A stretch of 58,417 nt of DNA from Planctomycetales bacterium (GTDB lineage Bacteria > Planctomycetota > Planctomycetia > Isosphaerales > Isosphaeraceae), in the NCBI GenBank assembly GCA_027451885.1, contig DAIDHX010000156.1, positions 1-58,417 on the forward strand, read 5' to 3'. Position numbers and translations under genes: made by a program. Position 1 is the first letter of the stretch. Every line of letters starts with the position of its first letter. This document shows positions 1-58,417 of the stretch, piece after piece. The notes beneath the pieces were generated by a model, which made no database searches, was not told where the DNA came from, and was given only the letters and a program-made list of their open reading frames with translations.

Positions 1-633
1 TTCCCGGCCGGCGAAAAGAAGCCCCGCTCGATCGGTCAGGCGCTTGAGCTCGCCGTGCGGGCCGCGCTCACGTCGCAAAAGAAGAACCAGCTTCACGCCT
101 GGCGCTATTCGCCCGATTCGACGGACGCCGACACCTCGGTCTCCGGCTCGGTGCTCGTGGGGCTCCTGGCGGCGCGGAACGCCGGCATTGAAGTCCCGGA
201 CGAGGCGATCGACAAGGCCATCGCGTTCTACGTGTCGATGACATCCCCCTCCGGCGAGGTCGGCTACGCCGGCGGCATGGGAGGCTTCGGCGAATCAATC
301 GCCCGGAGCTCGATCGCCACGCTCGTCTACTCGATCGCCAGGCGCAAGGATTTGCCCCAGTTCAAGGCCGCGCTCGACCACCTGCGGCAACGCATCGAGC
401 AGGTGCCGCAGCTCTCCTGGCCGGAATACGGCCGTTACTACGAAGCCCAGGCGCTGTTTCAGGGCGATCTCGCAGCCTGGGAAAAATGGAACAAACTGCT
501 GGTGCGGCAACTCAAGGCCGCCCAGGCATCCAATGGAAGCTTTCGCGGCCAGCTTGGAGAAAACGTGAGCACGTCGCTCTCGCTCCTGGCCCTGGCTGTC
601 AACTTCCGCTTCCTGCCCATCTACGAACGCTAG
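1..633 (+). CDS. Prenyltransferase/squalene-oxidase-repeat protein, 5'-truncated
   Basis: The frame is open to the window edge, so this is the C-terminal 210 residues of a longer protein. The visible part has alternating helical segments typical of the alpha/alpha-toroid of squalene/oxidosqualene cyclases and prenyltransferases: an early YSPDSTDADTSVSGSV segment, then AIAFY, a GEVGYAGGMGGFGESIARSS segment, and a final NGSFRGQ..STSLSLLAL segment that resembles a repeat end. Planctomycetes carry many secreted proteins of this type with no proven substrate, so a cyclase activity should not be assumed; the DxDD catalytic motif is not in the visible part. It ends 18 bases before the redoxin gene, so the two are probably cotranscribed. 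Confidence 0.7.
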   Translation, partial: FPAGEKKPRSIGQALELAVRAALTSQKKNQLHAWRYSPDSTDADTSVSGSVLVGLLAARNAGIEVPDEAIDKAIAFYVSMTSPSGEVGYAGGMGGFGESIARSSIATLVYSIARRKDLPQFKAALDHLRQRIEQVPQLSWPEYGRYYEAQALFQGDLAAWEKWNKLLVRQLKAAQASNGSFRGQLGENVSTSLSLLALAVNFRFLPIYER

Positions 634-651
634 CCCGAACGAGGGTGCCCC

Positions 652-3594
652 ATGTTTCGTCGCTCTTCGTGCGATCTCGTCCTGGCGGGAATGCTTGTCG
701 CAACCGCGGGCGCCTGCGGATATTGCCGCGGGCAGTTTGCCGTCGTCATGCCCGCGCAGGCTACCCCGCCTGCCGCCGCCACGAACGACAAGGCCGGCCC
801 GCCGGCCAATCCCACCGTGCCCATGATCCATCTGGCCAACGGCGATTTCGCCCCAGGCGCCCTTAAGCCCTCGGATAAACCCGATCACCTGAGCTGGCAA
901 TCGAGCGCCTTCACCGATCCCTTTCTCTTCCCAACCGATCGCGTGCTTTCAATCCACTGGCCGCAAAAGCCGGGGGCTGAAAAACCCCAGGGTGCAATGT
1001 CGTTCGAGCTCACAGGCGGCGACACCATCGTGGGCGACCTCACCGGCCTCGACGCAAAGACCGTGGAAATCAACTCGCCACGCCTGGGCCGGTTCAAAAT
1101 CGATCGCACGCAGATTGTGCGGATCCTTCAGCTCAAACAGGGAGGCGAGCGCGTTTACGTGGGCCCAAGCGGGCTCGCCGGCTGGCAGGAATACCTACCT
1201 CCCGGCGAAAAAACGAAGGGTTGGCGCGAGGAGTCAGGCCAGATCCTCACCGAGCGCGATGGTGCTTCGATCCAGACCAACGTGGGGCTCCCCGAACGCG
1301 CGGTTGTGGAATTTGAGCTCTCCTGGACCAAAAAGCCTGATTTTCTCCTCGCCATCGGCACGAGCGAAGCACCCGGCCAGACCAGGAACGCGTTCCGGTT
1401 CGAGATCTGGGGCAAGGAGATCATCGTCGAACGCGAGATCGACAACGAGGCTGATGTCGAGGTCGTGCAGCCGATCGAAGACAAGGCCGGGCGCGTCAAG
1501 CTCACGGCCTACATCGACCAGGCCGAGGGGTCGATCGCGGTGTTCTCGCGCGAGGGGGCAAGACTGTGCAAGCTCAAGCTCAAGGGGTCGAAGCCTACCC
1601 CGCTCGGCCTCGGCGTGTTGCTCCAGTCCTTGCACGGCGACCTGCGGCTCGAATGGCTGCGCGTCACGCGCTGGGTGGGTGAGCTACCCCGCGAGCTGAA
1701 GTCCGAATCCGCCCGCGTACTCAGGCAAGACGGCACTTCGGTGTACTGCGACGTCAAGAGCTACGACGCCGCCAGCCGCGTGCTCGTGATCAAGGACAAG
1801 GATGATGAAAAGCGGCTCCCGCTCGACCAGATCACGAGCATCAGCCTGGCGACCAGGGAATCCAACAGCGGACGACTTGCACGCGTGCTTTACGAGGACG
1901 GCGCACGGCTTTCAGGCACAATCACCGGCGTTGAGTCCGACGCGGTCAAGTTAACCGTCCCCGGCGTCGCCACGCCGCTCAGGCTACCGCTTAAGGGCAT
2001 GCGCTCGTTGCTGATTCTCAAGCAGGACGCCAAGCTGCCCAAGAAGGAAGCGGGGATGGGAAAGCTTGAGCTCGATGGGCTCTTGCTGACCGGGAAGCTC
2101 GTCGATGGCGCGAACTCACCCCAGACTAGCTGCCTTACCTGGAAGCCGATCCTGAGCGAAACGGCAAGCGCGATCAAGCCAGATGCGTCGGGCAGAATCA
2201 TCTACCGTGAGCCTCCTCCGCAGCAGCCGCAGAATCCGAACATGCAGACGGTAGTGGTTCGCGGAGCGGTGGCCGTTGCTCCCGCGCAGCCGGCCGGAGT
2301 TGGCGGCATGATGGTTCGGTTCGCACAGGCGCTCGGCGGCGCACCGAGCACGACTTCCACGCACACGGCGAAGCCGCAGGAACGCAAGGCCCTGTTCCTC
2401 AAGGATGGCGACGTGGTTCCCGCCGTCATCAAGTCGGTCGACGAGAAGGGCGTGACCTTCAGCTCGAGCCTCTCGAGCCAGACCTTTGTGCCGCACGAAA
2501 AGCTGAAGGCGGTCGAGCTGGTGGTGGTTCCCCCCTCGGCGCCGATTCGGCTCACACGGTCCAAGCGCGACCGCCTGCTCATTTTGCCGCGCATGCAGCG
2601 CCCGTCGCCGCCGACCCAACTGATCCGCTCGGTCAGCGGCGATTATCTCCGCGGCCGCGTGATCAGGCTCGACGACAAGGCGCTCGAGGTCGAGATCCAT
2701 CTCGAAACCAAGATCATCCCCCGCGATCGGATCGCCCAGATCATCTGGCTCCATCCCGAGGAGCTGGCCGCCGAGAAGAAAACCTCCCCCGAAGCCAGCA
2801 CGCCGGCCGCGAAGGGCACGCTTGTTCAGGCCGTGCGCAACGACGGCGTGCGCATCACCTTCCAGGCGGATCGTGTGGTGGGTGATCAGGTCAAGGGCAC
2901 AAGCGAGGTGCTCGGCCCCTGCCAGGTCGAGCTCAGGACCACCGACCAGCTCCTGATTGGGCAGGGGGGCGTCAAGAAGGGGGCTGTCAAGGTACCCTAC
3001 CAGCAGTGGAAGCTCACCAATGCGGTCGATCCCAAATACCTCACGGCCAGCGAGGGGGGCGAAGGCGGTGAGTCGACAGGGGCGGAGTCTCCGCTTGTCG
3101 ACAAGCCCGCGCCTGACTTCACGCTCGAGCTGCTCGACGGCAAGAAGTTCCACCTGGCGGAATCGAAGGGCAAGATCGTGATGCTCGACTTCTGGGCCAC
3201 CTGGTGCGGCCCCTGCATCCAGGCCATGCCGCAGGTCGAGAAAGTGGCGAAGGAGTTCGCCGGGCAGGGCGTCACGCTCGTGGCCGTGAATCTCCAGGAA
3301 ACGCCCGAGCAGATCAAGTCGATGCTGGAGCGGCACAAGCTGGAGGTGAACGTCGCGCTCGATCGAGAAGGTCTCGTGGCCGAGAAATACAAGGCGGTGG
3401 CGATTCCGCAAACGGTCATCATTGACAAGGACGGCAAGGTCGCGCGCCTGTTCGTCGGCGGCGGCCCGCGTTTCGACGAGCAGCTTCGCCAGGCGCTCAA
3501 GGCGGTGATCTCAGGCGTGAAAGCACCCAGGGAGAGTGCAGCTCCCGTCGGCCCGGATGAAGCCCGGGCCACGCCAAAGCCTCGGGATCTCTAG
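652..3594 (+). CDS. Large exported multi-domain TlpA-like redoxin
   Basis: A 980-residue protein with an N-terminal signal peptide (hydrophobic stretch about residues 10-28) and a C-terminal TlpA/AhpC-type thioredoxin domain (about 817-950). The thioredoxin domain has WATWCGPC with redox cysteines C852 and C855 and a cis-Pro region (AIPQT). Between these lie about six short beta-rich modules that each run 'DG..v.G.i..l....v.l.....r.ip...i..i' (around 124-162, 353-398, 412-454, 579-622, 660-698, 727-768). A longer segment at 174-337 resembles a concanavalin-like/DUF1080 fold. The protein probably acts in the periplasm as a thiol-disulfide oxidoreductase attached to an adhesive or scaffolding body. 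The usual TlpA is about 180 residues, so the N-terminal 800 residues are the unusual part. The module assignment is my own reading. Confidence 0.8.
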   Translation: MFRRSSCDLVLAGMLVATAGACGYCRGQFAVVMPAQATPPAAATNDKAGPPANPTVPMIHLANGDFAPGALKPSDKPDHLSWQSSAFTDPFLFPTDRVLSIHWPQKPGAEKPQGAMSFELTGGDTIVGDLTGLDAKTVEINSPRLGRFKIDRTQIVRILQLKQGGERVYVGPSGLAGWQEYLPPGEKTKGWREESGQILTERDGASIQTNVGLPERAVVEFELSWTKKPDFLLAIGTSEAPGQTRNAFRFEIWGKEIIVEREIDNEADVEVVQPIEDKAGRVKLTAYIDQAEGSIAVFSREGARLCKLKLKGSKPTPLGLGVLLQSLHGDLRLEWLRVTRWVGELPRELKSESARVLRQDGTSVYCDVKSYDAASRVLVIKDKDDEKRLPLDQITSISLATRESNSGRLARVLYEDGARLSGTITGVESDAVKLTVPGVATPLRLPLKGMRSLLILKQDAKLPKKEAGMGKLELDGLLLTGKLVDGANSPQTSCLTWKPILSETASAIKPDASGRIIYREPPPQQPQNPNMQTVVVRGAVAVAPAQPAGVGGMMVRFAQALGGAPSTTSTHTAKPQERKALFLKDGDVVPAVIKSVDEKGVTFSSSLSSQTFVPHEKLKAVELVVVPPSAPIRLTRSKRDRLLILPRMQRPSPPTQLIRSVSGDYLRGRVIRLDDKALEVEIHLETKIIPRDRIAQIIWLHPEELAAEKKTSPEASTPAAKGTLVQAVRNDGVRITFQADRVVGDQVKGTSEVLGPCQVELRTTDQLLIGQGGVKKGAVKVPYQQWKLTNAVDPKYLTASEGGEGGESTGAESPLVDKPAPDFTLELLDGKKFHLAESKGKIVMLDFWATWCGPCIQAMPQVEKVAKEFAGQGVTLVAVNLQETPEQIKSMLERHKLEVNVALDREGLVAEKYKAVAIPQTVIIDKDGKVARLFVGGGPRFDEQLRQALKAVISGVKAPRESAAPVGPDEARATPKPRDL

Positions 3595-3764
3595 AAATCC
3601 GTTGCAGCCGTTCCGCACGCGGGCAACCGGGGCAAAATGGCCCCGGGAGCCCAGCCCACGCGGCGGCTGGAATTGACGGATTGGGCGGTTTCGGCGACAT
3701 ATTGGGCCACGATGCCAGGCCAGGACGCCATGCGCAGGCTGCGCACGGCTCAGGGAGCCAGGGA

Positions 3765-5183
3765 GTGGTCTTCAACTCACGCGAGTTCGCCCAGTTTTTC
3801 GCCATCCTGTGGCCCACCTACTGGGTGCTCAGACGCTTCCCCCGCGCCCAGAACGTGCTCCTGCTCGGGGCGGGTTACTATTTCTACGGCTGCGCAAGCC
3901 CGAAGTTCCTTCGCCTGCTCATCGCATCCACGCTCATGGACTACGCCTGCGGACTCTGGGTTGATCATGCCCAGGGTCCGCGCAAGCGCAAGGCCATCGT
4001 TGCGCTCAGCATGGCCCTTAACCTGGGGTTCCTCGGCTACTTCAAGTACTACAACTTCTTCGCCGAGTCGTTCCACGACCTGTTCGTGAGCATGGGCGTT
4101 CCCGTGCCGTTGCACCACTTCAACGTCATCCTCCCGGCGGGAATCTCCTTCTACACATTCCAGTCGATGAGCTATGTCATCGACGTCTACCGGGGCGACA
4201 TCAAACCCACGCGCAACCCGGTCCAGTTCGCGGCCTTTGTGTCGTTCTTCCCCCATCTGGTGGCCGGGCCGATCATGCGCCCAACGACTCTGTTGCCGCA
4301 GATCGCGAACCGGCGAAGGTTCGACCTGGCGCAGATCCAGAGCGGTTCATACCTGATCTTCTGGGGCCTATTCAAAAAGGTGGTGATCGCCGACAACCTG
4401 GAGAAGATGGTCCGCGTTCTCTTCGCGCGGAACGCGCTTGACGGCGGCGAAGCGCTGCTGGCGATCTACGCCTTCGCATTCCAGATTTACTGCGATTTTT
4501 CAGGCTATACCGACATCGCGCGCGGAGTCGCCCGCTGCCTGGGGTTTGAACTTGGGCTCAATTTCAATTTGCCCTATTTCGCCACGAGCCCCCGCGACTT
4601 CTGGAACCGCTGGCACATCAGCCTGTCCCAATGGCTCCGCGACTATCTCTATATTCCCCTGGGCGGGAGCCGGGGCGGGACCTTGCTCACGTACCGCAAC
4701 CTGCTCCTCACAATGGTCCTGGGCGGTTTCTGGCATGGGGCGAAATGGACGTTCATCGTCTGGGGTCTCTACCACGGGATTTTGCTCGTGGGCCATCGGA
4801 TGCTTTCTCCCTGGCTTGAGCGAGTTGCGCCTCGAAGCCCGAGCGGAAAAGCGCTCTGGACCGTGCTGGCGATGGTTGTGACCTTCCATCTCGTCTGCGG
4901 CGGCTGGCTGCTCTTCCGCGCTGAGACGCTCTCGCAAGCGATCGCCATGGGCACAGCCGTGGCGACCCAACCAACACTGCCGCCAACCGCGCTTGTGTCC
5001 CGGTTTCTCCTGCTCGTGCTGCCGCTGCTCGCGGTGCAGCTTGTGCAATACCAGAGGCAGGACCTGGAGGTCGTGCTCCGCTTTCCCTGGTATGCTCGCA
5101 GCGTGTTCTATACGCTCTGTTTTTATGCGATCGTGCTGGGCGGAGAATTTGGCGGCCAGCAGTTCATCTACTTTCAGTTCTAG
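3765..5183 (+). CDS. MBOAT-family membrane O-acyltransferase, AlgI-like
   Basis: A polytopic membrane-bound O-acyltransferase of the AlgI/DltB branch, which passes acyl groups across the membrane to an exported polysaccharide. I start it at GTG 3765 because the family's usual N-terminus (VVFNSREFAQFF) begins there and an AGGGAG lies 7 bases upstream; a longer TTG start at 3681 would add 28 unconserved residues. Diagnostic segments are FFPHLVAGPI, SPRDFWNRWHISLSQWLRDYLYIPLGG and GGFWHGAKWTFIVWGLYHG. H324 in WHG is the expected catalytic histidine and H337 a second conserved one. Length 472 is normal. No AlgJ/AlgX-like SGNH partner is adjacent; the SGNH protein at 43725 is far away. Substrate unknown. 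Confidence 0.9.
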   Translation: MVFNSREFAQFFAILWPTYWVLRRFPRAQNVLLLGAGYYFYGCASPKFLRLLIASTLMDYACGLWVDHAQGPRKRKAIVALSMALNLGFLGYFKYYNFFAESFHDLFVSMGVPVPLHHFNVILPAGISFYTFQSMSYVIDVYRGDIKPTRNPVQFAAFVSFFPHLVAGPIMRPTTLLPQIANRRRFDLAQIQSGSYLIFWGLFKKVVIADNLEKMVRVLFARNALDGGEALLAIYAFAFQIYCDFSGYTDIARGVARCLGFELGLNFNLPYFATSPRDFWNRWHISLSQWLRDYLYIPLGGSRGGTLLTYRNLLLTMVLGGFWHGAKWTFIVWGLYHGILLVGHRMLSPWLERVAPRSPSGKALWTVLAMVVTFHLVCGGWLLFRAETLSQAIAMGTAVATQPTLPPTALVSRFLLLVLPLLAVQLVQYQRQDLEVVLRFPWYARSVFYTLCFYAIVLGGEFGGQQFIYFQF

Positions 5184-5215
5184 CCGATCCAGTGTTGCTT
5201 GAGGGGGAGAGTCGC

Positions 5216-6091
5216 ATGGCGGCCACGCCTGGGGCGAGGCTTCGCGCAGCTTACAGCGCGGGGGCGATCATGATCCCGGGCGCGTTTAACGCGCTTTCGG
5301 CCCGGATGGTTGAGCGGGCGGGATTTGCCGCCGCTTATTTCTCCGGTGGCGCGCTTGCCGCGGGATGGGCTGGGCTTCCCGACGTGGGGCTCGTCACGCT
5401 CAGTGAATTCGCCCAGGAAGCCGCGATGGTCGCGCGGGCGACGACGCTCCCCGTGCTCGCCGACGCCGACACCGGCTTAGGTTCCACCGCCAACGTGGTA
5501 CGCACGATCCAGCTTTACGAGCAGGCGGGGCTCGCGGGGCTGCACCTCGAAGATCAGGAGATGCCCAAGCGCTGCGGGCATCTTTCGGGCAAGTCGCTGG
5601 TCGACTCCGCCACGATGGAAGCCAAGATCCGCGCAGCAGCTTCCGCCCGCGCGGATCGCGATTTTGTGATCGTCGCCCGCACCGACGCCCGTGGCGTCGA
5701 GGGCTTTGACGCCGCCGTCGAACGCGCACTCCGCTACCTCGCCGCGGGCGCAGACATGATCTTCCCCGAGGCCCTCGAATCGGCCGAGGAATTCGCCCGC
5801 TTCGCCCAGTTCGTCCAGGCCCCTCTGCTGGCGAACATGACCGAGTTCGGCAAAAGCCCGCTCTTGCCCTTCGAAAACCTGGCCGCCATGGGCTACAAGG
5901 CGGCGATCTACCCCCTCACCGCGTTTCGCGCAGCCATGCACGCCGCCGAAATCGTTTATGAAACCCTGCTCGCCGAAAAGACCCAGGCCAGCGTGCTCGG
6001 GGTGATGCAGAACCGGGCCGAGCTCTACGACCTGCTCGATTACAAGGACTGGGACGAACGCGACCGGGCGTATTTTCAGCCCGGGCATTAA
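5216..6091 (+). CDS. Isocitrate lyase/PEP mutase superfamily lyase (methylisocitrate-lyase-like)
   Basis: A 291-residue TIM-barrel lyase. Metal- and substrate-binding DADTG sits at residues 83-87, and the loop EDQEMPKRCGH carries C120, the catalytic Cys of the isocitrate/2-methylisocitrate lyase branch. That favours C-C lyase over phosphonate-forming PEP mutase, which lacks this Cys. The start at ATG 5216 follows a strong GAGGGGGAG site. Candidates are 2-methylisocitrate lyase, 2,3-dimethylmalate lyase or oxaloacetate decarboxylase-like enzymes. No methylcitrate synthase is nearby; an MmgE/PrpD protein lies 39 kb away. It lies 32 bases after the AlgI-like gene and overlaps the convergent acetolactate decarboxylase by 4 bases. 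Confidence 0.85.
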   Translation: MAATPGARLRAAYSAGAIMIPGAFNALSARMVERAGFAAAYFSGGALAAGWAGLPDVGLVTLSEFAQEAAMVARATTLPVLADADTGLGSTANVVRTIQLYEQAGLAGLHLEDQEMPKRCGHLSGKSLVDSATMEAKIRAAASARADRDFVIVARTDARGVEGFDAAVERALRYLAAGADMIFPEALESAEEFARFAQFVQAPLLANMTEFGKSPLLPFENLAAMGYKAAIYPLTAFRAAMHAAEIVYETLLAEKTQASVLGVMQNRAELYDLLDYKDWDERDRAYFQPGH

Positions 6092-6915
6092 CGTGGTTGC
6101 GCAGACTGGTCCGATCCCCGCGTGCTTTCCACGCGTTTGAGATCGTGGCTGAAATCCTGGTCGAGATTCGCGTGATCGAAGCCCTCGCTGGGGTCGAGCT
6201 TGACCACCCAGTTGCTCACGACCTGATAGCGGGCGATGCCTTCGTCCAGGTCGCAATCGAGCACGTGTCCACCGAAGGATAGATCCCGGGAAAGGAAGTG
6301 CCAGTGATACCCCGGGACCGTGACACCGCCCGCCCAGCGCGGGGAGCGCACGCCCACGAAGGTGCCGACCACGTTCTTGCGCGTCCACACGGTTTGCGAT
6401 CGGGCAGCCTCGCCCAGTGGCTTACCGGGTCCGTCCACTTGCTTCGGCACGCTTCTCACGGTGATGGAACGGGCCAGCCCGTCGAGTCGGATGGCGGCGA
6501 ACCGGTTGCGATTCTCGATCGTCTGGTCGAGCGCGGACTCGAGCGCCACCAGGCTCTCGGCGGCGGGGCAGGGGATTGTGGCGGTGGGGGCGAAGGGAAG
6601 CACAACCGCGAACGGCGTCGTACGCTCATCGCCCACGGTGCGCACGTCCCCTTCCGCAGGAACCTGGTACGCCTGGCCGTCGAGAATGATCAGCTCGCCG
6701 TCGAGCTGATCAAGCGTGCCGAGCCCAAAATCCCCCGCGCGCAGCACCTCCGCCAGGGTCGCCACGCCGTCGTAGCGGCCAACCATCAGCGCGCCAATGA
6801 CCGAAAACTGAGTAAGCTGCGCCCCCTGTGTCAATTCCTGCGCAGGCCTGGCGGGCGTGCAGGAAAGGAGTGGCACGGTCGCGATCAGAATCAGCCAGGC
6901 GAGTCGTTTCGTCAT
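6088..6915 (-). CDS. budA: Acetolactate decarboxylase, predicted lipoprotein
   Basis: Converts 2-acetolactate to acetoin. The metal site is readable: H204-W-H206 in GYHWHFLSRD and H217 in FGGHVLD, the Zn ligands of BudA/AlsD, with the usual VRTVGDE-like substrate loop upstream (about residues 70-80). Unlike the cytoplasmic Bacillus enzyme, the N-terminus is a lipobox signal: a Lys/Arg start, then LIATVPLLSC, so the mature protein should be lipid-anchored outside the inner membrane. An in-frame ATG at 6933 is also possible; 6915 gives the better signal peptide. The gene is alone on the minus strand, with no adjacent acetolactate synthase. A Tat-signal-bearing ThDP enzyme of the acetolactate-synthase superfamily is at 55745-57634. 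Confidence 0.9.
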   Translation of the reverse strand: MTKRLAWLILIATVPLLSCTPARPAQELTQGAQLTQFSVIGALMVGRYDGVATLAEVLRAGDFGLGTLDQLDGELIILDGQAYQVPAEGDVRTVGDERTTPFAVVLPFAPTATIPCPAAESLVALESALDQTIENRNRFAAIRLDGLARSITVRSVPKQVDGPGKPLGEAARSQTVWTRKNVVGTFVGVRSPRWAGGVTVPGYHWHFLSRDLSFGGHVLDCDLDEGIARYQVVSNWVVKLDPSEGFDHANLDQDFSHDLKRVESTRGSDQSAQPR

Positions 6916-7068
6916 CGTGATGGGCCCGATCATCCAGGGTCGCGGAGGTTTCTCAGTCCGATGTAAATCAGCGTGGTTCCTGACTAGAGGTTACGCGCGG
7001 AGCGTGAGACTCGATAGACTGTTATGGACGGCTTGCGAGGCGGGCCGCTTGCTGGAACAGGCGGGGAC

Positions 7069-7899
7069 ATGAAAATCCTTTTCATTGGAGACGTGGTCGG
7101 CGGCCCGGGTCGCCGCATCGTCGCTCAGGTTCTGCCCCGGATCATTCCGCGCTGGGGCATCGATCTGGTGGTTTGCAATGCGGAGAACGCGGCCGGCGGC
7201 TCGGGGCTCACTCTGAAGTGCCATGACGAGCTGCTCGAAGCCGGCGTCGACGTCTTCACCATGGGCGACCACGTCTATCGCAAGGATGAAATCTTCCGGA
7301 TCTTCGACCGCGGAGCGCTTGTGGTCCGGCCGGCGAATTTTCCCCGCGACTCGCCTGGCGAGGAGGTTGTGATCGCGCAGGCCAGGTCAGGGGTGCGCGT
7401 GGCTGTTTTCACCGTGCTCGGCCGGATGTTCATGAAGCCCGTTGACTGCCCGTTCGTGGCGGCGGATCGCGTGCTCGAGAAGGTGCGGGACGCGGCGAGC
7501 GTGATTCTCGTTGACGTCCATGCCGAGGCCACAAGCGAAAAACAGCTCCTCGGGCGCTATCTGGACGGGCGAGCTTCGGCCGTGCTGGGCACGCATACGC
7601 ACGTCACGACCGCGGATGATCAGATTCTCCGCAACGGCACGGCATACCAGACTGACGTGGGCATGACGGGCCCGTACGATTCGATCATCGGGCGGCGCTA
7701 CGACCGCGTGCTCTCGGCCACGCTGACCTGCGTTCCCTGCCACTTCGATGTTGCCAGCGGCGATCCGGAATTCCACGCTGCGCTCGTCACGGTCGATCCG
7801 GAGACGGCCCGCGCCACGGAAATCCGCCGGGTGTCGATCGACCAGAAGACGGTCCAGCGGATGCTGACCGATTCGACCGCGGCACCCGTGATCGATTAA
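7069..7899 (+). CDS. TIGR00282-type metallophosphoesterase (YmdB family)
   Basis: A 276-residue calcineurin-like phosphoesterase of the YmdB class, known as a 2',3'-cyclic-nucleotide phosphodiesterase in Bacillus. Metal-binding motifs are in order: FIGDVVGGPGR (about residues 5-15), NAENAAGGSGLT (about 38-50), GDHVYRKDE (about 66-74), DVHAEATSEK and GTHTHVTTADDQIL near the middle, and a GMTGPYDS segment. I use ATG 7069 (MKILFIGD) because the family always begins there; the longer frame from 7024 is not conserved. It is divergent from the acetolactate decarboxylase, sharing a 150-base promoter region, and its end overlaps the convergent kinase gene by 4 bases. Confidence 0.9.
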   Translation: MKILFIGDVVGGPGRRIVAQVLPRIIPRWGIDLVVCNAENAAGGSGLTLKCHDELLEAGVDVFTMGDHVYRKDEIFRIFDRGALVVRPANFPRDSPGEEVVIAQARSGVRVAVFTVLGRMFMKPVDCPFVAADRVLEKVRDAASVILVDVHAEATSEKQLLGRYLDGRASAVLGTHTHVTTADDQILRNGTAYQTDVGMTGPYDSIIGRRYDRVLSATLTCVPCHFDVASGDPEFHAALVTVDPETARATEIRRVSIDQKTVQRMLTDSTAAPVID

Positions 7900-8900
7900 G
7901 CGGATGTAAGCTGCTGGATGGATCTCACGCGTTGCACGGCGCGGCTGAGCCCTTCGATTGTGGCGCGGGGGTCTGGGAACGGCCTGTGTTCCACGAACCG
8001 CCAGCGCACCCAGCGCTCGCCGATCAAAAGCGCGGCGGCCTGCTCGAAGGCGCTGACGAGTCCGCGCGTGGGCAGATCGAGCGTGCGCACCTGCCCATAG
8101 GCATCCAGGGCGCGTTCACGCCCCGGCCCAGGCCGAACGCCCCATTCCAGCAAAAGCCTCGCCAGGTCGCAGGCGGGTGAATCAACATCCATCGCCCCAA
8201 AATCGACGAGCCCTGTCAGCCGTGCGGTCGCATGCTCGAAGAGAAAGTGCTCCGGCCGGGCGTCGCGCAGGCAGGGCTGGAGCAAAACGCGCAGCGGCGC
8301 TGCACGCTCAAGCGCAAGGAGAACCGCGGGAGCATGCTCCCGCGCGAGACTGAGCCAGGTTCTTGCAAGCGCGCGTTCGTCATCGCCCGCCTGGCTGGAT
8401 TCCAGCGCCCGCGCGAGCGTTTCGAATCCACCCTTCAGCAGGGCGACAACGGTTTCACGGCGCAGCGAAATCCCTGGCGAGCAGCGCTCGATCTGGAGAT
8501 CGCCGAATCGCTCGTGGAACCGCGCCAGCCCGGCAAGTGCGGCGGCGAGAACCGGCTCGGGAGGATCCGCGGGCCAGGGCGAGCCTGGCATCCAGGGCTC
8601 GAGCTGCCAGCACGCGCCCTCCCAGAAGCAAATGGTCTCTCCGCGTTCATCGGCGAATGGGACAGGCACGAACCCCAGCGATCGCAGCCGCGAAAGCCAG
8701 CGATGAATCTGGGCGATCTCGCCGCGCGTGCGCCCGTCCTCGGGCCAGCGTCGCAGCAGTACCGGCCCGCGCGCGGCCTCGAAGCGAAAGAGCCGCGATC
8801 CGCTCAGCCCGCCCGCCCCCTCGAGCGCGTGGATCGCCCCTCGCGGCTGCAGCACGGCGGCGTGGCGCGCAAGGATCGTGCAAACGTCCCGCCTGTCCAT
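7896..8900 (-). CDS. Aminoglycoside-phosphotransferase-fold kinase
   Basis: A 334-residue APH-type small-molecule kinase. It has the fold's N-lobe (LSGSRLFRFEAARGPVLLRRW), then a catalytic-loop variant DARPEHFLFE (normally H.D..P.N.L) and the Mg-binding segment LVDFGAMDVDSPACDLARLL. The catalytic-loop Asp is in the DAR position rather than HGD. The substrate is unknown; the family includes choline, homoserine, fructosamine and lipid head-group kinases. The start at ATG 8900 lies directly after the stop of the upstream acyltransferase (8902), so the two are cotranscribed. That context suggests a lipid or polyol substrate, which is inference only. No resistance role is indicated. Confidence 0.75.
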   Translation of the reverse strand: MDRRDVCTILARHAAVLQPRGAIHALEGAGGLSGSRLFRFEAARGPVLLRRWPEDGRTRGEIAQIHRWLSRLRSLGFVPVPFADERGETICFWEGACWQLEPWMPGSPWPADPPEPVLAAALAGLARFHERFGDLQIERCSPGISLRRETVVALLKGGFETLARALESSQAGDDERALARTWLSLAREHAPAVLLALERAAPLRVLLQPCLRDARPEHFLFEHATARLTGLVDFGAMDVDSPACDLARLLLEWGVRPGPGRERALDAYGQVRTLDLPTRGLVSAFEQAAALLIGERWVRWRFVEHRPFPDPRATIEGLSRAVQRVRSIQQLTSA

Positions 8901-8901
8901 C

Positions 8902-9642
8902 CTAGCCTCGATCCGTGGCGAACGCCCGGGATTGCAAGCTGGTGAGCGCAGCCCGAAATCGGCGGCAAACCTCAGCCTGCGTCTCCTTTTTCCCAGCGCC
9001 CGCGGACTCCAGATCGGAAAGTTCAATGGGCGGGCCGTAAATCACCCGAGCCCTGGAGTGCCTTGCCAGCGAGTGGAAAATCTCGTTCGTGTTCGGCGTA
9101 CCCCAGATGAACGCCGGATAAACCGGCACCCGCGCGCGGAGCGCAAGATAGGCAGCGCCCGGTTTCATCTCCCCCAGCACGCGCCCGGATTCCGGAATAA
9201 TTTTGCCCTCGGGGAAAATCGGCACCACGCGACCATCCGCCAGCGCCCGAAGCGCGGCACGGGTCGCGGCAAAGTCACGCCCATCACGGTCGACCGGAAT
9301 GCAGCCAATGTGGCGACAGATCCAGTACAGCAATCTGTGCTCGTAATACTCCCGCGCGACCATGAACCCAAGCAGGCGACGGCATGATGCCTGCAAAAGC
9401 ATGTGATCAATTCCACATGTGTGGTTTGAGATCAGGATCGCAGCCCCTTGCACGGGCAACGGAGCCCATTCCCGGAGCTCAAAGCCATGCCAGAGCCGGC
9501 AGTACCAGGCGTTGGCGAAATCGAGGAAGCGCAGCATGCCGCGGATCTCAAGCCCGCGCGCAGCCGCGCTGGCGGGCCCGGCCACGAGGCGCGGGATCAC
9601 GATCACAAGCAACGAGATCCAGACGAGCGGCCAAACGCTCAT
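8902..9642 (-). CDS. PlsC-type 1-acylglycerol-3-phosphate-like acyltransferase
   Basis: A 246-residue glycerophosphate-type acyltransferase. An N-terminal membrane segment (residues 3-17) is followed by HX4D at H74-TCGI-D79, the acceptor-site FPEGK near residue 140 and the later PVYPAFIWGT block. These four blocks define the LPLAT/PlsC family, which moves acyl chains from acyl-ACP or acyl-CoA to a glycerol-type acceptor. An acyl carrier protein gene lies just upstream on the same strand (161-base gap) and the APH-fold kinase directly follows, so an acyl-ACP donor is plausible. It may act in a special lipid pathway rather than being the housekeeping PlsC, because the ketosynthase/ACP genes are close by. 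Confidence 0.85.
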   Translation of the reverse strand: MSVWPLVWISLLVIVIPRLVAGPASAAARGLEIRGMLRFLDFANAWYCRLWHGFELREWAPLPVQGAAILISNHTCGIDHMLLQASCRRLLGFMVAREYYEHRLLYWICRHIGCIPVDRDGRDFAATRAALRALADGRVVPIFPEGKIIPESGRVLGEMKPGAAYLALRARVPVYPAFIWGTPNTNEIFHSLARHSRARVIYGPPIELSDLESAGAGKKETQAEVCRRFRAALTSLQSRAFATDRG

Positions 9643-9803
9643 GAGCGACTCGACTCAAAGCCCCTCGCACGCGGCGGTGAGAGAGAGATGGTGGGGCGAT
9701 CCACGGTTGAGCAGCGCCAACCAGGGAATTCTATCGCAACGGGCAACTGGAGCGGGGGACCAGATCACGCGAATTCCGCGTCTGGCGGCAAAGCGTCGTC
9801 CGA

Positions 9804-10085
9804 TCAGGCGGCGAGCTGGTCGCTCAGGCGGATGACCTGCGCGAGGTCGGAGACGCGCTCGAGCGTGGGGATCAGGTCGGGGTCGATCTCGCAGCCAAAG
9901 CGATCCTGAAGCTTGAGAATCACGGCGACCATGTCCAGCGAATCCAGGCAAAGATCATCGAGCAAGCGCGTGTCGGGCGCAATGACCGCGGTGCGAGCAC
10001 GAGCGGAAACAGAGCGAATCGCGTCGGCCACGGCCGGCAGCAATTCGTCCTGGCTCGAAATGGCAAGGGAGTTCTTCGCGATCAT
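9804..10085 (-). CDS. Acyl carrier protein (first copy)
   Basis: A 93-residue carrier protein. The phosphopantetheine attachment motif is LCLDSLDMV with S49; flanking helices are LLPAVADAIRSV before it and IPTLERVSDLAQVIRL after it, as in AcpP. I start at ATG 10085; in-frame ATGs at 10100 and 10166 would add an unconserved Arg-rich extension. It is not the housekeeping acpP context (no fabG/fabF/rnc). The motif is close to that of the second ACP at 13163 (LCIDSLDLV), and the two lie on opposite strands flanking the lipoprotein and FAH genes. Probably the donor for the adjacent PlsC-type acyltransferase. Confidence 0.85.
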   Translation of the reverse strand: MIAKNSLAISSQDELLPAVADAIRSVSARARTAVIAPDTRLLDDLCLDSLDMVAVILKLQDRFGCEIDPDLIPTLERVSDLAQVIRLSDQLAA

Positions 10086-10503
10086 GCCTGGCCTCGACAT
10101 TTCATCGTACGCACGGGCTGGGACGCTTGCGGGCCGCTTCATCCTGTCGGCGACCCCCCTGTCCACCGGGCGTGGTGGATCAGCCCAGCCTGCCTCAAAG
10201 CGATCAATTCCAGGCTATTGATCGTCCAGACGCGGCCGCTCTCTTGACTCCGGATTCCGCCTCGAAAAGAAGTCCTTTCGCGCAAACTCCTGTAAAACAA
10301 GGCGTTTGCCGAGTCTCAGGTGAAAGTTGGAAGTTTATTGCGGCGTAAGTGGGCCTTTCACTATAATTCCGACGGTTGAACGAGGAGGTGGCACGTCGCT
10401 CGTGGAATCAGTCTGATCCGCGACCCATGCGTCTGTGACGACTGGGGGGGAGCAATCCCGCGACGTTTGATCCTGCTGCGTCTACACAAGGAGTTGCATC
10501 GAG
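10086..10503. other. Intergenic region with a leader for the small lipoprotein
   Basis: Contains no recognisable gene. It carries the divergent start regions of the ACP (-) and the lipoprotein (+), a sigma70-like promoter at 10338-10367 and about 130 bases of untranslated leader before the lipoprotein, ending in an AAGGAG site at about 10489. No known riboswitch was recognised in the leader. Confidence 0.6.
10338..10367 (+). promoter_or_regulatory. Sigma70-like promoter
   Basis: TTGCGG at 10338-10343 and a perfect TATAAT at 10362-10367, separated by 18 bases, in an otherwise GC-rich region. Transcription would begin near 10374 and read through the small lipoprotein gene to the hairpin terminator at 10816. 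Confidence 0.5.
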
Positions 10504-10731
10504 ATGGTGAAGTTTGGCATGAAGGCTGGTTCTCTGCTCTTGGGTCTGGCGCTGTCGCTCTGCTTCGTGGTTGGTTGCGCCGAAGAGACCCCCGCGCCGA
10601 GCCCGTCGCCCACGCCTGGCAAGGCCGCCCCTGGCGCCACCCCGCCTGGCAAGGCACCGGAAGCGGCGAAGGCGCCCGGTGGCGCTCCTGCGCCCACCCC
10701 GGCCGCCAAGCCGGAAGAGAAGAAGAAGTAA
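10504..10731 (+). CDS. Small Ala/Pro-rich lipoprotein
   Basis: A 75-residue protein with a lipoprotein signal: basic start, hydrophobic LLLGLALSLCFVV and lipobox VVGC, with the acylated Cys about residue 25. The mature part is only about 50 residues, low in complexity (Ala/Pro/Gly/Thr) and ending in a Lys/Glu cluster EEKKK. It resembles an envelope tether or spacer rather than an enzyme. A good ribosome site (AAGGAG) precedes ATG 10504, and the gene has its own promoter and terminator, so it is a monocistronic, probably abundant product. No homologue recognised by name. Confidence 0.8.
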   Translation: MVKFGMKAGSLLLGLALSLCFVVGCAEETPAPSPSPTPGKAAPGATPPGKAPEAAKAPGGAPAPTPAAKPEEKKK

Positions 10732-10815
10732 TCGACCTCGCTCAGGGCCAACCCATCGAGGCAATTCTCTCCACGGCCTGACCACCTGCCGGTCAGGCCG
10801 ACCCTGAAGCAGGCG

Positions 10816-10844
10816 CCGCCTTCTCGCAAGAGAAGGCGGTTTTT
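10816..10844 (+). terminator. Rho-independent terminator
   Basis: A perfect 10-bp stem (CCGCCTTCTC at 10816-10825 with GAGAAGGCGG at 10830-10839), a GCAA tetraloop and a TTTTT tail. It ends the lipoprotein transcript just before the convergent FAH-family gene. Confidence 0.9.
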
Positions 10845-10847
10845 CTT

Positions 10848-11699
10848 TCAGCCCTCCACAGGATTGACCAACTCGCCGATCCCGTCGATCGCAATCCCCA
10901 CCTCATCGCCCGCCTGAAGCGCAAAGTCGTCCGGCGGCACAAGACCCGTTCCCGTCAACAAGATCACACCGTCTGGGAACGCGTTCTCCCGCCCCAGCCA
11001 ATCGATCAACTCCTCGAGCGGTCGCGCCATGCGGCTCAGGCTCGTCGAGCCGTTGAAAACCGTCGCGCCGCCCCGGCGAATCGCCATGCGTATCCCCACC
11101 TCGCCGCGGGCAGGGAAATCCGCCGCCAGCGTGATCCCAGGACCAAGCGCGCAACAGCCAGAATAAACCTTGGCTTGCGGCAAGTAGAGCGGATTCCGCC
11201 CCTCAATATCACGCGCGCTCATGTCGTTGCCGATCGTGTAGCCCACGCACTTCAGTCCAGGCGTAAGCACAAGTGCAAGCTCGGGTTCGGGCACGGTCCA
11301 CTTCGAGTCGCGGCGCACTCGCACCGCGCCCCCCGCGCCGACAACCCGGCTCGGCGTGGCCTTGAAGAACAGCTCAGGCCGGTCCGCCTGATAGACCCGG
11401 TCGTAAAAGATGGCCGCCGAGTCCGACTCCTGCTCCCGCGCAACCTTGCTCCGCTCGTAGGTCACCCCCGCGCCCCAGACCTCGTGCTGATCCAGCGGAG
11501 GCAAAATGCGCACCCCGCTCGCCGCGATCGGAGCAGCAGCCTTCTTCAGCATCTGTTCAACAACCGCCGGTACGTCGTTCGCGGCCAGGAGCTCCGTCAA
11601 CGCCTGTGCGCCCGAGACGAGGGGGATAATCGATTCGCCGCTCGCCAGACCAATCTCGGGAACGGAACCGGCGGAACGCACGAACTTGATGATATGCAT
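10848..11699 (-). CDS. Fumarylacetoacetate-hydrolase-family protein
   Basis: A 283-residue FAH-family hydrolase/decarboxylase/isomerase. Conserved blocks are VWGAGVTYERSK, the metal-binding acidic motif VPEPELALVL (about residue 137-146), GYTIGNDMSARDIEGRNPLYLPQ (about 160) and the C-terminal ILLTGTGLVPP. Bacterial members act on 2-keto-3-deoxy sugar acids or aromatic-degradation intermediates; the block order fits the sugar-acid dehydratase/hydrolase branch, but the substrate cannot be read from sequence. It stands alone on the minus strand between the lipoprotein and the ketosynthase, and is divergent from the latter across 210 bases. Confidence 0.85.
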   Translation of the reverse strand: MHIIKFVRSAGSVPEIGLASGESIIPLVSGAQALTELLAANDVPAVVEQMLKKAAAPIAASGVRILPPLDQHEVWGAGVTYERSKVAREQESDSAAIFYDRVYQADRPELFFKATPSRVVGAGGAVRVRRDSKWTVPEPELALVLTPGLKCVGYTIGNDMSARDIEGRNPLYLPQAKVYSGCCALGPGITLAADFPARGEVGIRMAIRRGGATVFNGSTSLSRMARPLEELIDWLGRENAFPDGVILLTGTGLVPPDDFALQAGDEVGIAIDGIGELVNPVEG

Positions 11700-11909
11700 G
11701 AGCTTGGGTCGCTTTCAGAATCTGTTCTGGAGCAATTGGGCGGGTCGCGATACGAATTCATACAACCAGAACTGACGCTCGGGCAACAAGATCCCCGAGA
11801 ATTGATTAAAGCGATTGTGCGGATTTTGCCGATGCAGGAGAGTCGAGGGATCGTGCCTGGAACGAGCGAAGGCCGCGGATCCAGGTTGAGCCAGGAAGGA
11901 CCAAATGGA

Positions 11910-13166
11910 ATGGCAACCCGGATCCACGTGGTCGGTTGCGAGGTCGTTACCTGCCTGGGTAAGTCACTGGGCGCCACCTGGAATGCGCTCGTGGCGGGTC
12001 AGTCCGGAATTCGACGTCATGAGCACCTGACGAACGGCGGGTATCTCCAGGACGTTGGCGGGATTGTGGCCGATTTTGGTCCTGGAAGCGGGAACGAGGA
12101 TGCCGCGGTGGCAAAGCTGGACTCGCGATTTCTGCATCTGGCGATGGCCGCGGCGCGTGGTGCCTGGGAGCAAAGCGGCCTGAGCGCGAAGTCGGGTGGA
12201 TTCGATCCTGCGCGGGTTGCGATCGCGATTGGCTCGGCGTTTGGCGGCCTCGACCTGCTTGAGGCCGAGCAATCACGCATGGCATCGCGCAAGAACCTTG
12301 CGGTGAGCCCGTATCTGATCCCCGGAATGATCATCAACCAGGCCGCCGGGCAGGTGTCGCAGCACCTGGGGCTTTACGGGCCGAGCGTTGCGCCCGCCAA
12401 TGCCTGTGCGTCCGGGGGGCATGCGATCGTGCTGGGTGCTTTGCTCCTGCGCGCGGGCGAGGCCGATCTGGCAATCTGCGGGGCTGCGGAAAGCGCGTTT
12501 ATCCCCGCGGTGGTCAATGGATTCGCCACGATGAAGGCGCTCCTGGGCCGACGATCTGGTGATCGGGCCGAGGCGGATCCCACGCAGGCAAGTCGACCCT
12601 TCAGCGTCGACCGAGCGGGCTTCGTGCTTTCCGAGGGGGCGGGGATGGTCGTGCTGGCCACTCAATCCGCGGTCGAATCACTTGGGCTGCAAAGCCTGGC
12701 GGTGCTTGAAGGTTGGGCGACCAATTCCGATGGCTATCACATGGCGATGCCCAGCCGTGACCGTATCGTATCGTGCCTCCAGGCGAGCCTGCGAAACGCG
12801 GCCCTGGCGCCCGAGGCCATCGCCTATTACAACGCCCACGGCACCAGCACCGTGCTCAACGACAAGGTTGAGACCGAGGTACTCAAGCTGGTTTTCGGCG
12901 CGCATGCACATCGGCTCCCCATCAGCTCGATCAAGGGGGCGCTCGGGCACAGCCTGGGTGCGGCCTCGGCCATCGAGGCGGCGATCACGGTTCAGGCGCT
13001 CCGCGAACAGACCATTCCTCCCACGATCAACCACATCCCAGACCCGGTCTGCGATCTCGACTACGTGCCCAACCAGGCGCGCAAAGCCAGTCTGGATCTA
13101 GCCATGAGTGCATCTTTCGGATTCGGCGGGACCAACAACGCCTTGATCTTCAGGAGGAGCGCATGA
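11910..13166 (+). CDS. Beta-ketoacyl-ACP synthase (FabF-like)
   Basis: A 418-residue condensing enzyme with a complete Cys-His-His triad: C166 in NACASGGHA, H310 in NAHGTSTVLND and H347 in KGALGHSLGAAS. These define KAS II-type decarboxylative chain elongation. The start at ATG 11910 follows GGAAGGA at suitable spacing; the open frame extends much further upstream but is antisense to the FAH gene there. Its stop overlaps the start of the second ACP (ATGA), so ketosynthase and carrier are translationally coupled. It is not in a standard fab operon and no ketoreductase or dehydratase is adjacent, so it must borrow these steps from core fatty-acid synthesis or work once per chain. Confidence 0.92.
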   Translation: MATRIHVVGCEVVTCLGKSLGATWNALVAGQSGIRRHEHLTNGGYLQDVGGIVADFGPGSGNEDAAVAKLDSRFLHLAMAAARGAWEQSGLSAKSGGFDPARVAIAIGSAFGGLDLLEAEQSRMASRKNLAVSPYLIPGMIINQAAGQVSQHLGLYGPSVAPANACASGGHAIVLGALLLRAGEADLAICGAAESAFIPAVVNGFATMKALLGRRSGDRAEADPTQASRPFSVDRAGFVLSEGAGMVVLATQSAVESLGLQSLAVLEGWATNSDGYHMAMPSRDRIVSCLQASLRNAALAPEAIAYYNAHGTSTVLNDKVETEVLKLVFGAHAHRLPISSIKGALGHSLGAASAIEAAITVQALREQTIPPTINHIPDPVCDLDYVPNQARKASLDLAMSASFGFGGTNNALIFRRSA

Positions 13167-13429
13167 CACCCATCCCCCTGAGCGATGACTTGCTGATCGC
13201 CGAGGTCGTGCGGGTGATTCGCCGCGCGGCGAAAATTCCCGCGGTCGTGGCGATCACGGCCGACTCCCGCCTCGTCGAGGATCTGTGCATCGATTCACTC
13301 GACCTTGTGGGGGTCGTCTTACAAATTCAGGATCATTTTGACGTTGCCATTGAAGAGGATGCTATGCCACACTTGGCGCGCGTCGGGGACGTGGCTGCCT
13401 ACCTGGCCGGCCATGCCGTGGTCCCGTAG
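13163..13429 (+). CDS. Acyl carrier protein (second copy)
   Basis: An 88-residue carrier protein with the phosphopantetheine serine S45 in LCIDSLDLV. Its start overlaps the ketosynthase stop by 4 bases. It differs from the minus-strand ACP at 9804 outside the motif (for example an acidic EEDAMPHL segment here), so the two copies may serve different partners: this one the ketosynthase and LpxL-like acyltransferase, the other the PlsC-type enzyme. That division is inference from position. Confidence 0.9.
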   Translation: MTPIPLSDDLLIAEVVRVIRRAAKIPAVVAITADSRLVEDLCIDSLDLVGVVLQIQDHFDVAIEEDAMPHLARVGDVAAYLAGHAVVP

Positions 13430-13509
13430 GGTCCGCGCCGGTCCCGCGTGTCGTACAACGGCGAGGGCATGAGCCTTCGCAAGCCCAGGGATGGCAGGGA
13501 GATTCGTCG

Positions 13510-14430
13510 ATGGAGCGACGGGGTCTCAACATCCGCAAGGCGATCCTGAGCTCGTGTCTGCCGGCCTTCCGCCTGCTGCCCTTGCCGGTCGCGTCGCGTA
13601 TGGTGTCGGGAATCGGCCGGCTGGAGTACCAGCTTCGCCGCTCCGTTCGCGCTTCGTTTGATGAGGCGGTTAGCCACGGCCGTGAGATCCTTCATGGCGA
13701 ATGGGACGTGCCGGCCGTGAGCCGGGAGCTCGCTGGCAACCATATCCTTTGGCGAGCCCGAGACCTGTTGCTCGACGGGGTCACGGACGACAAGGCCCTG
13801 GGGATGTTCCGGGTCGAAGGTCGTGAGCATCTCGACGCCGCGCTGCGCCAGAAGCGGGGCTGCATCGTGCTGGCGAACCACTTCGGCGCCCATTTGCTGC
13901 CGGCCCACTGGCTCTGCCGCGAGGATTACCCGATTCGCTTTTACATGGAGCGTCCGCGGCATATTTCGCGATACATGGCTCGGCGATTTGAGGTCGAAGG
14001 GCCCGTGAGTCAGGAAAAGCTCTTCATCTCGCGTAACGGCGCCCCGGCCGATTCCGCCGGCTCGATCCTTCGCGCATGCAAGGCCCTGCGTGCCGAGTGC
14101 ATGCTCTACATCGCTGGCGACGTGCGCTGGACCGGCAAGCTCACGCATCCCACACGCTTCCTCGGCCAGCGGTTCCGATTCTCGACGACCTGGCTTGTTC
14201 TGGCGTCCATGACCCAGGCGCCTGTGGTGATGGTCTTTTGCAGGATGAACGAGGACGGGCGGTACACGATCGACTTTCATCCCGCCTTCCAGGTCCCCGA
14301 AAATGCGCCCCAGGATCCTGAACCCTGGACCCGCAAGTTTCTCGACATTCTCGAGGAACAGATCAGGCGCTTTCCCACGAATAGCAACGAATACTTCTTC
14401 TGGGACAAGGCGTCGGGTCAGGTTGCGTGA
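13510..14430 (+). CDS. LpxL/HtrB-like lipid acyltransferase
   Basis: A 306-residue member of the lysophospholipid acyltransferase clan resembling lipid A late acyltransferases. It shows the LANHFG block (H124), a middle GKLTHPTRFLGQ block and an APVVMVFCRMNEDGRYTIDF block. In E. coli LpxL the catalytic motif is HX4E; here the residue five after H124 is L129, but H133 has E138 five residues later, so the catalytic dyad may be shifted or degenerate. A GGGAGA site precedes ATG 13510. Its stop overlaps the next gene (GTGA). Likely role: transfer of an acyl chain from the coupled ACP to a membrane glycolipid. Confidence 0.75.
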   Translation: MERRGLNIRKAILSSCLPAFRLLPLPVASRMVSGIGRLEYQLRRSVRASFDEAVSHGREILHGEWDVPAVSRELAGNHILWRARDLLLDGVTDDKALGMFRVEGREHLDAALRQKRGCIVLANHFGAHLLPAHWLCREDYPIRFYMERPRHISRYMARRFEVEGPVSQEKLFISRNGAPADSAGSILRACKALRAECMLYIAGDVRWTGKLTHPTRFLGQRFRFSTTWLVLASMTQAPVVMVFCRMNEDGRYTIDFHPAFQVPENAPQDPEPWTRKFLDILEEQIRRFPTNSNEYFFWDKASGQVA

Positions 14431-15854
14431 CGAGCAAGACGGCGGCGATCAAGGAGGATCGGAGCTTGACGGACGACAAGGCGGGACGCCGGCGGCGGGG
14501 GATCTGGGCGACCTTGGCCCTGCTCGCACTCGCGATTGGACCGGCCATCTGGCACGTCATGGACTTTGACGAGGATATCGACCCCGAGTATCCGACGGTG
14601 GCCACGCCGGTCTTCAGCCCCTATCCACCCGCGGCCTATCGGCTTGCCGAGCCTGGCGACACGCTCGACCGAATCGAGTTGTATCTGACCGCGCTGGCGG
14701 CGGTGCTGGCGGGGACTGGGTTCATGCGCCATCGTGCCGGAGGACTGTGGCCGGCTGCTTTGTTGCTGGCACTTGCAGGTGTCTGGCACGCAGCGACTCC
14801 GGGCCCAACGTTCGACGGCTGGCACGGCCTTGGGTTTCGCGTCGCGCTCGATCCCATGGCTCCCCCCGGATTGCGCCTGGGCATGGCCGGAATCACCGCC
14901 GCGCTGCTTGCCGCCATTGCCGCGAATGTGTGGTCCAGGCGGCAAAACCTGGGGGCGATCTGGACAATCGCGGGCGAGCGCGGCCTGCACCTGCCCGCCA
15001 TCCTGGGTGCGATCCTGATCCTGTTGCGGCAGGTCGAGCCGCCATTGCCCGGCCCCGTGGGGTACTGGCCGCGCTGCTCCATGAACGCAGGTATCGCACT
15101 CGGCTGCTGGTGCCTGATCCAGGCCCAGGCTCCCTGGCCGCGACTCGCACTCCGCAAGCGGCTCCTGGGCGCCTCGGCCGCAACCGCCGCCTGGCTCGCT
15201 CTCACCGCTGGTGGGATCGCGCTCACCTGGTATCACCGACCGCTGGCACGCCTGCGCGTGGTTGAGCCCGGGCGCATCCTCATGAGCGCAATGCCAACCC
15301 CACGCGGACTCGCCGTCGCCCAGGCACGCCACCACTTCAAAACCATCATCAACCTCTTCCCCGAAGATACTCCGCTGCGAAGCCCGCTCTTTCCCGCCGA
15401 GGTAGAGTTCGCCAGAACCCACGGCATTCGATACGTCCGCAGCCCCTCAAACCCCTCCGACGAGGCGTCAAACGCCTTTCTGGACGAAACACTCCGCCTG
15501 GCCCAGGATCCGTCCGCCTGGCCGATCCTGGTGCATTGCCACGGCTGTATGGATCGAACCCCGGCATGGATGGGAATCTACCGCTTTCTGGTGCAGGGCA
15601 GGCCGCTCATGGACTCGATGCAAGAGATCGAGCGACATCGGGGGTATCGCCCCAAGGCTTCGGTTGTTTTACTCTATAATCGGGTTTTGCCGCCGCGCGC
15701 GGGCGACCGTTACTGGACCGACCCCGCCGCGCAATTGCTGCGTGAATGCGCGGCAGGGGTTGTGGATCGGCCCGTGCCGCAACTCAGCGCTCGCCCGGCG
15801 AACCCAGACGCAAAGAAGGGAGTCCTGAGCAAGGATGCCACACAACGCAGGTAG
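14427..15854 (+). CDS. Membrane-anchored cysteine (dual-specificity-type) phosphatase
   Basis: A 475-residue protein in two halves. The N-terminal part (about 20-270) has six or so hydrophobic segments, for example around residues 22-38, 85-120 and 150-175, with a cytoplasmic basic start. The C-terminal part (about 285-440) is a cysteine phosphatase domain with the P-loop HCHGCMDRT: C371 and R377 fit CX5R. An upstream NLFPEDTP segment and downstream RHRGYRP complete the domain. It starts at GTG 14427 overlapping the acyltransferase stop. In this operon a lipid phosphate (as with PTPMT1-like or LpxE-type reactions) is as plausible a substrate as phosphotyrosine. Confidence 0.75.
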   Translation: MTSKTAAIKEDRSLTDDKAGRRRRGIWATLALLALAIGPAIWHVMDFDEDIDPEYPTVATPVFSPYPPAAYRLAEPGDTLDRIELYLTALAAVLAGTGFMRHRAGGLWPAALLLALAGVWHAATPGPTFDGWHGLGFRVALDPMAPPGLRLGMAGITAALLAAIAANVWSRRQNLGAIWTIAGERGLHLPAILGAILILLRQVEPPLPGPVGYWPRCSMNAGIALGCWCLIQAQAPWPRLALRKRLLGASAATAAWLALTAGGIALTWYHRPLARLRVVEPGRILMSAMPTPRGLAVAQARHHFKTIINLFPEDTPLRSPLFPAEVEFARTHGIRYVRSPSNPSDEASNAFLDETLRLAQDPSAWPILVHCHGCMDRTPAWMGIYRFLVQGRPLMDSMQEIERHRGYRPKASVVLLYNRVLPPRAGDRYWTDPAAQLLRECAAGVVDRPVPQLSARPANPDAKKGVLSKDATQRR

Positions 15855-15935
15855 ATCGATGGGTGCAAGCTGATTTCGCGATGAGAACAGGGGGAGTTTG
15901 CGTGAGCTCGCTCGGCCGCGTGGGGCCATGCGAGC

Positions 15936-15963
15936 TTGACACTCTCCGGTCGACCGATAGAGT
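15936..15963 (+). promoter_or_regulatory. Sigma70-like promoter
   Basis: A consensus TTGACA at 15936-15941, 16 bases, then TAGAGT at 15958-15963. Transcription would begin near 15970, which supports an aminotransferase start at 16000 or 16018 rather than GTG 15979. Confidence 0.5.
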
Positions 15964-16017
15964 ACTTCGGCCACGGGTGTGGCCGTTTTGCACGCGCAGA
16001 TGGCGCTCGATCAATCC

Positions 16018-17328
16018 ATGATTCGTCAAATACCGAATAGTGAGACCGCAAGACGATCCCGCCCTGCCTGCATAAGCCGGTTGATGCAGGCTGCGCTCGA
16101 CAATCCGGGGATCATCTCGCTGGCGGCGGGGTTTGTGGATCAAGGGTCGCTGCCGGTCGGGCTGGTGGAGCAGGCGGTGCATGACCTTGCGTCCGATCCG
16201 GTCGAGGGGCGGCGGGCGCTCCAGTATGGCACAACCCTGGGCGATCGCCGCCTGCGCGAGCGTCTGGTGGAACGGCTCGAGCGCGACGATCACAAACCGC
16301 CTGGCGCCTACCGCAGCGCCGTCAATCGCACCGTTGTGACGGTGGGCTCGGCCCAGCTTATCCATCTTGTTTGTGAGGCGATTCTCGATCCCGGCGATCT
16401 TGTGCTGGTCGAGTCGCCCACCTATTTCGTTTTTCTGGGGCCCGTGGTGGCGCGGGGCGCGCGGGCGATCGGCGTGGCCATCGACGAACACGGCATGTCG
16501 CTCGAGGCCCTCGAGGAAACACTCCGCGATCTGGATCGCTCCGGCGAGCTCGATCGCGTCAAGCTCATCTACACCATCCCCGAGCACGCGAACCCCTCGG
16601 GCATCAGCCTCGCGAGCGAACGCCGGCCGCGGCTGCTCGACATCGCACACCGCTATTCACGGCGGCACAGGATCCTGATCCTGGAGGACGCGGCCTACCG
16701 CGGGCTGTCATTTGGCACCAGCGAGCCGCCGACGATCCACGGCCACGATGACGAGGGAGACTGGGTCATCCACGCCCGCACCTTCAGCAAGACACTCAGC
16801 CCCGGCCTCAAGCTCGGTTACGGCGTCGTGCCTCGCGATCTGGTCGAGCCCATCGCCAACATCAAGGCCAACCAGGATTTCGGCACGTCGAACTTCACGC
16901 AGCTCGTGGTTGAACGGATTGTCTCCAGCGGCGCCTACGACCGCCACCTGGCGGAACTGATCACGATCTACACCCGCAAGCGTGATCGCTTCTTGCAAGC
17001 GCTCGAGGAGCACGTCGCCCCTCTGGACCCGGCGATCCACTGGACAAAGCCAGAGGGAGGGCTGTTCGTCTGGCTGACCTTGCCTGAGGGAGTGGACACG
17101 GGCTTCGACGGGCCGCTCTTTTCACGCTCGGTGGCCGAGGGAGTGCTTTACGTACCGGGCGAGTTCGCCTACGCCGACGAGCCTGTGCCCCCGCCTCGGA
17201 ATCAGCTCCGGCTGACCTTCGGCCTACCGACCGAAGCAGAGCTCCTGGAAGGCGCAAGGCGGTTCGGCGCGGCACTTGCCTCCTGTCTGGTGGCCGACGC
17301 CGCCTGCGCAGCCAGTCCGCTCACGTAA
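16018..17328 (+). CDS. PLP-dependent aminotransferase (2-aminoadipate/MocR-type class I)
   Basis: A 436-residue fold-type I aminotransferase close to the LysN / MocR catalytic-domain group, without the GntR DNA-binding domain of MocR regulators. It has ISLAAGFVDQGSLP near the N-terminus, LQYGTTLGDRRLRE (about 75-88), TVGSAQLIHLVCEAILDPGD, IPEHANPSG (about 185) and the PLP lysine K258 in TFSKTLSPGLKLGY. Substrate unknown; 2-aminoadipate, alanine or aromatic amino acids are typical. ATGs at 16000 and 16018 are both possible; no clear ribosome site decides. The promoter at 15936 makes it a separate transcript that may run into the LptF-type gene. Confidence 0.88.
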   Translation: MIRQIPNSETARRSRPACISRLMQAALDNPGIISLAAGFVDQGSLPVGLVEQAVHDLASDPVEGRRALQYGTTLGDRRLRERLVERLERDDHKPPGAYRSAVNRTVVTVGSAQLIHLVCEAILDPGDLVLVESPTYFVFLGPVVARGARAIGVAIDEHGMSLEALEETLRDLDRSGELDRVKLIYTIPEHANPSGISLASERRPRLLDIAHRYSRRHRILILEDAAYRGLSFGTSEPPTIHGHDDEGDWVIHARTFSKTLSPGLKLGYGVVPRDLVEPIANIKANQDFGTSNFTQLVVERIVSSGAYDRHLAELITIYTRKRDRFLQALEEHVAPLDPAIHWTKPEGGLFVWLTLPEGVDTGFDGPLFSRSVAEGVLYVPGEFAYADEPVPPPRNQLRLTFGLPTEAELLEGARRFGAALASCLVADAACAASPLT

Positions 17329-17398
17329 CAAGATCAAAAGGCCCGGCAAGGACGTCCGGGCTCGTTCGGAACCGAAACACAGGGCAAGGAGGCCGATC

Positions 17399-18607
17399 GT
17401 GGGCATCTTGCAGCGATACGTGATCTTCGAGGTCACGCGCGCGTTCAGCCTCGCCTTGCTCACGATGACCGCCATCTTCGTGCTCTTCATGGTCGCCGCC
17501 CAGGCCCGTGATATCGGGCTTGCGCCCGGAGATGTCGCCAGGCTCGTGCCTTATATCGTCCCCAGCACGCTCCCCTATACCGTCCCCGTCTCGCTCCTCT
17601 TCGCCTCGACCGTCGTCTACGGCAGGCTCGCCGGCGATAACGAAATCATCGCCGTCAAAACCGCAGGGCTCTCGGTCATGACCATGCTCTGGCCCACCTT
17701 CATCCTCGCCACCGCTCTCTGCCTTGGCTTGCTCTATGTCAGCATGGGCTGGATCCCCGATTGCAGCCAGAAGGCCAAGCTGGTCATCTTCAAGGATCTC
17801 GAGGATACCGTTTACAAACTGCTCAAACGCGACCGCGAGTTCGACCACAGGCGCTGGCCGTTCATGATCAAGGTGAGCGACGTCGAAGAGAAAAAGATGC
17901 TCAACCCCACCTTCAAGCACAAGGCCAAGGGGCGAACAGGCGAGACCGACTACGACGCCGTGATCCAGGCCAAAAGCGCGGTCATGCACTTCGAGCTGCT
18001 GCAGAAACGCGTGCTCGTGACCCTCGAAAAGGCGGAGATTCAGCGCAGCGGGCGCGACTCCGACGTCTTCCTGATCAACAACGACACGCTGGAAATCCCA
18101 ATCCCGCCCGATAGCCGGTTCGGCGTCGACAAAAGCATCCAGGAATTCACAAATGATGATCTTAATGAGGAACTCAAGAAGCTGCGCAGGCAGCTTGCCA
18201 CCGATCGCGTCCGGCAAGCGGTGATCGCCGGCTTCGGGTTCGCCAGCGGCCGAATCGACCGCATCAAATGGACCGACGTCAATCAGGCGTTCGTGTCGCG
18301 ACTGTTGCTCAGAATGCGCTGTAATGAGCTGGAGACCGAGCGCCAGCGGCGGATCTCGATGGCGTTCGGCAGCCTGCTGTTTGTGGTGCTGGGCGCGCCG
18401 GTGGGAATTCTGTTCGCCCGCCGCGACTTCCTGAGTGCGTTCATCACCTGTTTCGTGCCGATCATCGTCATTTACTACCCGCTCATGCTCTTCGGGATCA
18501 ACGCGAGCAAGGAGGGGATCTGGCCCACCACGCAGGCGCTTTGGATGGGCAATTTGCTCCTGGCCGTGCTGGCGGGGTTTGCCCTGCCGCCGGTGATCCG
18601 GCATTGA
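17399..18607 (+). CDS. LptF/LptG-family permease (first copy)
   Basis: A 402-residue membrane protein with the LptF/G plan: helices near residues 13-33, 43-70 and 97-117, then a beta-jellyroll periplasmic domain (about 125-275), then three C-terminal helices (about 322-400). The first helix begins YVIFEVTRAFSLALL, the family signature. These proteins form the LptB2FG transporter that extracts LPS from the inner membrane. GTG 17399 is chosen for a perfect AAGGAGG site 6 bases upstream; the longer frame from 17276 lies inside the aminotransferase. The second copy follows 64 bases later, the usual LptF-LptG order. Confidence 0.88.
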   Translation: MGILQRYVIFEVTRAFSLALLTMTAIFVLFMVAAQARDIGLAPGDVARLVPYIVPSTLPYTVPVSLLFASTVVYGRLAGDNEIIAVKTAGLSVMTMLWPTFILATALCLGLLYVSMGWIPDCSQKAKLVIFKDLEDTVYKLLKRDREFDHRRWPFMIKVSDVEEKKMLNPTFKHKAKGRTGETDYDAVIQAKSAVMHFELLQKRVLVTLEKAEIQRSGRDSDVFLINNDTLEIPIPPDSRFGVDKSIQEFTNDDLNEELKKLRRQLATDRVRQAVIAGFGFASGRIDRIKWTDVNQAFVSRLLLRMRCNELETERQRRISMAFGSLLFVVLGAPVGILFARRDFLSAFITCFVPIIVIYYPLMLFGINASKEGIWPTTQALWMGNLLLAVLAGFALPPVIRH

Positions 18608-18671
18608 GATCGGCGCACTTCGACCCGCGCTGGGCACGACCAGGGCGCAAGCCGCGACGGGAGGTAAGACC

Positions 18672-19991
18672 GTGCGAATCCTCGACCGCGAGCGATACTG
18701 GGCCTTCATCAAGGCTTACTTCATTTGCTATTTCACCCTGGTTGGACTGTACGTCGTAATCGACGCATTCTCAAATTTTGATGAATTTACCAAACGTGCC
18801 GAGGGCCTCGAGCTCGTCACGGTGATGGGGCGTTATTATCTGGTGCATCAGTGCCAGTTTTTTGATCAGCTTTCGGGCGTGATCGGCATGATGGCGGCGA
18901 TATTCACGGTGACGTGGATGCAGCGCAACAATGAGCATCTGGCGATGCTGGCCGCGGGCGTGAGCACGCAGCGTGCGATCCGGCCGGTGCTTGTGTCGTC
19001 GGTAATTGTGAGCGTGATGGTGATTGCGAACCAGGAGTTTGTGATTCCCCCGCTGGCGGACGAGATCGGGCGTTCGCACGACGACGATGGCACGCAGAAG
19101 GTGCACGTATCGAGCCGCTATGATTCGGAGCGGGTGCTCCTGCACGGCGTGGAGGCGGACCGCGCCACGAAGACGCTGCTGGCCTTCGATGCGACGATTC
19201 CTTACGAGCTCTACGGTTCGATCCGGCTCGTGAAGGCGGTGCAGGCAACGTATATCCCGCCTGAGGATCCGCACGCGCCGCTCAAGGGGGGTTGGCTCCT
19301 GCGGGGCGCGATCGTAACTCCGCCACTCGACGAGGAAGCGGTGGAGACGAATCCCGAGATTCTCCGCCCGCTCCTCGACCTGGGGGGCTACCCGCAGCCT
19401 TACAAGCCCCAACCCAACGCCGATGGAACGCCCGCCCGCGGCCTGGCGCCGCCCGATCTTGCACCCGCCCCCCTGTCGAGCACAGCCTATCTGGCCGTCT
19501 CGCTCGAACTGCCGCTCGCGCGCGTGCCGCTCATGCCAGTCATCCACCAGCAGCTCGATCGCCTGCTCCAGATTGGCCGCGGAACCTACTTCCTGCGCTC
19601 CAGCCTCACCTTTCAGGCCATGACGCGCAAGCCCAACTGGTACTTGCTCGCCACCACCCACGATCTGCTCCAGGGCTTGACTGATCCCTCCACGACCGAA
19701 GGTTCCGAACGCAACGACGTCGCCATGTTTGTTCATGTGCGGCTCCTGCGCCCGATCATGGGCGTTACCTTGCTTTTCATGAGCTTGCCGCTCGTGCTGG
19801 CGGGATACGGGCGTAATTCGTTCATCAGCCTGGCGCTCGCGCTTGGCAACGCCGCCATGTTCTATGGCGCGAATATTCTGTGCTCGTACCTGGGCGGGTT
19901 CGGGTTCTTGACTGCCTCGCTTGTGGGCTGGGCGCCTCTGCTTGGCTTTGGCACGCTGGCGAGCATCCGCTGGAGCCGGATCCGCACCTAG
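18672..19991 (+). CDS. LptF/LptG-family permease (second copy)
   Basis: A 439-residue partner of the preceding permease: a helix at about residues 10-32 (YFICYFTLVGLYVVIDAFSNF), a second and third in 57-125, a long periplasmic part with Pro-rich insertions (about 200-280) and three C-terminal helices (about 350-435). The TWMQRNNEHLAMLAAGVSTQR segment corresponds to the coupling helix that meets the LptB ATPase. GTG 18672 follows GGGAGG. LptB, LptA and LptC genes are not in the window. With the LpxL-like enzyme and KS/ACP genes just upstream, a role in exporting a lipid A-like molecule is likely but inferred. Confidence 0.87.
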   Translation: MRILDRERYWAFIKAYFICYFTLVGLYVVIDAFSNFDEFTKRAEGLELVTVMGRYYLVHQCQFFDQLSGVIGMMAAIFTVTWMQRNNEHLAMLAAGVSTQRAIRPVLVSSVIVSVMVIANQEFVIPPLADEIGRSHDDDGTQKVHVSSRYDSERVLLHGVEADRATKTLLAFDATIPYELYGSIRLVKAVQATYIPPEDPHAPLKGGWLLRGAIVTPPLDEEAVETNPEILRPLLDLGGYPQPYKPQPNADGTPARGLAPPDLAPAPLSSTAYLAVSLELPLARVPLMPVIHQQLDRLLQIGRGTYFLRSSLTFQAMTRKPNWYLLATTHDLLQGLTDPSTTEGSERNDVAMFVHVRLLRPIMGVTLLFMSLPLVLAGYGRNSFISLALALGNAAMFYGANILCSYLGGFGFLTASLVGWAPLLGFGTLASIRWSRIRT

Positions 19992-21637
19992 GCTCCGTCT
20001 CGTGACATGTTCCACGCGAGCCAGACGCTCAGGACAAGCGCGAGGGTGAAGCCGGTGTAGGCCATGTAGGGAGCGCCTGAGCGGAGCACGACCGCGCCGG
20101 CGACGAACAGGCCCGCGGCCAGAATTCCCACGGCCAGGCTGTTGCTGGCGCGGGTAAGCTGGCGCACCAGGCGGCTGAAGCCTTGAAGGTCGAAGGTGAC
20201 CTTGAGCTGTCCCTGGCGGATCGATTCGAGCGATTGCGAGAGCACCTCGGGCAGGATGGTGGCGATGCTGCGCAAATCCTCGCCGACGCGCAAGGTGGCG
20301 TGGAGAATGCGGTCGGGATGGAGCCGCTTGAGCTGGAGCTCGCGGAGCATGGGGGAAAGCTGGGCGGTGATGTCGAAGCGCGGATCGAGCTTGCGGGCCA
20401 CGCTCTCGATCGTGACGAGTGCGCGGATCAGGAGCACGAGATCAGGCGGGATATGCAGGTGGTGCACGCGGGCGAGAGTGAAGATCTCGCCCAGCAGCGG
20501 GGCGAGGCGGATGGTTTCGAGCGAGAGCTCGGAGTACATGGCGGTGAGCTCCGCCAGGTCGCGGCGGAAGGCGCGGATGTCCGGCGGCTCAACCCGCACG
20601 TCGAGCGCAGCGAGCGCGCGGAGCACCCGGCCGGGATCCTGGGCGACGAGCCCGGCAAGCAGGTCGGCAATTCGCTCGCGCGTGATCGCGTCAAGCTGCC
20701 CGAACATGCCGAAGTCAAGCGGGGCGATCACGCCCCCGGCAAGCACGCGCAGGTTGCCAGGGTGCGGATCAGCATGAAAAAAACCGTGGCGGAAGATTTG
20801 CTCGAGCACGATCCGCGACCCCGTGACCGCGACCGCGGCGGGATCGAGCCCCATCGCCTTGATGCCGGCCAGGTCGTCCACGGACACGCCTCCGACAAGC
20901 TCCATCGTGAGCACTCGTGTCGAGCAGAGCTCCGGATAAGTGCGCAAAATATGGATCGAGGGATCGTCGACGAACTGGCGGCGGCAGCGCTCGATGGTGG
21001 CGCGCTCGATGCCAAAATCGAGCTCACGCTTGATGGTCCGCTCGAACTCGCGTACCAGGCTCGTCGGCCGCTGGATCGGCAGATTCGGCATGTGCCGCTC
21101 GACGAGCTGAGCCAGATTCTTGAGGATGTCGAGATCCGACTGGATCGTTCTGGCGATGCCCGGGCGCTGGATTTTCACGGCCAGCAGCTCGCCCGTGTGC
21201 GAGACCGCCCTGTGCACCTGCGACATGGAAGCCGCGGCGAAAGGCGCATGCTCGAACGACGCAAAGAGCTCCTCGATCGGCCGGCCCAGATCCTCGCGCA
21301 GAATCGGCTCCGTCTGATCCGGCGGAAACGGCCGCGCAGAGTCCCGCAGCCGGGCAAGCTCGCTCGTATAGCTCTCCGGCAAAAGGTCCGCCCGCCCGGA
21401 AAGGATCTGGCCCAGCTTGATGAACGTCGGACCCAGATCCTCGCAAACAAGCCGCAGACGCTCGGGACGATCCGGGTGCGCAGCATCCGGTCCCAGGGCC
21501 ACGCGCTCAATCGGTCGTACCAGCCCTTCAAGATGAAGCGCCGCCACGACGTCCTGATATCCGTAACGAACCAGCGAACTCAGAATCTGGCGATAACGTG
21601 GCAGGTCGCGCAAATGGCCGACCGTTTCCCGAATCAA
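19988..21637 (-). CDS. ABC1/UbiB-family atypical kinase
   Basis: A 549-residue UbiB/AarF-type protein-kinase-like ATPase. Ordered motifs: FIKLGQILSGRADLLPESY (the KxGQ loop, about residue 70-90), SMSQVHRA and LLAVKIQRPG (ATP-binding Lys, about 135-155), the catalytic segment GFFHADPHPGNL (about 285-296) and the DFG-equivalent LDFGMFGQL. Two C-terminal membrane helices lie at about 490-545. UbiB proteins support isoprenoid-quinone synthesis and lipid transport; which applies here is open. Converges with the second Lpt permease, overlapping by 4 bases. Confidence 0.9.
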   Translation of the reverse strand: MIRETVGHLRDLPRYRQILSSLVRYGYQDVVAALHLEGLVRPIERVALGPDAAHPDRPERLRLVCEDLGPTFIKLGQILSGRADLLPESYTSELARLRDSARPFPPDQTEPILREDLGRPIEELFASFEHAPFAAASMSQVHRAVSHTGELLAVKIQRPGIARTIQSDLDILKNLAQLVERHMPNLPIQRPTSLVREFERTIKRELDFGIERATIERCRRQFVDDPSIHILRTYPELCSTRVLTMELVGGVSVDDLAGIKAMGLDPAAVAVTGSRIVLEQIFRHGFFHADPHPGNLRVLAGGVIAPLDFGMFGQLDAITRERIADLLAGLVAQDPGRVLRALAALDVRVEPPDIRAFRRDLAELTAMYSELSLETIRLAPLLGEIFTLARVHHLHIPPDLVLLIRALVTIESVARKLDPRFDITAQLSPMLRELQLKRLHPDRILHATLRVGEDLRSIATILPEVLSQSLESIRQGQLKVTFDLQGFSRLVRQLTRASNSLAVGILAAGLFVAGAVVLRSGAPYMAYTGFTLALVLSVWLAWNMSRDGA

Positions 21638-21768
21638 TCCTCACCCCCCTTTAGGCCGAGGAACTCCTCCGCGGCAACCGCTGCCAGGTGATCGCTTGCG
21701 ATTTCGTTGCAAACGGCTCGCGACCTCGTGTGTTCCATCAAGCACTCTTCGCGCGAGTCTGGTCGACC

Positions 21769-21797
21769 TTGTGGAAAAACGTCATTTTGGTTAATCT
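21769..21797 (+). promoter_or_regulatory. Possible sigma70-like promoter
   Basis: TTGTGG at 21769-21774, 17 bases, TAATCT at 21792-21797, in a locally AT-rich patch upstream of the 108-residue protein at 21846. It would leave a leader of about 40 bases. Confidence 0.35.
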
Positions 21798-21845
21798 CAG
21801 TATGTTGTTGCAATCCGGCAAATCTGACGGAGCTAGAACCCTCTC

Positions 21846-22172
21846 ATGACGACCAAAGAACTCTCGGGTATTCGTTCGCTCGATTCGTCGGACGACTTCT
21901 CCGAGACGCGGCTCGAGGCGGTAGGCTTCATTTTCCACGGCGTCATGCCAACGAATGGTGAAAAGGTCGCGGGCAGTCGCTCGAATTCCAATCTCCTCCA
22001 CTTCGCACGTTGCAACAAGCTGGAAAAGGTAACCGAAGGGGAGACAAAGATCTGGTTCCGGTCGGTTCGCGTGGCACTGAAGCATCTGGACGAAAAGATG
22101 GGGAAGACGCCCTGGCGGTGGTGCAAGCTCTGCGAGCGCGAGATCACGCAGCGGATCATTGACGAGACCTGA
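21846..22172 (+). CDS. Hypothetical 108-residue protein with clustered cysteines
   Basis: Not recognised. Residues are balanced and acidic/basic like a real soluble protein, and the codon use is less GC-extreme than the antisense frames. A single Cys lies near residue 57 (ARCNKL) and a pair in WRWCKLCEREI close to the C-terminus, followed by a short helix; this looks like a small metal-binding or treble-clef-like knuckle but lacks a complete four-ligand set. Upstream is a possible promoter (21769). Converges with the TPR gene 29 bases later. Confidence 0.6.
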   Translation: MTTKELSGIRSLDSSDDFSETRLEAVGFIFHGVMPTNGEKVAGSRSNSNLLHFARCNKLEKVTEGETKIWFRSVRVALKHLDEKMGKTPWRWCKLCEREITQRIIDET

Positions 22173-22201
22173 ACGCGGAATCTCGACTGGCCGGGGCGTG
22201 A

Positions 22202-22726
22202 TCAGGCTGAAGGGGCAGTTCCAAGCGCGATCCGTTTGAAGTCGGGATTGCCCCGAATCTGGTCGAAGTCGGCCTCGAGCGCGATCAGGTTTCTGAGCTC
22301 GGGATTGAGCTCAAGAGCGCTTGAGAGCTCCTCGACCGCCTTCGGCGCGTTTCCGGCCAGGCTCCAGTAACACGCCAGGTTATAGCGCACCAGGGCATCG
22401 TCAGGGTGCGCGGAGCGGACACGTTCGAGCGCGTCGATCGCCTGGGCGAGCCGGTTTGTGCGTTTGTAACACCAGCCCAGCGCCAGCCCAACGCGCGGAT
22501 CGCCCGGGCGCTGGGCCGCCGCCATTTCCAGTGGGCGAAGCGCCTCACGAAAGCGATTCAGCTCGCGCAACGCCTCACCTTTCATGAGGCTCGCCTCGAA
22601 CTGCAAGCTGCCCCAGTCCGGCCGGCTGTCCAGAATCTCCAGGGCGCGCACGGGCAGATTCAGCAGTAAATACCCTTCCGCCTCATCGATCTGACGGCGG
22701 ATGCGACCCTGACTGATCCGACTCAT
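22202..22726 (-). CDS. Tetratricopeptide-repeat protein
   Basis: A 174-residue, mostly helical protein made of about four TPR units: ALEILDSRPDWGSLQFEASLMKGEALRELNRF-type start, then PLEMAAAQRPGDPRVGLALGWCYKRTNRLAQAI, ALERVRSAHPDDALVRYNLACYWSLAGNAPKAV and ELSSALELNPELRNLIALEADF. The end (FDQIRGNPDFKRI) is the usual cap of planctomycete TPR proteins. No signal peptide, so a cytoplasmic scaffold. ATG 22726 is chosen; an upstream in-frame ATG at 22804 adds a Pro-rich, unconserved stretch. Confidence 0.8.
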   Translation of the reverse strand: MSRISQGRIRRQIDEAEGYLLLNLPVRALEILDSRPDWGSLQFEASLMKGEALRELNRFREALRPLEMAAAQRPGDPRVGLALGWCYKRTNRLAQAIDALERVRSAHPDDALVRYNLACYWSLAGNAPKAVEELSSALELNPELRNLIALEADFDQIRGNPDFKRIALGTAPSA

Positions 22727-22893
22727 CGCCGGCGGAGCTCCCACTGAGGCATTTTCAGGTTGCGGCTCGAAAGGCGGCCAAGCGCATGCGATGGATCCGC
22801 GCAATCACCCAATAACGCAGCTATTCCTGTTTTACACTCCGCGATCGCCGTCGTGAAGAGCACGTGCGCCGATCGCGGGTGGGGAGATTTGGA

Positions 22894-24078
22894 CTAGCAG
22901 ACAGGGTTCATGCCGCGGCCGCGGTCGTCGGTCGCCACGCCGGCAAATTGCTCGAAGGTTTCGATTTCCTCACGCGTCAGCGCGTGTTCCGTTGCGATGA
23001 GGTCGGGAATCGCCAGCCCGTTCGCGGAGCCCTGAGCGATGGCGATGGCTCGTTTATCGATCCCGCTCACGTTGCGCAAGCCCTCGATCCATTGCGTGGG
23101 GATGGCATTGGCGCCGTAGTGTGCGCCCGCCATCGCGCCCAGCATGGCGCCTGTGGTGTCGCTATCGCCGCCGAGATTCACCATCTCGGTGATGGCTTCC
23201 TCGAAGGAGTTGGTCGTGAGCAGGATGTAAAGGCAGGTGGGAATGCATGCGGGCGGGAAGCCCTGTGTCGCCCTGCGGCAGGCAGGCTCCGCGCCGTGGC
23301 GATTGGCTTCTTCGACGAGCGCGGCCAGGGCCCGATCGCGGGGCATTTCCAGCACGGCCTCAGCGCGAACGACGGCGGTGACCATCGAGCGGCCGAACTC
23401 GCGGCGATGCGTCACCTGGGCGGCGTAATGGCGCTCGATGAGCTCTTCCTGCCGGGCGAGATCCGAGGCCACGCGCAGCAGCAGGCTGGGCGATTTGGGC
23501 TCGCCCGCGGCCAGTCTGCGCACCGCGTGGGCCACGGTGAGCGCTCCTGTGACACTCCGTACGTCGCGATGTGTCATCAAGCTGGAGGCGAGCACGGCCT
23601 CGAACATGGCGTCGGCGTCATCGCGGAAGAAAAGCGCGGCCGGAGCAATGCGCATCGCGGCGCCAATACCCGCACCCGGCTGGCCGCAGGCACCGGCCGG
23701 AATCCCCTTTTCAAGCGCAGCCAGAACCTGGCGAAAGCTCTTGCCGCTGCCCCGGTGCGCGCCCAGAAAGTTACCACGCGGCGACAGCAAACCCAGATAA
23801 AGATCCCCAAGCCGCTCCTGATCCACCCGCCCTTGCTCAAGAAGCACATCGCATAGGGCAAGCGCCTGCTGGGTATCGTCGGAATACAGACCTGGTAGGC
23901 GCCAACGGAACGGCTTGCGCTTCCAGGCGCGCACGCCGTCTACATAGTCTCGGACCCAGCCGTAATGCGATTTGATTTGCTGTGAGCTCAATCCCTCGAG
24001 AGGCGCTCCCAAGGCATCCCCGACCGCCATGCCCAACATGCAGCCGCGCACACGGTCGACCCGGAACAATTGAGGCAT
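22894..24078 (-). CDS. ADP-ribosylglycohydrolase family protein (DraG-like)
   Basis: A 394-residue all-helical ADP-ribosyl hydrolase. It begins with the family's RVRGCMLGMAVGDALGAPLEG segment, has the metal motif LYSDDTQQAL (about residues 65-75) and the C-terminal metal motif GGDSDTTGAMLGAMAGAHYG (about 300-320), which together bind two Mg ions. It would remove ADP-ribose from a protein, nucleic acid or small molecule. ATG 24078 follows GAGGAG; the open frame further upstream is not conserved. No partner ADP-ribosyltransferase is seen in the window. Confidence 0.9.
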   Translation of the reverse strand: MPQLFRVDRVRGCMLGMAVGDALGAPLEGLSSQQIKSHYGWVRDYVDGVRAWKRKPFRWRLPGLYSDDTQQALALCDVLLEQGRVDQERLGDLYLGLLSPRGNFLGAHRGSGKSFRQVLAALEKGIPAGACGQPGAGIGAAMRIAPAALFFRDDADAMFEAVLASSLMTHRDVRSVTGALTVAHAVRRLAAGEPKSPSLLLRVASDLARQEELIERHYAAQVTHRREFGRSMVTAVVRAEAVLEMPRDRALAALVEEANRHGAEPACRRATQGFPPACIPTCLYILLTTNSFEEAITEMVNLGGDSDTTGAMLGAMAGAHYGANAIPTQWIEGLRNVSGIDKRAIAIAQGSANGLAIPDLIATEHALTREEIETFEQFAGVATDDRGRGMNPVC

Positions 24079-24669
24079 CGTGGCAGAGCTCCTCGGATGC
24101 CAGCCGACCCGCCCGGCTACCCCGTGGACGCCGCGGCATGGCCCTTCGAAACGCACTTTAACCGCATGGTCGAACCACGCCAACCGAATTTTTGCCCCGG
24201 GCGCGGCTCTTCCACCCCCCAGCGACACCCTGCTGGCACCTGCGGAACAAGACCCAGTCACCAGTTAGGACCAGATCGCGCTCCCGGCGTGCGAGCCGGC
24301 GTCGTCGCCATTTTTTTTCGAGGCGACGCCCAACCTAATCCGAGCTTCACGCTCTCTTCAATGGTTTCCGTCGAGAATCATGCTTCACAATGATCGTTTG
24401 AACACATTCCGAGGCTCGGACCAGGAGTCGGCACGCCCCCGTGAGAAGTCGCGGAACCGCGGTGTCGGCCGCGACTCCAACCCATTTATCGACGGGCGGT
24501 CGCTCGCTCTGGCGTCTCATCGCGCGATTGTGCGGGGAGTATCCCTCAGGTGAGGGCGCAATCCCATCGACCGCTTTAGCTGCTGAAACCCGCGCGTGGC
24601 CGGTTTCGTGGACGTGCCGGTTGGAAAGGTCGTGGAGGTGATCCAGGTGGAACTGGGTGAGGCGGCCGA
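24079..24669. other. Gene-free intergenic stretch
   Basis: About 590 bases between the divergently read DraG-like start and the end of the next minus-strand gene. I see no convincing coding frame. One short hairpin with a run of eight T in its loop lies at 24303-24328 (7-bp arms), which is not a normal terminator. Confidence 0.5.
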
Positions 24670-25233
24670 TCAAAGCCGGGGCGCGGCCGCCTTGAGCTCG
24701 AAGAGTGACTGGGTGCGGACGATTCGGCGCTCGGCGGGGAAGGTGTGGATCGACTGGATGGAGAGATCCCCCTGCCGCGGAGTGATCTCGATCAGGCTAA
24801 GCGGAGGGGGCAACAAGCGGTTAGAGCCGCGGGCGGTGAAGAGAAGCGCGTTCGTGGAGGTGCTGGTTGCGGCCTCGTCGGAAAGGTGGCGAAAGACCTC
24901 GATGTCCACCTGTTCCGATTCCATGCAGCTTTGGTATTCGATCGTGCCCCCTGGGCGCAGGATGGTGGAGCGTTCGCGCCCCAGGCCGGATTGAAACAGC
25001 CGTCCCGTCTCGGGAAACGCGGTATCTGGGCCGCAGAGGACCTCGGTCAGCAAGATCGACCCAGCCCGGAACACCACCGCGTGGCCCCCCTCGATGATCC
25101 GCAGGTCCGCCTCCCACCCCTGCTGTTCGACACGGCGAAAGCGGCGGGTTGCGAACCAGTCGGGATGCAGTCCGCGGTTAAAAACCTGGAATAACAGGTC
25201 GGAAACACGCGAAGGAGTGGGGCTCAAGCTCAT
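24670..25233 (-). CDS. Uncharacterised protein, possibly DUF2617-like
   Basis: A 187-residue soluble protein with a regular alternating pattern of beta strands. It begins RVSDLLFQVFNRGLHPDWF, then FRRVEQQGWEADLRII and GHAVVFRAG, a pattern I associate, without certainty, with DUF2617 proteins. ATG 25233 is chosen because an AAAGGAA site lies 8 bases upstream; the frame is open for a further 73 codons with no support. The final third (SLIEITPRQGDLSIQSIHTFP..RTQSLFEL) looks like a paired-strand domain end. Function unknown; genomic neighbours give no hint. Confidence 0.6.
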   Translation of the reverse strand: MSLSPTPSRVSDLLFQVFNRGLHPDWFATRRFRRVEQQGWEADLRIIEGGHAVVFRAGSILLTEVLCGPDTAFPETGRLFQSGLGRERSTILRPGGTIEYQSCMESEQVDIEVFRHLSDEAATSTSTNALLFTARGSNRLLPPPLSLIEITPRQGDLSIQSIHTFPAERRIVRTQSLFELKAAAPRL

Positions 25234-25630
25234 GATCCAGGTTCCTTTCGAAATGCTGGACTCGGTCACTCCGCCAGCTTCAACCAGGTGCAAGGGATGA
25301 AGTAGGAAAGGTCCAAATTCGGCCGTCTTCAGTCGTGCGTATTCTAAAGCGCTGTCAGATGCGATGAAAACAGTGCGTTGGCAATCGAGAATTGTGACCT
25401 GCCCGCAGCGGAGGCGTTTCCCATTTCCAACCTGGGCGGGCGCGGCAGCCAAAACTGTCGCTCCGCGGCATCAAGCCTGAGCCCGACTTGACGTTCCGGG
25501 GAATGATACGTAGACTCCCCCCCATTCCACCCCCTGTCACACTTCGTAGGAATAAGGCGCAGGCTCCGAGTGCAGGATGCACGTGGGGAGTACGCGCTGA
25601 GGAGGGGGTCTAGGCGCCAGGGAAGGTCGC
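25234..25630. other. Divergent intergenic region
   Basis: About 400 bases between the divergent starts of the unknown protein (-) and the methyltransferase (+). It holds the promoter at 25488-25516; otherwise nothing recognised. Confidence 0.5.
25488..25516 (+). promoter_or_regulatory. Sigma70-like promoter
   Basis: TTGACG at 25488-25493, a 17-base spacer and TAGACT at 25511-25516. It is placed to drive the methyltransferase-glycosyltransferase-phosphatidyltransferase run, with a leader of about 110 bases. Confidence 0.45.
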
Positions 25631-26371
25631 ATGGACGTGATGATCGAATCGCAGCCCATCTTGCCTCTGCGCGCCTGGAATGCCGTGCGTACGCGCGGCA
25701 CGTCCTACGCCTGGCACAAGGTGCTCAGACGGGTCTTGCGGCACACCCCAGCCTGGCGCAGGCACCTGCTTTACGCAGACCCCCGCTCTTACTGGACCCA
25801 CCGCGGCGGATTCGACTATTTCCGCGAGCAAGAGGGCCAACCCGCCCGTTCCTGGCGCGCTGACTGGATCGCTGAACGCATTGCTTCATATAACCCAACG
25901 TCAATTCTGGAAGTCGGTTGCGGATACGGCAAGATCCTTTCCGAGCTCTCGAGAAGAGTTTGCGTGCCGCTTGTGGGGATCGATTTCAGCCCGACTCAGC
26001 TTGAGCTGGCCGCCCGGCTGATCAATCCCCAGGCCGGCGTGAGCCTGGTTTTGGCCCGCGGCGAGCAGCTTCCGTTCCCGGATGGTGCGTTTGACATGGT
26101 CGTGACCTCCGCGGTGATTCTGCACAACCGGCCGGACATCGCTCAGACGATGCGCAGGGAGATTCTGCGGGTCGCACGACGATTTGCCGTGCATAACGAG
26201 GAAACCGGCTTCAGCTACAACCGCTACGGCTATGACACCGTAGCCTGGTATCGCGAACGCGGCATCACGCTGGCGGAGTTTGGGGCGATTCCTGCCGATC
26301 CCAATCCAGAGGAATCGCAATTCTGCGTCGCCGTTCTCGACCCGCGTACCCTTGACTCTTCTCCAACCTGA
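25631..26371 (+). CDS. Class I SAM-dependent methyltransferase
   Basis: A 246-residue methyltransferase. Motif I ILEVGCGYGKIL (about residues 94-105) binds SAM, followed by acidic VGIDFSPTQLELA and the motif IV-like DMVVTSAVILHN. The N-terminal 90 residues are Arg/Trp-rich and could bind a membrane or glycan. Small-molecule or lipid/sugar substrates are typical; it is not a DNA methyltransferase (no NPPY/DPPY). It is 22 bases upstream of the glycosyltransferase-like gene and probably cotranscribed with it. Confidence 0.85.
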   Translation: MDVMIESQPILPLRAWNAVRTRGTSYAWHKVLRRVLRHTPAWRRHLLYADPRSYWTHRGGFDYFREQEGQPARSWRADWIAERIASYNPTSILEVGCGYGKILSELSRRVCVPLVGIDFSPTQLELAARLINPQAGVSLVLARGEQLPFPDGAFDMVVTSAVILHNRPDIAQTMRREILRVARRFAVHNEETGFSYNRYGYDTVAWYRERGITLAEFGAIPADPNPEESQFCVAVLDPRTLDSSPT

Positions 26372-26393
26372 TGCATGGACGCCGATCCCAACC

Positions 26394-28301
26394 ATGATTG
26401 ACCTCGCTTTTGTACTGGGATTTGCGCTGCTGGCAGCCGGTGTCGGCCGCCGGATCGTGCTGTCGCTCGATCCTCCGGCCCAGGCCGATGCCAGGCCGTT
26501 CGCCGCGGTGGAGATCCTCGCGCTCGCCGTGCCGATCGGCTTTGGCGTAAGCGCGCTTGCGATGCTGCTTCTGGGCGAGCTGGGCTGGCTGAACCGCCTG
26601 GGCGTGGCGATCGTGCTGGGGGTGATGATCGAGATCGGCTGGCGCCACGCGGCCGTGATTGTGGTGGACGCAGCGCGGGCGGCGGGGCAAGCGCGCGAAT
26701 ACTGGCGTCATGCGCAAGCCGTGGATCGATTGCTGGCCGTGATGCTTCTGGTGCTCGTGGCGGCGACGGCGCTGGGGTCGCTGAAGCCGGTCACCGATGG
26801 CGACGCGCTTTGCTATCACTTGCAAGTTCCCAAGCTTTTCCTGATGAAGGGCGCGGTGGTCTTCGCGCCTGATCTGCACGAGACGGTGTATCCGCTCGTG
26901 GTGGAGATGCTCTACGCGATTGGCCTGGAATGCCGGGGGCCTGTGGCCTGCCGGCTGCTGGAGTGGGTGCTGGGGCTCTCGTTCGCGGGAGCGACAACAG
27001 CGCTTGCCGCGCCGATCCTGGGGCGCAGGGCGTGGTGGGCGGGGCTGATCGCGCTCGCGGTGCCGGCGGTCTCGAATGGCATGACCGCGCCGCTCAATGA
27101 CGTTGCCCTGGCGGCGTTTGGTGCTGCCGCGATCCTGGCCTGGACGCGGCTGCTGGATCGGCCGTCGCCGGGCGCCGCCGTGGTCGCGGGCAGCGTGGCG
27201 GGGCTCATGATCGGGGTCAAATACCCCGCGCTCATCCTGGCGGCGATTCTGGTCGCGGGGCTGGTGATTCGCGGGCTGGCGCGCGCACGCTGGGCCGAGC
27301 GCGCCAACCAGGCGGGATGGCTGCGCCTTGCCCTGGTCTATTGCGCGGCGTTGGTGCTGCTGGGGGGCTGCTGGCATCTGCGGTCGTACTACCACACGGG
27401 GAATCCCGTCTTCCCGTTTTTCAAACACGCGTTTGGGGGCTCGGGACTCGACGAGGTGCTGGACCCGATCAAGCGCCCGCTCGAGCCGACGTTCTGGAAT
27501 TTGCTTGGCGCGCTCGGGCCGATCTCGCTCGAGCCGGATCGATTCGACAGCCTGGCGCACGAGCTGGGGCCGATTTTTCTGCTCTTCATCCCCGCGCTTT
27601 TGCTGGAGCGCGCGCCCAGGCGGCTGCTGGTGCTGGTCGCCGTGGCGTATGCTTTTCTGGTGATCGCGATGACGCAGCGGCAGAGCACGCGATTCTTGCT
27701 CGTTTGCGTGGGTCCGTTCGCGGTGGCCACGGCCTATCTGGCCAGTCGCTGGTACGAGCGCAGGACCGTCCCCGCGCGGCTGCTGGTGCTCTTGCTTTGC
27801 GGCTTCCTGGGCTACGAGACCGCGCTCGCCTCCGCTCGGGCCCGGGGCGCGGCCAGATACGTGCTTGGGCGCGAGTCGGCCAGCGCCTATCTTACGCGCA
27901 CCGAGCCGACCTTTCGCGTCGGTCGCTGGGCCGCAGCGCACTTGCCCCAGAGCGCCCGGCTCATCGGCCAGGATCACCGCGGCTTCTACATCCCCCGCGA
28001 CTACACCATGGAGCTTGCCCACAGGCGCAGAACCGGCCTGGGCGCGGCCGGGGAATCCGCGCCTGAGATCATCGCTCGGCTCCGCGCACGCGGCTTCACG
28101 CATGTCCTGTTTTGCCCCCCTGATCCCGGATCCGAAGTTGAGTTCGATCCCACGCTCGAGACCTTGCTCGAGCCCTGGATGAACGACCAGAACCCCCTCT
28201 ATCACGAGCGCATCCAGGATCGCGACGGCGTTTCGCGCACGTACGAGATCTACGACCTGGCCGCGAAGCAGGTCGAGCTGCCGGCGAGGGTGCGGCGATG
28301 A
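26394..28301 (+). CDS. Polytopic GT39/ArnT-like glycosyltransferase
   Basis: A 635-residue protein with about 12 membrane helices, then a C-terminal soluble domain (from about 510). The first loop carries TDGDALCYHLQVPKLFL, the acidic catalytic loop expected of GT-C enzymes that use polyprenyl-phosphate sugars. Helices continue through VYPLVVEMLYAIGLE and the PLNDVALAAFGAAAIL block. Such enzymes glycosylate proteins or lipids at the outer face of the membrane. ATG 26394 is used; an open frame extends further upstream inside the methyltransferase. Its stop overlaps the start of the next gene (ATGA). Confidence 0.78.
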   Translation: MIDLAFVLGFALLAAGVGRRIVLSLDPPAQADARPFAAVEILALAVPIGFGVSALAMLLLGELGWLNRLGVAIVLGVMIEIGWRHAAVIVVDAARAAGQAREYWRHAQAVDRLLAVMLLVLVAATALGSLKPVTDGDALCYHLQVPKLFLMKGAVVFAPDLHETVYPLVVEMLYAIGLECRGPVACRLLEWVLGLSFAGATTALAAPILGRRAWWAGLIALAVPAVSNGMTAPLNDVALAAFGAAAILAWTRLLDRPSPGAAVVAGSVAGLMIGVKYPALILAAILVAGLVIRGLARARWAERANQAGWLRLALVYCAALVLLGGCWHLRSYYHTGNPVFPFFKHAFGGSGLDEVLDPIKRPLEPTFWNLLGALGPISLEPDRFDSLAHELGPIFLLFIPALLLERAPRRLLVLVAVAYAFLVIAMTQRQSTRFLLVCVGPFAVATAYLASRWYERRTVPARLLVLLLCGFLGYETALASARARGAARYVLGRESASAYLTRTEPTFRVGRWAAAHLPQSARLIGQDHRGFYIPRDYTMELAHRRRTGLGAAGESAPEIIARLRARGFTHVLFCPPDPGSEVEFDPTLETLLEPWMNDQNPLYHERIQDRDGVSRTYEIYDLAAKQVELPARVRR

Positions 28302-29272
28302 GCCAGGATCGGCCCACGCTGGCCGAGCTTCGCGCACGGGCGCAAAAGGGCCGCTCTGGCGAGATCGGAAGCTGGCTGGCGCGCGCATTCGCTCGCCCGA
28401 CTGCGATCCACGGCACCTGGCTCGCGGTGCGGCTTGGCCTGTCCGCGCACCAGGTCACGCTCGGGGCGTTGTCGGCTGCGCTCGCAAGTGCTGTGCTCTT
28501 CGGCATGGGGTCGCCTCTGGGTTTTCTGGCCGGGACGGCCCTGGCGTTTCTGGCCTACTGGCTCGACCATGTGGATGGCCAGGTCGCGCGCTGGCGAGGC
28601 ACAGCGAGCCTGGACGGGGTCTATTTCGACTATCTGATGCATCACGTCGCGCAGCCAGCGCTGGCGTTTGGTCTTGGTTATGGCGCATCGGCGCGGGGCG
28701 GGCGGCTGGAATGGACGATTGCCGGTTTCGCGGCGGCGCTTGGCTGGTCGATCCTTTCACTTGCGAACGATTGCCGGTACAAGGCGTTCTTCCAGCGGCT
28801 GAAGAGTTCTAGCCTGAGCTATCGGGTGGAGGGCGGCTCTGGCGGCGCACCTGCGCCTGCCGCTCCGTGGCCCCGGCGCGGGCTCGGCGCGGTTTCCTGG
28901 CCGCTTTACAAGCTCTGCGAGCCGCCGGTGATCTTGCTCGAGCTCGCCACGCTCGCGGCGATCGCGGTGATCTTGCCCGGCTCCTGGGCCCTCGCGGTAA
29001 ACCTCTGGCTGCTCGCGCATGCGATCGTCGCCCCCGCCTTATGCACGCTCCGCGCGGGGCGAGCCATCGCACGCGGATCGGTCGAGACTGAGTTCGCACT
29101 CTGGTTTCGTGATTCCGCCTCCGCCACCCCGTCCTTTACGCCAGCCCACCGCCCCGGTATGAACGAAGGTGCCGAGGCCGTTCGCGCGCGGTCGCTCGCA
29201 ACTCGGCCCAGTGTCACGGCGTACCGGGGCCCGCACCATGCCGCCCGATCCCACTCAACCCGCCGACCGTAG
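28298..29272 (+). CDS. CDP-alcohol phosphatidyltransferase family, variant active site
   Basis: A 324-residue membrane enzyme that would join a CDP-alcohol and an alcohol or lipid. The signature D(x2)DG(x2)AR(x8)G(x3)D(x3)D reads D90, D93-G94, A97-R98, G107, D111 and then H115 in place of the last Asp, which is the general base in this family. Membrane segments follow at about 120-155 and 215-265. The last 60 residues are Ala/Arg-rich and overlap the next gene's start by 35 bases, so the true end may be a poorly conserved tail. Coupled to the GT39-like gene, it suggests a cell-envelope glycolipid pathway. Confidence 0.8.
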
Positions 29273-30578
29273 CGAGATTCTGCTCGAACATCTCGTCGAG
29301 GCCCTGCCGCAGTTGATCCTCTGCAAGGATCTCGAGGGGCGATTCACCTTTGCCAATCAGCGGTTTTGCCAGGAGCTCGGCCAGCCGCTCGAGGGGATTA
29401 TCGGCCGCACCGACTTCGATTTCTTCCCGCGCGACCTGGCCGAAAAGTACCGCCGCGACGATCGCCGCGTGCTCGAGACAGGCGCAGTGCTCGATGTGGT
29501 CGAGGAGCACGTTACGCCGCGGGGCGAAACCATCTTCGTCCAGGTGATGAAGAGCCCGCTGCGCGGGCGCGACGGCGTGATCTTCGGGCTCCAGGGAATC
29601 TTCTGGGACGTGACCGAGCGGATGCGCGCCGAGCTGTTGCTCAAGGAGCAGAACATCACGCTCCAGCAGCTCGCGCGGAGCGAACGCGAGGCCCACGAAG
29701 CGCTCAAGTCGGCTCAGAGCCGCATGGTGCAGACCGAGAAGCTCGCGAGCCTGGGCCAGCTCGTGGCCGGCGTCGCGCACGAGATCAACAACCCGCTCGC
29801 CTTCGTGGCCAACAACGTCGCTGTGCTCGAGCGTGACGTGCGGGACATGATCACCCTGATTGGGCTTTACCGCGAGCACGCGCAGCCCGGCGCGGACACC
29901 GCCGCGCTCGAAGGCCAGATCGCCGCGCTGGCCCAGGATCTCGAGCTCGATTACGCCGTGACGAACCTGCCGCGGTTGATCGAGCGCACGCGCGAGGGGC
30001 TCAAGCGCATCGAGCGCATCGTCAAGGATCTGCGGCTCTTCGCCCGCGTGGACGAGGGCGAATGGAACGAGGTCGATTTGAACCCCGGCGTGGACTCGTC
30101 GATCTACCTGGTGCGGGGCTATGCCCGCAAGCGCGGGGTTGAGCTTGATTTTGAGCCGTCGCCGTTGCGGCCCTTGCGCTGCCGGGCCGCGCGGCTGCAC
30201 CAGGTGGTGCTCAACCTGCTCATGAACGCAATCGACGCCTCGCCCGAGGGGGGCAAGGTGGTAATCCGCACCTATGGCGAGCCGGAGGGCAAGGCCGTGG
30301 TGATCGAGGTGGACGACGACGGGCCGGGCGTTGCGCCTGAGATTCGCGAGCGGATCTTCGACCCGTTCTTCACCACCAAGCCCCTGGGGCAGGGAACGGG
30401 GCTTGGGCTTTCGATCAGCTACGGCATTGTGCATGAGCACGGCGGCACGATCGAGGTTCTCTCGAGCCCGTCGGGCGGCGCGCGGTTCCGGGTGCGTTTG
30501 CCACACACGCACGATGGGCAGTCGAGCCCGCCCTCGTTCGCAAAAGCCTCGAACGCTCCCGAAGCCAGGACACCCTAG
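29238..30578 (+). CDS. PAS-domain sensor histidine kinase
   Basis: A 446-residue soluble kinase. A PAS domain (about residues 15-135: [34 protein letters not shown] and a PAC-like [16 protein letters not shown]) is followed by a coiled coil (about 140-170), a HisKA domain with phosphorylated H181 in [10 protein letters not shown] and a HATPase domain with the N box [14 protein letters not shown]1 DDDGPGV, F box FDPFFTTKP and G2 GTGLGLS. No membrane helix, so it reads a cytoplasmic or redox/ligand signal. No response regulator is adjacent, making it an orphan. Starts at ATG 29238. Confidence 0.93.
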
Positions 30579-30587
30579 GAGCGTCTG

Positions 30588-32270
30588 GTGCGATCGATCG
30601 TGCGCGGCCTCATTTCGGGTCCAGCGGGGAGTCTGGCGCTCGTGCTTGGCCTGCTGGTTCTGGTGGCCTGGCCGGCGACCGCGACCGTGCTCGAGGCGGT
30701 CCGGGCCTCGCGCGCAACCGACGCCGATGATCTGGCCTCGATCTCCACCGATCCCGCCGCGGGCCTGCTGCGCGCGGGGACGATGCCGCGCTCCTTGCGG
30801 CTCGCGCTCGAATCGCTGGGACTGGTCGCGGGCGCGGTGGGGCTCGCGGTGCCGCTGGGCACGCTGCTCGCCGTCCTGCTGGCGCGGACCGATCTGGCCG
30901 GGCGCAATCTGTGGCTGGTTCTGCTGAGCCTGGCCGCCTTCGTGCCGTTGCCGCTCCACGCCACGGCCTGGCTGGGTGCGTTTGGCAATGCCGGCCGGCA
31001 GCAGGCATTTGGCCTGGCGCCGATCCTGGTGGGGCGCTTCGGCGCGGCGGTGGTGCACGCGCTTGCCGCGCTGCCCTGGGTGGTTGTGCTCGTGGCGCTC
31101 GGACTGCGCGCCGTCGAGCCTGAGCTCGAGGAGCAGGCCCGCCTCGAAATGAGCAGCATCCGGGTGCTCTGGAGCGTCACGCTCAGGCGCGCGCTTGCCG
31201 CGATCGCCGCCGCCTGCCTCGCGGTCGCGGTCCTGACAGGCGGAGACATGACCGTCACCGACCTGCTCCAGGTGCGCACCTATGCCGAGGAATCGTACCT
31301 CGCGTACAGCCTTGGCCTGGGGCCCGGAGGCGCGGCCGCCGTGACCTTGCCGCCGCTGCTGTTGCTCGCGGTCGCCATTGCGCTGCTCATGCGCGTGCTG
31401 GCGGCGATCGACCCCGCGCGGCTGGCCTCGCCACGCACCCTGGGCCGCCAGGTCGAGATCGGGCGGGCGCGCGGCCTGATCTCGCTCGCAACGGGGCTCG
31501 TGCTCGCGTGCCTCGTCGCCTTGCCCCTGGCCACGCTGCTCTGGCGCGCAGGACGCGTGGGCGGCAACGCCGCGCTCGGGCAGGGGCCCTCGTGGTCGAT
31601 CACTGGGCTCGCAGGCACGCTCCGCCAGGCCTGGAGCGACCTCGCCCGGCCGCTTGGCTACACGCTCCTGCTGGCAAGCGCAGCCGGGCTGATCGCCACC
31701 GCGCTCGCGTGGGGACTCGCCTGGAAGGCCCGCCGCGCGCGCGCCTGGGCATGGGGGCTCGTCGCCGTGCTCGCCCTGTTGCTCGCCGCGCCCGGACCGG
31801 TCGTCGGCATGGCGCTCGTGCTGGCTTACCGTGGCTTCCACTCGATCTATAACTCCTCGCTCATGATCATCATGGCCGAATCCGCCCGGGCCTTGCCCTT
31901 CGCGATCCTGCTCCTCTGGCCCTTCGTCCGCGCGTTCCCGCGCGACCATCTCGACGCCGCCGCGCTCGACGGGCTCAACCCCGCCAGGCAGCTTCTGCAA
32001 GTCGCCCTGCCGCTTTTGAAGGGGCCGCTCGCCGCGGCCTGGGTTGTCTGCGTGGTCGTTGCCCTGGGAGAACTGCCCGCCACCAATCTCGCCACCCCGC
32101 CCGGCACGCCGCCGGTCTCGGTCCTGCTCTGGGGCCTTTTGCATACCGGGGTGGAGAGCCGCGTGGCCGGCGTTGCGCTTCTCTTGCTGGGCGTGATCGC
32201 CGCGCTCGGGCTCGTGGCCGTGCTCGCCGTGCGCAACGCGGCTCGTGCCGAAGCCCAGGCGGCCGCCTAG
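30588..32270 (+). CDS. Two-domain ABC transporter permease (Fbp/Thi-type)
   Basis: A 560-residue permease with about 12 helices in two halves (about 1-270 and 300-555), the plan of FbpB, ThiP and AfuB. Each half carries a coupling-helix motif: EEQARLEMSSIRVLWSVTLRR (about 180-200) and DAAALDGLNPARQLLQVALPLLKG (about 460-483). These importers move iron(III), thiamine or 2-aminoethylphosphonate. Neither the binding protein nor the ATPase is next to it, so it works with genes elsewhere or is a remnant of a dispersed system. GTG 30588 follows TAGGAG. It converges with the DUF1501 gene with a 4-base overlap. Confidence 0.85.
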   Translation: MRSIVRGLISGPAGSLALVLGLLVLVAWPATATVLEAVRASRATDADDLASISTDPAAGLLRAGTMPRSLRLALESLGLVAGAVGLAVPLGTLLAVLLARTDLAGRNLWLVLLSLAAFVPLPLHATAWLGAFGNAGRQQAFGLAPILVGRFGAAVVHALAALPWVVVLVALGLRAVEPELEEQARLEMSSIRVLWSVTLRRALAAIAAACLAVAVLTGGDMTVTDLLQVRTYAEESYLAYSLGLGPGGAAAVTLPPLLLLAVAIALLMRVLAAIDPARLASPRTLGRQVEIGRARGLISLATGLVLACLVALPLATLLWRAGRVGGNAALGQGPSWSITGLAGTLRQAWSDLARPLGYTLLLASAAGLIATALAWGLAWKARRARAWAWGLVAVLALLLAAPGPVVGMALVLAYRGFHSIYNSSLMIIMAESARALPFAILLLWPFVRAFPRDHLDAAALDGLNPARQLLQVALPLLKGPLAAAWVVCVVVALGELPATNLATPPGTPPVSVLLWGLLHTGVESRVAGVALLLLGVIAALGLVAVLAVRNAARAEAQAAA

Positions 32271-33742
32271 GCCAGAACCTCGTTGATCACATGCCCGTGC
32301 ACGTCGGTGAGCCGGCGGTCGACGCCGTTATGGCGATAGGTCAATCGGGTGTGCTCCAGCCCCAGAATGCGCAGAATCGTGGCGTGGAAGTCATGCACAT
32401 CCACCACACGATCTGCCGCCTGGTAGCCCAGCTCGTCGGTCGCGCCCACGCTGGTTCCGCGCTTCACCCCTCCCCCCGCGAGCCAGACTGTGAAGCCCCT
32501 GGGGTTATGGTCGCGCCCTTTTGCGCCTTTCTGGAAGGTTGGCATGCGGCCGAACTCGGTGGTCCAGATCACGAGCGTGTCGTCGAGCAGTCCCCGGGCC
32601 TTGAGATCGACCAGCAGGGCCGCCGCGGGCTGGTCGAGCACGGGACCATGGCGCTCGTAATCGGCCTTGATGCGCTGGTGCCCGTCCCAGTTCTGCACCC
32701 CCTCGCCCATCGCGAATGCGCCGTTGTAGAGCGTGACAAAGCGGACCCCGCGCTCGAGCAGCCGCCGCGCCAGCAGGCAGTTTCGCGCAAACCCAGCCTT
32801 GAGCGCATTGGGGTCGTCAACGCCGTAAAGCGCCCTCGTGGCGGGCGACTCGGATGCCAGATCGGCCGCCTCCGGCGCGGAGACCTGCATCTTGCCCGCG
32901 AGCTCATACGCCGCGATCCGCCCCGCCAGATCTGAGTCCTCCGGATGGTGCTCCAGGTGCGCTTCGTTCAGCATCCGCAGAAGCTCGACCGAGCGCGCGT
33001 CCCCCTCGCGGTTGACCCGCGGCGGGCGCTCCAGATGCGCAATTGGCCGGTTCGCGCTCCACGGCATCCCCTGGCTATAGGCCGGCAGAAACCCGTTCGA
33101 CCAGTTCACAGGCCCTTGCTGCGGCACGCCCCGCGGGTCCGGGATCGCCACAAACGCCGGCAGGTTGCTGTTCTCCGTGCCAAGCGCGTACGAAACCCAG
33201 GCCCCCATGCTCGGGAACCCCTCGCGCGTGAACCCGGTGCTCATGAAGATCTCGCCCGGGCCGTGCGTGTTGGTCTTCGACGTCATCGAGTGAATGAAGC
33301 ACATGTCATCGACCAGGTCGCCGAGCCTCGGCAACAGATCCGAGACATACTTGCCGCATTGGCCGCGAGGCCGAAACGTCCAGGGGCTCTTCGCGAGTGC
33401 GCCGTTCTCTCCCTGAAAGGTCACAATCGGCTTGCCTGCCGGGCCCGTCATCGCCTTGCCGTTCATGGACTCGAGCCGGGGCTTGTAATCCCAGGTGTCG
33501 AGATGGCTCACGGCGCCGACGCAAAAGATGTGCACCACGCGTTTGGCGCGGGCGGGGAAATGGGGCGCCCGGGGCGCGAGCGGGTTGGCGCGGGTGCTGG
33601 CAGACATCCCCTCGCCGCGGGCTCGCTCCTCCGCCAGAAGCGCAGCAAGAGCCATCGCGCCCCCTGTGCGCGAAAGCGTGCTCAGGAACCGCCTGCGATC
33701 AAGCCAGTCGAGGCCAGCGTGCGAGAGCATGAGCCGCACCAA
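32267..33742 (-). CDS. DUF1501 family protein
   Basis: A 491-residue exported protein of the DUF1501 (alkaline-phosphatase/sulfatase-like fold) family typical of Planctomycetes. A Tat-like signal is at residues 16-35 (DRRRFLST then a hydrophobic AMALAALLAE). Metal-site-like blocks include FCVGAVSHLDTWDYKP (about 73-88), MTSKTNTHGPGEIFMSTG, the VIWTTEFGRMPTFQ block and RDHNPRGFTVWLAGGG. Its function is unproven; it always pairs with the DUF1549/DUF1553 cytochrome protein, here just 4 bases upstream. ATG 33730 is an alternative start to GTG 33742. Confidence 0.93.
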   Translation of the reverse strand: MVRLMLSHAGLDWLDRRRFLSTLSRTGGAMALAALLAEERARGEGMSASTRANPLAPRAPHFPARAKRVVHIFCVGAVSHLDTWDYKPRLESMNGKAMTGPAGKPIVTFQGENGALAKSPWTFRPRGQCGKYVSDLLPRLGDLVDDMCFIHSMTSKTNTHGPGEIFMSTGFTREGFPSMGAWVSYALGTENSNLPAFVAIPDPRGVPQQGPVNWSNGFLPAYSQGMPWSANRPIAHLERPPRVNREGDARSVELLRMLNEAHLEHHPEDSDLAGRIAAYELAGKMQVSAPEAADLASESPATRALYGVDDPNALKAGFARNCLLARRLLERGVRFVTLYNGAFAMGEGVQNWDGHQRIKADYERHGPVLDQPAAALLVDLKARGLLDDTLVIWTTEFGRMPTFQKGAKGRDHNPRGFTVWLAGGGVKRGTSVGATDELGYQAADRVVDVHDFHATILRILGLEHTRLTYRHNGVDRRLTDVHGHVINEVLA

Positions 33743-33746
33743 TCGT

Positions 33747-36560
33747 TCAAGGGATGGTCAGGAATTCGTTGGCGTTATAGAGCACGCGTGCGAGCGCCTC
33801 GGGCGAGACCGTGTGCACGAGCGCGAGCGCGGCTTCACGCTCACGATCGCTGGGTGCGCGGCCAAGTACAAGCGCGAAGACCCGCTCCACGAGCGCCCCG
33901 GGGTCGGGACCCGATTCTTGCCTGGCACGCGCGGCAAGCGCCCGGGCGCGCTCCAGCACGAACGCGCTGTTCCACATCGCGAGCGCCTGCGCGGCCGTGG
34001 TTGAGGCCAGCCGCCGGGGGACAGTCTGCGCGGCGTCTGGGCAATCAAAGACGCCAAAGACGGTGTCAAGCCGGCCGCGAGGACGAAGCTGATACACCAT
34101 GCGCCTGAAGGTCGAGGCATCGAGCCGCGGCCTGGGCTCGTAGGTCGCCACGTAGTTTGTGTTGGGAATCCAGATCGAGTAGCTCGGCCCCCCCATGCGG
34201 GAATCGAGCTCGCCGCTGGCGGCCAGGATCGCGTCACGAATGGCCTCGGCCTCGAGCCGCCGGGGCGCGAACCGCCACAGCAGCACGTTCTGGGCGTCAC
34301 GCGCGAGCCCGTTGGGATTGGCCGCCGACGCCTGGCGATAGGTCGCCGAAAGTACGATCAGGCGCTGCAGGTGCTTGATGCTCCAGCCGCTGGCGATGAA
34401 TTGGGACGCCAGCCAGTCGAGCAGCTCGGGATGGCTTGGGGGCGCGGCCAGCGCGCCAAAGTCGTTGGGCGTGGCCACCAGCCCCGCGCCAAAATGGTAT
34501 TGCCAGACGCGGTTCACCAGCACGCGCGCGGGCAGCGGATTGGCCGGGTCGGCCAGCCACTGCGCCAGTGCCCGCCTGCGGTCCTGGTCCGGCGCGTCGG
34601 CCCGGAGCGTGATCCGGGGCTCGACCGACGTGAGCGACGCCGGCGCCACCAGATCCCCGGGCTGCATCGGATCACCGCGCGCGAGCAGGTGCGTGGGCTC
34701 GGGGCTTGTGAACATGCCCGCGTAGATCGTTTGCGGTTTCGAAAGCGCAAGCAAACGCTCACGCAACGCCGCCTGCCGCGCAAGCAGCGCGGCCCGCTCC
34801 GGCGGTTCAGGCCGCGCCGAGCTCGTCGCCCCCGCTCGATAAGGCGCGCGGTCCGCGCTCGAGGCCACCACCACAAACCGGCCAGGCTCGGTCTCAACCT
34901 CAACCCGATAGTCCACCGCCAGCCGGTCGCGATAAACACCCGTCCGATCCCGGCCCCAGACCACGCGATCGATCACCACCGGGGTCTTGAACGCGATCCG
35001 AGCCCAGCCCTTGCCAGCCTCACGCGGGATCCAGCTCCGCTCGTTCGAGAGCCGGTCGTCGTTGAGATGCACGATCCTGTGCCTGGGATTGCCCTCGTAT
35101 TCCGATGACGCCGTCGCCCGCGCACCCTGGCTCTTGCTCGCCAGGTTGAGACCAGGCAGATCCGGGCCGCTGGCCTCGATCTCATCCAGGCACGGCTCGA
35201 GCCCATCCGCCGTGGCCAGCACGCGCAACCGCACCGCCCGCGCACGCACGGGCCTGAAACGCTCCACGTTCCGCAGCGGGCTGGCCATCACCCGCGACGG
35301 CGTCGACGCGGCGGGGTCCGCCAGCGGCTCAGACTGGTCAAGAGCAAGCTCAACGCGACCAAGCTCGGCCTTGATACGCTCAAGCCGCTCGGCGTCGTCC
35401 GGCCGCGACACAGCCGAGACCTCCCGCTCGCCATGCTGCACACCCGCCAGCAACGCCTGGATCGCGTAATAATCGCGCTGGGGGATCGGATCAAACTTGT
35501 GATCGTGGCACCGCGCGCATTGCACGCTCAACCCCAGAAACGTCGAGCACGTCGCCGCGATCATGTCGTCAAGGTCGTCCATCCGCTGCTGGAGCATTCC
35601 CTCGCGGGTGGCGTTGCCCACCCCGTCGTGCGTGCCCGCGACGAGAAATCCCGTCGCCGCCAGCGAAAGCGGATCAAGCGGATCGCCCGCGCCTGCCCCC
35701 GCGATCTGATCCTCAATAAACCGGGAATAGGGCACGTCCTGATTGAACGCGCGGATCACATAATCGCGATAAGGCCAGGCATTGTAGCGCGGCATGTTGG
35801 TTTCATAGCCGTGGCTTTCACCAAACCGGGCGACATCCAGCCAGTGCCTCCCCCAGCGCTCGCCGTAACGGGGTGAGGCCAGCAGCCGCTCGACCAGCCG
35901 TTCGTACGCGTCAATGGCCTGATCGCGCAAGAACGTGTCGATTTCTTCGGGTGTGGGGGGCAAGCCGGTGAGATCGAGCGTGAGGCGCCGAATCAAGGTG
36001 CGGCGATCGGCCTCGGGCGTGGGATCAAGCTGCGCCTTTTTGAGCCGGTCGCGCACGAAGGCGTCGATGGGATTCCGGGCGCCGGCCGCCGCGGCCAGCA
36101 CCGGCGGTTGCGGCCGCGCGATCGGCCGCAGCGACCAAAGCGCGCTTCTCGCGGGCACAGCCTTCCGGAGCGGTTCGTGGGCGTAGGGAGCACCCGCGGC
36201 AATCCACGCCCGCACAAGCTCAACCTGCGCGCGAGGCAGGGGATTGCGCGGCGGCATCTCACCCGCGGCAAGCTTCTCGATCACCACACTCGAGCCAGGA
36301 TCGCCAGGCACGAGCGCAGGCTCGCCGCTCGCGCCCCCCTCGAGCGCAAACGCACGCGTCGAAAGATCCAGCCCCCCCTTCTTGCCCGCACCCGCGTGGC
36401 AGACCAGGCAACGCGTCTCAAGCAAGGCCGAAACCTCTCCCGCAAGCCGCGCAGCGTCCTGACCCTTCTCGCCCTGCGCGCCTCCCGCCCACGCGGGCCA
36501 GGCGCCCAGGATCAGGGCAAACGCCACAAGCTGCGCTCGCAATCCTTCAGGCCCCATCAC
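33747..36560 (-). CDS. PSD1/DUF1549/DUF1553 planctomycete cytochrome c protein
   Basis: A 937-residue exported protein. After a signal peptide (about 1-25) comes a planctomycete-type cytochrome c domain with the haem motif C51-LV-C54-H55. Then DUF1549 (about 150-360: FVRDRLKKAQLDPTPEADRRTLIRRLTLDLTGL-type start), a middle segment at about 430-570 that resembles an F5/8 type C carbohydrate-binding domain, and DUF1553 (about 645-900: ANPLPARVLVNRVWQYHFGAGL). A second haem-like motif, CARCHDHKFDP, is at about 345. It probably supports polysaccharide breakdown in the periplasm with the DUF1501 partner, but the activity is unknown. Confidence 0.93.
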   Translation of the reverse strand: MMGPEGLRAQLVAFALILGAWPAWAGGAQGEKGQDAARLAGEVSALLETRCLVCHAGAGKKGGLDLSTRAFALEGGASGEPALVPGDPGSSVVIEKLAAGEMPPRNPLPRAQVELVRAWIAAGAPYAHEPLRKAVPARSALWSLRPIARPQPPVLAAAAGARNPIDAFVRDRLKKAQLDPTPEADRRTLIRRLTLDLTGLPPTPEEIDTFLRDQAIDAYERLVERLLASPRYGERWGRHWLDVARFGESHGYETNMPRYNAWPYRDYVIRAFNQDVPYSRFIEDQIAGAGAGDPLDPLSLAATGFLVAGTHDGVGNATREGMLQQRMDDLDDMIAATCSTFLGLSVQCARCHDHKFDPIPQRDYYAIQALLAGVQHGEREVSAVSRPDDAERLERIKAELGRVELALDQSEPLADPAASTPSRVMASPLRNVERFRPVRARAVRLRVLATADGLEPCLDEIEASGPDLPGLNLASKSQGARATASSEYEGNPRHRIVHLNDDRLSNERSWIPREAGKGWARIAFKTPVVIDRVVWGRDRTGVYRDRLAVDYRVEVETEPGRFVVVASSADRAPYRAGATSSARPEPPERAALLARQAALRERLLALSKPQTIYAGMFTSPEPTHLLARGDPMQPGDLVAPASLTSVEPRITLRADAPDQDRRRALAQWLADPANPLPARVLVNRVWQYHFGAGLVATPNDFGALAAPPSHPELLDWLASQFIASGWSIKHLQRLIVLSATYRQASAANPNGLARDAQNVLLWRFAPRRLEAEAIRDAILAASGELDSRMGGPSYSIWIPNTNYVATYEPRPRLDASTFRRMVYQLRPRGRLDTVFGVFDCPDAAQTVPRRLASTTAAQALAMWNSAFVLERARALAARARQESGPDPGALVERVFALVLGRAPSDREREAALALVHTVSPEALARVLYNANEFLTIP

Positions 36561-36686
36561 GGATTGCTCCCACGACCAGGAGTGTCGATCGACATTTGTT
36601 AAACATAAGGCGCTTGCCGGACACAGTCAATTCGAGACGCGGAGGGAAACCGGCGAACACGAGGCGTGGCGGAAGCAACGCGTGGG

Positions 36687-38876
36687 CTAGATCTTGAGCC
36701 GTTGCGGAACCATCGGGAGCGAGCGTAAACGAACTCCCACGGCGGCGAAGATGGCGTTGCCAACCGCGGGGGCGATGGCGATGATCGGCGCTTCCCCCGC
36801 ACCCGCGGCGGGCAGGTCAGGGCGATCGACGAGCACCACGTCGAGCTGGGGCGTATCCCGGAACCGCGGCACGCGATACCGCGAAAAGCGCGGGTTCTGG
36901 ATCCGCCCGTTCTCGTATTCGATCGCCTCGAAGAGCGCACCCCCAAGACCCATCACCACCGCGCCTTCAACCTGGTTTTTCAGGTGGTCCGGGTTCACAA
37001 CCGCGCCACATTCGAAGGCGGTTGTGGTGCGCACGACCGCCACGCGCCCGTTCTCACGATCAACCGCAACCTCGGCGCAGGTGGCCACGTAGCCCCCTTT
37101 TTCGGTCCCGCAGGCGAGCCCGACTCCACGCCCCGCGTCCGCGGGCTTGCCCCAGCCGAACGCCGTGGCAGCGGCCTCGAGCACAGCGCGGAGCCGGTCG
37201 TCCTTCAGGTTCCTGAGCCGGAATTGCAAGGGGTCGATCCCAAGCGCGTGGGCCAGTTCGTCCATGTGCGACTCGCGGGCGAAGTGGTTCGCGGTTGAGG
37301 CAAGCGCGCGGTATGACCCTTGCCGCAGGGGCGATCGCGAGGGATGAAACGCCGTCGCCTGCTGGGCCGCGGAGTAGGGCGAGCGCAGGCCGGAACCGCC
37401 GGAATTGTAGTTCTGGCAGTCCCAGGCGGTGAGCAGTCCCTCCCGGCTGGCGCTGCTCTTGATGTCGATCACGCCGGCGGGGCGATAGTACGCCCATGTA
37501 AATTCTTCTTCACGCGTCCAAACGAGCTTGACGGGCTTGCCGGCCGCGCGGGCGAGCCGCGCCGCCTCCACCGCGGCCTCGCCGGTGTGCTTGCCGCCGT
37601 AGCCGGAGCCGGTATCGGGCACGATCACGCGGATGTCCGCCTCGGGAACCCGCAGCGCAGCGGCCAGTTCGGAGCGAACTCCAAACGGGCGCTGGGTGCC
37701 GGTCCAGACGGTGAGCTTGCCCCCCTCCCAGCTTGCGACCGCCGCGCGCGGCTCCAGGGGCGCGTGCGCGATGTAGGCCCCCGTGTAGGTCTGTTCCAGC
37801 CGGGTCGCGCCTGAGTCGGGCTGCTCCCGAAGCGATTTCCCCTTGTTCCCCGCGCTCCTCCCGTCACGCTCGCCGCCCGCGAAACCCCGATCGTTCGCGG
37901 GCCGCCTGAGATCCTCGAACAGCGTCCGCGACGCGATCGCCGGCCCCGGCTTCCACTCCGCCTTGATCGCCGCAAGCGCCCGTGCGGCCCGCGGTTCGCT
38001 CGCCGCCGCTACCCCCACAAAATCCCCCTCCTGCACGACCACCACATCGGGCATCGCCCTCGCCGCCGCAAGCTCCACCGACACAAGCGCCGCACCAAAG
38101 CTCGGCGCCCGCAACAACCGAGCATGAAGCATCCCCGGCAGGCTCATGTCCGACGCGTACCGGTGCCTGCCCGTCACAAAGTCGCGCCCGTTCACCTTCG
38201 CCAGCGACTGACCCGCGATCGTCCACTTCCTCGGCTCGCGAATCGGCGTACTGTCGCTCACCGTTTTCGTCAGCTTTTGACCCTGCGTAAGCTTGCCGTA
38301 TTCGAGCCTCGCCCCCGTTTCAGGGTTCACAACCGCGCTCTCGGCGACGATGAGCTTCTCATGGCTCGTCTTCCAGCGCTCGGCCGCCAGCTCAATCAAA
38401 ACCTCGCGCGCCGCGGCCGCGGTGCGCCTCAGCCTGCGCGACATGTCGGGCGTGGTCCGGCTGCCAAAGGTTCCCATGTCGAACGGCGTAAGCTGGGTGT
38501 CGGCCATCACCATGCGGACCATGCCCGCTTCCACGCCCAGCTCCTCCGCAACCACCTGCGTCAGCGAGGTTCGGATATTCTGACCGACCTCCGCCTTGCC
38601 GGTGTAAACCGAGATCGTGCCGTCCTCCGCAATGTGCAGCCAGGCGCCGATGTCTTGCGGGCCCGCCTGACCCCGGAACCCCTGCCGCCGGCCAGGTTGC
38701 TGTGCCTCGGATTCCGTGTGATCCAGCAAGTACGCAATCAAAAGCCCGCCGCCCAGCACGCGCAGAAAGTCGCGGCGATCGAACGCAACCCGCCCGCCAC
38801 GCGGCTCATAAAGCTCGTAACGCTCGGGCTCGATCTCCGTCCAGACCTCGTCCGCCTGGTTGTGTACGTGGCTCAT
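36687..38876 (-). CDS. Molybdopterin-binding subunit, xanthine-dehydrogenase family (IorB-like)
   Basis: A 729-residue molybdenum hydroxylase large subunit of the isoquinoline-1-oxidoreductase beta type. The R34-R35 pair in FDRRDFLRVLGGG with a following hydrophobic run is a Tat signal, so the enzyme acts in the periplasm. The moco-binding GSYGGKH-like block (TGSGYGGKHTGEAAVE, about 425) and the catalytic Glu E695 in GAGEAPI are present. It hydroxylates aldehydes or N-heterocycles. Its [2Fe-2S] partner starts upstream and overlaps by 4 bases. An FAD-binding medium subunit is absent, as usual for this subtype, which passes electrons to cytochrome c. Confidence 0.92.
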   Translation of the reverse strand: MSHVHNQADEVWTEIEPERYELYEPRGGRVAFDRRDFLRVLGGGLLIAYLLDHTESEAQQPGRRQGFRGQAGPQDIGAWLHIAEDGTISVYTGKAEVGQNIRTSLTQVVAEELGVEAGMVRMVMADTQLTPFDMGTFGSRTTPDMSRRLRRTAAAAREVLIELAAERWKTSHEKLIVAESAVVNPETGARLEYGKLTQGQKLTKTVSDSTPIREPRKWTIAGQSLAKVNGRDFVTGRHRYASDMSLPGMLHARLLRAPSFGAALVSVELAAARAMPDVVVVQEGDFVGVAAASEPRAARALAAIKAEWKPGPAIASRTLFEDLRRPANDRGFAGGERDGRSAGNKGKSLREQPDSGATRLEQTYTGAYIAHAPLEPRAAVASWEGGKLTVWTGTQRPFGVRSELAAALRVPEADIRVIVPDTGSGYGGKHTGEAAVEAARLARAAGKPVKLVWTREEEFTWAYYRPAGVIDIKSSASREGLLTAWDCQNYNSGGSGLRSPYSAAQQATAFHPSRSPLRQGSYRALASTANHFARESHMDELAHALGIDPLQFRLRNLKDDRLRAVLEAAATAFGWGKPADAGRGVGLACGTEKGGYVATCAEVAVDRENGRVAVVRTTTAFECGAVVNPDHLKNQVEGAVVMGLGGALFEAIEYENGRIQNPRFSRYRVPRFRDTPQLDVVLVDRPDLPAAGAGEAPIIAIAPAVGNAIFAAVGVRLRSLPMVPQRLKI

Positions 38877-39352
38877 TTCCGGCCCTCCTTGATCGCCCGC
38901 GCCGCCAGATCAACCGCCGCCATGATCCGGGTATACGTGCCGCAGCGGCACACATTTCCGTTCATCGCCTCGATGATCTCCTCCCGCGACGGCCGCGGAT
39001 TCTGCCGCAGCAGCCCCACGCCGGACATGATCATGCCGCAGGTGCAATAACCGCACTGCATCGCGCCCGTTTCCAGAAACGCCTCCTGAAGCGGATGCAG
39101 CTTGCCGTCCTGCTCGAGCCCTTCAATCGTGGTGATCTCCCTGTCCCCAACCGCCGAAAGCCGGGTCACGCACGACCGCGCTGGCTCGCCGTCGATGAGC
39201 ACCGTGCAGGCCCCGCAGCGCCCCTCGCCGCAACCATATTTCGCGCCCGTGAGACCGAGCTCATCGCGCAGGACACCCAGCAACGTGCGATCGTCCTCGG
39301 CGGTCACTGCAAGCGATCGGCCATTGATGCGCAGCTCTCGGACCATGGGCAT
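38873..39352 (-). CDS. [2Fe-2S]-binding subunit of the molybdenum hydroxylase
   Basis: A 159-residue subunit with the two clusters' ligands in the right order: C41, C46, C49 and C61 (plant-ferredoxin type) and C100, C103, C135 and C137 (CGYC and CRC, second cluster). The start ATG 39352 follows GGAGGGGAG. The same frame is open upstream for about 150 codons, through a 24-bp minisatellite, giving an octapeptide repeat; no ribosome site supports that extension. It lacks its own Tat signal and would be carried out by the folded large subunit. Confidence 0.93.
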   Translation of the reverse strand: MPMVRELRINGRSLAVTAEDDRTLLGVLRDELGLTGAKYGCGEGRCGACTVLIDGEPARSCVTRLSAVGDREITTIEGLEQDGKLHPLQEAFLETGAMQCGYCTCGMIMSGVGLLRQNPRPSREEIIEAMNGNVCRCGTYTRIMAAVDLAARAIKEGRK

Positions 39353-39656
39353 GACTCCCCTCCGCTCAACCAGGACCCTGGAATCGGTGCGGTCAGGAAC
39401 ATGGCGACCGGCTTGCCGCCGATCTCGGAACTGTAACAGGTTTGTACGCAATTCTCGCCTCCCCGCCCCGAATCGGATCGTTCGATCTCCGACCGCCCGC
39501 TCGAGCGAGCACCCTTGCGGAACCGTCAACCCGCGAATCCGGGCGTCGCGATCGTTCACGTCGTCCCCAGCGGCAGGAACGCCCGCGCTGGATCGCAACC
39601 CAAACACCCGCTTCCTGTCGACCCGCAGCGCGTGGGTTTGCTTCGCCAGGGCGCTT

Positions 39657-39776
39657 CGACAGGGCGCGGTGGGTTCGGTTCGTCGCAGCTCGATGGCTTC
39701 GGTCCGCCAGGGCGCGTTGGGTTCGGTCCGCCAGGGCGCGGTGGGTTCGGTCCGCGCGGGCACGGTGGGTTCGGTT
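39657..39776. repeat. 24-bp tandem repeat (five units)
   Basis: Five consecutive 24-base units start at 39657, 39681, 39705, 39729 and 39753. Units 3 and 4 differ at one base; unit 2 is the most diverged; each ends GG(G/C)TTCGGT(T/C). Because 24 is a multiple of three, both strands stay open; on the minus strand the units would read as an octapeptide beginning RTEP. Confidence 0.9.
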
Positions 39777-39877
39777 CGCAGTCGACGGTTCTCCTTTACT
39801 GGCTTCATGTTCTGGCGATCTTGAACGCGGATTTGCGCAGCGGTTGTGGCCTCATTTTATGACACGCCTGGGCTCGA

Positions 39878-39921
39878 TTTCTGGCGCGATTGGGTTCGGT
39901 TTCTGGCGCGTTTCGGTTCGC
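39878..39921. repeat. Two 22-bp direct repeats
   Basis: The copies at 39878-39899 and 39900-39921 share TTTCTGGCGCG at their start and a TTCGG/TTCGC end, with mismatches between. The shared TTCGG core resembles the end of the 24-bp unit, so both may come from one repeat family. Confidence 0.6.
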
Positions 39922-40312
39922 TTCGTCGGCGCGAAACAACACCCTCGACCGCGCATCCGATACGAGCACGCCGCGCGAGCAAGTGCGTGCATTCGTGCCA
40001 GGTCCGCCCCTCAACGCCGGCGCCCAGCCGGTGACAAAACGAACACGAACTGCCGGCCAGGTGCTCAGGCCCGACCCGCATCTTCCTTGGGGATTCATCG
40101 ACTCGGGAATCGCCGAGGTGCTTTGCGTGAGTCGTGAAAGGCGGAGGACGGACGGCTCAAACGCCGTTCCAGGTTCTCCTCACCCTGAATCTAACGCGCG
40201 TTCGATCGGCTCGAATCAAGAATCTCCCAATTCCTGCTCGATGGGGTTTGACTCTGCAAGGATTGCGGGTCCTCGCGAACATCCCAATCATGACGCCCGG
40301 TGACTCCGCCCG

Positions 40313-40609
40313 ATGCCTGGGTCTTCCTGCCGGTTCCGCGCTGAGCCGGCGCTACAAGAGTGGATCGCGGCGAACACAAGACCGTGGGACGGGTCGGACA
40401 CCTTCAACTGGCAATCGAACATCCTGAGTCCGACCCTGGCGATCTATAGGACGGCAGAGTGGATTACGTGGGTAGAGGAACTTGCCCGGCGGCTGGGGGT
40501 GTCGCCAGGGACCCTGGTCGAGCGAGCGCTGATAGAACTCGCGGAGAGCCATGAATACTCAGAGTCACCACCGCGGGTTACGGATATCATGGAGCGGATT
40601 TCGATTTAG
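40313..40609 (+). CDS. Ribbon-helix-helix-like small protein
   Basis: A 98-residue protein. The second half, AEWITWVEELARRLGVSPGTLVERALIELAESHE at about residues 44-77 (34 residues, summarised here by its helices WVEELARRLG and TLVERALIELA), fits a ribbon-helix-helix DNA-binding domain like those of small planctomycete CopG-type proteins. The first 40 residues are not recognised and the ATG at 40313 lacks a strong ribosome site, so the start is uncertain. The gene overlaps the peptidase gene by 59 bases, which suggests coexpression. It could be an antitoxin-like regulator of the peptidase gene. Confidence 0.55.
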   Translation: MPGSSCRFRAEPALQEWIAANTRPWDGSDTFNWQSNILSPTLAIYRTAEWITWVEELARRLGVSPGTLVERALIELAESHEYSESPPRVTDIMERISI

Positions 40610-41402
40610 CGTGTTCGGTGGGCAACTCAACGCTGTTGTTCGGTTTTCGTCGAGAGTCAGAGAGCCGGCCTTGCACACGATAACCTTCCGTGAGTTATGC
40701 GACTGGATGAAAGGTCAAGTCTTGCCATACACGGTGCTGTTGGCGATTGGCCAGGGCAATCCTCCGCGTGTTGTCAACCAGGCGACCGGCATGTTGTTGA
40801 GTACCGGTAGCGCCGAGATGCTCGTCACCTGTGGGCACGTCTACGATAAATTCGTTGAACTCCGGAAGAGCGACCCCACAACGCGGCTTGCCATGTCGGG
40901 GGCCGAAGGCAAAGGGTTCATCGACATTTCACCAGCCGTTGTTCTCGGGAAGGAGAGTGACCCGGATTTGGCGACATTAGCTATTCCGCGATCCGATGCT
41001 AATGGAGTGGGCAAAGCCCACGCGGGATTCCCGGAGTGGCCACTTCCTCGGGCCAAACCGGGAATGATCGGTTATCTAATCGGATACCCCGGGCAATTGA
41101 TAATCGTTACGCACGAATCTGCGTCCAAACCCATAATGGAGTTGGTAAGACCGGTAGTTCCTGTAAGCGAGCGTCATTTCGTACTCCATGACGAAAGCGG
41201 CGACGCTGTTCAGACCTATGCTGAGAACGCGCCGACGGTGACCGAGCTAAGAGGGATCAGCGGGTGCGCGGTCTGGCTTTACGATAAGCAGTCGAATCCG
41301 CCGGCTTTCTTTCTGGGTGGGTTTGCCTACCAAGCTCGTGGCCTGGAGACCGTCCTAGTCGTTCACGCCGATTTCATCAACGCTGATGGGAGCATTCACT
41401 AG
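40551..41402 (+). CDS. Trypsin-fold serine peptidase-like protein
   Basis: A 283-residue protein without a signal peptide. Three segments match a chymotrypsin-like triad: VTCGHVYDKF (H96), SDPDLATLAIP (D139) and LRGISGCAVW (S237, G-x-S-G). Strand-rich segments between them (GMIGYLIGYPGQLII, GFAYQARGLETVLVVH) agree with a double beta barrel. ATG 40551 is supported by GGAGAG 5 bases upstream; GTG 40611 is the alternative, just after the preceding stop. Its AT content is higher than that of flanking genes. With no signal it would cut, or only bind, cytoplasmic targets. Related intracellular trypsin-fold proteins occur as effectors in some defence systems, but no such link is shown here. Confidence 0.7.
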   Translation: MNTQSHHRGLRISWSGFRFSVFGGQLNAVVRFSSRVREPALHTITFRELCDWMKGQVLPYTVLLAIGQGNPPRVVNQATGMLLSTGSAEMLVTCGHVYDKFVELRKSDPTTRLAMSGAEGKGFIDISPAVVLGKESDPDLATLAIPRSDANGVGKAHAGFPEWPLPRAKPGMIGYLIGYPGQLIIVTHESASKPIMELVRPVVPVSERHFVLHDESGDAVQTYAENAPTVTELRGISGCAVWLYDKQSNPPAFFLGGFAYQARGLETVLVVHADFINADGSIH

Positions 41403-41517
41403 ATACTAACCAGAGCACTAAATATCGAACATATTGGTTGGCTGTAACGTATTCTGTCCATGAGCACCACTGATGCCCGAAAGTCGATGTATACCGATGT
41501 CTCAATATGTATAAATA

Positions 41518-41537
41518 ACAGTCGTTGTAATGTTGGA
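41518..41537 (+). repeat. Direct copy of the inverted-repeat core
   Basis: The 11-mer ACAGTCGTTGT at 41518-41528 followed by a TGGA-ending stretch matches the region beginning 41631 in about 17 of 20 positions, 113 bases apart. This is a third copy of the core found in the nearby inverted repeat. Confidence 0.7.
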
Positions 41538-41626
41538 CGGCTTGTCCACCTCGTTCGTACACGTTTCTTCACCCCGCTCTCTGCCCCGGCGGGTCAAAAT
41601 GCGTCGAAAATGGCCACAACGATATA

Positions 41627-41674
41627 AAGGACAGTCGTTGTGACGCTGGATTCTAGATGACAACGACTGTCCTT
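41627..41674. repeat. Perfect 15-bp inverted repeat
   Basis: Left arm AAGGACAGTCGTTGT at 41627-41641, right arm ACAACGACTGTCCTT at 41660-41674, 18-base loop. It could be a miniature mobile-element end, a stable hairpin or a protein-binding site. There is no T tail on the plus strand; read on the minus strand it is followed by TTTATAT, so a weak minus-strand terminator is possible. Confidence 0.8.
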
Positions 41675-41687
41675 CTCGGTTCGTTAG

Positions 41688-41879
41688 GGTTCTCCTTGTA
41701 GCTTCGGCACCGTGACGCAGAAGCTGGCCGAACTGAGGAACCTTCATGGGAGCGGGCACGGGAAGGATGCCACCACTCCTAACCTCGGCGTCCGCCATGC
41801 CCGCCTTGCCGTAGGTGCAGCATCGACACTCTGTGCCTTCATCTTCGAGACTTACCAGGCGGGCCAAACGGGCGTTTAG
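41688..41879 (+). pseudogene. Abi_C (abortive infection C-terminus) relic
   Basis: After an in-frame TAG at 41685 the frame reads about 63 residues to a TAG at 41877. It matches, by my reading, the end of Abi_C-domain proteins: VTQKLAELRNLHGSGHGKDA, then NLGVRHARLAVGAASTLCAF and IFETYQ. The family typically shows LRN..G.GHG and RHA.LAV.AA..l..F..E in this spacing. There is no start codon and no upstream part in any frame, so the gene is a 5'-truncated remnant. The similarity ends at about 41700, close to the right arm of the inverted repeat, which may mark the break. Confidence 0.65.
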
Positions 41880-41980
41880 GGGCGATCTGAGATCACCCCG
41901 CCTGGGTACATGCAGACGCTTGCGACACCCGGCTTGGCACGGGCGGCCAGCCGTGATAAAGTGGATGGTCAGGGAGATAC

Positions 41981-42253
41981 ATGCACATGACGATACATTT
42001 GCCACCCGACCTGGAACGCTCAATCGAAGCCGTTGTGAATAGGGGCCGGTTTGCGTCCATCGATGACGCGATGGCCGAGGCCGCCCGCCTATTGCTCCGG
42101 CAGGAAAGCCAGCAGCCGGCCAAGAGTGCCGGCGACCCCGGGCTGGGCTCGATCGGGGCCATGCGTGACGATGCCGACTTGCTCGACCAGGCCGTTGAGC
42201 ATGCCATGAAGGTCAGAGAGGAGCGGCCCTGGCGGCTGAGCGGTGTTGAATAA
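41981..42253 (+). CDS. Type II antitoxin (RHH, ParD/VapB-like)
   Basis: A 90-residue protein. It begins with a beta strand and helices typical of a ribbon-helix-helix domain (MTIHLPPDLERSIEAVVNRG, then SIDDAMAEAARLLL), with a disordered middle and a C-terminal toxin-binding helix (LDQAVEHAMKVREE). A GGGAGA site precedes the ATG. The stop overlaps the toxin start, so the pair is translationally coupled. It should bind its own promoter and neutralise the PIN toxin. Confidence 0.85.
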   Translation: MHMTIHLPPDLERSIEAVVNRGRFASIDDAMAEAARLLLRQESQQPAKSAGDPGLGSIGAMRDDADLLDQAVEHAMKVREERPWRLSGVE

Positions 42254-42668
42254 GGCCCTGCTCGACACCGACATCTACTCCGAAATCCTCAAGGCCATCG
42301 ATCAGAACGTCACCCGCAACGCCACCACCTACCGGCAAATCCACGGCCGCCTGACGTACTCGGTTATCACGGTGATGGAGATCATCCAGGGCTTGCAGAA
42401 GGTTGGAGCACCGCCGAAACGCATCCAAGCATTCCGCACAGCCATTACTCCCGAGGAGATTCTGCTTTTCGACCAGGACGACGCCGACCTGGCGGGCCTG
42501 ATCGCCGGCGACCTCGACCGGGTTGGCCGCCCGATCGGCCGCTGTGACCCGATGATCGCAGCGGTTGCCATCCGCCACGGCCTGGAGCTTGTCACCGGCA
42601 ATACCGCCCATTACCAACGTATCCAGCAGCTCGGCTATCCCCTAACTCTCGTCAACTGGCGAATTTAG
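42243..42668 (+). CDS. vapC: PIN-domain toxin (VapC-like)
   Basis: A 141-residue PIN-domain ribonuclease. The acidic site is complete: D8 (with D10) in LLDTD, E46 in VMEIIQG, D102 in RCDPMIAAVAI and N120 in TGNTAHY. The GTG start at 42243 lies inside the antitoxin gene. VapC toxins cut tRNA or rRNA when the antitoxin is lost. Intact motifs suggest the pair is still functional, unlike the neighbouring relics. Confidence 0.93.
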   Translation: MLNKALLDTDIYSEILKAIDQNVTRNATTYRQIHGRLTYSVITVMEIIQGLQKVGAPPKRIQAFRTAITPEEILLFDQDDADLAGLIAGDLDRVGRPIGRCDPMIAAVAIRHGLELVTGNTAHYQRIQQLGYPLTLVNWRI

Positions 42669-43724
42669 GCCATGGCACGTGGACTCCATTGCTGCGGAAT
42701 GCTTGCCTGGGTTGTTTTGCCAGCCTCGAACTCACCTTCAGCCAGGCGTCCCGCTTCGCGGCGGGGGATGCGAACCTGTATCGGTATGTTGGGAATGGGG
42801 CGATTGAGGCGCAGGGTTTCAGCGGATTGCAGCAGAGCGCTACCAAGCAGCCAGTAGAAACCATTCTCCCAGACCTACGTTTTCCCGCGGAGACTTACCC
42901 AGATGGAGTCGGGATAAGAGAGTGGCTAATGATCCTGGACCATTCTCTCGTTCAGCAGGACATGACATATACATACTTTGAGATGCGAACAAAGAGACGT
43001 TTGAGCAGGCCGGAGTCAGGTAGATTGGTTTACAGGAATCGAAGCACCGGACACATCATGTTAACGAATCGAGGCATGACGCTATCGAGCCGGCACAAAG
43101 TTCGCTTCATTTGCCCGGACATACCGTGATGGGAGCTTATCGGCATAATCCACAATCACTATGGAACGGGACTAAACGGCCTCTCACCAAGTCTTGGAGA
43201 CCAGTTTGTAGAGCCCGGGGCGAAGCGTTAGGTCGGAGCAACTTTCAATATGCAGTGGTACAAGCCTTTCATTCCGGGTGAGGGCTGGCCTCACAGCTCA
43301 CTGGGATAAGCGACGCCCAAAGAGTTCAGCGCCGCATGCAATCAACAGAGAGTCAACCGACGCAGTCAAGTACATTGATGTCATCGTATTTAGATTCACG
43401 TCAGAGACTCCCATTCTTGGTGGACCAAAAAACGGGGAGCAGACCAAGGGTGTCCTGTTCTGGCTTTGTGCGGGCGTCTGGTTCTGGGGTCTTGTTCTGG
43501 CTTTCTGAACTGGCGGTGGAACGCGAATGGAACCCCGGCCTTACCTGCTGAGCCTGAACAGGGCAGACACATCCAGCTTCACCCGCGCGATTCTCGCGCC
43601 GTCGCCGGAGAGGGGATCATTTGTTCCGCGCGGAGCAAGGCTCGGCTTGACCAACCTTCCGAAGTCAGAACAATCGCGGAGTGATCGTTCGCCCGGCTGG
43701 GGATCGTAATCCGAGGGATGGATC
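42669..43724. other. Degenerate stretch at the island end
   Basis: About 1050 bases. It holds an Rhs-core fragment with an orphan tail (42751-43129). After 43130 the sequence is AT-richer and has no supported gene; one frame ends in a hydrophobic GVLFWLCAGVWFWGLVLAF stretch (about 43447-43505) that may be a worn membrane-protein end. Confidence 0.5.
42751..43129 (+). pseudogene. Rhs-core fragment with an orphan C-terminal tip
   Basis: The frame reads RFAAGDANLYRYVGNG at about 42751-42798, the hallmark end of the Rhs/YD-repeat-associated core, then a worn version of the DPSGL junction (GFSGLQ). Rhs proteins have 1000 or more residues before this, all missing here; the similarity breaks near 42750. 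About 95 residues follow, a unique Arg/Tyr-rich tip (PDLRFPAETYPDG through RHKVRFICPDIP) with no recognised toxin domain. In Rhs systems such tips are swapped by recombination, and orphan tips lie downstream of the main gene. Whether it is ever expressed is unknown. Confidence 0.65.
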
Positions 43725-45038
43725 ATGCCGCACGGACTGTGGGGATGGACGACGTGGCTCGTCGTCCTGGGTTTTCCGCTCGCCTGGTCGCGAAGGCCGC
43801 GCTGGCGTGACCTGGCGGCAATGCTGCTGGTCGTCAACCTGATCGCCGTGGGCCTCCTGATCTTGCTCGAGCCCGAAAGGCGCACGCCGGCGGGCGCTGG
43901 GGGTCTGCTTTTGCTCGACCTGGGAGCGGCGGCGCTGATCCGCAGGCGTGAGCCCAGGCTCCGCGCGGTTTTACGCACCCGGCCTGCCCTGGCGGGGCTC
44001 GCGCTCGGGGTGACGCTCATCGTGCCGCCGGCCGGGATCGAGCTCGTGTCTCGCGTTCTGAGCGACCGCGGCTGGGTACGCTATCACCGCCCGCTCGAGA
44101 CCGTCTGGCGCGGCAGCGGCGACGACTGGCGAAGGGCGATGATCACCGGGGATGAGAATCGCGAGCCCGATCCCGTGCTGCTCTGGCGCCCGGTCGATCA
44201 CAAACCGTTTTCAAGCCAGCGCTTCAAGAGCCCGCTCGTGAAAGTGCCCAAGCCGCCGGGCGTGCTCCGGGTGATGTGTTACGGCGACTCGCTGACCGAC
44301 GGCCCGCCACGAGACGGCTGGCCGGCCTGGCTGGAACGCGCGCTCGCATTGAGGGCAGGGGAGCGACGCGTCGAGGTCATGAACGCCGGCGTGGTGGGTT
44401 ACTCGTCGCATCAAGGTTTGCTGCGATTCTTGCAGGAGGTTGATGTCTACAGCCCCGACGTGCTCGTGGTCTCCTTTGGCTGGAACGACGTTGCGCAGGC
44501 CGCGGACGTGCCCGACCGCGAATTCCATATCCCTCCCTGGCCGCTGGTCGCACTCGAACGGCGGCTGGTGCGTTATCGTTCTTACCTGGTTCTGATGGAA
44601 TACGTTCGCAAGTTACGGCCCCAGCCCGCCCCGCGCCCGAACGAGCCCAGGCGCCCGCGGGTGTCGGTCGACGACTATCTGGCGAATCTCGAGCGCTTCC
44701 GGGCCGAGGCCGCCAGGCGCAAGATCCCCATCGTGTTCGTGACCCGGCCGCACAAGCTCGATCCGCGGGCGCTTGCCCAGTCTCCGGGCTGGCGCGCGGA
44801 CGTCCCGGGCTACAACGATGCGCTTCGCAAATGGGCGGATGCGAACCATCTGCCGCTCGTCGACGCTCAGGCACACTTCGAGCGCCTCTCGCCCGACCTG
44901 TTCTCCGACGAATGCCACTTCGTCCCCGCCGGCTACCAGGAAATGGGCAAGCTCATCGCCGACGTTCTGACAGCTCGGCCCGGCCTGCTTGCCGAACCCG
45001 CCCTGACCGCGGGTAAGGCAGGGGAAACGCGGAAGTAA
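43725..45038 (+). CDS. Membrane-anchored SGNH/GDSL hydrolase
   Basis: A 437-residue protein. Three or four N-terminal helices (about residues 6-100) are followed by a periplasmic SGNH domain. The catalytic Ser is S189 in CYGDSLTDG (block I), block III is SFGWND (about 250) and the Asp/His pair is D395 and H398 in SDECHFVPAGY (block V). Such enzymes remove or transfer acetyl groups on glycans or hydrolyse esters. It has no MBOAT neighbour, though an AlgI-like one exists at 3765. It marks the return to core-like, high-GC sequence after the island. Confidence 0.88.
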   Translation: MPHGLWGWTTWLVVLGFPLAWSRRPRWRDLAAMLLVVNLIAVGLLILLEPERRTPAGAGGLLLLDLGAAALIRRREPRLRAVLRTRPALAGLALGVTLIVPPAGIELVSRVLSDRGWVRYHRPLETVWRGSGDDWRRAMITGDENREPDPVLLWRPVDHKPFSSQRFKSPLVKVPKPPGVLRVMCYGDSLTDGPPRDGWPAWLERALALRAGERRVEVMNAGVVGYSSHQGLLRFLQEVDVYSPDVLVVSFGWNDVAQAADVPDREFHIPPWPLVALERRLVRYRSYLVLMEYVRKLRPQPAPRPNEPRRPRVSVDDYLANLERFRAEAARRKIPIVFVTRPHKLDPRALAQSPGWRADVPGYNDALRKWADANHLPLVDAQAHFERLSPDLFSDECHFVPAGYQEMGKLIADVLTARPGLLAEPALTAGKAGETRK

Positions 45039-45103
45039 GAGGGGCCGCGGCGCACCCATCTCTCGTCCCCGTTTCCTTCGCGCGCCTGCCGCAAGCGTCT
45101 GGG

Positions 45104-46474
45104 TCAAGCGCTCTCGAACGCAACCCGCCCCAGGATCTCCCACGGGGCGGGTTCATCCTCGAGCGACATGGCGCGTTCCCAGACCTCGCGGGCGCGTGGA
45201 GCGCCCAGCGGTTCGTCCGCCAGGCCGTGGAACTTGGCGGCAAGCTGGGCGTCGGTGAGCGGGTTCTGGTCATGCCCAGGTGGATATGTGCATTCGTCGA
45301 CAATGCGCGTGCCATCGGCGAGCTCGATGGTGATGCGGTTGGGAATGCCCCGGGGATATCCCGCGGTGAGGGCGGGATCCTCGATCACCTTCGTGCGTGC
45401 GACGAGGTCGAGCAGCAGAGGATCGGCGAGCCGCTCGGGGGTGAACTGGCGTGCCGAGATCTCGCCGTCGACGAGCGCGGCGACGGTGCAGTAAGGCAGG
45501 CTATGGTCGGCGGTCTCGCGGGTCTTCGGGTGCCATTTTTCGGGGTCCTTGCCGATGATCTCGACCGCGGTCTTGAAGGTGGCGATCTCGATCGAGCGGA
45601 TGCGTTTGGGATCGTCGATCTGCCTGCGCATTGCGAACGCGGCGGCGATGGCGGACTGGCTGTGATACTCGGCCGGGACGAACTTGATCGAGGTTCTGGG
45701 GAGCATCCAGTCGGCCGCGTCTGGTCCGCCAAGCTGGTGGAGCTCGAAGGGTCCAGAGACCTGCTGCATGAAGCCCATGTCGCCTTCGAAGAGGGGGCGT
45801 GGTCCGGTCATTCCCTCGCGTGCGAGGAGCGCGGCGAAGACGCCGTTCCGCGCGGCGAAGGCGAAGGCGCAGCCCTTCCACATCGAGAGCTCGCCTGCGC
45901 GTGTGAGCCTGAGCGCGGCGGAGGTTGTGCCGGCGATGCCGAGCGCGTTGACGGTTTGCTCATGATCGAGCTCGAGCAGCATTGCCGCGGCGAGAACGCT
46001 CGAGAGTGCGCCATAGGTGGTGTGATCCCAGCCGCGGGCACGGATGCTTTTGGCGTCGCAGAGCCGGCACTGGACCTCGTAGGCCACGGCCGCCGCGGCG
46101 ATGCAGGCCCTGCCGTCGCGTCCCGCGGCTTCCGCCGCTGCGCACACCGCGGCCCAGTTGTCGCTGGGGTGCGCGGGTTCGAGCGAAAGGTAGGTGTCGT
46201 TGCAGTCGAGATAGCGGATATGAACGCCGTTCGCGAACGCGGCCCAGTCGGGCGTGGAGCGGCCGCCGCCGATCAGATGCGCGCTCGGGTCGCCGCCGAA
46301 CCGCGAGGCCGTCCTGCGCGCGATCGTGGGCGCGGGCTCCTCGAGCGCTCCGGCCGCGCAGCCAAGCGCATCGACAAACCTGCGCCTGGCCTCCGCAACC
46401 ACCGCGGCGGGCAGATTCTCGAACCGCGTCCCGAGCGCAAACGAAGCCAGGCGATCGGCAAGCGTCTCCGGCAT
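45104..46474 (-). CDS. MmgE/PrpD family protein
   Basis: A 456-residue protein of the family that includes 2-methylcitrate dehydratase and cis-aconitate decarboxylase. It opens LADRLASFALGTRFENLP, with ARRRFVDALGCAAGA (about 25-40) and the conserved RYLDCNDTYL block (about 86-96) near the active site, then HPSDNWAAVCAAAEA. ATG 46474 follows GAGGAAC. The reaction cannot be fixed: no prpC or prpB neighbour, although a methylisocitrate-lyase-like gene is at 5216. The downstream C-terminal third has the family's GTRIVDECTYPPGHDQNPLT block. Confidence 0.88.
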   Translation of the reverse strand: MPETLADRLASFALGTRFENLPAAVVAEARRRFVDALGCAAGALEEPAPTIARRTASRFGGDPSAHLIGGGRSTPDWAAFANGVHIRYLDCNDTYLSLEPAHPSDNWAAVCAAAEAAGRDGRACIAAAAVAYEVQCRLCDAKSIRARGWDHTTYGALSSVLAAAMLLELDHEQTVNALGIAGTTSAALRLTRAGELSMWKGCAFAFAARNGVFAALLAREGMTGPRPLFEGDMGFMQQVSGPFELHQLGGPDAADWMLPRTSIKFVPAEYHSQSAIAAAFAMRRQIDDPKRIRSIEIATFKTAVEIIGKDPEKWHPKTRETADHSLPYCTVAALVDGEISARQFTPERLADPLLLDLVARTKVIEDPALTAGYPRGIPNRITIELADGTRIVDECTYPPGHDQNPLTDAQLAAKFHGLADEPLGAPRAREVWERAMSLEDEPAPWEILGRVAFESA

Positions 46475-46580
46475 GATGTTCCTCAAAGGTGCACGAGAGG
46501 GATGATGAACCCAGGCCCCGCGAACGGGCTTTGGAACGGCGTCTATCATGCTCCGCCAGGCCAGGCGGAGCAAGGCTCGG

Positions 46581-48536
46581 CTAGTTCCCGGAGATGACTG
46601 CGCCCTCCTTGCGCCGCGACGGCGGCGGGGGCGCCAGCACCGTGTGCTTGCCCGCGGGCTCCGGCGGGTGCTCCGCGCCAATGTGCATCCGCAGGATGCG
46701 CCTGACTTCCAGAATCGCCTCCGGATCCTTCTGCACCCCGTGATCCGACCGGACCATCTTCTCCGAGGCCACGCCGTCGAGATGCGCGCTTTTGTAGGTC
46801 ACCACGCCGTCAGTCCACTGATCAACGCCGCCGGGGCGGTTCGACCCGATGATCGAGTGCATTGCCGCCGGGCCAGGCTTCATCAGCATCATCGCCGACA
46901 GGATGGGCGAGTCAGGCTCGAGCGTTTCGATCGAGGTCGGCAGGCGGCGGAAGCGCTTGGAATCAAACGCGTCCGGGTTGTCCTTGATCAGGCGCACGAG
47001 CAGCTTGTGGATATGATCCGGATCCGCGATCAAGGTGGAGCTCATGCGCCCGACCACCCCGCGCGAGTACACCGAGCCATGATGCGGCGTGGCGAGCATC
47101 ACCACCCGGCTCACGAAGGGCAACGGCTCGTAGAAGAAGTAGGTCCGCAGCTCTTCAAGGACTTCCTTGGGGCCAAGGATCTCGTCAAAGAACGACCGGT
47201 CGGAATAGAGCCGCCAGAGCTGGTCGCCGCTGGAGACCGACATGGACCGCGCCAGCAGCCCGCCCATGCTGTGGCCGAGCAGCACCATGCGGTCGAAGGC
47301 GGGGTCGCGGCCGTCAGGATTGTACATGCGCTTGGCGTCCACGAGCGCCTGCCGCAGTCCCGCGGCGGCGATCGGAATCGGCACGCCCGTGGGATACATG
47401 TAGAGCATGAACTGATACTTCGCCTGGATGACCGGGTCGCGCAGCAGCTCGTTGAGCATGGGAATCCAGGCGAGGGGCGAAGAGACCAGCCCGTGCACCA
47501 TGACGACCGGGATCTTGCCGGGCTCGTAGGGGCGGATGAGCAGGAGATTCGCCCGCTCGAGCGAGGCCTCCGGGCGCAGGAGCCCGCTCCAGCGGTAATG
47601 ATCAAGGTCAGTTCGCGACCACATATAAGCGAGCGGTGTTGTAAGATCGGTCTCAAGCGCCAGGATTGTTTTGCCCCGGCCGACCGTGCGCTGTTGCACG
47701 GGATCGATCAGCTCAAGGGTGCATTCGCGGGCCTGGGTCACGTCGAGATTGGCGTCGCGAAGCCGCGAATTGGGCCGCAGAAACGCGGTCAAGGGAAACG
47801 CCATCTCGGCCGGATGGAACCGCTCCTGCGGCTTCTTCACCCCTTGCTCGACCCGGGTCTCGCGGATGCCGATGAGCGGCACGCCCAGGCCGTATTCATA
47901 GCTGTGCGTGGGCAGGCCGGTGACCTCGAAGTCAGAGGCCAGCTTGATCTTGTGGACGTCGCTCGTCTTCCAGGGGGACTCGGTGAGCACAATCCGCAGC
48001 ACCTGCTCGCGCCCGTGCACCTTGAACGGGATGGCGTCGCCGTTCTGAAGCACGATCTCGCCCTTCGACTCGGCCGCGCGGATCAGGCGGTCGACGCCCG
48101 CGTTGTAGATGTCGCAGGCCAGCCGAAACCGCGGGTCCGAAGGCGCCCGGCCGCCGACCAGATCGGGCTCGAAGAGATAGTCGTGGGCATAGGCCGCGGC
48201 ATCGAGAAAACGGTCGATCGCCTCCGGCTTGCGCTTGCGATCAAGCCGCTTCCCCTCGATCCAGGAAAGCTCCGCGAGCGCATAGACGATCTCGGTCTCC
48301 GCCGACTTCTGCGCCAGCTTCTCCAGCCGCATCAGCACCTTGCCAGGGTCGCGGCGATTCTCGCGATCGAGCTCATACCGCGTGAGCGTCTCCATCGTGC
48401 GCTGGCTCGGCCGGTCGATCCCCGCCAGACTACGCTCAAACGACGACGTCGAGCGGTCGCCGCGGCTTTGCTGGATGGTCACGTCCGACCAACCCACAAG
48501 CGCAGCGGCAAGCACAGTCAACTGAGCCAGCGGCAT
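46581..48536 (-). CDS. Exported alpha/beta hydrolase, lipase-like
   Basis: A 651-residue protein with a signal peptide (about 1-20). The alpha/beta-hydrolase core is in the second half: the oxyanion strand VVMVHGLVSSPLAW (about 345) and the nucleophile elbow GHSMGG with S423. The long N-terminal part (about 30-330) is helical and strand-rich with no named domain. It probably cleaves lipid or ester bonds at the cell envelope. The C-terminus ends with a Pro/Arg-rich tail. The catalytic His is likely in the SDHGVQKDPEAI segment near the end. Confidence 0.85.
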   Translation of the reverse strand: MPLAQLTVLAAALVGWSDVTIQQSRGDRSTSSFERSLAGIDRPSQRTMETLTRYELDRENRRDPGKVLMRLEKLAQKSAETEIVYALAELSWIEGKRLDRKRKPEAIDRFLDAAAYAHDYLFEPDLVGGRAPSDPRFRLACDIYNAGVDRLIRAAESKGEIVLQNGDAIPFKVHGREQVLRIVLTESPWKTSDVHKIKLASDFEVTGLPTHSYEYGLGVPLIGIRETRVEQGVKKPQERFHPAEMAFPLTAFLRPNSRLRDANLDVTQARECTLELIDPVQQRTVGRGKTILALETDLTTPLAYMWSRTDLDHYRWSGLLRPEASLERANLLLIRPYEPGKIPVVMVHGLVSSPLAWIPMLNELLRDPVIQAKYQFMLYMYPTGVPIPIAAAGLRQALVDAKRMYNPDGRDPAFDRMVLLGHSMGGLLARSMSVSSGDQLWRLYSDRSFFDEILGPKEVLEELRTYFFYEPLPFVSRVVMLATPHHGSVYSRGVVGRMSSTLIADPDHIHKLLVRLIKDNPDAFDSKRFRRLPTSIETLEPDSPILSAMMLMKPGPAAMHSIIGSNRPGGVDQWTDGVVTYKSAHLDGVASEKMVRSDHGVQKDPEAILEVRRILRMHIGAEHPPEPAGKHTVLAPPPPSRRKEGAVISGN

Positions 48537-49050
48537 GGCGGGTCACTCCTTTGATCCTGCGCCAGGACGAAGCAACCCCGTCCCAACCGCATCCCAGCGC
48601 GGATCATGACGCGGCGTCCATCCTGGGTCAATCCCGGTCGCGCGAAACCCATGGCTCTGCTCTGGCCGGTCCGCAACCCATCCTACGCATTTCGGTCAAC
48701 ATCGGCGTTTTCCGCCCCGAGCGATCAGCAAAACCGGCGTAATCCAACCACGAAAGCCACCCGCGAAGTGTACATGATTACAGAAACCCCAGACGCAGGA
48801 CCACCCGCCTCACCGTGCTAACTCAGGCCGCTCATGACCCCAGCCCCCCCGGCCGCTTTTGCACTTTTTTACAAAAATCAGCGGATCGTGGTCCTGATGC
48901 AGCCCAGGCATGGCTCCATCACAAAAGGCCGTGACACGCCGGAAGGTCGACTCCAGGCCCAGGCGCCCCGCGCCTTGGAAGGGTTCTGGAAGCCGCGGCG
49001 AACGGCGCACAGAACGGGTCATCGCATCTATACGTGCTAGCGTGCATATA
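48537..49050. other. Gene-free intergenic stretch
   Basis: About 510 bases upstream of the alpha/beta hydrolase, before the end of the next minus-strand gene. Short frames exist but none has a supported start or conserved pattern. Small inverted half-sites GCTAG/CTAGC occur near 49030-49056. Confidence 0.45.
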
Positions 49051-49470
49051 CTAGCGCTTACCGACCTGAAGGGTGCGCGGGCGCGAGAACCGCAGGGGTA
49101 GGAGGATCGCGGCGGGAATGACGATCAGATTGGCCGCCTTGAACCAGGCGGGATAGGGGAGCTCGGAAAGGTTATAGACAAGCGCCACAAGCAAGATCAA
49201 GCCGACGGCGCCGAAGGCAGCTCTGTTGCCGATCCATAGCGCGGTCCATGTTCCCGCGATTGCGGCGCACGCCCACATGGGCACAACAACGGCAAGAACC
49301 CAGGCCGGATACCGGGCCACATGGAGGCACATCTGTTCCATGCTGCCGTCGAAGTCGCCTGGCAGCGGGTGAACCAGGGCGCTGAAGGCCTCAACGCCGA
49401 TCACCCCCACGAGCGCCAGGGCGAATCCCGCAACCAGGCCCGCCAAGGCCCACAAAGCATTCTTGAGCAT
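49051..49470 (-). CDS. Small polytopic membrane protein
   Basis: A 139-residue protein with four predicted helices (about residues 7-27, 52-78, 85-103 and 111-128). Not recognised. ATG 49470 is chosen because the sequence starts MLKNALWALAGLVAG, a natural first helix; the frame is open further upstream without support. It is divergent from the SPFH gene. Residues between helices 1 and 2 are acidic (PGDFDGSMEQM), so that loop likely faces the periplasm. Confidence 0.6.
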   Translation of the reverse strand: MLKNALWALAGLVAGFALALVGVIGVEAFSALVHPLPGDFDGSMEQMCLHVARYPAWVLAVVVPMWACAAIAGTWTALWIGNRAAFGAVGLILLVALVYNLSELPYPAWFKAANLIVIPAAILLPLRFSRPRTLQVGKR

Positions 49471-49648
49471 CTTTACGCACTTTCCACGCGAACCGAGAGA
49501 TCGCCCGAGATCGCAGCCGCACATTTTGCGGTTCCGGCCGGCAAAATCGGCGAACACACTCACGAAACAAAACCCAGGATTTCTGATCACCGCTCCGTTA
49601 CGATAAGCAAGATAGCATTGATCACGCCGCTGTGGGGAGCCCCATGCC

Positions 49649-50608
49649 ATGCTGGGTTTTCGATTTCTCAAGGTGCCGCCGACGACCTATGTGATCCAGT
49701 ATCGCGGGGGCAAGATCGTCCGCCAGGGCGGGGGGCTTGCCTTTCTCTATTTCGCACCCCTGAACACCATCGTGCAGATCCCCGTGGCCAGCACCGACGT
49801 GCCCTTCGTCTTTAACGAGACAACCGCGGACTTCCAGCAAGCGATCATCCAGGGGCAGATCACCTGCCGCGTCGCCGACCCCCAAAAAACCGCGGCGATG
49901 CTCGATTATTCGCTCACGGCGCAAGGGGACTACACTTCGGAGGACCCCACGAAGCTCGGCGAGCGCCTCTCCAACACAGCGCAAGTCATTGCTCATGCGT
50001 TTACGCAACAAAAGGCGTTGGGGGACCTGCTGGTCGGCTCCGCGGGACTATCGGAGGAGATCCTCACCGGCCTGCGGGCTTCGCAGATGGTGCAATCGCT
50101 TGGGGTCGAGATCCTGAGCGTGGTGATACTTTCGATCAAGCCCGCGCCTGAGATGAGCCGGGCCCTCGAGGCCGAAGCTCGCGAGGACCTGCTGCGCAGA
50201 GCCGATCTGGCGATTTCCGCGCGGCGCAACGCCGCCGTCGAGCAGGAGCGCATGATCAAGGAAAACGAGCTGAATACCAGGATCGCCATCGAGCACAAGA
50301 GGGGCGAGGTGCGTGAAACCAGGCTCGCCGCCGACATCGAGATCGAGGAACGCAGGAGCACGCTCGTGGACTCGCAGGTTGCCAACCAGCGCAAGGAAGC
50401 GGAGGCCAGATCGATCGCGCTGCGGGCCGTGCTGGAGCCGATCCAGGGGGTCGACTGGCGGCTCTTGCTGGCGGCCAACGCCGCCCTCGACCCCAGGTTC
50501 CTGGTCGCGCTCGGATTCCAGGAACTGGCCCAGAACGCGGCCAAGATCGGTGAGCTCAACGTCTCGCCCGAGCTCCTCAACACACTGCTCCAGCGCGGGG
50601 AAAAATGA
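49649..50608 (+). CDS. SPFH/Band-7 domain protein
   Basis: A 319-residue stomatin-type protein. The SPFH domain spans about 5-180 (PPTTYVIQYRGGKIVRQGGG, IVQIPVASTDVPFVFNETTADFQQAIIQGQITCRV, a FTQQKALGDLL helix and LGVEILSVVILSIKPAPE). It is followed by a coiled coil rich in Glu/Arg/Ala (about 185-265) and a short end. It has no N-terminal membrane helix, so it should join the membrane peripherally and assemble a ring scaffold. GGGGAG at 49634 supports ATG 49649. Coupled to the next gene by an ATGA overlap. Confidence 0.9.
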   Translation: MLGFRFLKVPPTTYVIQYRGGKIVRQGGGLAFLYFAPLNTIVQIPVASTDVPFVFNETTADFQQAIIQGQITCRVADPQKTAAMLDYSLTAQGDYTSEDPTKLGERLSNTAQVIAHAFTQQKALGDLLVGSAGLSEEILTGLRASQMVQSLGVEILSVVILSIKPAPEMSRALEAEAREDLLRRADLAISARRNAAVEQERMIKENELNTRIAIEHKRGEVRETRLAADIEIEERRSTLVDSQVANQRKEAEARSIALRAVLEPIQGVDWRLLLAANAALDPRFLVALGFQELAQNAAKIGELNVSPELLNTLLQRGEK

Positions 50609-51636
50609 TGTTCGTGCCCTCGCCGATCATCCTCATCCACAGGGATACGCCGCTCGAGAATCTCCTCAGACGCTGGAGCACCCGGGGCCGTGCTCGATTC
50701 GTCATGAACCAGGCGTCCGAGATTGAACGAGCCCGCCTGGAAGGCTTGATCGCCAGAGGCCCGGTCGCGAGCAGAGGCCTCTTCACGGGCAGAGTTCCAC
50801 GCGCAGGCCAGTCCAGCGGGGAGGCGTACGCCGAGCTCGAGGCCGAGGATCTCGTCTATCGCGAGGCCCTGGCTTACCTTCGGCGCGGGCTCGGCAAACT
50901 GGATCGGTTTCAGCTTGTCCATCGCGATTACGTGCCAACCTTCGATTTCGGAGTTTGCCAGGTCGTCGTGGTGCTGGGCCAGGACGGCATGGTGGCGAAC
51001 GTGGCCAAGTACGTCGGACGCGTGCCGATTGTGGGCGTCAATCCCGACCCGAAGCGAATCGACGGCGTCCTGCTCCCATTCCAGGTGCCAGAGGCCCCAC
51101 GCGTGGTGGAACGCGTGCTCCAGGGATGGCACAAAACCCGCGCGGTCACCCTGGCCGAAACCGTGCTCAACGACGGCCAGCGGATGCTGGCATTCAATGA
51201 CTTCTTCATAGGTTGCTCCAGCCACGCCTCCGCCCGCTACACGCTCTCTTACGCGGGGATCACCGAGCCCCAATCGTCGAGCGGGATTCTGGTCTCAACC
51301 GGCGCCGGCTCGAGCGGCTGGCTCTCCTCGGTGTTCAACATGGCGCGTGGCGTGGCGGGCTTTGCAGGCTCGAGCGGCCCGCCGGAATTCCGCATGAAAT
51401 GGGAGGACCAGAAGCTCGTCTGGATCGTGCGCGAGCCCTTCCAAAGCCGGCAATCGCGGACCGCTCTCGTGGCCGGAATGCTCGAACCGGGGCAAGAGCT
51501 GGTCGTGGAGTCGGCCATGCCCGAGCGGGGCGTGATCTTCTCGGACGGGATCGAGCACGACTGCCTGAAGTTCGACAGCGGCACCATTGCGCGGGTTCAG
51601 ATCGCCGATCAACACGCGAACCTGGTCGTGAGCTGA
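50605..51636 (+). CDS. NAD-kinase/diacylglycerol-kinase-fold protein
   Basis: A 343-residue protein. The nucleotide motif reads GQDGMV (G125-Q126-D127-G128) in place of GGDG, and the second site is VSTGAGSSGW (about 230-240), both as in NAD and lipid kinases of the YegS/PpnK clan. It adds FNDFFIGCSSHASARYTL and MPERGVIFSDGIEHD segments. The N-terminal 100 residues are extra. The first Gly of the loop is retained and the second changed, so activity is uncertain. Its start overlaps the SPFH stop, so the two proteins are made together; a membrane-bound kinase scaffold is a plausible role. Confidence 0.8.
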   Translation: MMFVPSPIILIHRDTPLENLLRRWSTRGRARFVMNQASEIERARLEGLIARGPVASRGLFTGRVPRAGQSSGEAYAELEAEDLVYREALAYLRRGLGKLDRFQLVHRDYVPTFDFGVCQVVVVLGQDGMVANVAKYVGRVPIVGVNPDPKRIDGVLLPFQVPEAPRVVERVLQGWHKTRAVTLAETVLNDGQRMLAFNDFFIGCSSHASARYTLSYAGITEPQSSSGILVSTGAGSSGWLSSVFNMARGVAGFAGSSGPPEFRMKWEDQKLVWIVREPFQSRQSRTALVAGMLEPGQELVVESAMPERGVIFSDGIEHDCLKFDSGTIARVQIADQHANLVVS

Positions 51637-51688
51637 GCCGCGATCCCCACTCCCGCGCCAGGGTGCACGGGGCAGATCACACAAGGCC

Positions 51689-52468
51689 TCACGACGCCCG
51701 GGCGGCCGCCGCGTCCACAGCCGTGTCATGCAGGTAGCGCTCGATGATCTCGTCGATCGGGCCGTCCGCCATCAGGCGCCCGCGCTTCAGCCAGATCCCA
51801 CGGGTGCAGAGGTCGCGGAGCGATTCCATCTGGTGCGAGACCAGAACCACGGCGTTCGAGCGGTCGAGCAGGCCGCGGAGCCGCTCCTGGGCCCGTTCCA
51901 GAAACGCGGCGTCCCCCACCCCAAGCGACTCGTCGATGAGCAGGATCTCGGGATCGACCTCGGTCGCGATCGCGAAGGCCAGCCGCAGATACATCCCGCT
52001 CGAATAGTACTTGAGCGGCATGTCGGCAAACTCCCTGAGCCCCGTGAACTCGTGGATCCGATCGACCCGGGCCAGCATCTCACGGCGGCTAAACCCCAGC
52101 ATCGCGCCGTTGAGCAGGATGTTGTCGAAGCCGGAAAGCTCCGGGTTGAACCCCGCTCCCATCTCGATCAGCGGGGCCACCGCGCCATTCACCGCAACCC
52201 GGCCCAGCGTCGGTGGGTAAATCCGCGCCAGCATTCGCAAGAGCGTGCTCTTGCCCGCGCCGTTGCCCCCCACCACGCCGATCCGGTCCCCCTTGGCAAT
52301 CCGCAGCGAAATGTCCCGCAGCGCCCAGAACTCAGACCGCGGCGGCGGGCCCTCCCTGCGCAGCACAAGATCAAGCGCGGCACGCTTCAGCGAATAATGC
52401 TTGTCGGCGTAATTCACAAACCGCAACGACACCGCGTCGAGCTCGACAAGCGCACCCTCCGCCTTCAC
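51689..52468 (-). CDS. ABC transporter ATPase for polysaccharide export (Wzt-like)
   Basis: A 259-residue ATPase. Walker A is GGNGAGKST (about residue 60), the signature region is YSSGMYLRLAFA and Walker B LLIDESLGVGD, with the D-loop next to it and the H-loop VLVSHQME. It begins VELDAVSLRFVNYADKHYSLKR, matching the lipopolysaccharide/teichoic-acid exporter branch. The GTG at 52468 is chosen because the frame beyond it lies over the permease end; ATG 52537 is possible. No C-terminal carbohydrate-binding domain, so it is the short Wzt type. Confidence 0.9.
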   Translation of the reverse strand: MKAEGALVELDAVSLRFVNYADKHYSLKRAALDLVLRREGPPPRSEFWALRDISLRIAKGDRIGVVGGNGAGKSTLLRMLARIYPPTLGRVAVNGAVAPLIEMGAGFNPELSGFDNILLNGAMLGFSRREMLARVDRIHEFTGLREFADMPLKYYSSGMYLRLAFAIATEVDPEILLIDESLGVGDAAFLERAQERLRGLLDRSNAVVLVSHQMESLRDLCTRGIWLKRGRLMADGPIDEIIERYLHDTAVDAAAARAS

Positions 52469-52490
52469 GCTCCTGCCCCGTGGTGCAAAG

Positions 52491-53354
52491 TCAGAGCCGG
52501 AAGACCAGCTTGTCTTCCTGCGATTTGAAGATAACATAGCCAAGCCCCAGGGAAACCACCGCGATCAAGGCGGACGCCGCCAGCAATCCCAGACCAGGCC
52601 ACTCGCCCTCATAGATCACCGCGTGGAACAACTCCACGAAAGGCGCAGCCGGGTTGAGCATGAACCACCGCTGACTCTGCCGCGAAAACTGCTTGATCGG
52701 CAGCAGAATCGGCGTGAGAAAATACCACGCCTGCAAGAACACCGAGACCAGGTGCCCCACGTCGCGAAAGAACGTGTTCACCGTCGCAACAACCAGTGAA
52801 AGCCCCATCACAAAACCAAAAAAAAGCATGATCACAAGTGGAAGCGCAAGGAGCGCAAGCGACGGCCGCGCACCCAGCGGCCACAGCAACAAGAAAAGCG
52901 CACCCTGCGACAGCAAGAACGTCACAAGCGCAACCATCACCCGCGCCAGCGGAAACACCAGCTTCGGCAGGTATATCTTGCGGATCAGCCCCTCGTTCTG
53001 AATGATGCACACCGCACTCTCATTCAGACTCGTGCTCAGGAACATCCACGGAACCATCCCCGCGAACAGGAAAAGTGGGTAATTCTTGACGCCTGAGGCA
53101 ATCTGGGAAAACACGAGCGACAGGGTCGCCATCATGAGCAGCGGGTTCAGCAACGTCCACAGAAAGCCCAGCGCCGAGCGCTGATAACGCACCCGAAGCT
53201 CCTGTGAGACCATGTTTTGCACGACCGGCCAGAAGCGCATGAGCTCGGTTCGGTCGGCACGGATGCGGGCCAGCCACACGCTCGGCTGGCGCGGCCCGGG
53301 CGGCGGTGGAAAGTATTCCGTGTGGGGGACCTTGGGGGTCGTCCTGACGTCCAT
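52491..53354 (-). CDS. ABC-2 permease for polysaccharide export (Wzm-like)
   Basis: A 287-residue permease with six helices. It shows the family start FWPVVQNMVSQELRVRYQRSALGFLWTLLNPLL (33 residues; shown as landmarks VRYQRSALGFLW and LLNPLL) and the NEGLIRKIYLPKLVFPL block before helix 3. It pairs with the ATPase 22 bases downstream to export O-antigen-like or teichoic polysaccharide. ATG 53354 follows GAGAG at a suitable distance; ATG 53405 is an alternative. No glycosyltransferases for the exported chain are adjacent. Confidence 0.9.
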   Translation of the reverse strand: MDVRTTPKVPHTEYFPPPPGPRQPSVWLARIRADRTELMRFWPVVQNMVSQELRVRYQRSALGFLWTLLNPLLMMATLSLVFSQIASGVKNYPLFLFAGMVPWMFLSTSLNESAVCIIQNEGLIRKIYLPKLVFPLARVMVALVTFLLSQGALFLLLWPLGARPSLALLALPLVIMLFFGFVMGLSLVVATVNTFFRDVGHLVSVFLQAWYFLTPILLPIKQFSRQSQRWFMLNPAAPFVELFHAVIYEGEWPGLGLLAASALIAVVSLGLGYVIFKSQEDKLVFRL

Positions 53355-53447
53355 GCCGTCTCTCGTTCCCAATGCGCTGCGCCGTCTCATCCATGGACGG
53401 CCCACCGCGCGGCGGGATCTTACGGAGAACCCGCCATTCGCGGAAGG

Positions 53448-54716
53448 TCAACCCGGCAAGCCAGGCACCGATTCAACATCCAACCGCCATGCCCCAAACG
53501 GCTGAGGCACGCAGAATCCCAGCATCCGCTCGGCAGCGTAAGCTGCGAAGGCTGGGTCATTGATGGCCTCGGGCCGCTCCACGATCTCAACCTGCCCCCG
53601 ACCTCTCAGCCCCACGCGCAGGGCCTCGAACAGGGCGGCATCGGCCTCGGGATCATGGAACGGCTGGCCCGGCACGTCGATTGCCGACACGCCCCCCAGG
53701 GGCAACACAAGCACCACCGGACCCTTCGCGTCACCCAGGGCCTCGGCCATGAACGCCCCAATCCGGGCGTTCTCCTCGGGCGTGGTGCGCAGGAGCGTCA
53801 CGTTCTCGTTATGCACGTGCAGCCTGCGCTCGCGGAATCGTTCCGGCACGGTCTGGATCGGCCCAAAGTTGACCATGTCGAGCGCGCCTGTGCTCACCAC
53901 CTGCGGAATCCCCGCCCGGCCGGCAGCGCGGAGCCGATCCGGTCCCGCGGAGAGGATCCCGCCCACCACCTCGTCCGCGATCTCGGTCGTGGTCAGGTCG
54001 AGCACAGCCTGGATCTTGCCGTCGCGCACCAGTGTTTCCATCGACTGGCCGCCCACGCCGGTCGCGTGGAACACCAGCACCTCGCAGCCGGCCTTTTCCA
54101 GGATTGTCCGCGCCTGGTCGACGCAGCGGGTGGTCACGCCGAACATCGTCGCGGCCAGCACGGGCCCGCCGTCTTCCTGGTCCTGGCCCGGCCGGGACTC
54201 GATCATCCCCCGCACCGCGGCCGCGGCGTTGCCGAGCACGGTTCTCGTAAGCTGATTCAGCCCCGCCAGGTCGGCCACGGAGTGCATCATCAGAAGATCG
54301 CTGCCGCCGACGTACGGGCGCACCTGGCCGCTCGCGAGCGTGCTGAGCATCAGCTTGGGCACGCCGAAGGGAAGGGCCCGCATGGCTCGGGTGCCGATCG
54401 TGGTCCCCGCGCCGCCGCCGATGCCCAGGATCGCGTCCACCTTGCCCTGGGCGTGCAGCTCCTTCACCACCGCGGCCACCCCCTTGCTCGCGGCCGCCAC
54501 CGCCTGGCCGCGGTCGCCGCGGAGGCGCACAGCCTCGGCCGTGGTTCCCGCCGCCTCAAACACGCGCTCGCGGCTGATGTCCGGCTCGATCGCGGGCGCG
54601 CCCAGCGCCCCGGCGTCGATCACGATCGTGGCGTGGCCCCACGACCGCAAGAGCCCGCGCACATGGCCAAGCTCATGCCCCTTGGTATCGAGCGTGGCAA
54701 CCAGCACAACCGCCAT
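53448..54716 (-). CDS. UPF0261 / Tm-1-like ATP-binding protein
   Basis: A 422-residue protein of the UPF0261 family. It opens VVLVATLDTKGHELGHVRGLL, has an ATP-site region ILGIGGGAGTTIGTRAMRALPFGVPKLMLSTLASG (landmarks GIGGGAGTTI and LPFGVPKLM; about 98-130) and ATGVGGQSMETLV (about 218). It is the bacterial counterpart of the N-terminal half of the tomato Tm-1 protein. Its partner gene lies 18 bases upstream on the same strand, so the two form an operon. The natural bacterial substrate is unknown. Confidence 0.9.
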   Translation of the reverse strand: MAVVLVATLDTKGHELGHVRGLLRSWGHATIVIDAGALGAPAIEPDISRERVFEAAGTTAEAVRLRGDRGQAVAAASKGVAAVVKELHAQGKVDAILGIGGGAGTTIGTRAMRALPFGVPKLMLSTLASGQVRPYVGGSDLLMMHSVADLAGLNQLTRTVLGNAAAAVRGMIESRPGQDQEDGGPVLAATMFGVTTRCVDQARTILEKAGCEVLVFHATGVGGQSMETLVRDGKIQAVLDLTTTEIADEVVGGILSAGPDRLRAAGRAGIPQVVSTGALDMVNFGPIQTVPERFRERRLHVHNENVTLLRTTPEENARIGAFMAEALGDAKGPVVLVLPLGGVSAIDVPGQPFHDPEADAALFEALRVGLRGRGQVEIVERPEAINDPAFAAYAAERMLGFCVPQPFGAWRLDVESVPGLPG

Positions 54717-54734
54717 GGCGCATGCTCCCTGAAA

Positions 54735-55619
54735 TCACGACTCCAGGAACCGCCGGGCCGCCGGCGCGGGGATCGACTTGAACTTGCGCGTCAGCTCCCG
54801 CAGCGAATCCTCCACCGCCAGCCGCTCCAGGCTCGACGCCCCCACAAAACCAACCGCATCTGTGTGCTCGTTGATGTATGCCGCGTCTTCAGGCCGCGCA
54901 ATCGGCCCGCCGTGCGCAAGCATAATCACATCCTTCCGCACCGCATTCGCCGCCGCCGTGATCGCCCGCACCCGGGCCACCGCGTCATCCATCGACACCG
55001 CCGCCGACTTCACCCCAATCGAGCCCCCCACCGTCGTCCCCACGTGCGCGATGATCGCATCCGCCCCAGCCTCGGCCATCGCACGCGCTTCCTCTGCACT
55101 GCTCACATATACAATTGTAAACAGGTCCATCTTCCGCGCAAGCGCCGTCATCTCGAATTCCTTGCGCACGCTCATCCCCGTTTCCTCGAGAATCTGCCGG
55201 AACATGCCGTCCACAATCGCGTGCGTGGGGAAATTGTTCACCCCCGAAAAGCCCATCTCCTTCACCTGCAACAGCCAGTGCCACATCCGCCGCCGCGGGT
55301 CGGTGGCGTGCACCCCGCAGATCACCGGAATCTCCTCAACCACCGGCAAGACTTCATACTGGCCGATCTCCATCGCCGTGGCGTTGGCGTCTCCATACGC
55401 CATGAGACCCGCCGTCGAGCCGTGGCCCGCCATCCGGAATCGCCCCGAGTTGTACACGATGATCAGGTCGCCCCCGCCTTGCTCGATGAACTTGGCGCTG
55501 ATGCCCGTCCCCGCACCCGCCGCGATGATCGGCTCCCCACGCTCGAGCGTCCCGCGCAATCGTTCAATCACTTCCACACGCGTATAGGGATTACCCCGGC
55601 CCGTCCACGGATTGGGCAT
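54735..55619 (-). CDS. PEP-hydrolase-like TIM-barrel protein (Tm-1 C-terminal type)
   Basis: A 294-residue TIM-barrel protein of the phosphoenolpyruvate-hydrolase-like/TIM-barrel signal family. Landmark blocks: PIIAAGAGTGISAKFIEQGG (about 30-50), IVYNSGRFRMAGHGSTAGLM (about 54-73), VCGVHATDPRRRM (about 98-110), GFSGVNNFPTHAIVDG and GADAIIAHVGTTVGGSIG (about 185-202). It is the separate bacterial form of the C-terminal half of Tm-1, adjacent to the UPF0261 gene. It could act on a phosphoenolpyruvate-like compound; the reaction is not proven. Confidence 0.88.
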   Translation of the reverse strand: MPNPWTGRGNPYTRVEVIERLRGTLERGEPIIAAGAGTGISAKFIEQGGGDLIIVYNSGRFRMAGHGSTAGLMAYGDANATAMEIGQYEVLPVVEEIPVICGVHATDPRRRMWHWLLQVKEMGFSGVNNFPTHAIVDGMFRQILEETGMSVRKEFEMTALARKMDLFTIVYVSSAEEARAMAEAGADAIIAHVGTTVGGSIGVKSAAVSMDDAVARVRAITAAANAVRKDVIMLAHGGPIARPEDAAYINEHTDAVGFVGASSLERLAVEDSLRELTRKFKSIPAPAARRFLES

Positions 55620-55744
55620 CGCTTCCTCGCTCTCTCAACCGCCATGGAACCAACCGCCCCAACCGCCCGGCACGGCCGCGCTCGTCACCCACGCCAGTGT
55701 GACTCCCCCGCGCCCGCTCCGCAACGGCCCCGCGGGCAAGCCGC

Positions 55745-57634
55745 TCAGTCGCTGTCGTCCGCCGGGCTCACGGCTCTGACCCCAATGCGAGCGGCCAGGC
55801 GCAGCTTCTGCGATCCCGGCATCTGCTTCAGGTACTGGCCGCGGACGGCTTCCAGCCAGCGGATTTCCCGGCCTTCATAACTCGCCACAACCCGGGTAAG
55901 CACCGGCCGCGGGTCGGCGAAAGCCCGCGCGATGCCGGCGTCAAGATCCGCGTTCGCCGCGATCTCGTTATACCCCACCCCCACCGCGCTCGCGAACGCG
56001 GCGTAGTCCACCCGGGCGATCTCGGTGGCCGTGGTGCGGCGATACACCGGCTCCTGCAACATCTGCATGTAATGATACGTACCGTCGTCGATCACAAAAA
56101 ACTTCACCGGCAGCCCGCGCCTGGCCGCAGTCGAAAGCTCCATCGCCGCCATCAAGAAACAGCCGTCCCCCGTGACGCAAACCACCTGGCGCTCGGGCGC
56201 GACATGCTGGCCGGCGATCGCCGCCGGGATCGCCCAGCCCATGCTCTGGTTGTTCGCGGGTGCGAAATAACGCCTGGGGGCCTGGACCTCGACCGCCTCG
56301 CTGGCCCAGTGGGTCGACGCCGTCACGTCGATGAAGAACAACGTCTCCGGGCCCAGGTTCGCGCGCAGCCGGCTATAGAGCAGCATGGGATCAACCGCCG
56401 CGTGAATGCGCGGGGTCGCCGCCTCCTGGCGGTCGGCCGCGCGGGCGCACGCAAGCTGGCGCCACAGCTTCTCGCAAGGCGCCCGGCGGATCCGGTCCCC
56501 CTCCGCCTGCAACCGATTCAGGAACATCCCCGCGTCCGCGCACAGGGTCACATGCGCAGGCACGTTCTTGCCGAGCACGGCAGGGTTGATATCGACGTGA
56601 ATCAAGGTGTCCGCCCGCGGGATGGCGTAATACGCCGTGGAGACCTCGCTATAGCGCACGCCGACGGCCAGCACCAGGTCGACCGAGCGAAACGCCGCCT
56701 CCGCAGCGCGCGTCCCTTGCCGGCCATAGCCCCACCCGACCGCGAGCGGATGAGCATCCGGTATGACCCCCTTGCCCGTCACCGACGTCGCCACAGGCGC
56801 CTGCAACAACTCCGCAACCGCCGCAAGCTGCGCTCCGGCCGCCGCGCAGCCCATCCCGGCGTAGATCCCCACACGCTGACGCCGGTCACCCAGATGGCCA
56901 ACCACGCGGCCATACGCCGCCTCGTCCCAAGGCGCAGGGTAAGGAGGAGGCGCAGGCACGTCGTAATCCCACACGGCCGTGAAGAGCGGGTAAGGCACCA
57001 CCACCGCCGCCGGTCCCGGCGTACCAAGCACCGCGATCCGGAACGCCTCGAAGATCGCAGCCGGAATCTCGGCCTGATGCCGAACCTCGTAAACCGCCTT
57101 CGACACCGGCCGGAGCAGGGCAGCGTTCGCAAGCCCATGCACCTGGCCAATTGGCGCATGGGGCGAACGATCGATATCAGTCACGAGCGCCACGATCGGC
57201 ATGCCGTCATAAAGCGCTTCGCCCATGCCGGTCAGGCAATTCGTGATGCCCGGGCCCGGCACGACCGAAAACACACCCACCTCGCCGGTCACCCGCGCGG
57301 CGGCGTCCGCCATCACGCTCGCCGAGAACTCATGCGCCACGAGCAGGTACGGCATCGACCGGGCCTTAAGCGCATCCCAGAACTCATTGTTCTGAGCACC
57401 CGGAATCCCGAACACAGCCCGGGTTCCAAGACACTGAAGCGCAGCCGCGGCCGCCTGCGCGCCCGTCATCTTGCCGCCCACGCCCGCTCTGCGCGAGAAC
57501 CGGCCCAGCTCCACGCCGGCCTCACTCGGCTGCGCGGCCAGCCCCACCGCCGCGCTCCCGATCAGCCCCGTGATTTCGAAAAGCTGCCTGCGATTGAGCG
57601 CTGCCGACACGAAGTCGTTCCTTCCTTGAGCCAA
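55745..57634 (-). CDS. ThDP-dependent enzyme of the acetolactate-synthase superfamily, Tat signal
   Basis: A 629-residue ThDP enzyme. Three domains follow a Tat-like signal (R15-R16 in LNRRQLFEITG, hydrophobic LIGSAAVGLA to about residue 33). The PYR domain has the ThDP-activating Glu E102 in HEFSASVM; the middle domain spans about 240-385; the PP domain has the GDG motif with D490 and the metal-binding DDG loop where most family members have NNG. Members make acetolactate, sulfopyruvate products or other 2-keto decarboxylations; the reaction is not fixed. The signal would place it outside the cytoplasm, which is odd for a ThDP enzyme. It is upstream of and in line with the PEP-hydrolase-like gene (125-base gap). 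Confidence 0.8.
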   Translation of the reverse strand: MAQGRNDFVSAALNRRQLFEITGLIGSAAVGLAAQPSEAGVELGRFSRRAGVGGKMTGAQAAAAALQCLGTRAVFGIPGAQNNEFWDALKARSMPYLLVAHEFSASVMADAAARVTGEVGVFSVVPGPGITNCLTGMGEALYDGMPIVALVTDIDRSPHAPIGQVHGLANAALLRPVSKAVYEVRHQAEIPAAIFEAFRIAVLGTPGPAAVVVPYPLFTAVWDYDVPAPPPYPAPWDEAAYGRVVGHLGDRRQRVGIYAGMGCAAAGAQLAAVAELLQAPVATSVTGKGVIPDAHPLAVGWGYGRQGTRAAEAAFRSVDLVLAVGVRYSEVSTAYYAIPRADTLIHVDINPAVLGKNVPAHVTLCADAGMFLNRLQAEGDRIRRAPCEKLWRQLACARAADRQEAATPRIHAAVDPMLLYSRLRANLGPETLFFIDVTASTHWASEAVEVQAPRRYFAPANNQSMGWAIPAAIAGQHVAPERQVVCVTGDGCFLMAAMELSTAARRGLPVKFFVIDDGTYHYMQMLQEPVYRRTTATEIARVDYAAFASAVGVGYNEIAANADLDAGIARAFADPRPVLTRVVASYEGREIRWLEAVRGQYLKQMPGSQKLRLAARIGVRAVSPADDSD

Positions 57635-58298
57635 CCTTCAGGGCGCAAATCTTCTCAGTGTGAACTCCTCTTTCTTTCGGCTCTTCCAGGCCGCTCCCTT
57701 GGACGTCACGGCCAATCCACCCCCACAAACCCGCCGCATAACCGCGCATCCCGGTAAAACCCGAGCACACTCCACCCCCGTCAATCCACCCCTAATCCCC
57801 AGGCCGTTATCTCCACGAACGCCCAACCCCGCTCAGCCCCACGAGCAATTCAACCTTCACCCCGCGCACCGCGGACGCGCCCCCTCGGCCCGCGGGCGCC
57901 AACCGCGGGCCGCCGCCACCAACCGCCATATTGCCAAGGAACTTCCGCGGGATTCACCCGCTCGCAACCAGACCGCCGCCCGCCGACCGCTGGGGCTCTG
58001 ACCTCGGAGGCTCGCGGTTGAGCCTCTGACCGCCGAGCCGCACGGCTGAGCCCCGCGACCCGTCACCGACTCAACGCCGCCGGTGTGCAGGACTCAACCC
58101 GCCGGTCGACCCGACTCAACTCCGCCAGCCTGCCCGACTCAACGCCAGCGGTCGTCCCGACTCAATCCCGCCGGTCTGCCCGGCTCAACGCCGCCGGTGT
58201 GCAGGACTCAACCCGCCGGTCGACCCGACTCAACCCCGCCGGTCGTGCCGACTCAACCCCGCCGGTCTTACCGACTCAACGCCAGCGGTCTTAACGAC
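57635..58298. other. C-rich intergenic region with a tandem repeat
   Basis: About 660 bases between the start of the ThDP gene and a truncated minus-strand gene. The first half is C-rich with no gene; the second half is the 22/23-bp tandem repeat. No promoter was convincing. Confidence 0.5.
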
Positions 58299-58318
58299 TT
58301 AACGCCGACGGTTCTTCC
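58068..58318. repeat. 22/23-bp tandem repeat (about eleven units)
   Basis: Units starting GACTCAAC or a close variant begin at 58068, 58091, 58113, 58136, 58159, 58182, 58205, 58227, 58250, 58273 and 58296. The common pattern is GACTCAAC, then C/G-rich CCGCCGGT, then five to six variable bases. A two-unit block at 58068-58112 is repeated nearly exactly at 58182-58226, so a larger 114-base duplication lies inside the array. The last unit overlaps the end of the minus-strand gene. Confidence 0.9.
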
Positions 58319-58417
58319 GCCTGCTCTCTTTCTGACGCCGGCGTTCTTCCTTCCGCTTCTTCCGCTCCCTGGCCTCCGCCGAGTCGTCCCGCCGCTCCTG
58401 CGCCCGCCCAGCGCTCT
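58299..58417 (-). CDS. C-terminus of a truncated highly charged protein
   Basis: The frame reads in from the right window edge to a TAA at 58299-58301, about 39 residues long, without a start. It is dominated by Arg, Lys and Glu, ending AEARERKKRKEERRRQKES and RRKNRRR. This is typical of the charged, disordered tail of a real protein. The stop codon and final Arg codons lie inside the last tandem-repeat unit. Too short to assign; the charge pattern alone makes it credible. Confidence 0.45.
   Translation of the reverse strand, partial: SAGRAQERRDDSAEARERKKRKEERRRQKESRRKNRRR

Follow-up and report, generated by a model that had tools for sequence, protein, structure and literature searches.

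ThDP enzymes of the AHAS type are assigned to the cytoplasm, since this is where pyruvate-like substrates, ThDP and the downstream pathways are found. A gene in a planctomycete contig raises the question whether one group of these enzymes has been moved across the cytoplasmic membrane. An earlier note on this DNA had proposed that the encoded protein carries a twin-arginine (Tat) export signal ahead of its PYR domain. Here we follow up this proposal in the whole stretch of DNA ("the window", 58,417 nucleotides), which is contig C156 (DAIDHX010000156.1) of the genome of a Planctomycetales bacterium (GCA_027451885.1; 6.18 Mb, 98% complete) that its named relatives place in the family Isosphaeraceae, phylum Planctomycetota, and in related genomes. 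As a whole, we consider it likely that a ThDP enzyme gained a Tat signal once, is exported as a holo-enzyme and has a 2-oxo acid as its periplasmic substrate.

Gene, start codon and predicted signal peptide

The window contains an intact open reading frame (55745-57634, minus strand) for a three-domain ThDP enzyme, in which the Pfam domains TPP_enzyme_N, M and C are kept in order and all score above cut-off (E 3e-27, 3e-32 and 4e-33). The observation of the earlier note is confirmed; the start codon it had used, TTG 57634 (the first in frame), is replaced here by GTG 57610. This choice was made because of the spacing between RR and start in the orthologues and because of their upstream ribosome-binding sites. 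In 97 of 101 orthologues the start codon is located 4-6 codons ahead of the first Arg (exactly 6 in 75), and a Shine-Dalgarno-like site lies just upstream of this distal start in most loci examined. AGGA precedes GTG 57610 in the window, and no Shine-Dalgarno-like site was detected upstream of TTG 57634. The gene most likely comprises 55745..57610 (minus strand) and encodes 621 aa, and all residue numbers given here refer to this protein. The eight additional codons upstream (57611..57634, minus strand) are probably untranslated.

The enzyme starts with MSAALNRRQLFEITGLIGSAAVGLAAQPSEA, followed by G, which has the layout of a standard Tat signal. The predicted signal peptide comprises residues 1-31 (57518..57610, minus strand). 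The twin-arginine pair R7-R8 (57587..57592, minus strand) is followed by a mostly uncharged Ala/Gly/Leu stretch and then by S-E-A and the following G; cleavage probably takes place after A31, a site placed by eye. The features of a Tat substrate, i.e. a twin-arginine motif, a moderately hydrophobic h-region and an A-x-A site, are thus all present. According to a review, the Tat consensus is S-R-R-x-F-L-K with RR alone being nearly invariant, and Tat signals are less hydrophobic and richer in Gly than Sec signals (PMC7317946).

Both Arg are found in 101/101 non-redundant intact orthologue N-termini drawn from genus, family and class, and RK or KR never occurs. The orthologue motif is [S/N/T]RRx[L/A][L/F/M], usually six codons past the start, with S, N or T in front of the pair in 96 of the 101 and with hydrophobic residues at +3/+4 from the first Arg. 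The h-region consists mainly of Ala (33%), Gly (15%) and Leu (13%), its core is free of charge in 93/101 orthologues, and an A-x-A-like site follows in 95/101. RR forms the sole invariant columns of the signal and stands out because all other columns (among the first 28) vary, the commonest residue reaching 18-68%. Since our script takes the best RR within a range and hence favours a find, the cytoplasmic IlvB proteins of the same genomes served as control. RR, hydrophobic stretch and nearby start codon were found together in 100/101 orthologues versus 1/30 IlvB sequences, and the sole IlvB pass is an upstream pseudo-hit. The RR signal is not due to chance. In the orthologue at L029/L053, which has RR and the hydrophobic stretch, the usual start codon is absent within 15 codons before RR.

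Genes for the Tat translocase are located elsewhere in the source genome (TatC on contig C302, two TatA/B-type genes on contig C179). The Tat signal proposed by the earlier note is therefore borne out by an invariant RR, a Tat-type composition and the presence of TatC and two TatA/B-type genes, and the conservation of RR among homologues, by which the note had wished its proposal to be judged, proved to be complete. The case for a predicted Tat signal, which is a comparative one, is strong.

Distribution and origin of the signal-bearing clade

An orthologue is present in 42/45 sampled Isosphaeraceae genomes, and one of the three genomes without a match holds a fragment at a contig end. This near-universal retention argues for an important role. 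Many members of family f3, which we equate with Gemmataceae, have the gene as well, and it occurs in f4. No orthologue was found in families f2, f5, f6 and f7 among the matches listed, nor was the Tat clade found outside Isosphaeraceae, Gemmataceae (f3) and f4 in the genomes sampled. In 392 genomes drawn from the phylum, seven homologues turned up that are more distant, with an aligned identity of 33-37%; all of them start at the PYR domain (MKTTGA...) without a signal. Homologues beginning only after residue 50 had been named as evidence against a Tat signal; it is solely this signal-less sister group that starts right at the PYR domain.

In the tree, which was rooted at its midpoint, a branch supported at 100/100 sets all 38 Tat rows off from the rest, which makes them monophyletic; they adjoin the seven signal-less homologues (88/91), apart from IlvB and other paralogues. 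The simplest reading is that the signal was gained once, on a cytoplasmic enzyme. This single gain, by an enzyme of the AHAS/pyruvate-oxidase type, would date back to the ancestor from which the Isosphaeraceae/Gemmataceae lineage descends. Alternatively, given the midpoint root, the signal may have been lost in the sister group.

Many Isosphaeraceae share the gene order xylose-isomerase-like TIM barrel, ThDP gene, ABC-2 permease, ABC ATPase and alpha/beta hydrolase; divergent TrmB-like and FabA-like genes lie upstream. In the window only 0.8 kb of the contig is left upstream of the ThDP gene. In the source genome the xylose-isomerase-like neighbour gets weak matches only. The ABC-2 permease and ATPase, downstream neighbours conserved in Isosphaeraceae (51689..53405, minus strand), are of the Wzm/Wzt polysaccharide type by best score, which is below cut-off. 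The pair or its permease was found at 17 Isosphaeraceae loci. It is absent from the Gemmataceae-type loci examined, which do not keep the Isosphaeraceae gene order, and the adjacency of ABC exporter and ThDP gene may therefore be plain synteny. A pathway for the product was sought in the window and in the outgroup and Gemmataceae neighbourhoods, and none is visible.

Adjoining UPF0261 and PEP_hydrolase-like genes (53448-55619, minus strand) are inserted into the conserved gene order of the window; plant Tm-1-type proteins consist of these two as halves, which are encoded here by separate genes. A functional tie to the ThDP gene was dropped as a general one, since no other locus examined has them between the ThDP and ABC genes. 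At this place a close relative (L040:6910-8688) encodes a 592-aa protein with carboxypeptidase-regulatory-like domains. Further features of the window are, close to where the contig ends, an imperfect tandem array (58066-58312; 10.8 copies of period 23, CCGACTCAACGCCGCCGGTCTGC, and a higher-order period of 114) and, elsewhere, a gene for a 343-aa protein with a weak NAD-kinase match of 24 bits (50605-51636, plus strand), which adjoins a Band 7/SPFH gene.

Catalytic core and proposed export

The ThDP machinery is conserved in the Tat clade. Across 46 aligned sequences, the signal-less ones included, there is no variation at E94 (57329..57331), the PYR-domain catalytic Glu, at the GDG of the ThDP/Mg motif (residues 481-483, 56162..56170) or at D509, H158 and K171; E94 aligns with the Glu of AHAS and AlsS. 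In the metal loop (D508-D509, 56084..56089; all three features on the minus strand), D509 is the Mg-ligand position: it lies 27 residues past D482, where the second metal ligand is expected, and is invariant including the outgroups. D508 is present in nearly all Tat-clade rows and is N, R or H in outgroups; together with the string DDGxYHYMQxLQ it is typical of the Tat clade only. The order of PYR, central and PP domains, the PYR Glu, and GDG with a metal ligand about 27 residues on are those of DC-type ThDP enzymes, and judged by its sequence the protein is an acetolactate-synthase/pyruvate-oxidase type member of the DC family. The DDG loop, which had been noted earlier alongside the signal, is indeed present, but it does not hold as a sign of export and was dropped as a marker: the ligand Asp D509 is common to the signal-less sister group. 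It also aligns with the Asp of NDG in ancestral catabolic acetolactate synthase, so that an Asp at this position is not odd.

The AlphaFold2 model has a mean pLDDT of 88.5, with values below 50 almost throughout residues 1-41, which is what a free signal peptide should give. The best matches among solved structures span the protein body (residues 46-597 and more) and are BbmA (Z 41.4), AHAS and AlsS (40-41) and glyoxylate carboligase (39). With Z values within 2-3, the structure comparison cannot separate AHAS, AlsS, BbmA and Gcl and names no substrate. The C-terminal helices (residues 584-614) form a conserved basic tail. A membrane-binding tail was dropped as an export-linked trait, because the relatives without signal possess the tail too.

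In the scenario proposed here, the enzyme would fold in the cytoplasm and bind ThDP and Mg2+ there. Its SRRxxL-type signal would then be recognised by the Tat machinery, which would carry the folded holo-enzyme over the cytoplasmic membrane, and signal peptidase would probably cleave past A31. In the periplasm, membrane invaginations included, a 2-oxo acid would be decarboxylated and the resulting carbanion/aldehyde released or ligated. Export, cleavage, holo state, activity and substrate are what we infer. In DC-type ThDP enzymes the active site is located between two subunits; a dimer of about 130 kDa would therefore have to be exported or be formed after export, which counts against the scenario. 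A search of open-access papers found no literature on Tat-exported ThDP enzymes.

It is unlikely, though the best of the alternatives, that export is Tat-dependent and the signal stays uncut, so that the enzyme remains anchored to the cytoplasmic membrane on its periplasmic side; the C-terminal helices might then contact the membrane like those of E. coli pyruvate oxidase. The conserved basic helical tail would fit, and A-x-A sites in Ala-rich sequence are not diagnostic; however, a tail shared with the signal-less sister group is not linked to export, and an A-x-A-like site occurs in all but six of the 101 signals. Less probable still is a cytoplasmic enzyme that really starts at M48 (MTGAQ), the upstream residues being untranslated or an inert N-terminal extension. 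Although the sister group starts at the same place and almost every Tat-clade row has M or L at position 48, all 101 sequences retain the open frame and RR while the rest of the region diverges, a start codon lies just ahead of RR in 100 of them, and in most loci examined a Shine-Dalgarno-like site precedes the distal start. Features of Sec and Tat signals overlap, but a Sec-type signal with an incidental RR is hardly credible given an RR without a single K in 101 sequences, a large cofactor enzyme as unlikely Sec cargo, and paired Arg in merely 0.02% of E. coli Sec signals (PMC7317946).

With Tat export of the holo-enzyme as the preferred reading, we lean towards the view that these proteins form a clade of periplasmic ThDP enzymes, the first to be described, and are 2-oxo-acid decarboxylases/carboligases with a substrate of their own that would bring ThDP chemistry into the enlarged periplasm. 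A conserved Tat version of probably single origin is a clear test case for a shift of central-metabolism chemistry into the periplasm of planctomycetes, which are known for their elaborate membranes, and also for a large ThDP-containing oligomer as Tat cargo and for an unassigned 2-oxo-acid activity. If the enzyme is exported, two planctomycete families and a smaller third may carry out an ordinary metabolic reaction beyond the cytoplasm.

Comparison with known enzymes

None of the NCBIfam models shown reaches its cut-off for the Tat-signal enzyme. TIGR00118 (biosynthetic AHAS) scores 272 bits against a cut-off of 538.35, PRK08266 ("hypothetical protein") 270 against 571, TIGR02418 (catabolic acetolactate synthase) 213.2 against 551.1 and PRK11269 (glyoxylate carboligase) 198 against 791; PRK08611 and PRK09124 (pyruvate oxidase/PoxB) remain far under theirs.

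The enzyme resembles biosynthetic IlvB (AHAS) in domain order and fold (Z 40-41, about 26% identity) and differs from it by the Tat signal and by a metal loop that reads DDG, not NNQ. The source genome has a separate canonical IlvB without a Tat signal, and the Tat-signal enzyme is therefore not the biosynthetic acetolactate synthase. Glyoxylate carboligase (Gcl) shares the fold, and the upstream xylose-isomerase-like TIM barrel of Isosphaeraceae recalls gcl-hyi operons. Gcl, however, has a Val in place of the catalytic Glu, whereas this Glu is invariant in the Tat clade. BbmA, a ThDP-dependent HKA synthase (8X3X), is the top structural match (26% identity), although its Z ties with that of AHAS within 1; unlike BbmA, the enzyme has a Tat signal and its gene shows no sign of a biosynthetic cluster.

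FAD-independent AlsS (1OZF, 4RJI, ancestral 9ZGL) shares with the enzyme the fold (Z 40.6 to 9zgl, 28% identity), the catalytic Glu, GDG, the Asp metal ligand and the PYR H..K pair. In catabolic acetolactate synthase K38 and Q485 are catalytic, and Q122, Q422, M481 and Y490 position ThDP (BlALS numbering, PMC7652814). Counted along the pairwise alignment to 9zgl, Q422 and Y490 correspond to the same residues here (Q455 and Y523). In contrast, both catalytic residues are replaced (K38 by Q73, Q485 by L518, the latter also read from the column listing and kept in nearly all Tat-clade rows), M481 is replaced by Y514, and Q122 falls at a gap beside H158 without a clear equivalent. Since four of the six residues differ, the protein should not be named acetolactate synthase. 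The Tat signal is a further difference from AlsS.

A precedent for the mode of export is glucose-fructose oxidoreductase of Zymomonas mobilis, likewise a cytoplasmic-type enzyme, which is exported via Tat with its NADP bound according to Halbig 1999 as cited in a review (PMC7317946). It is unrelated to the ThDP enzyme in both fold and cofactor.
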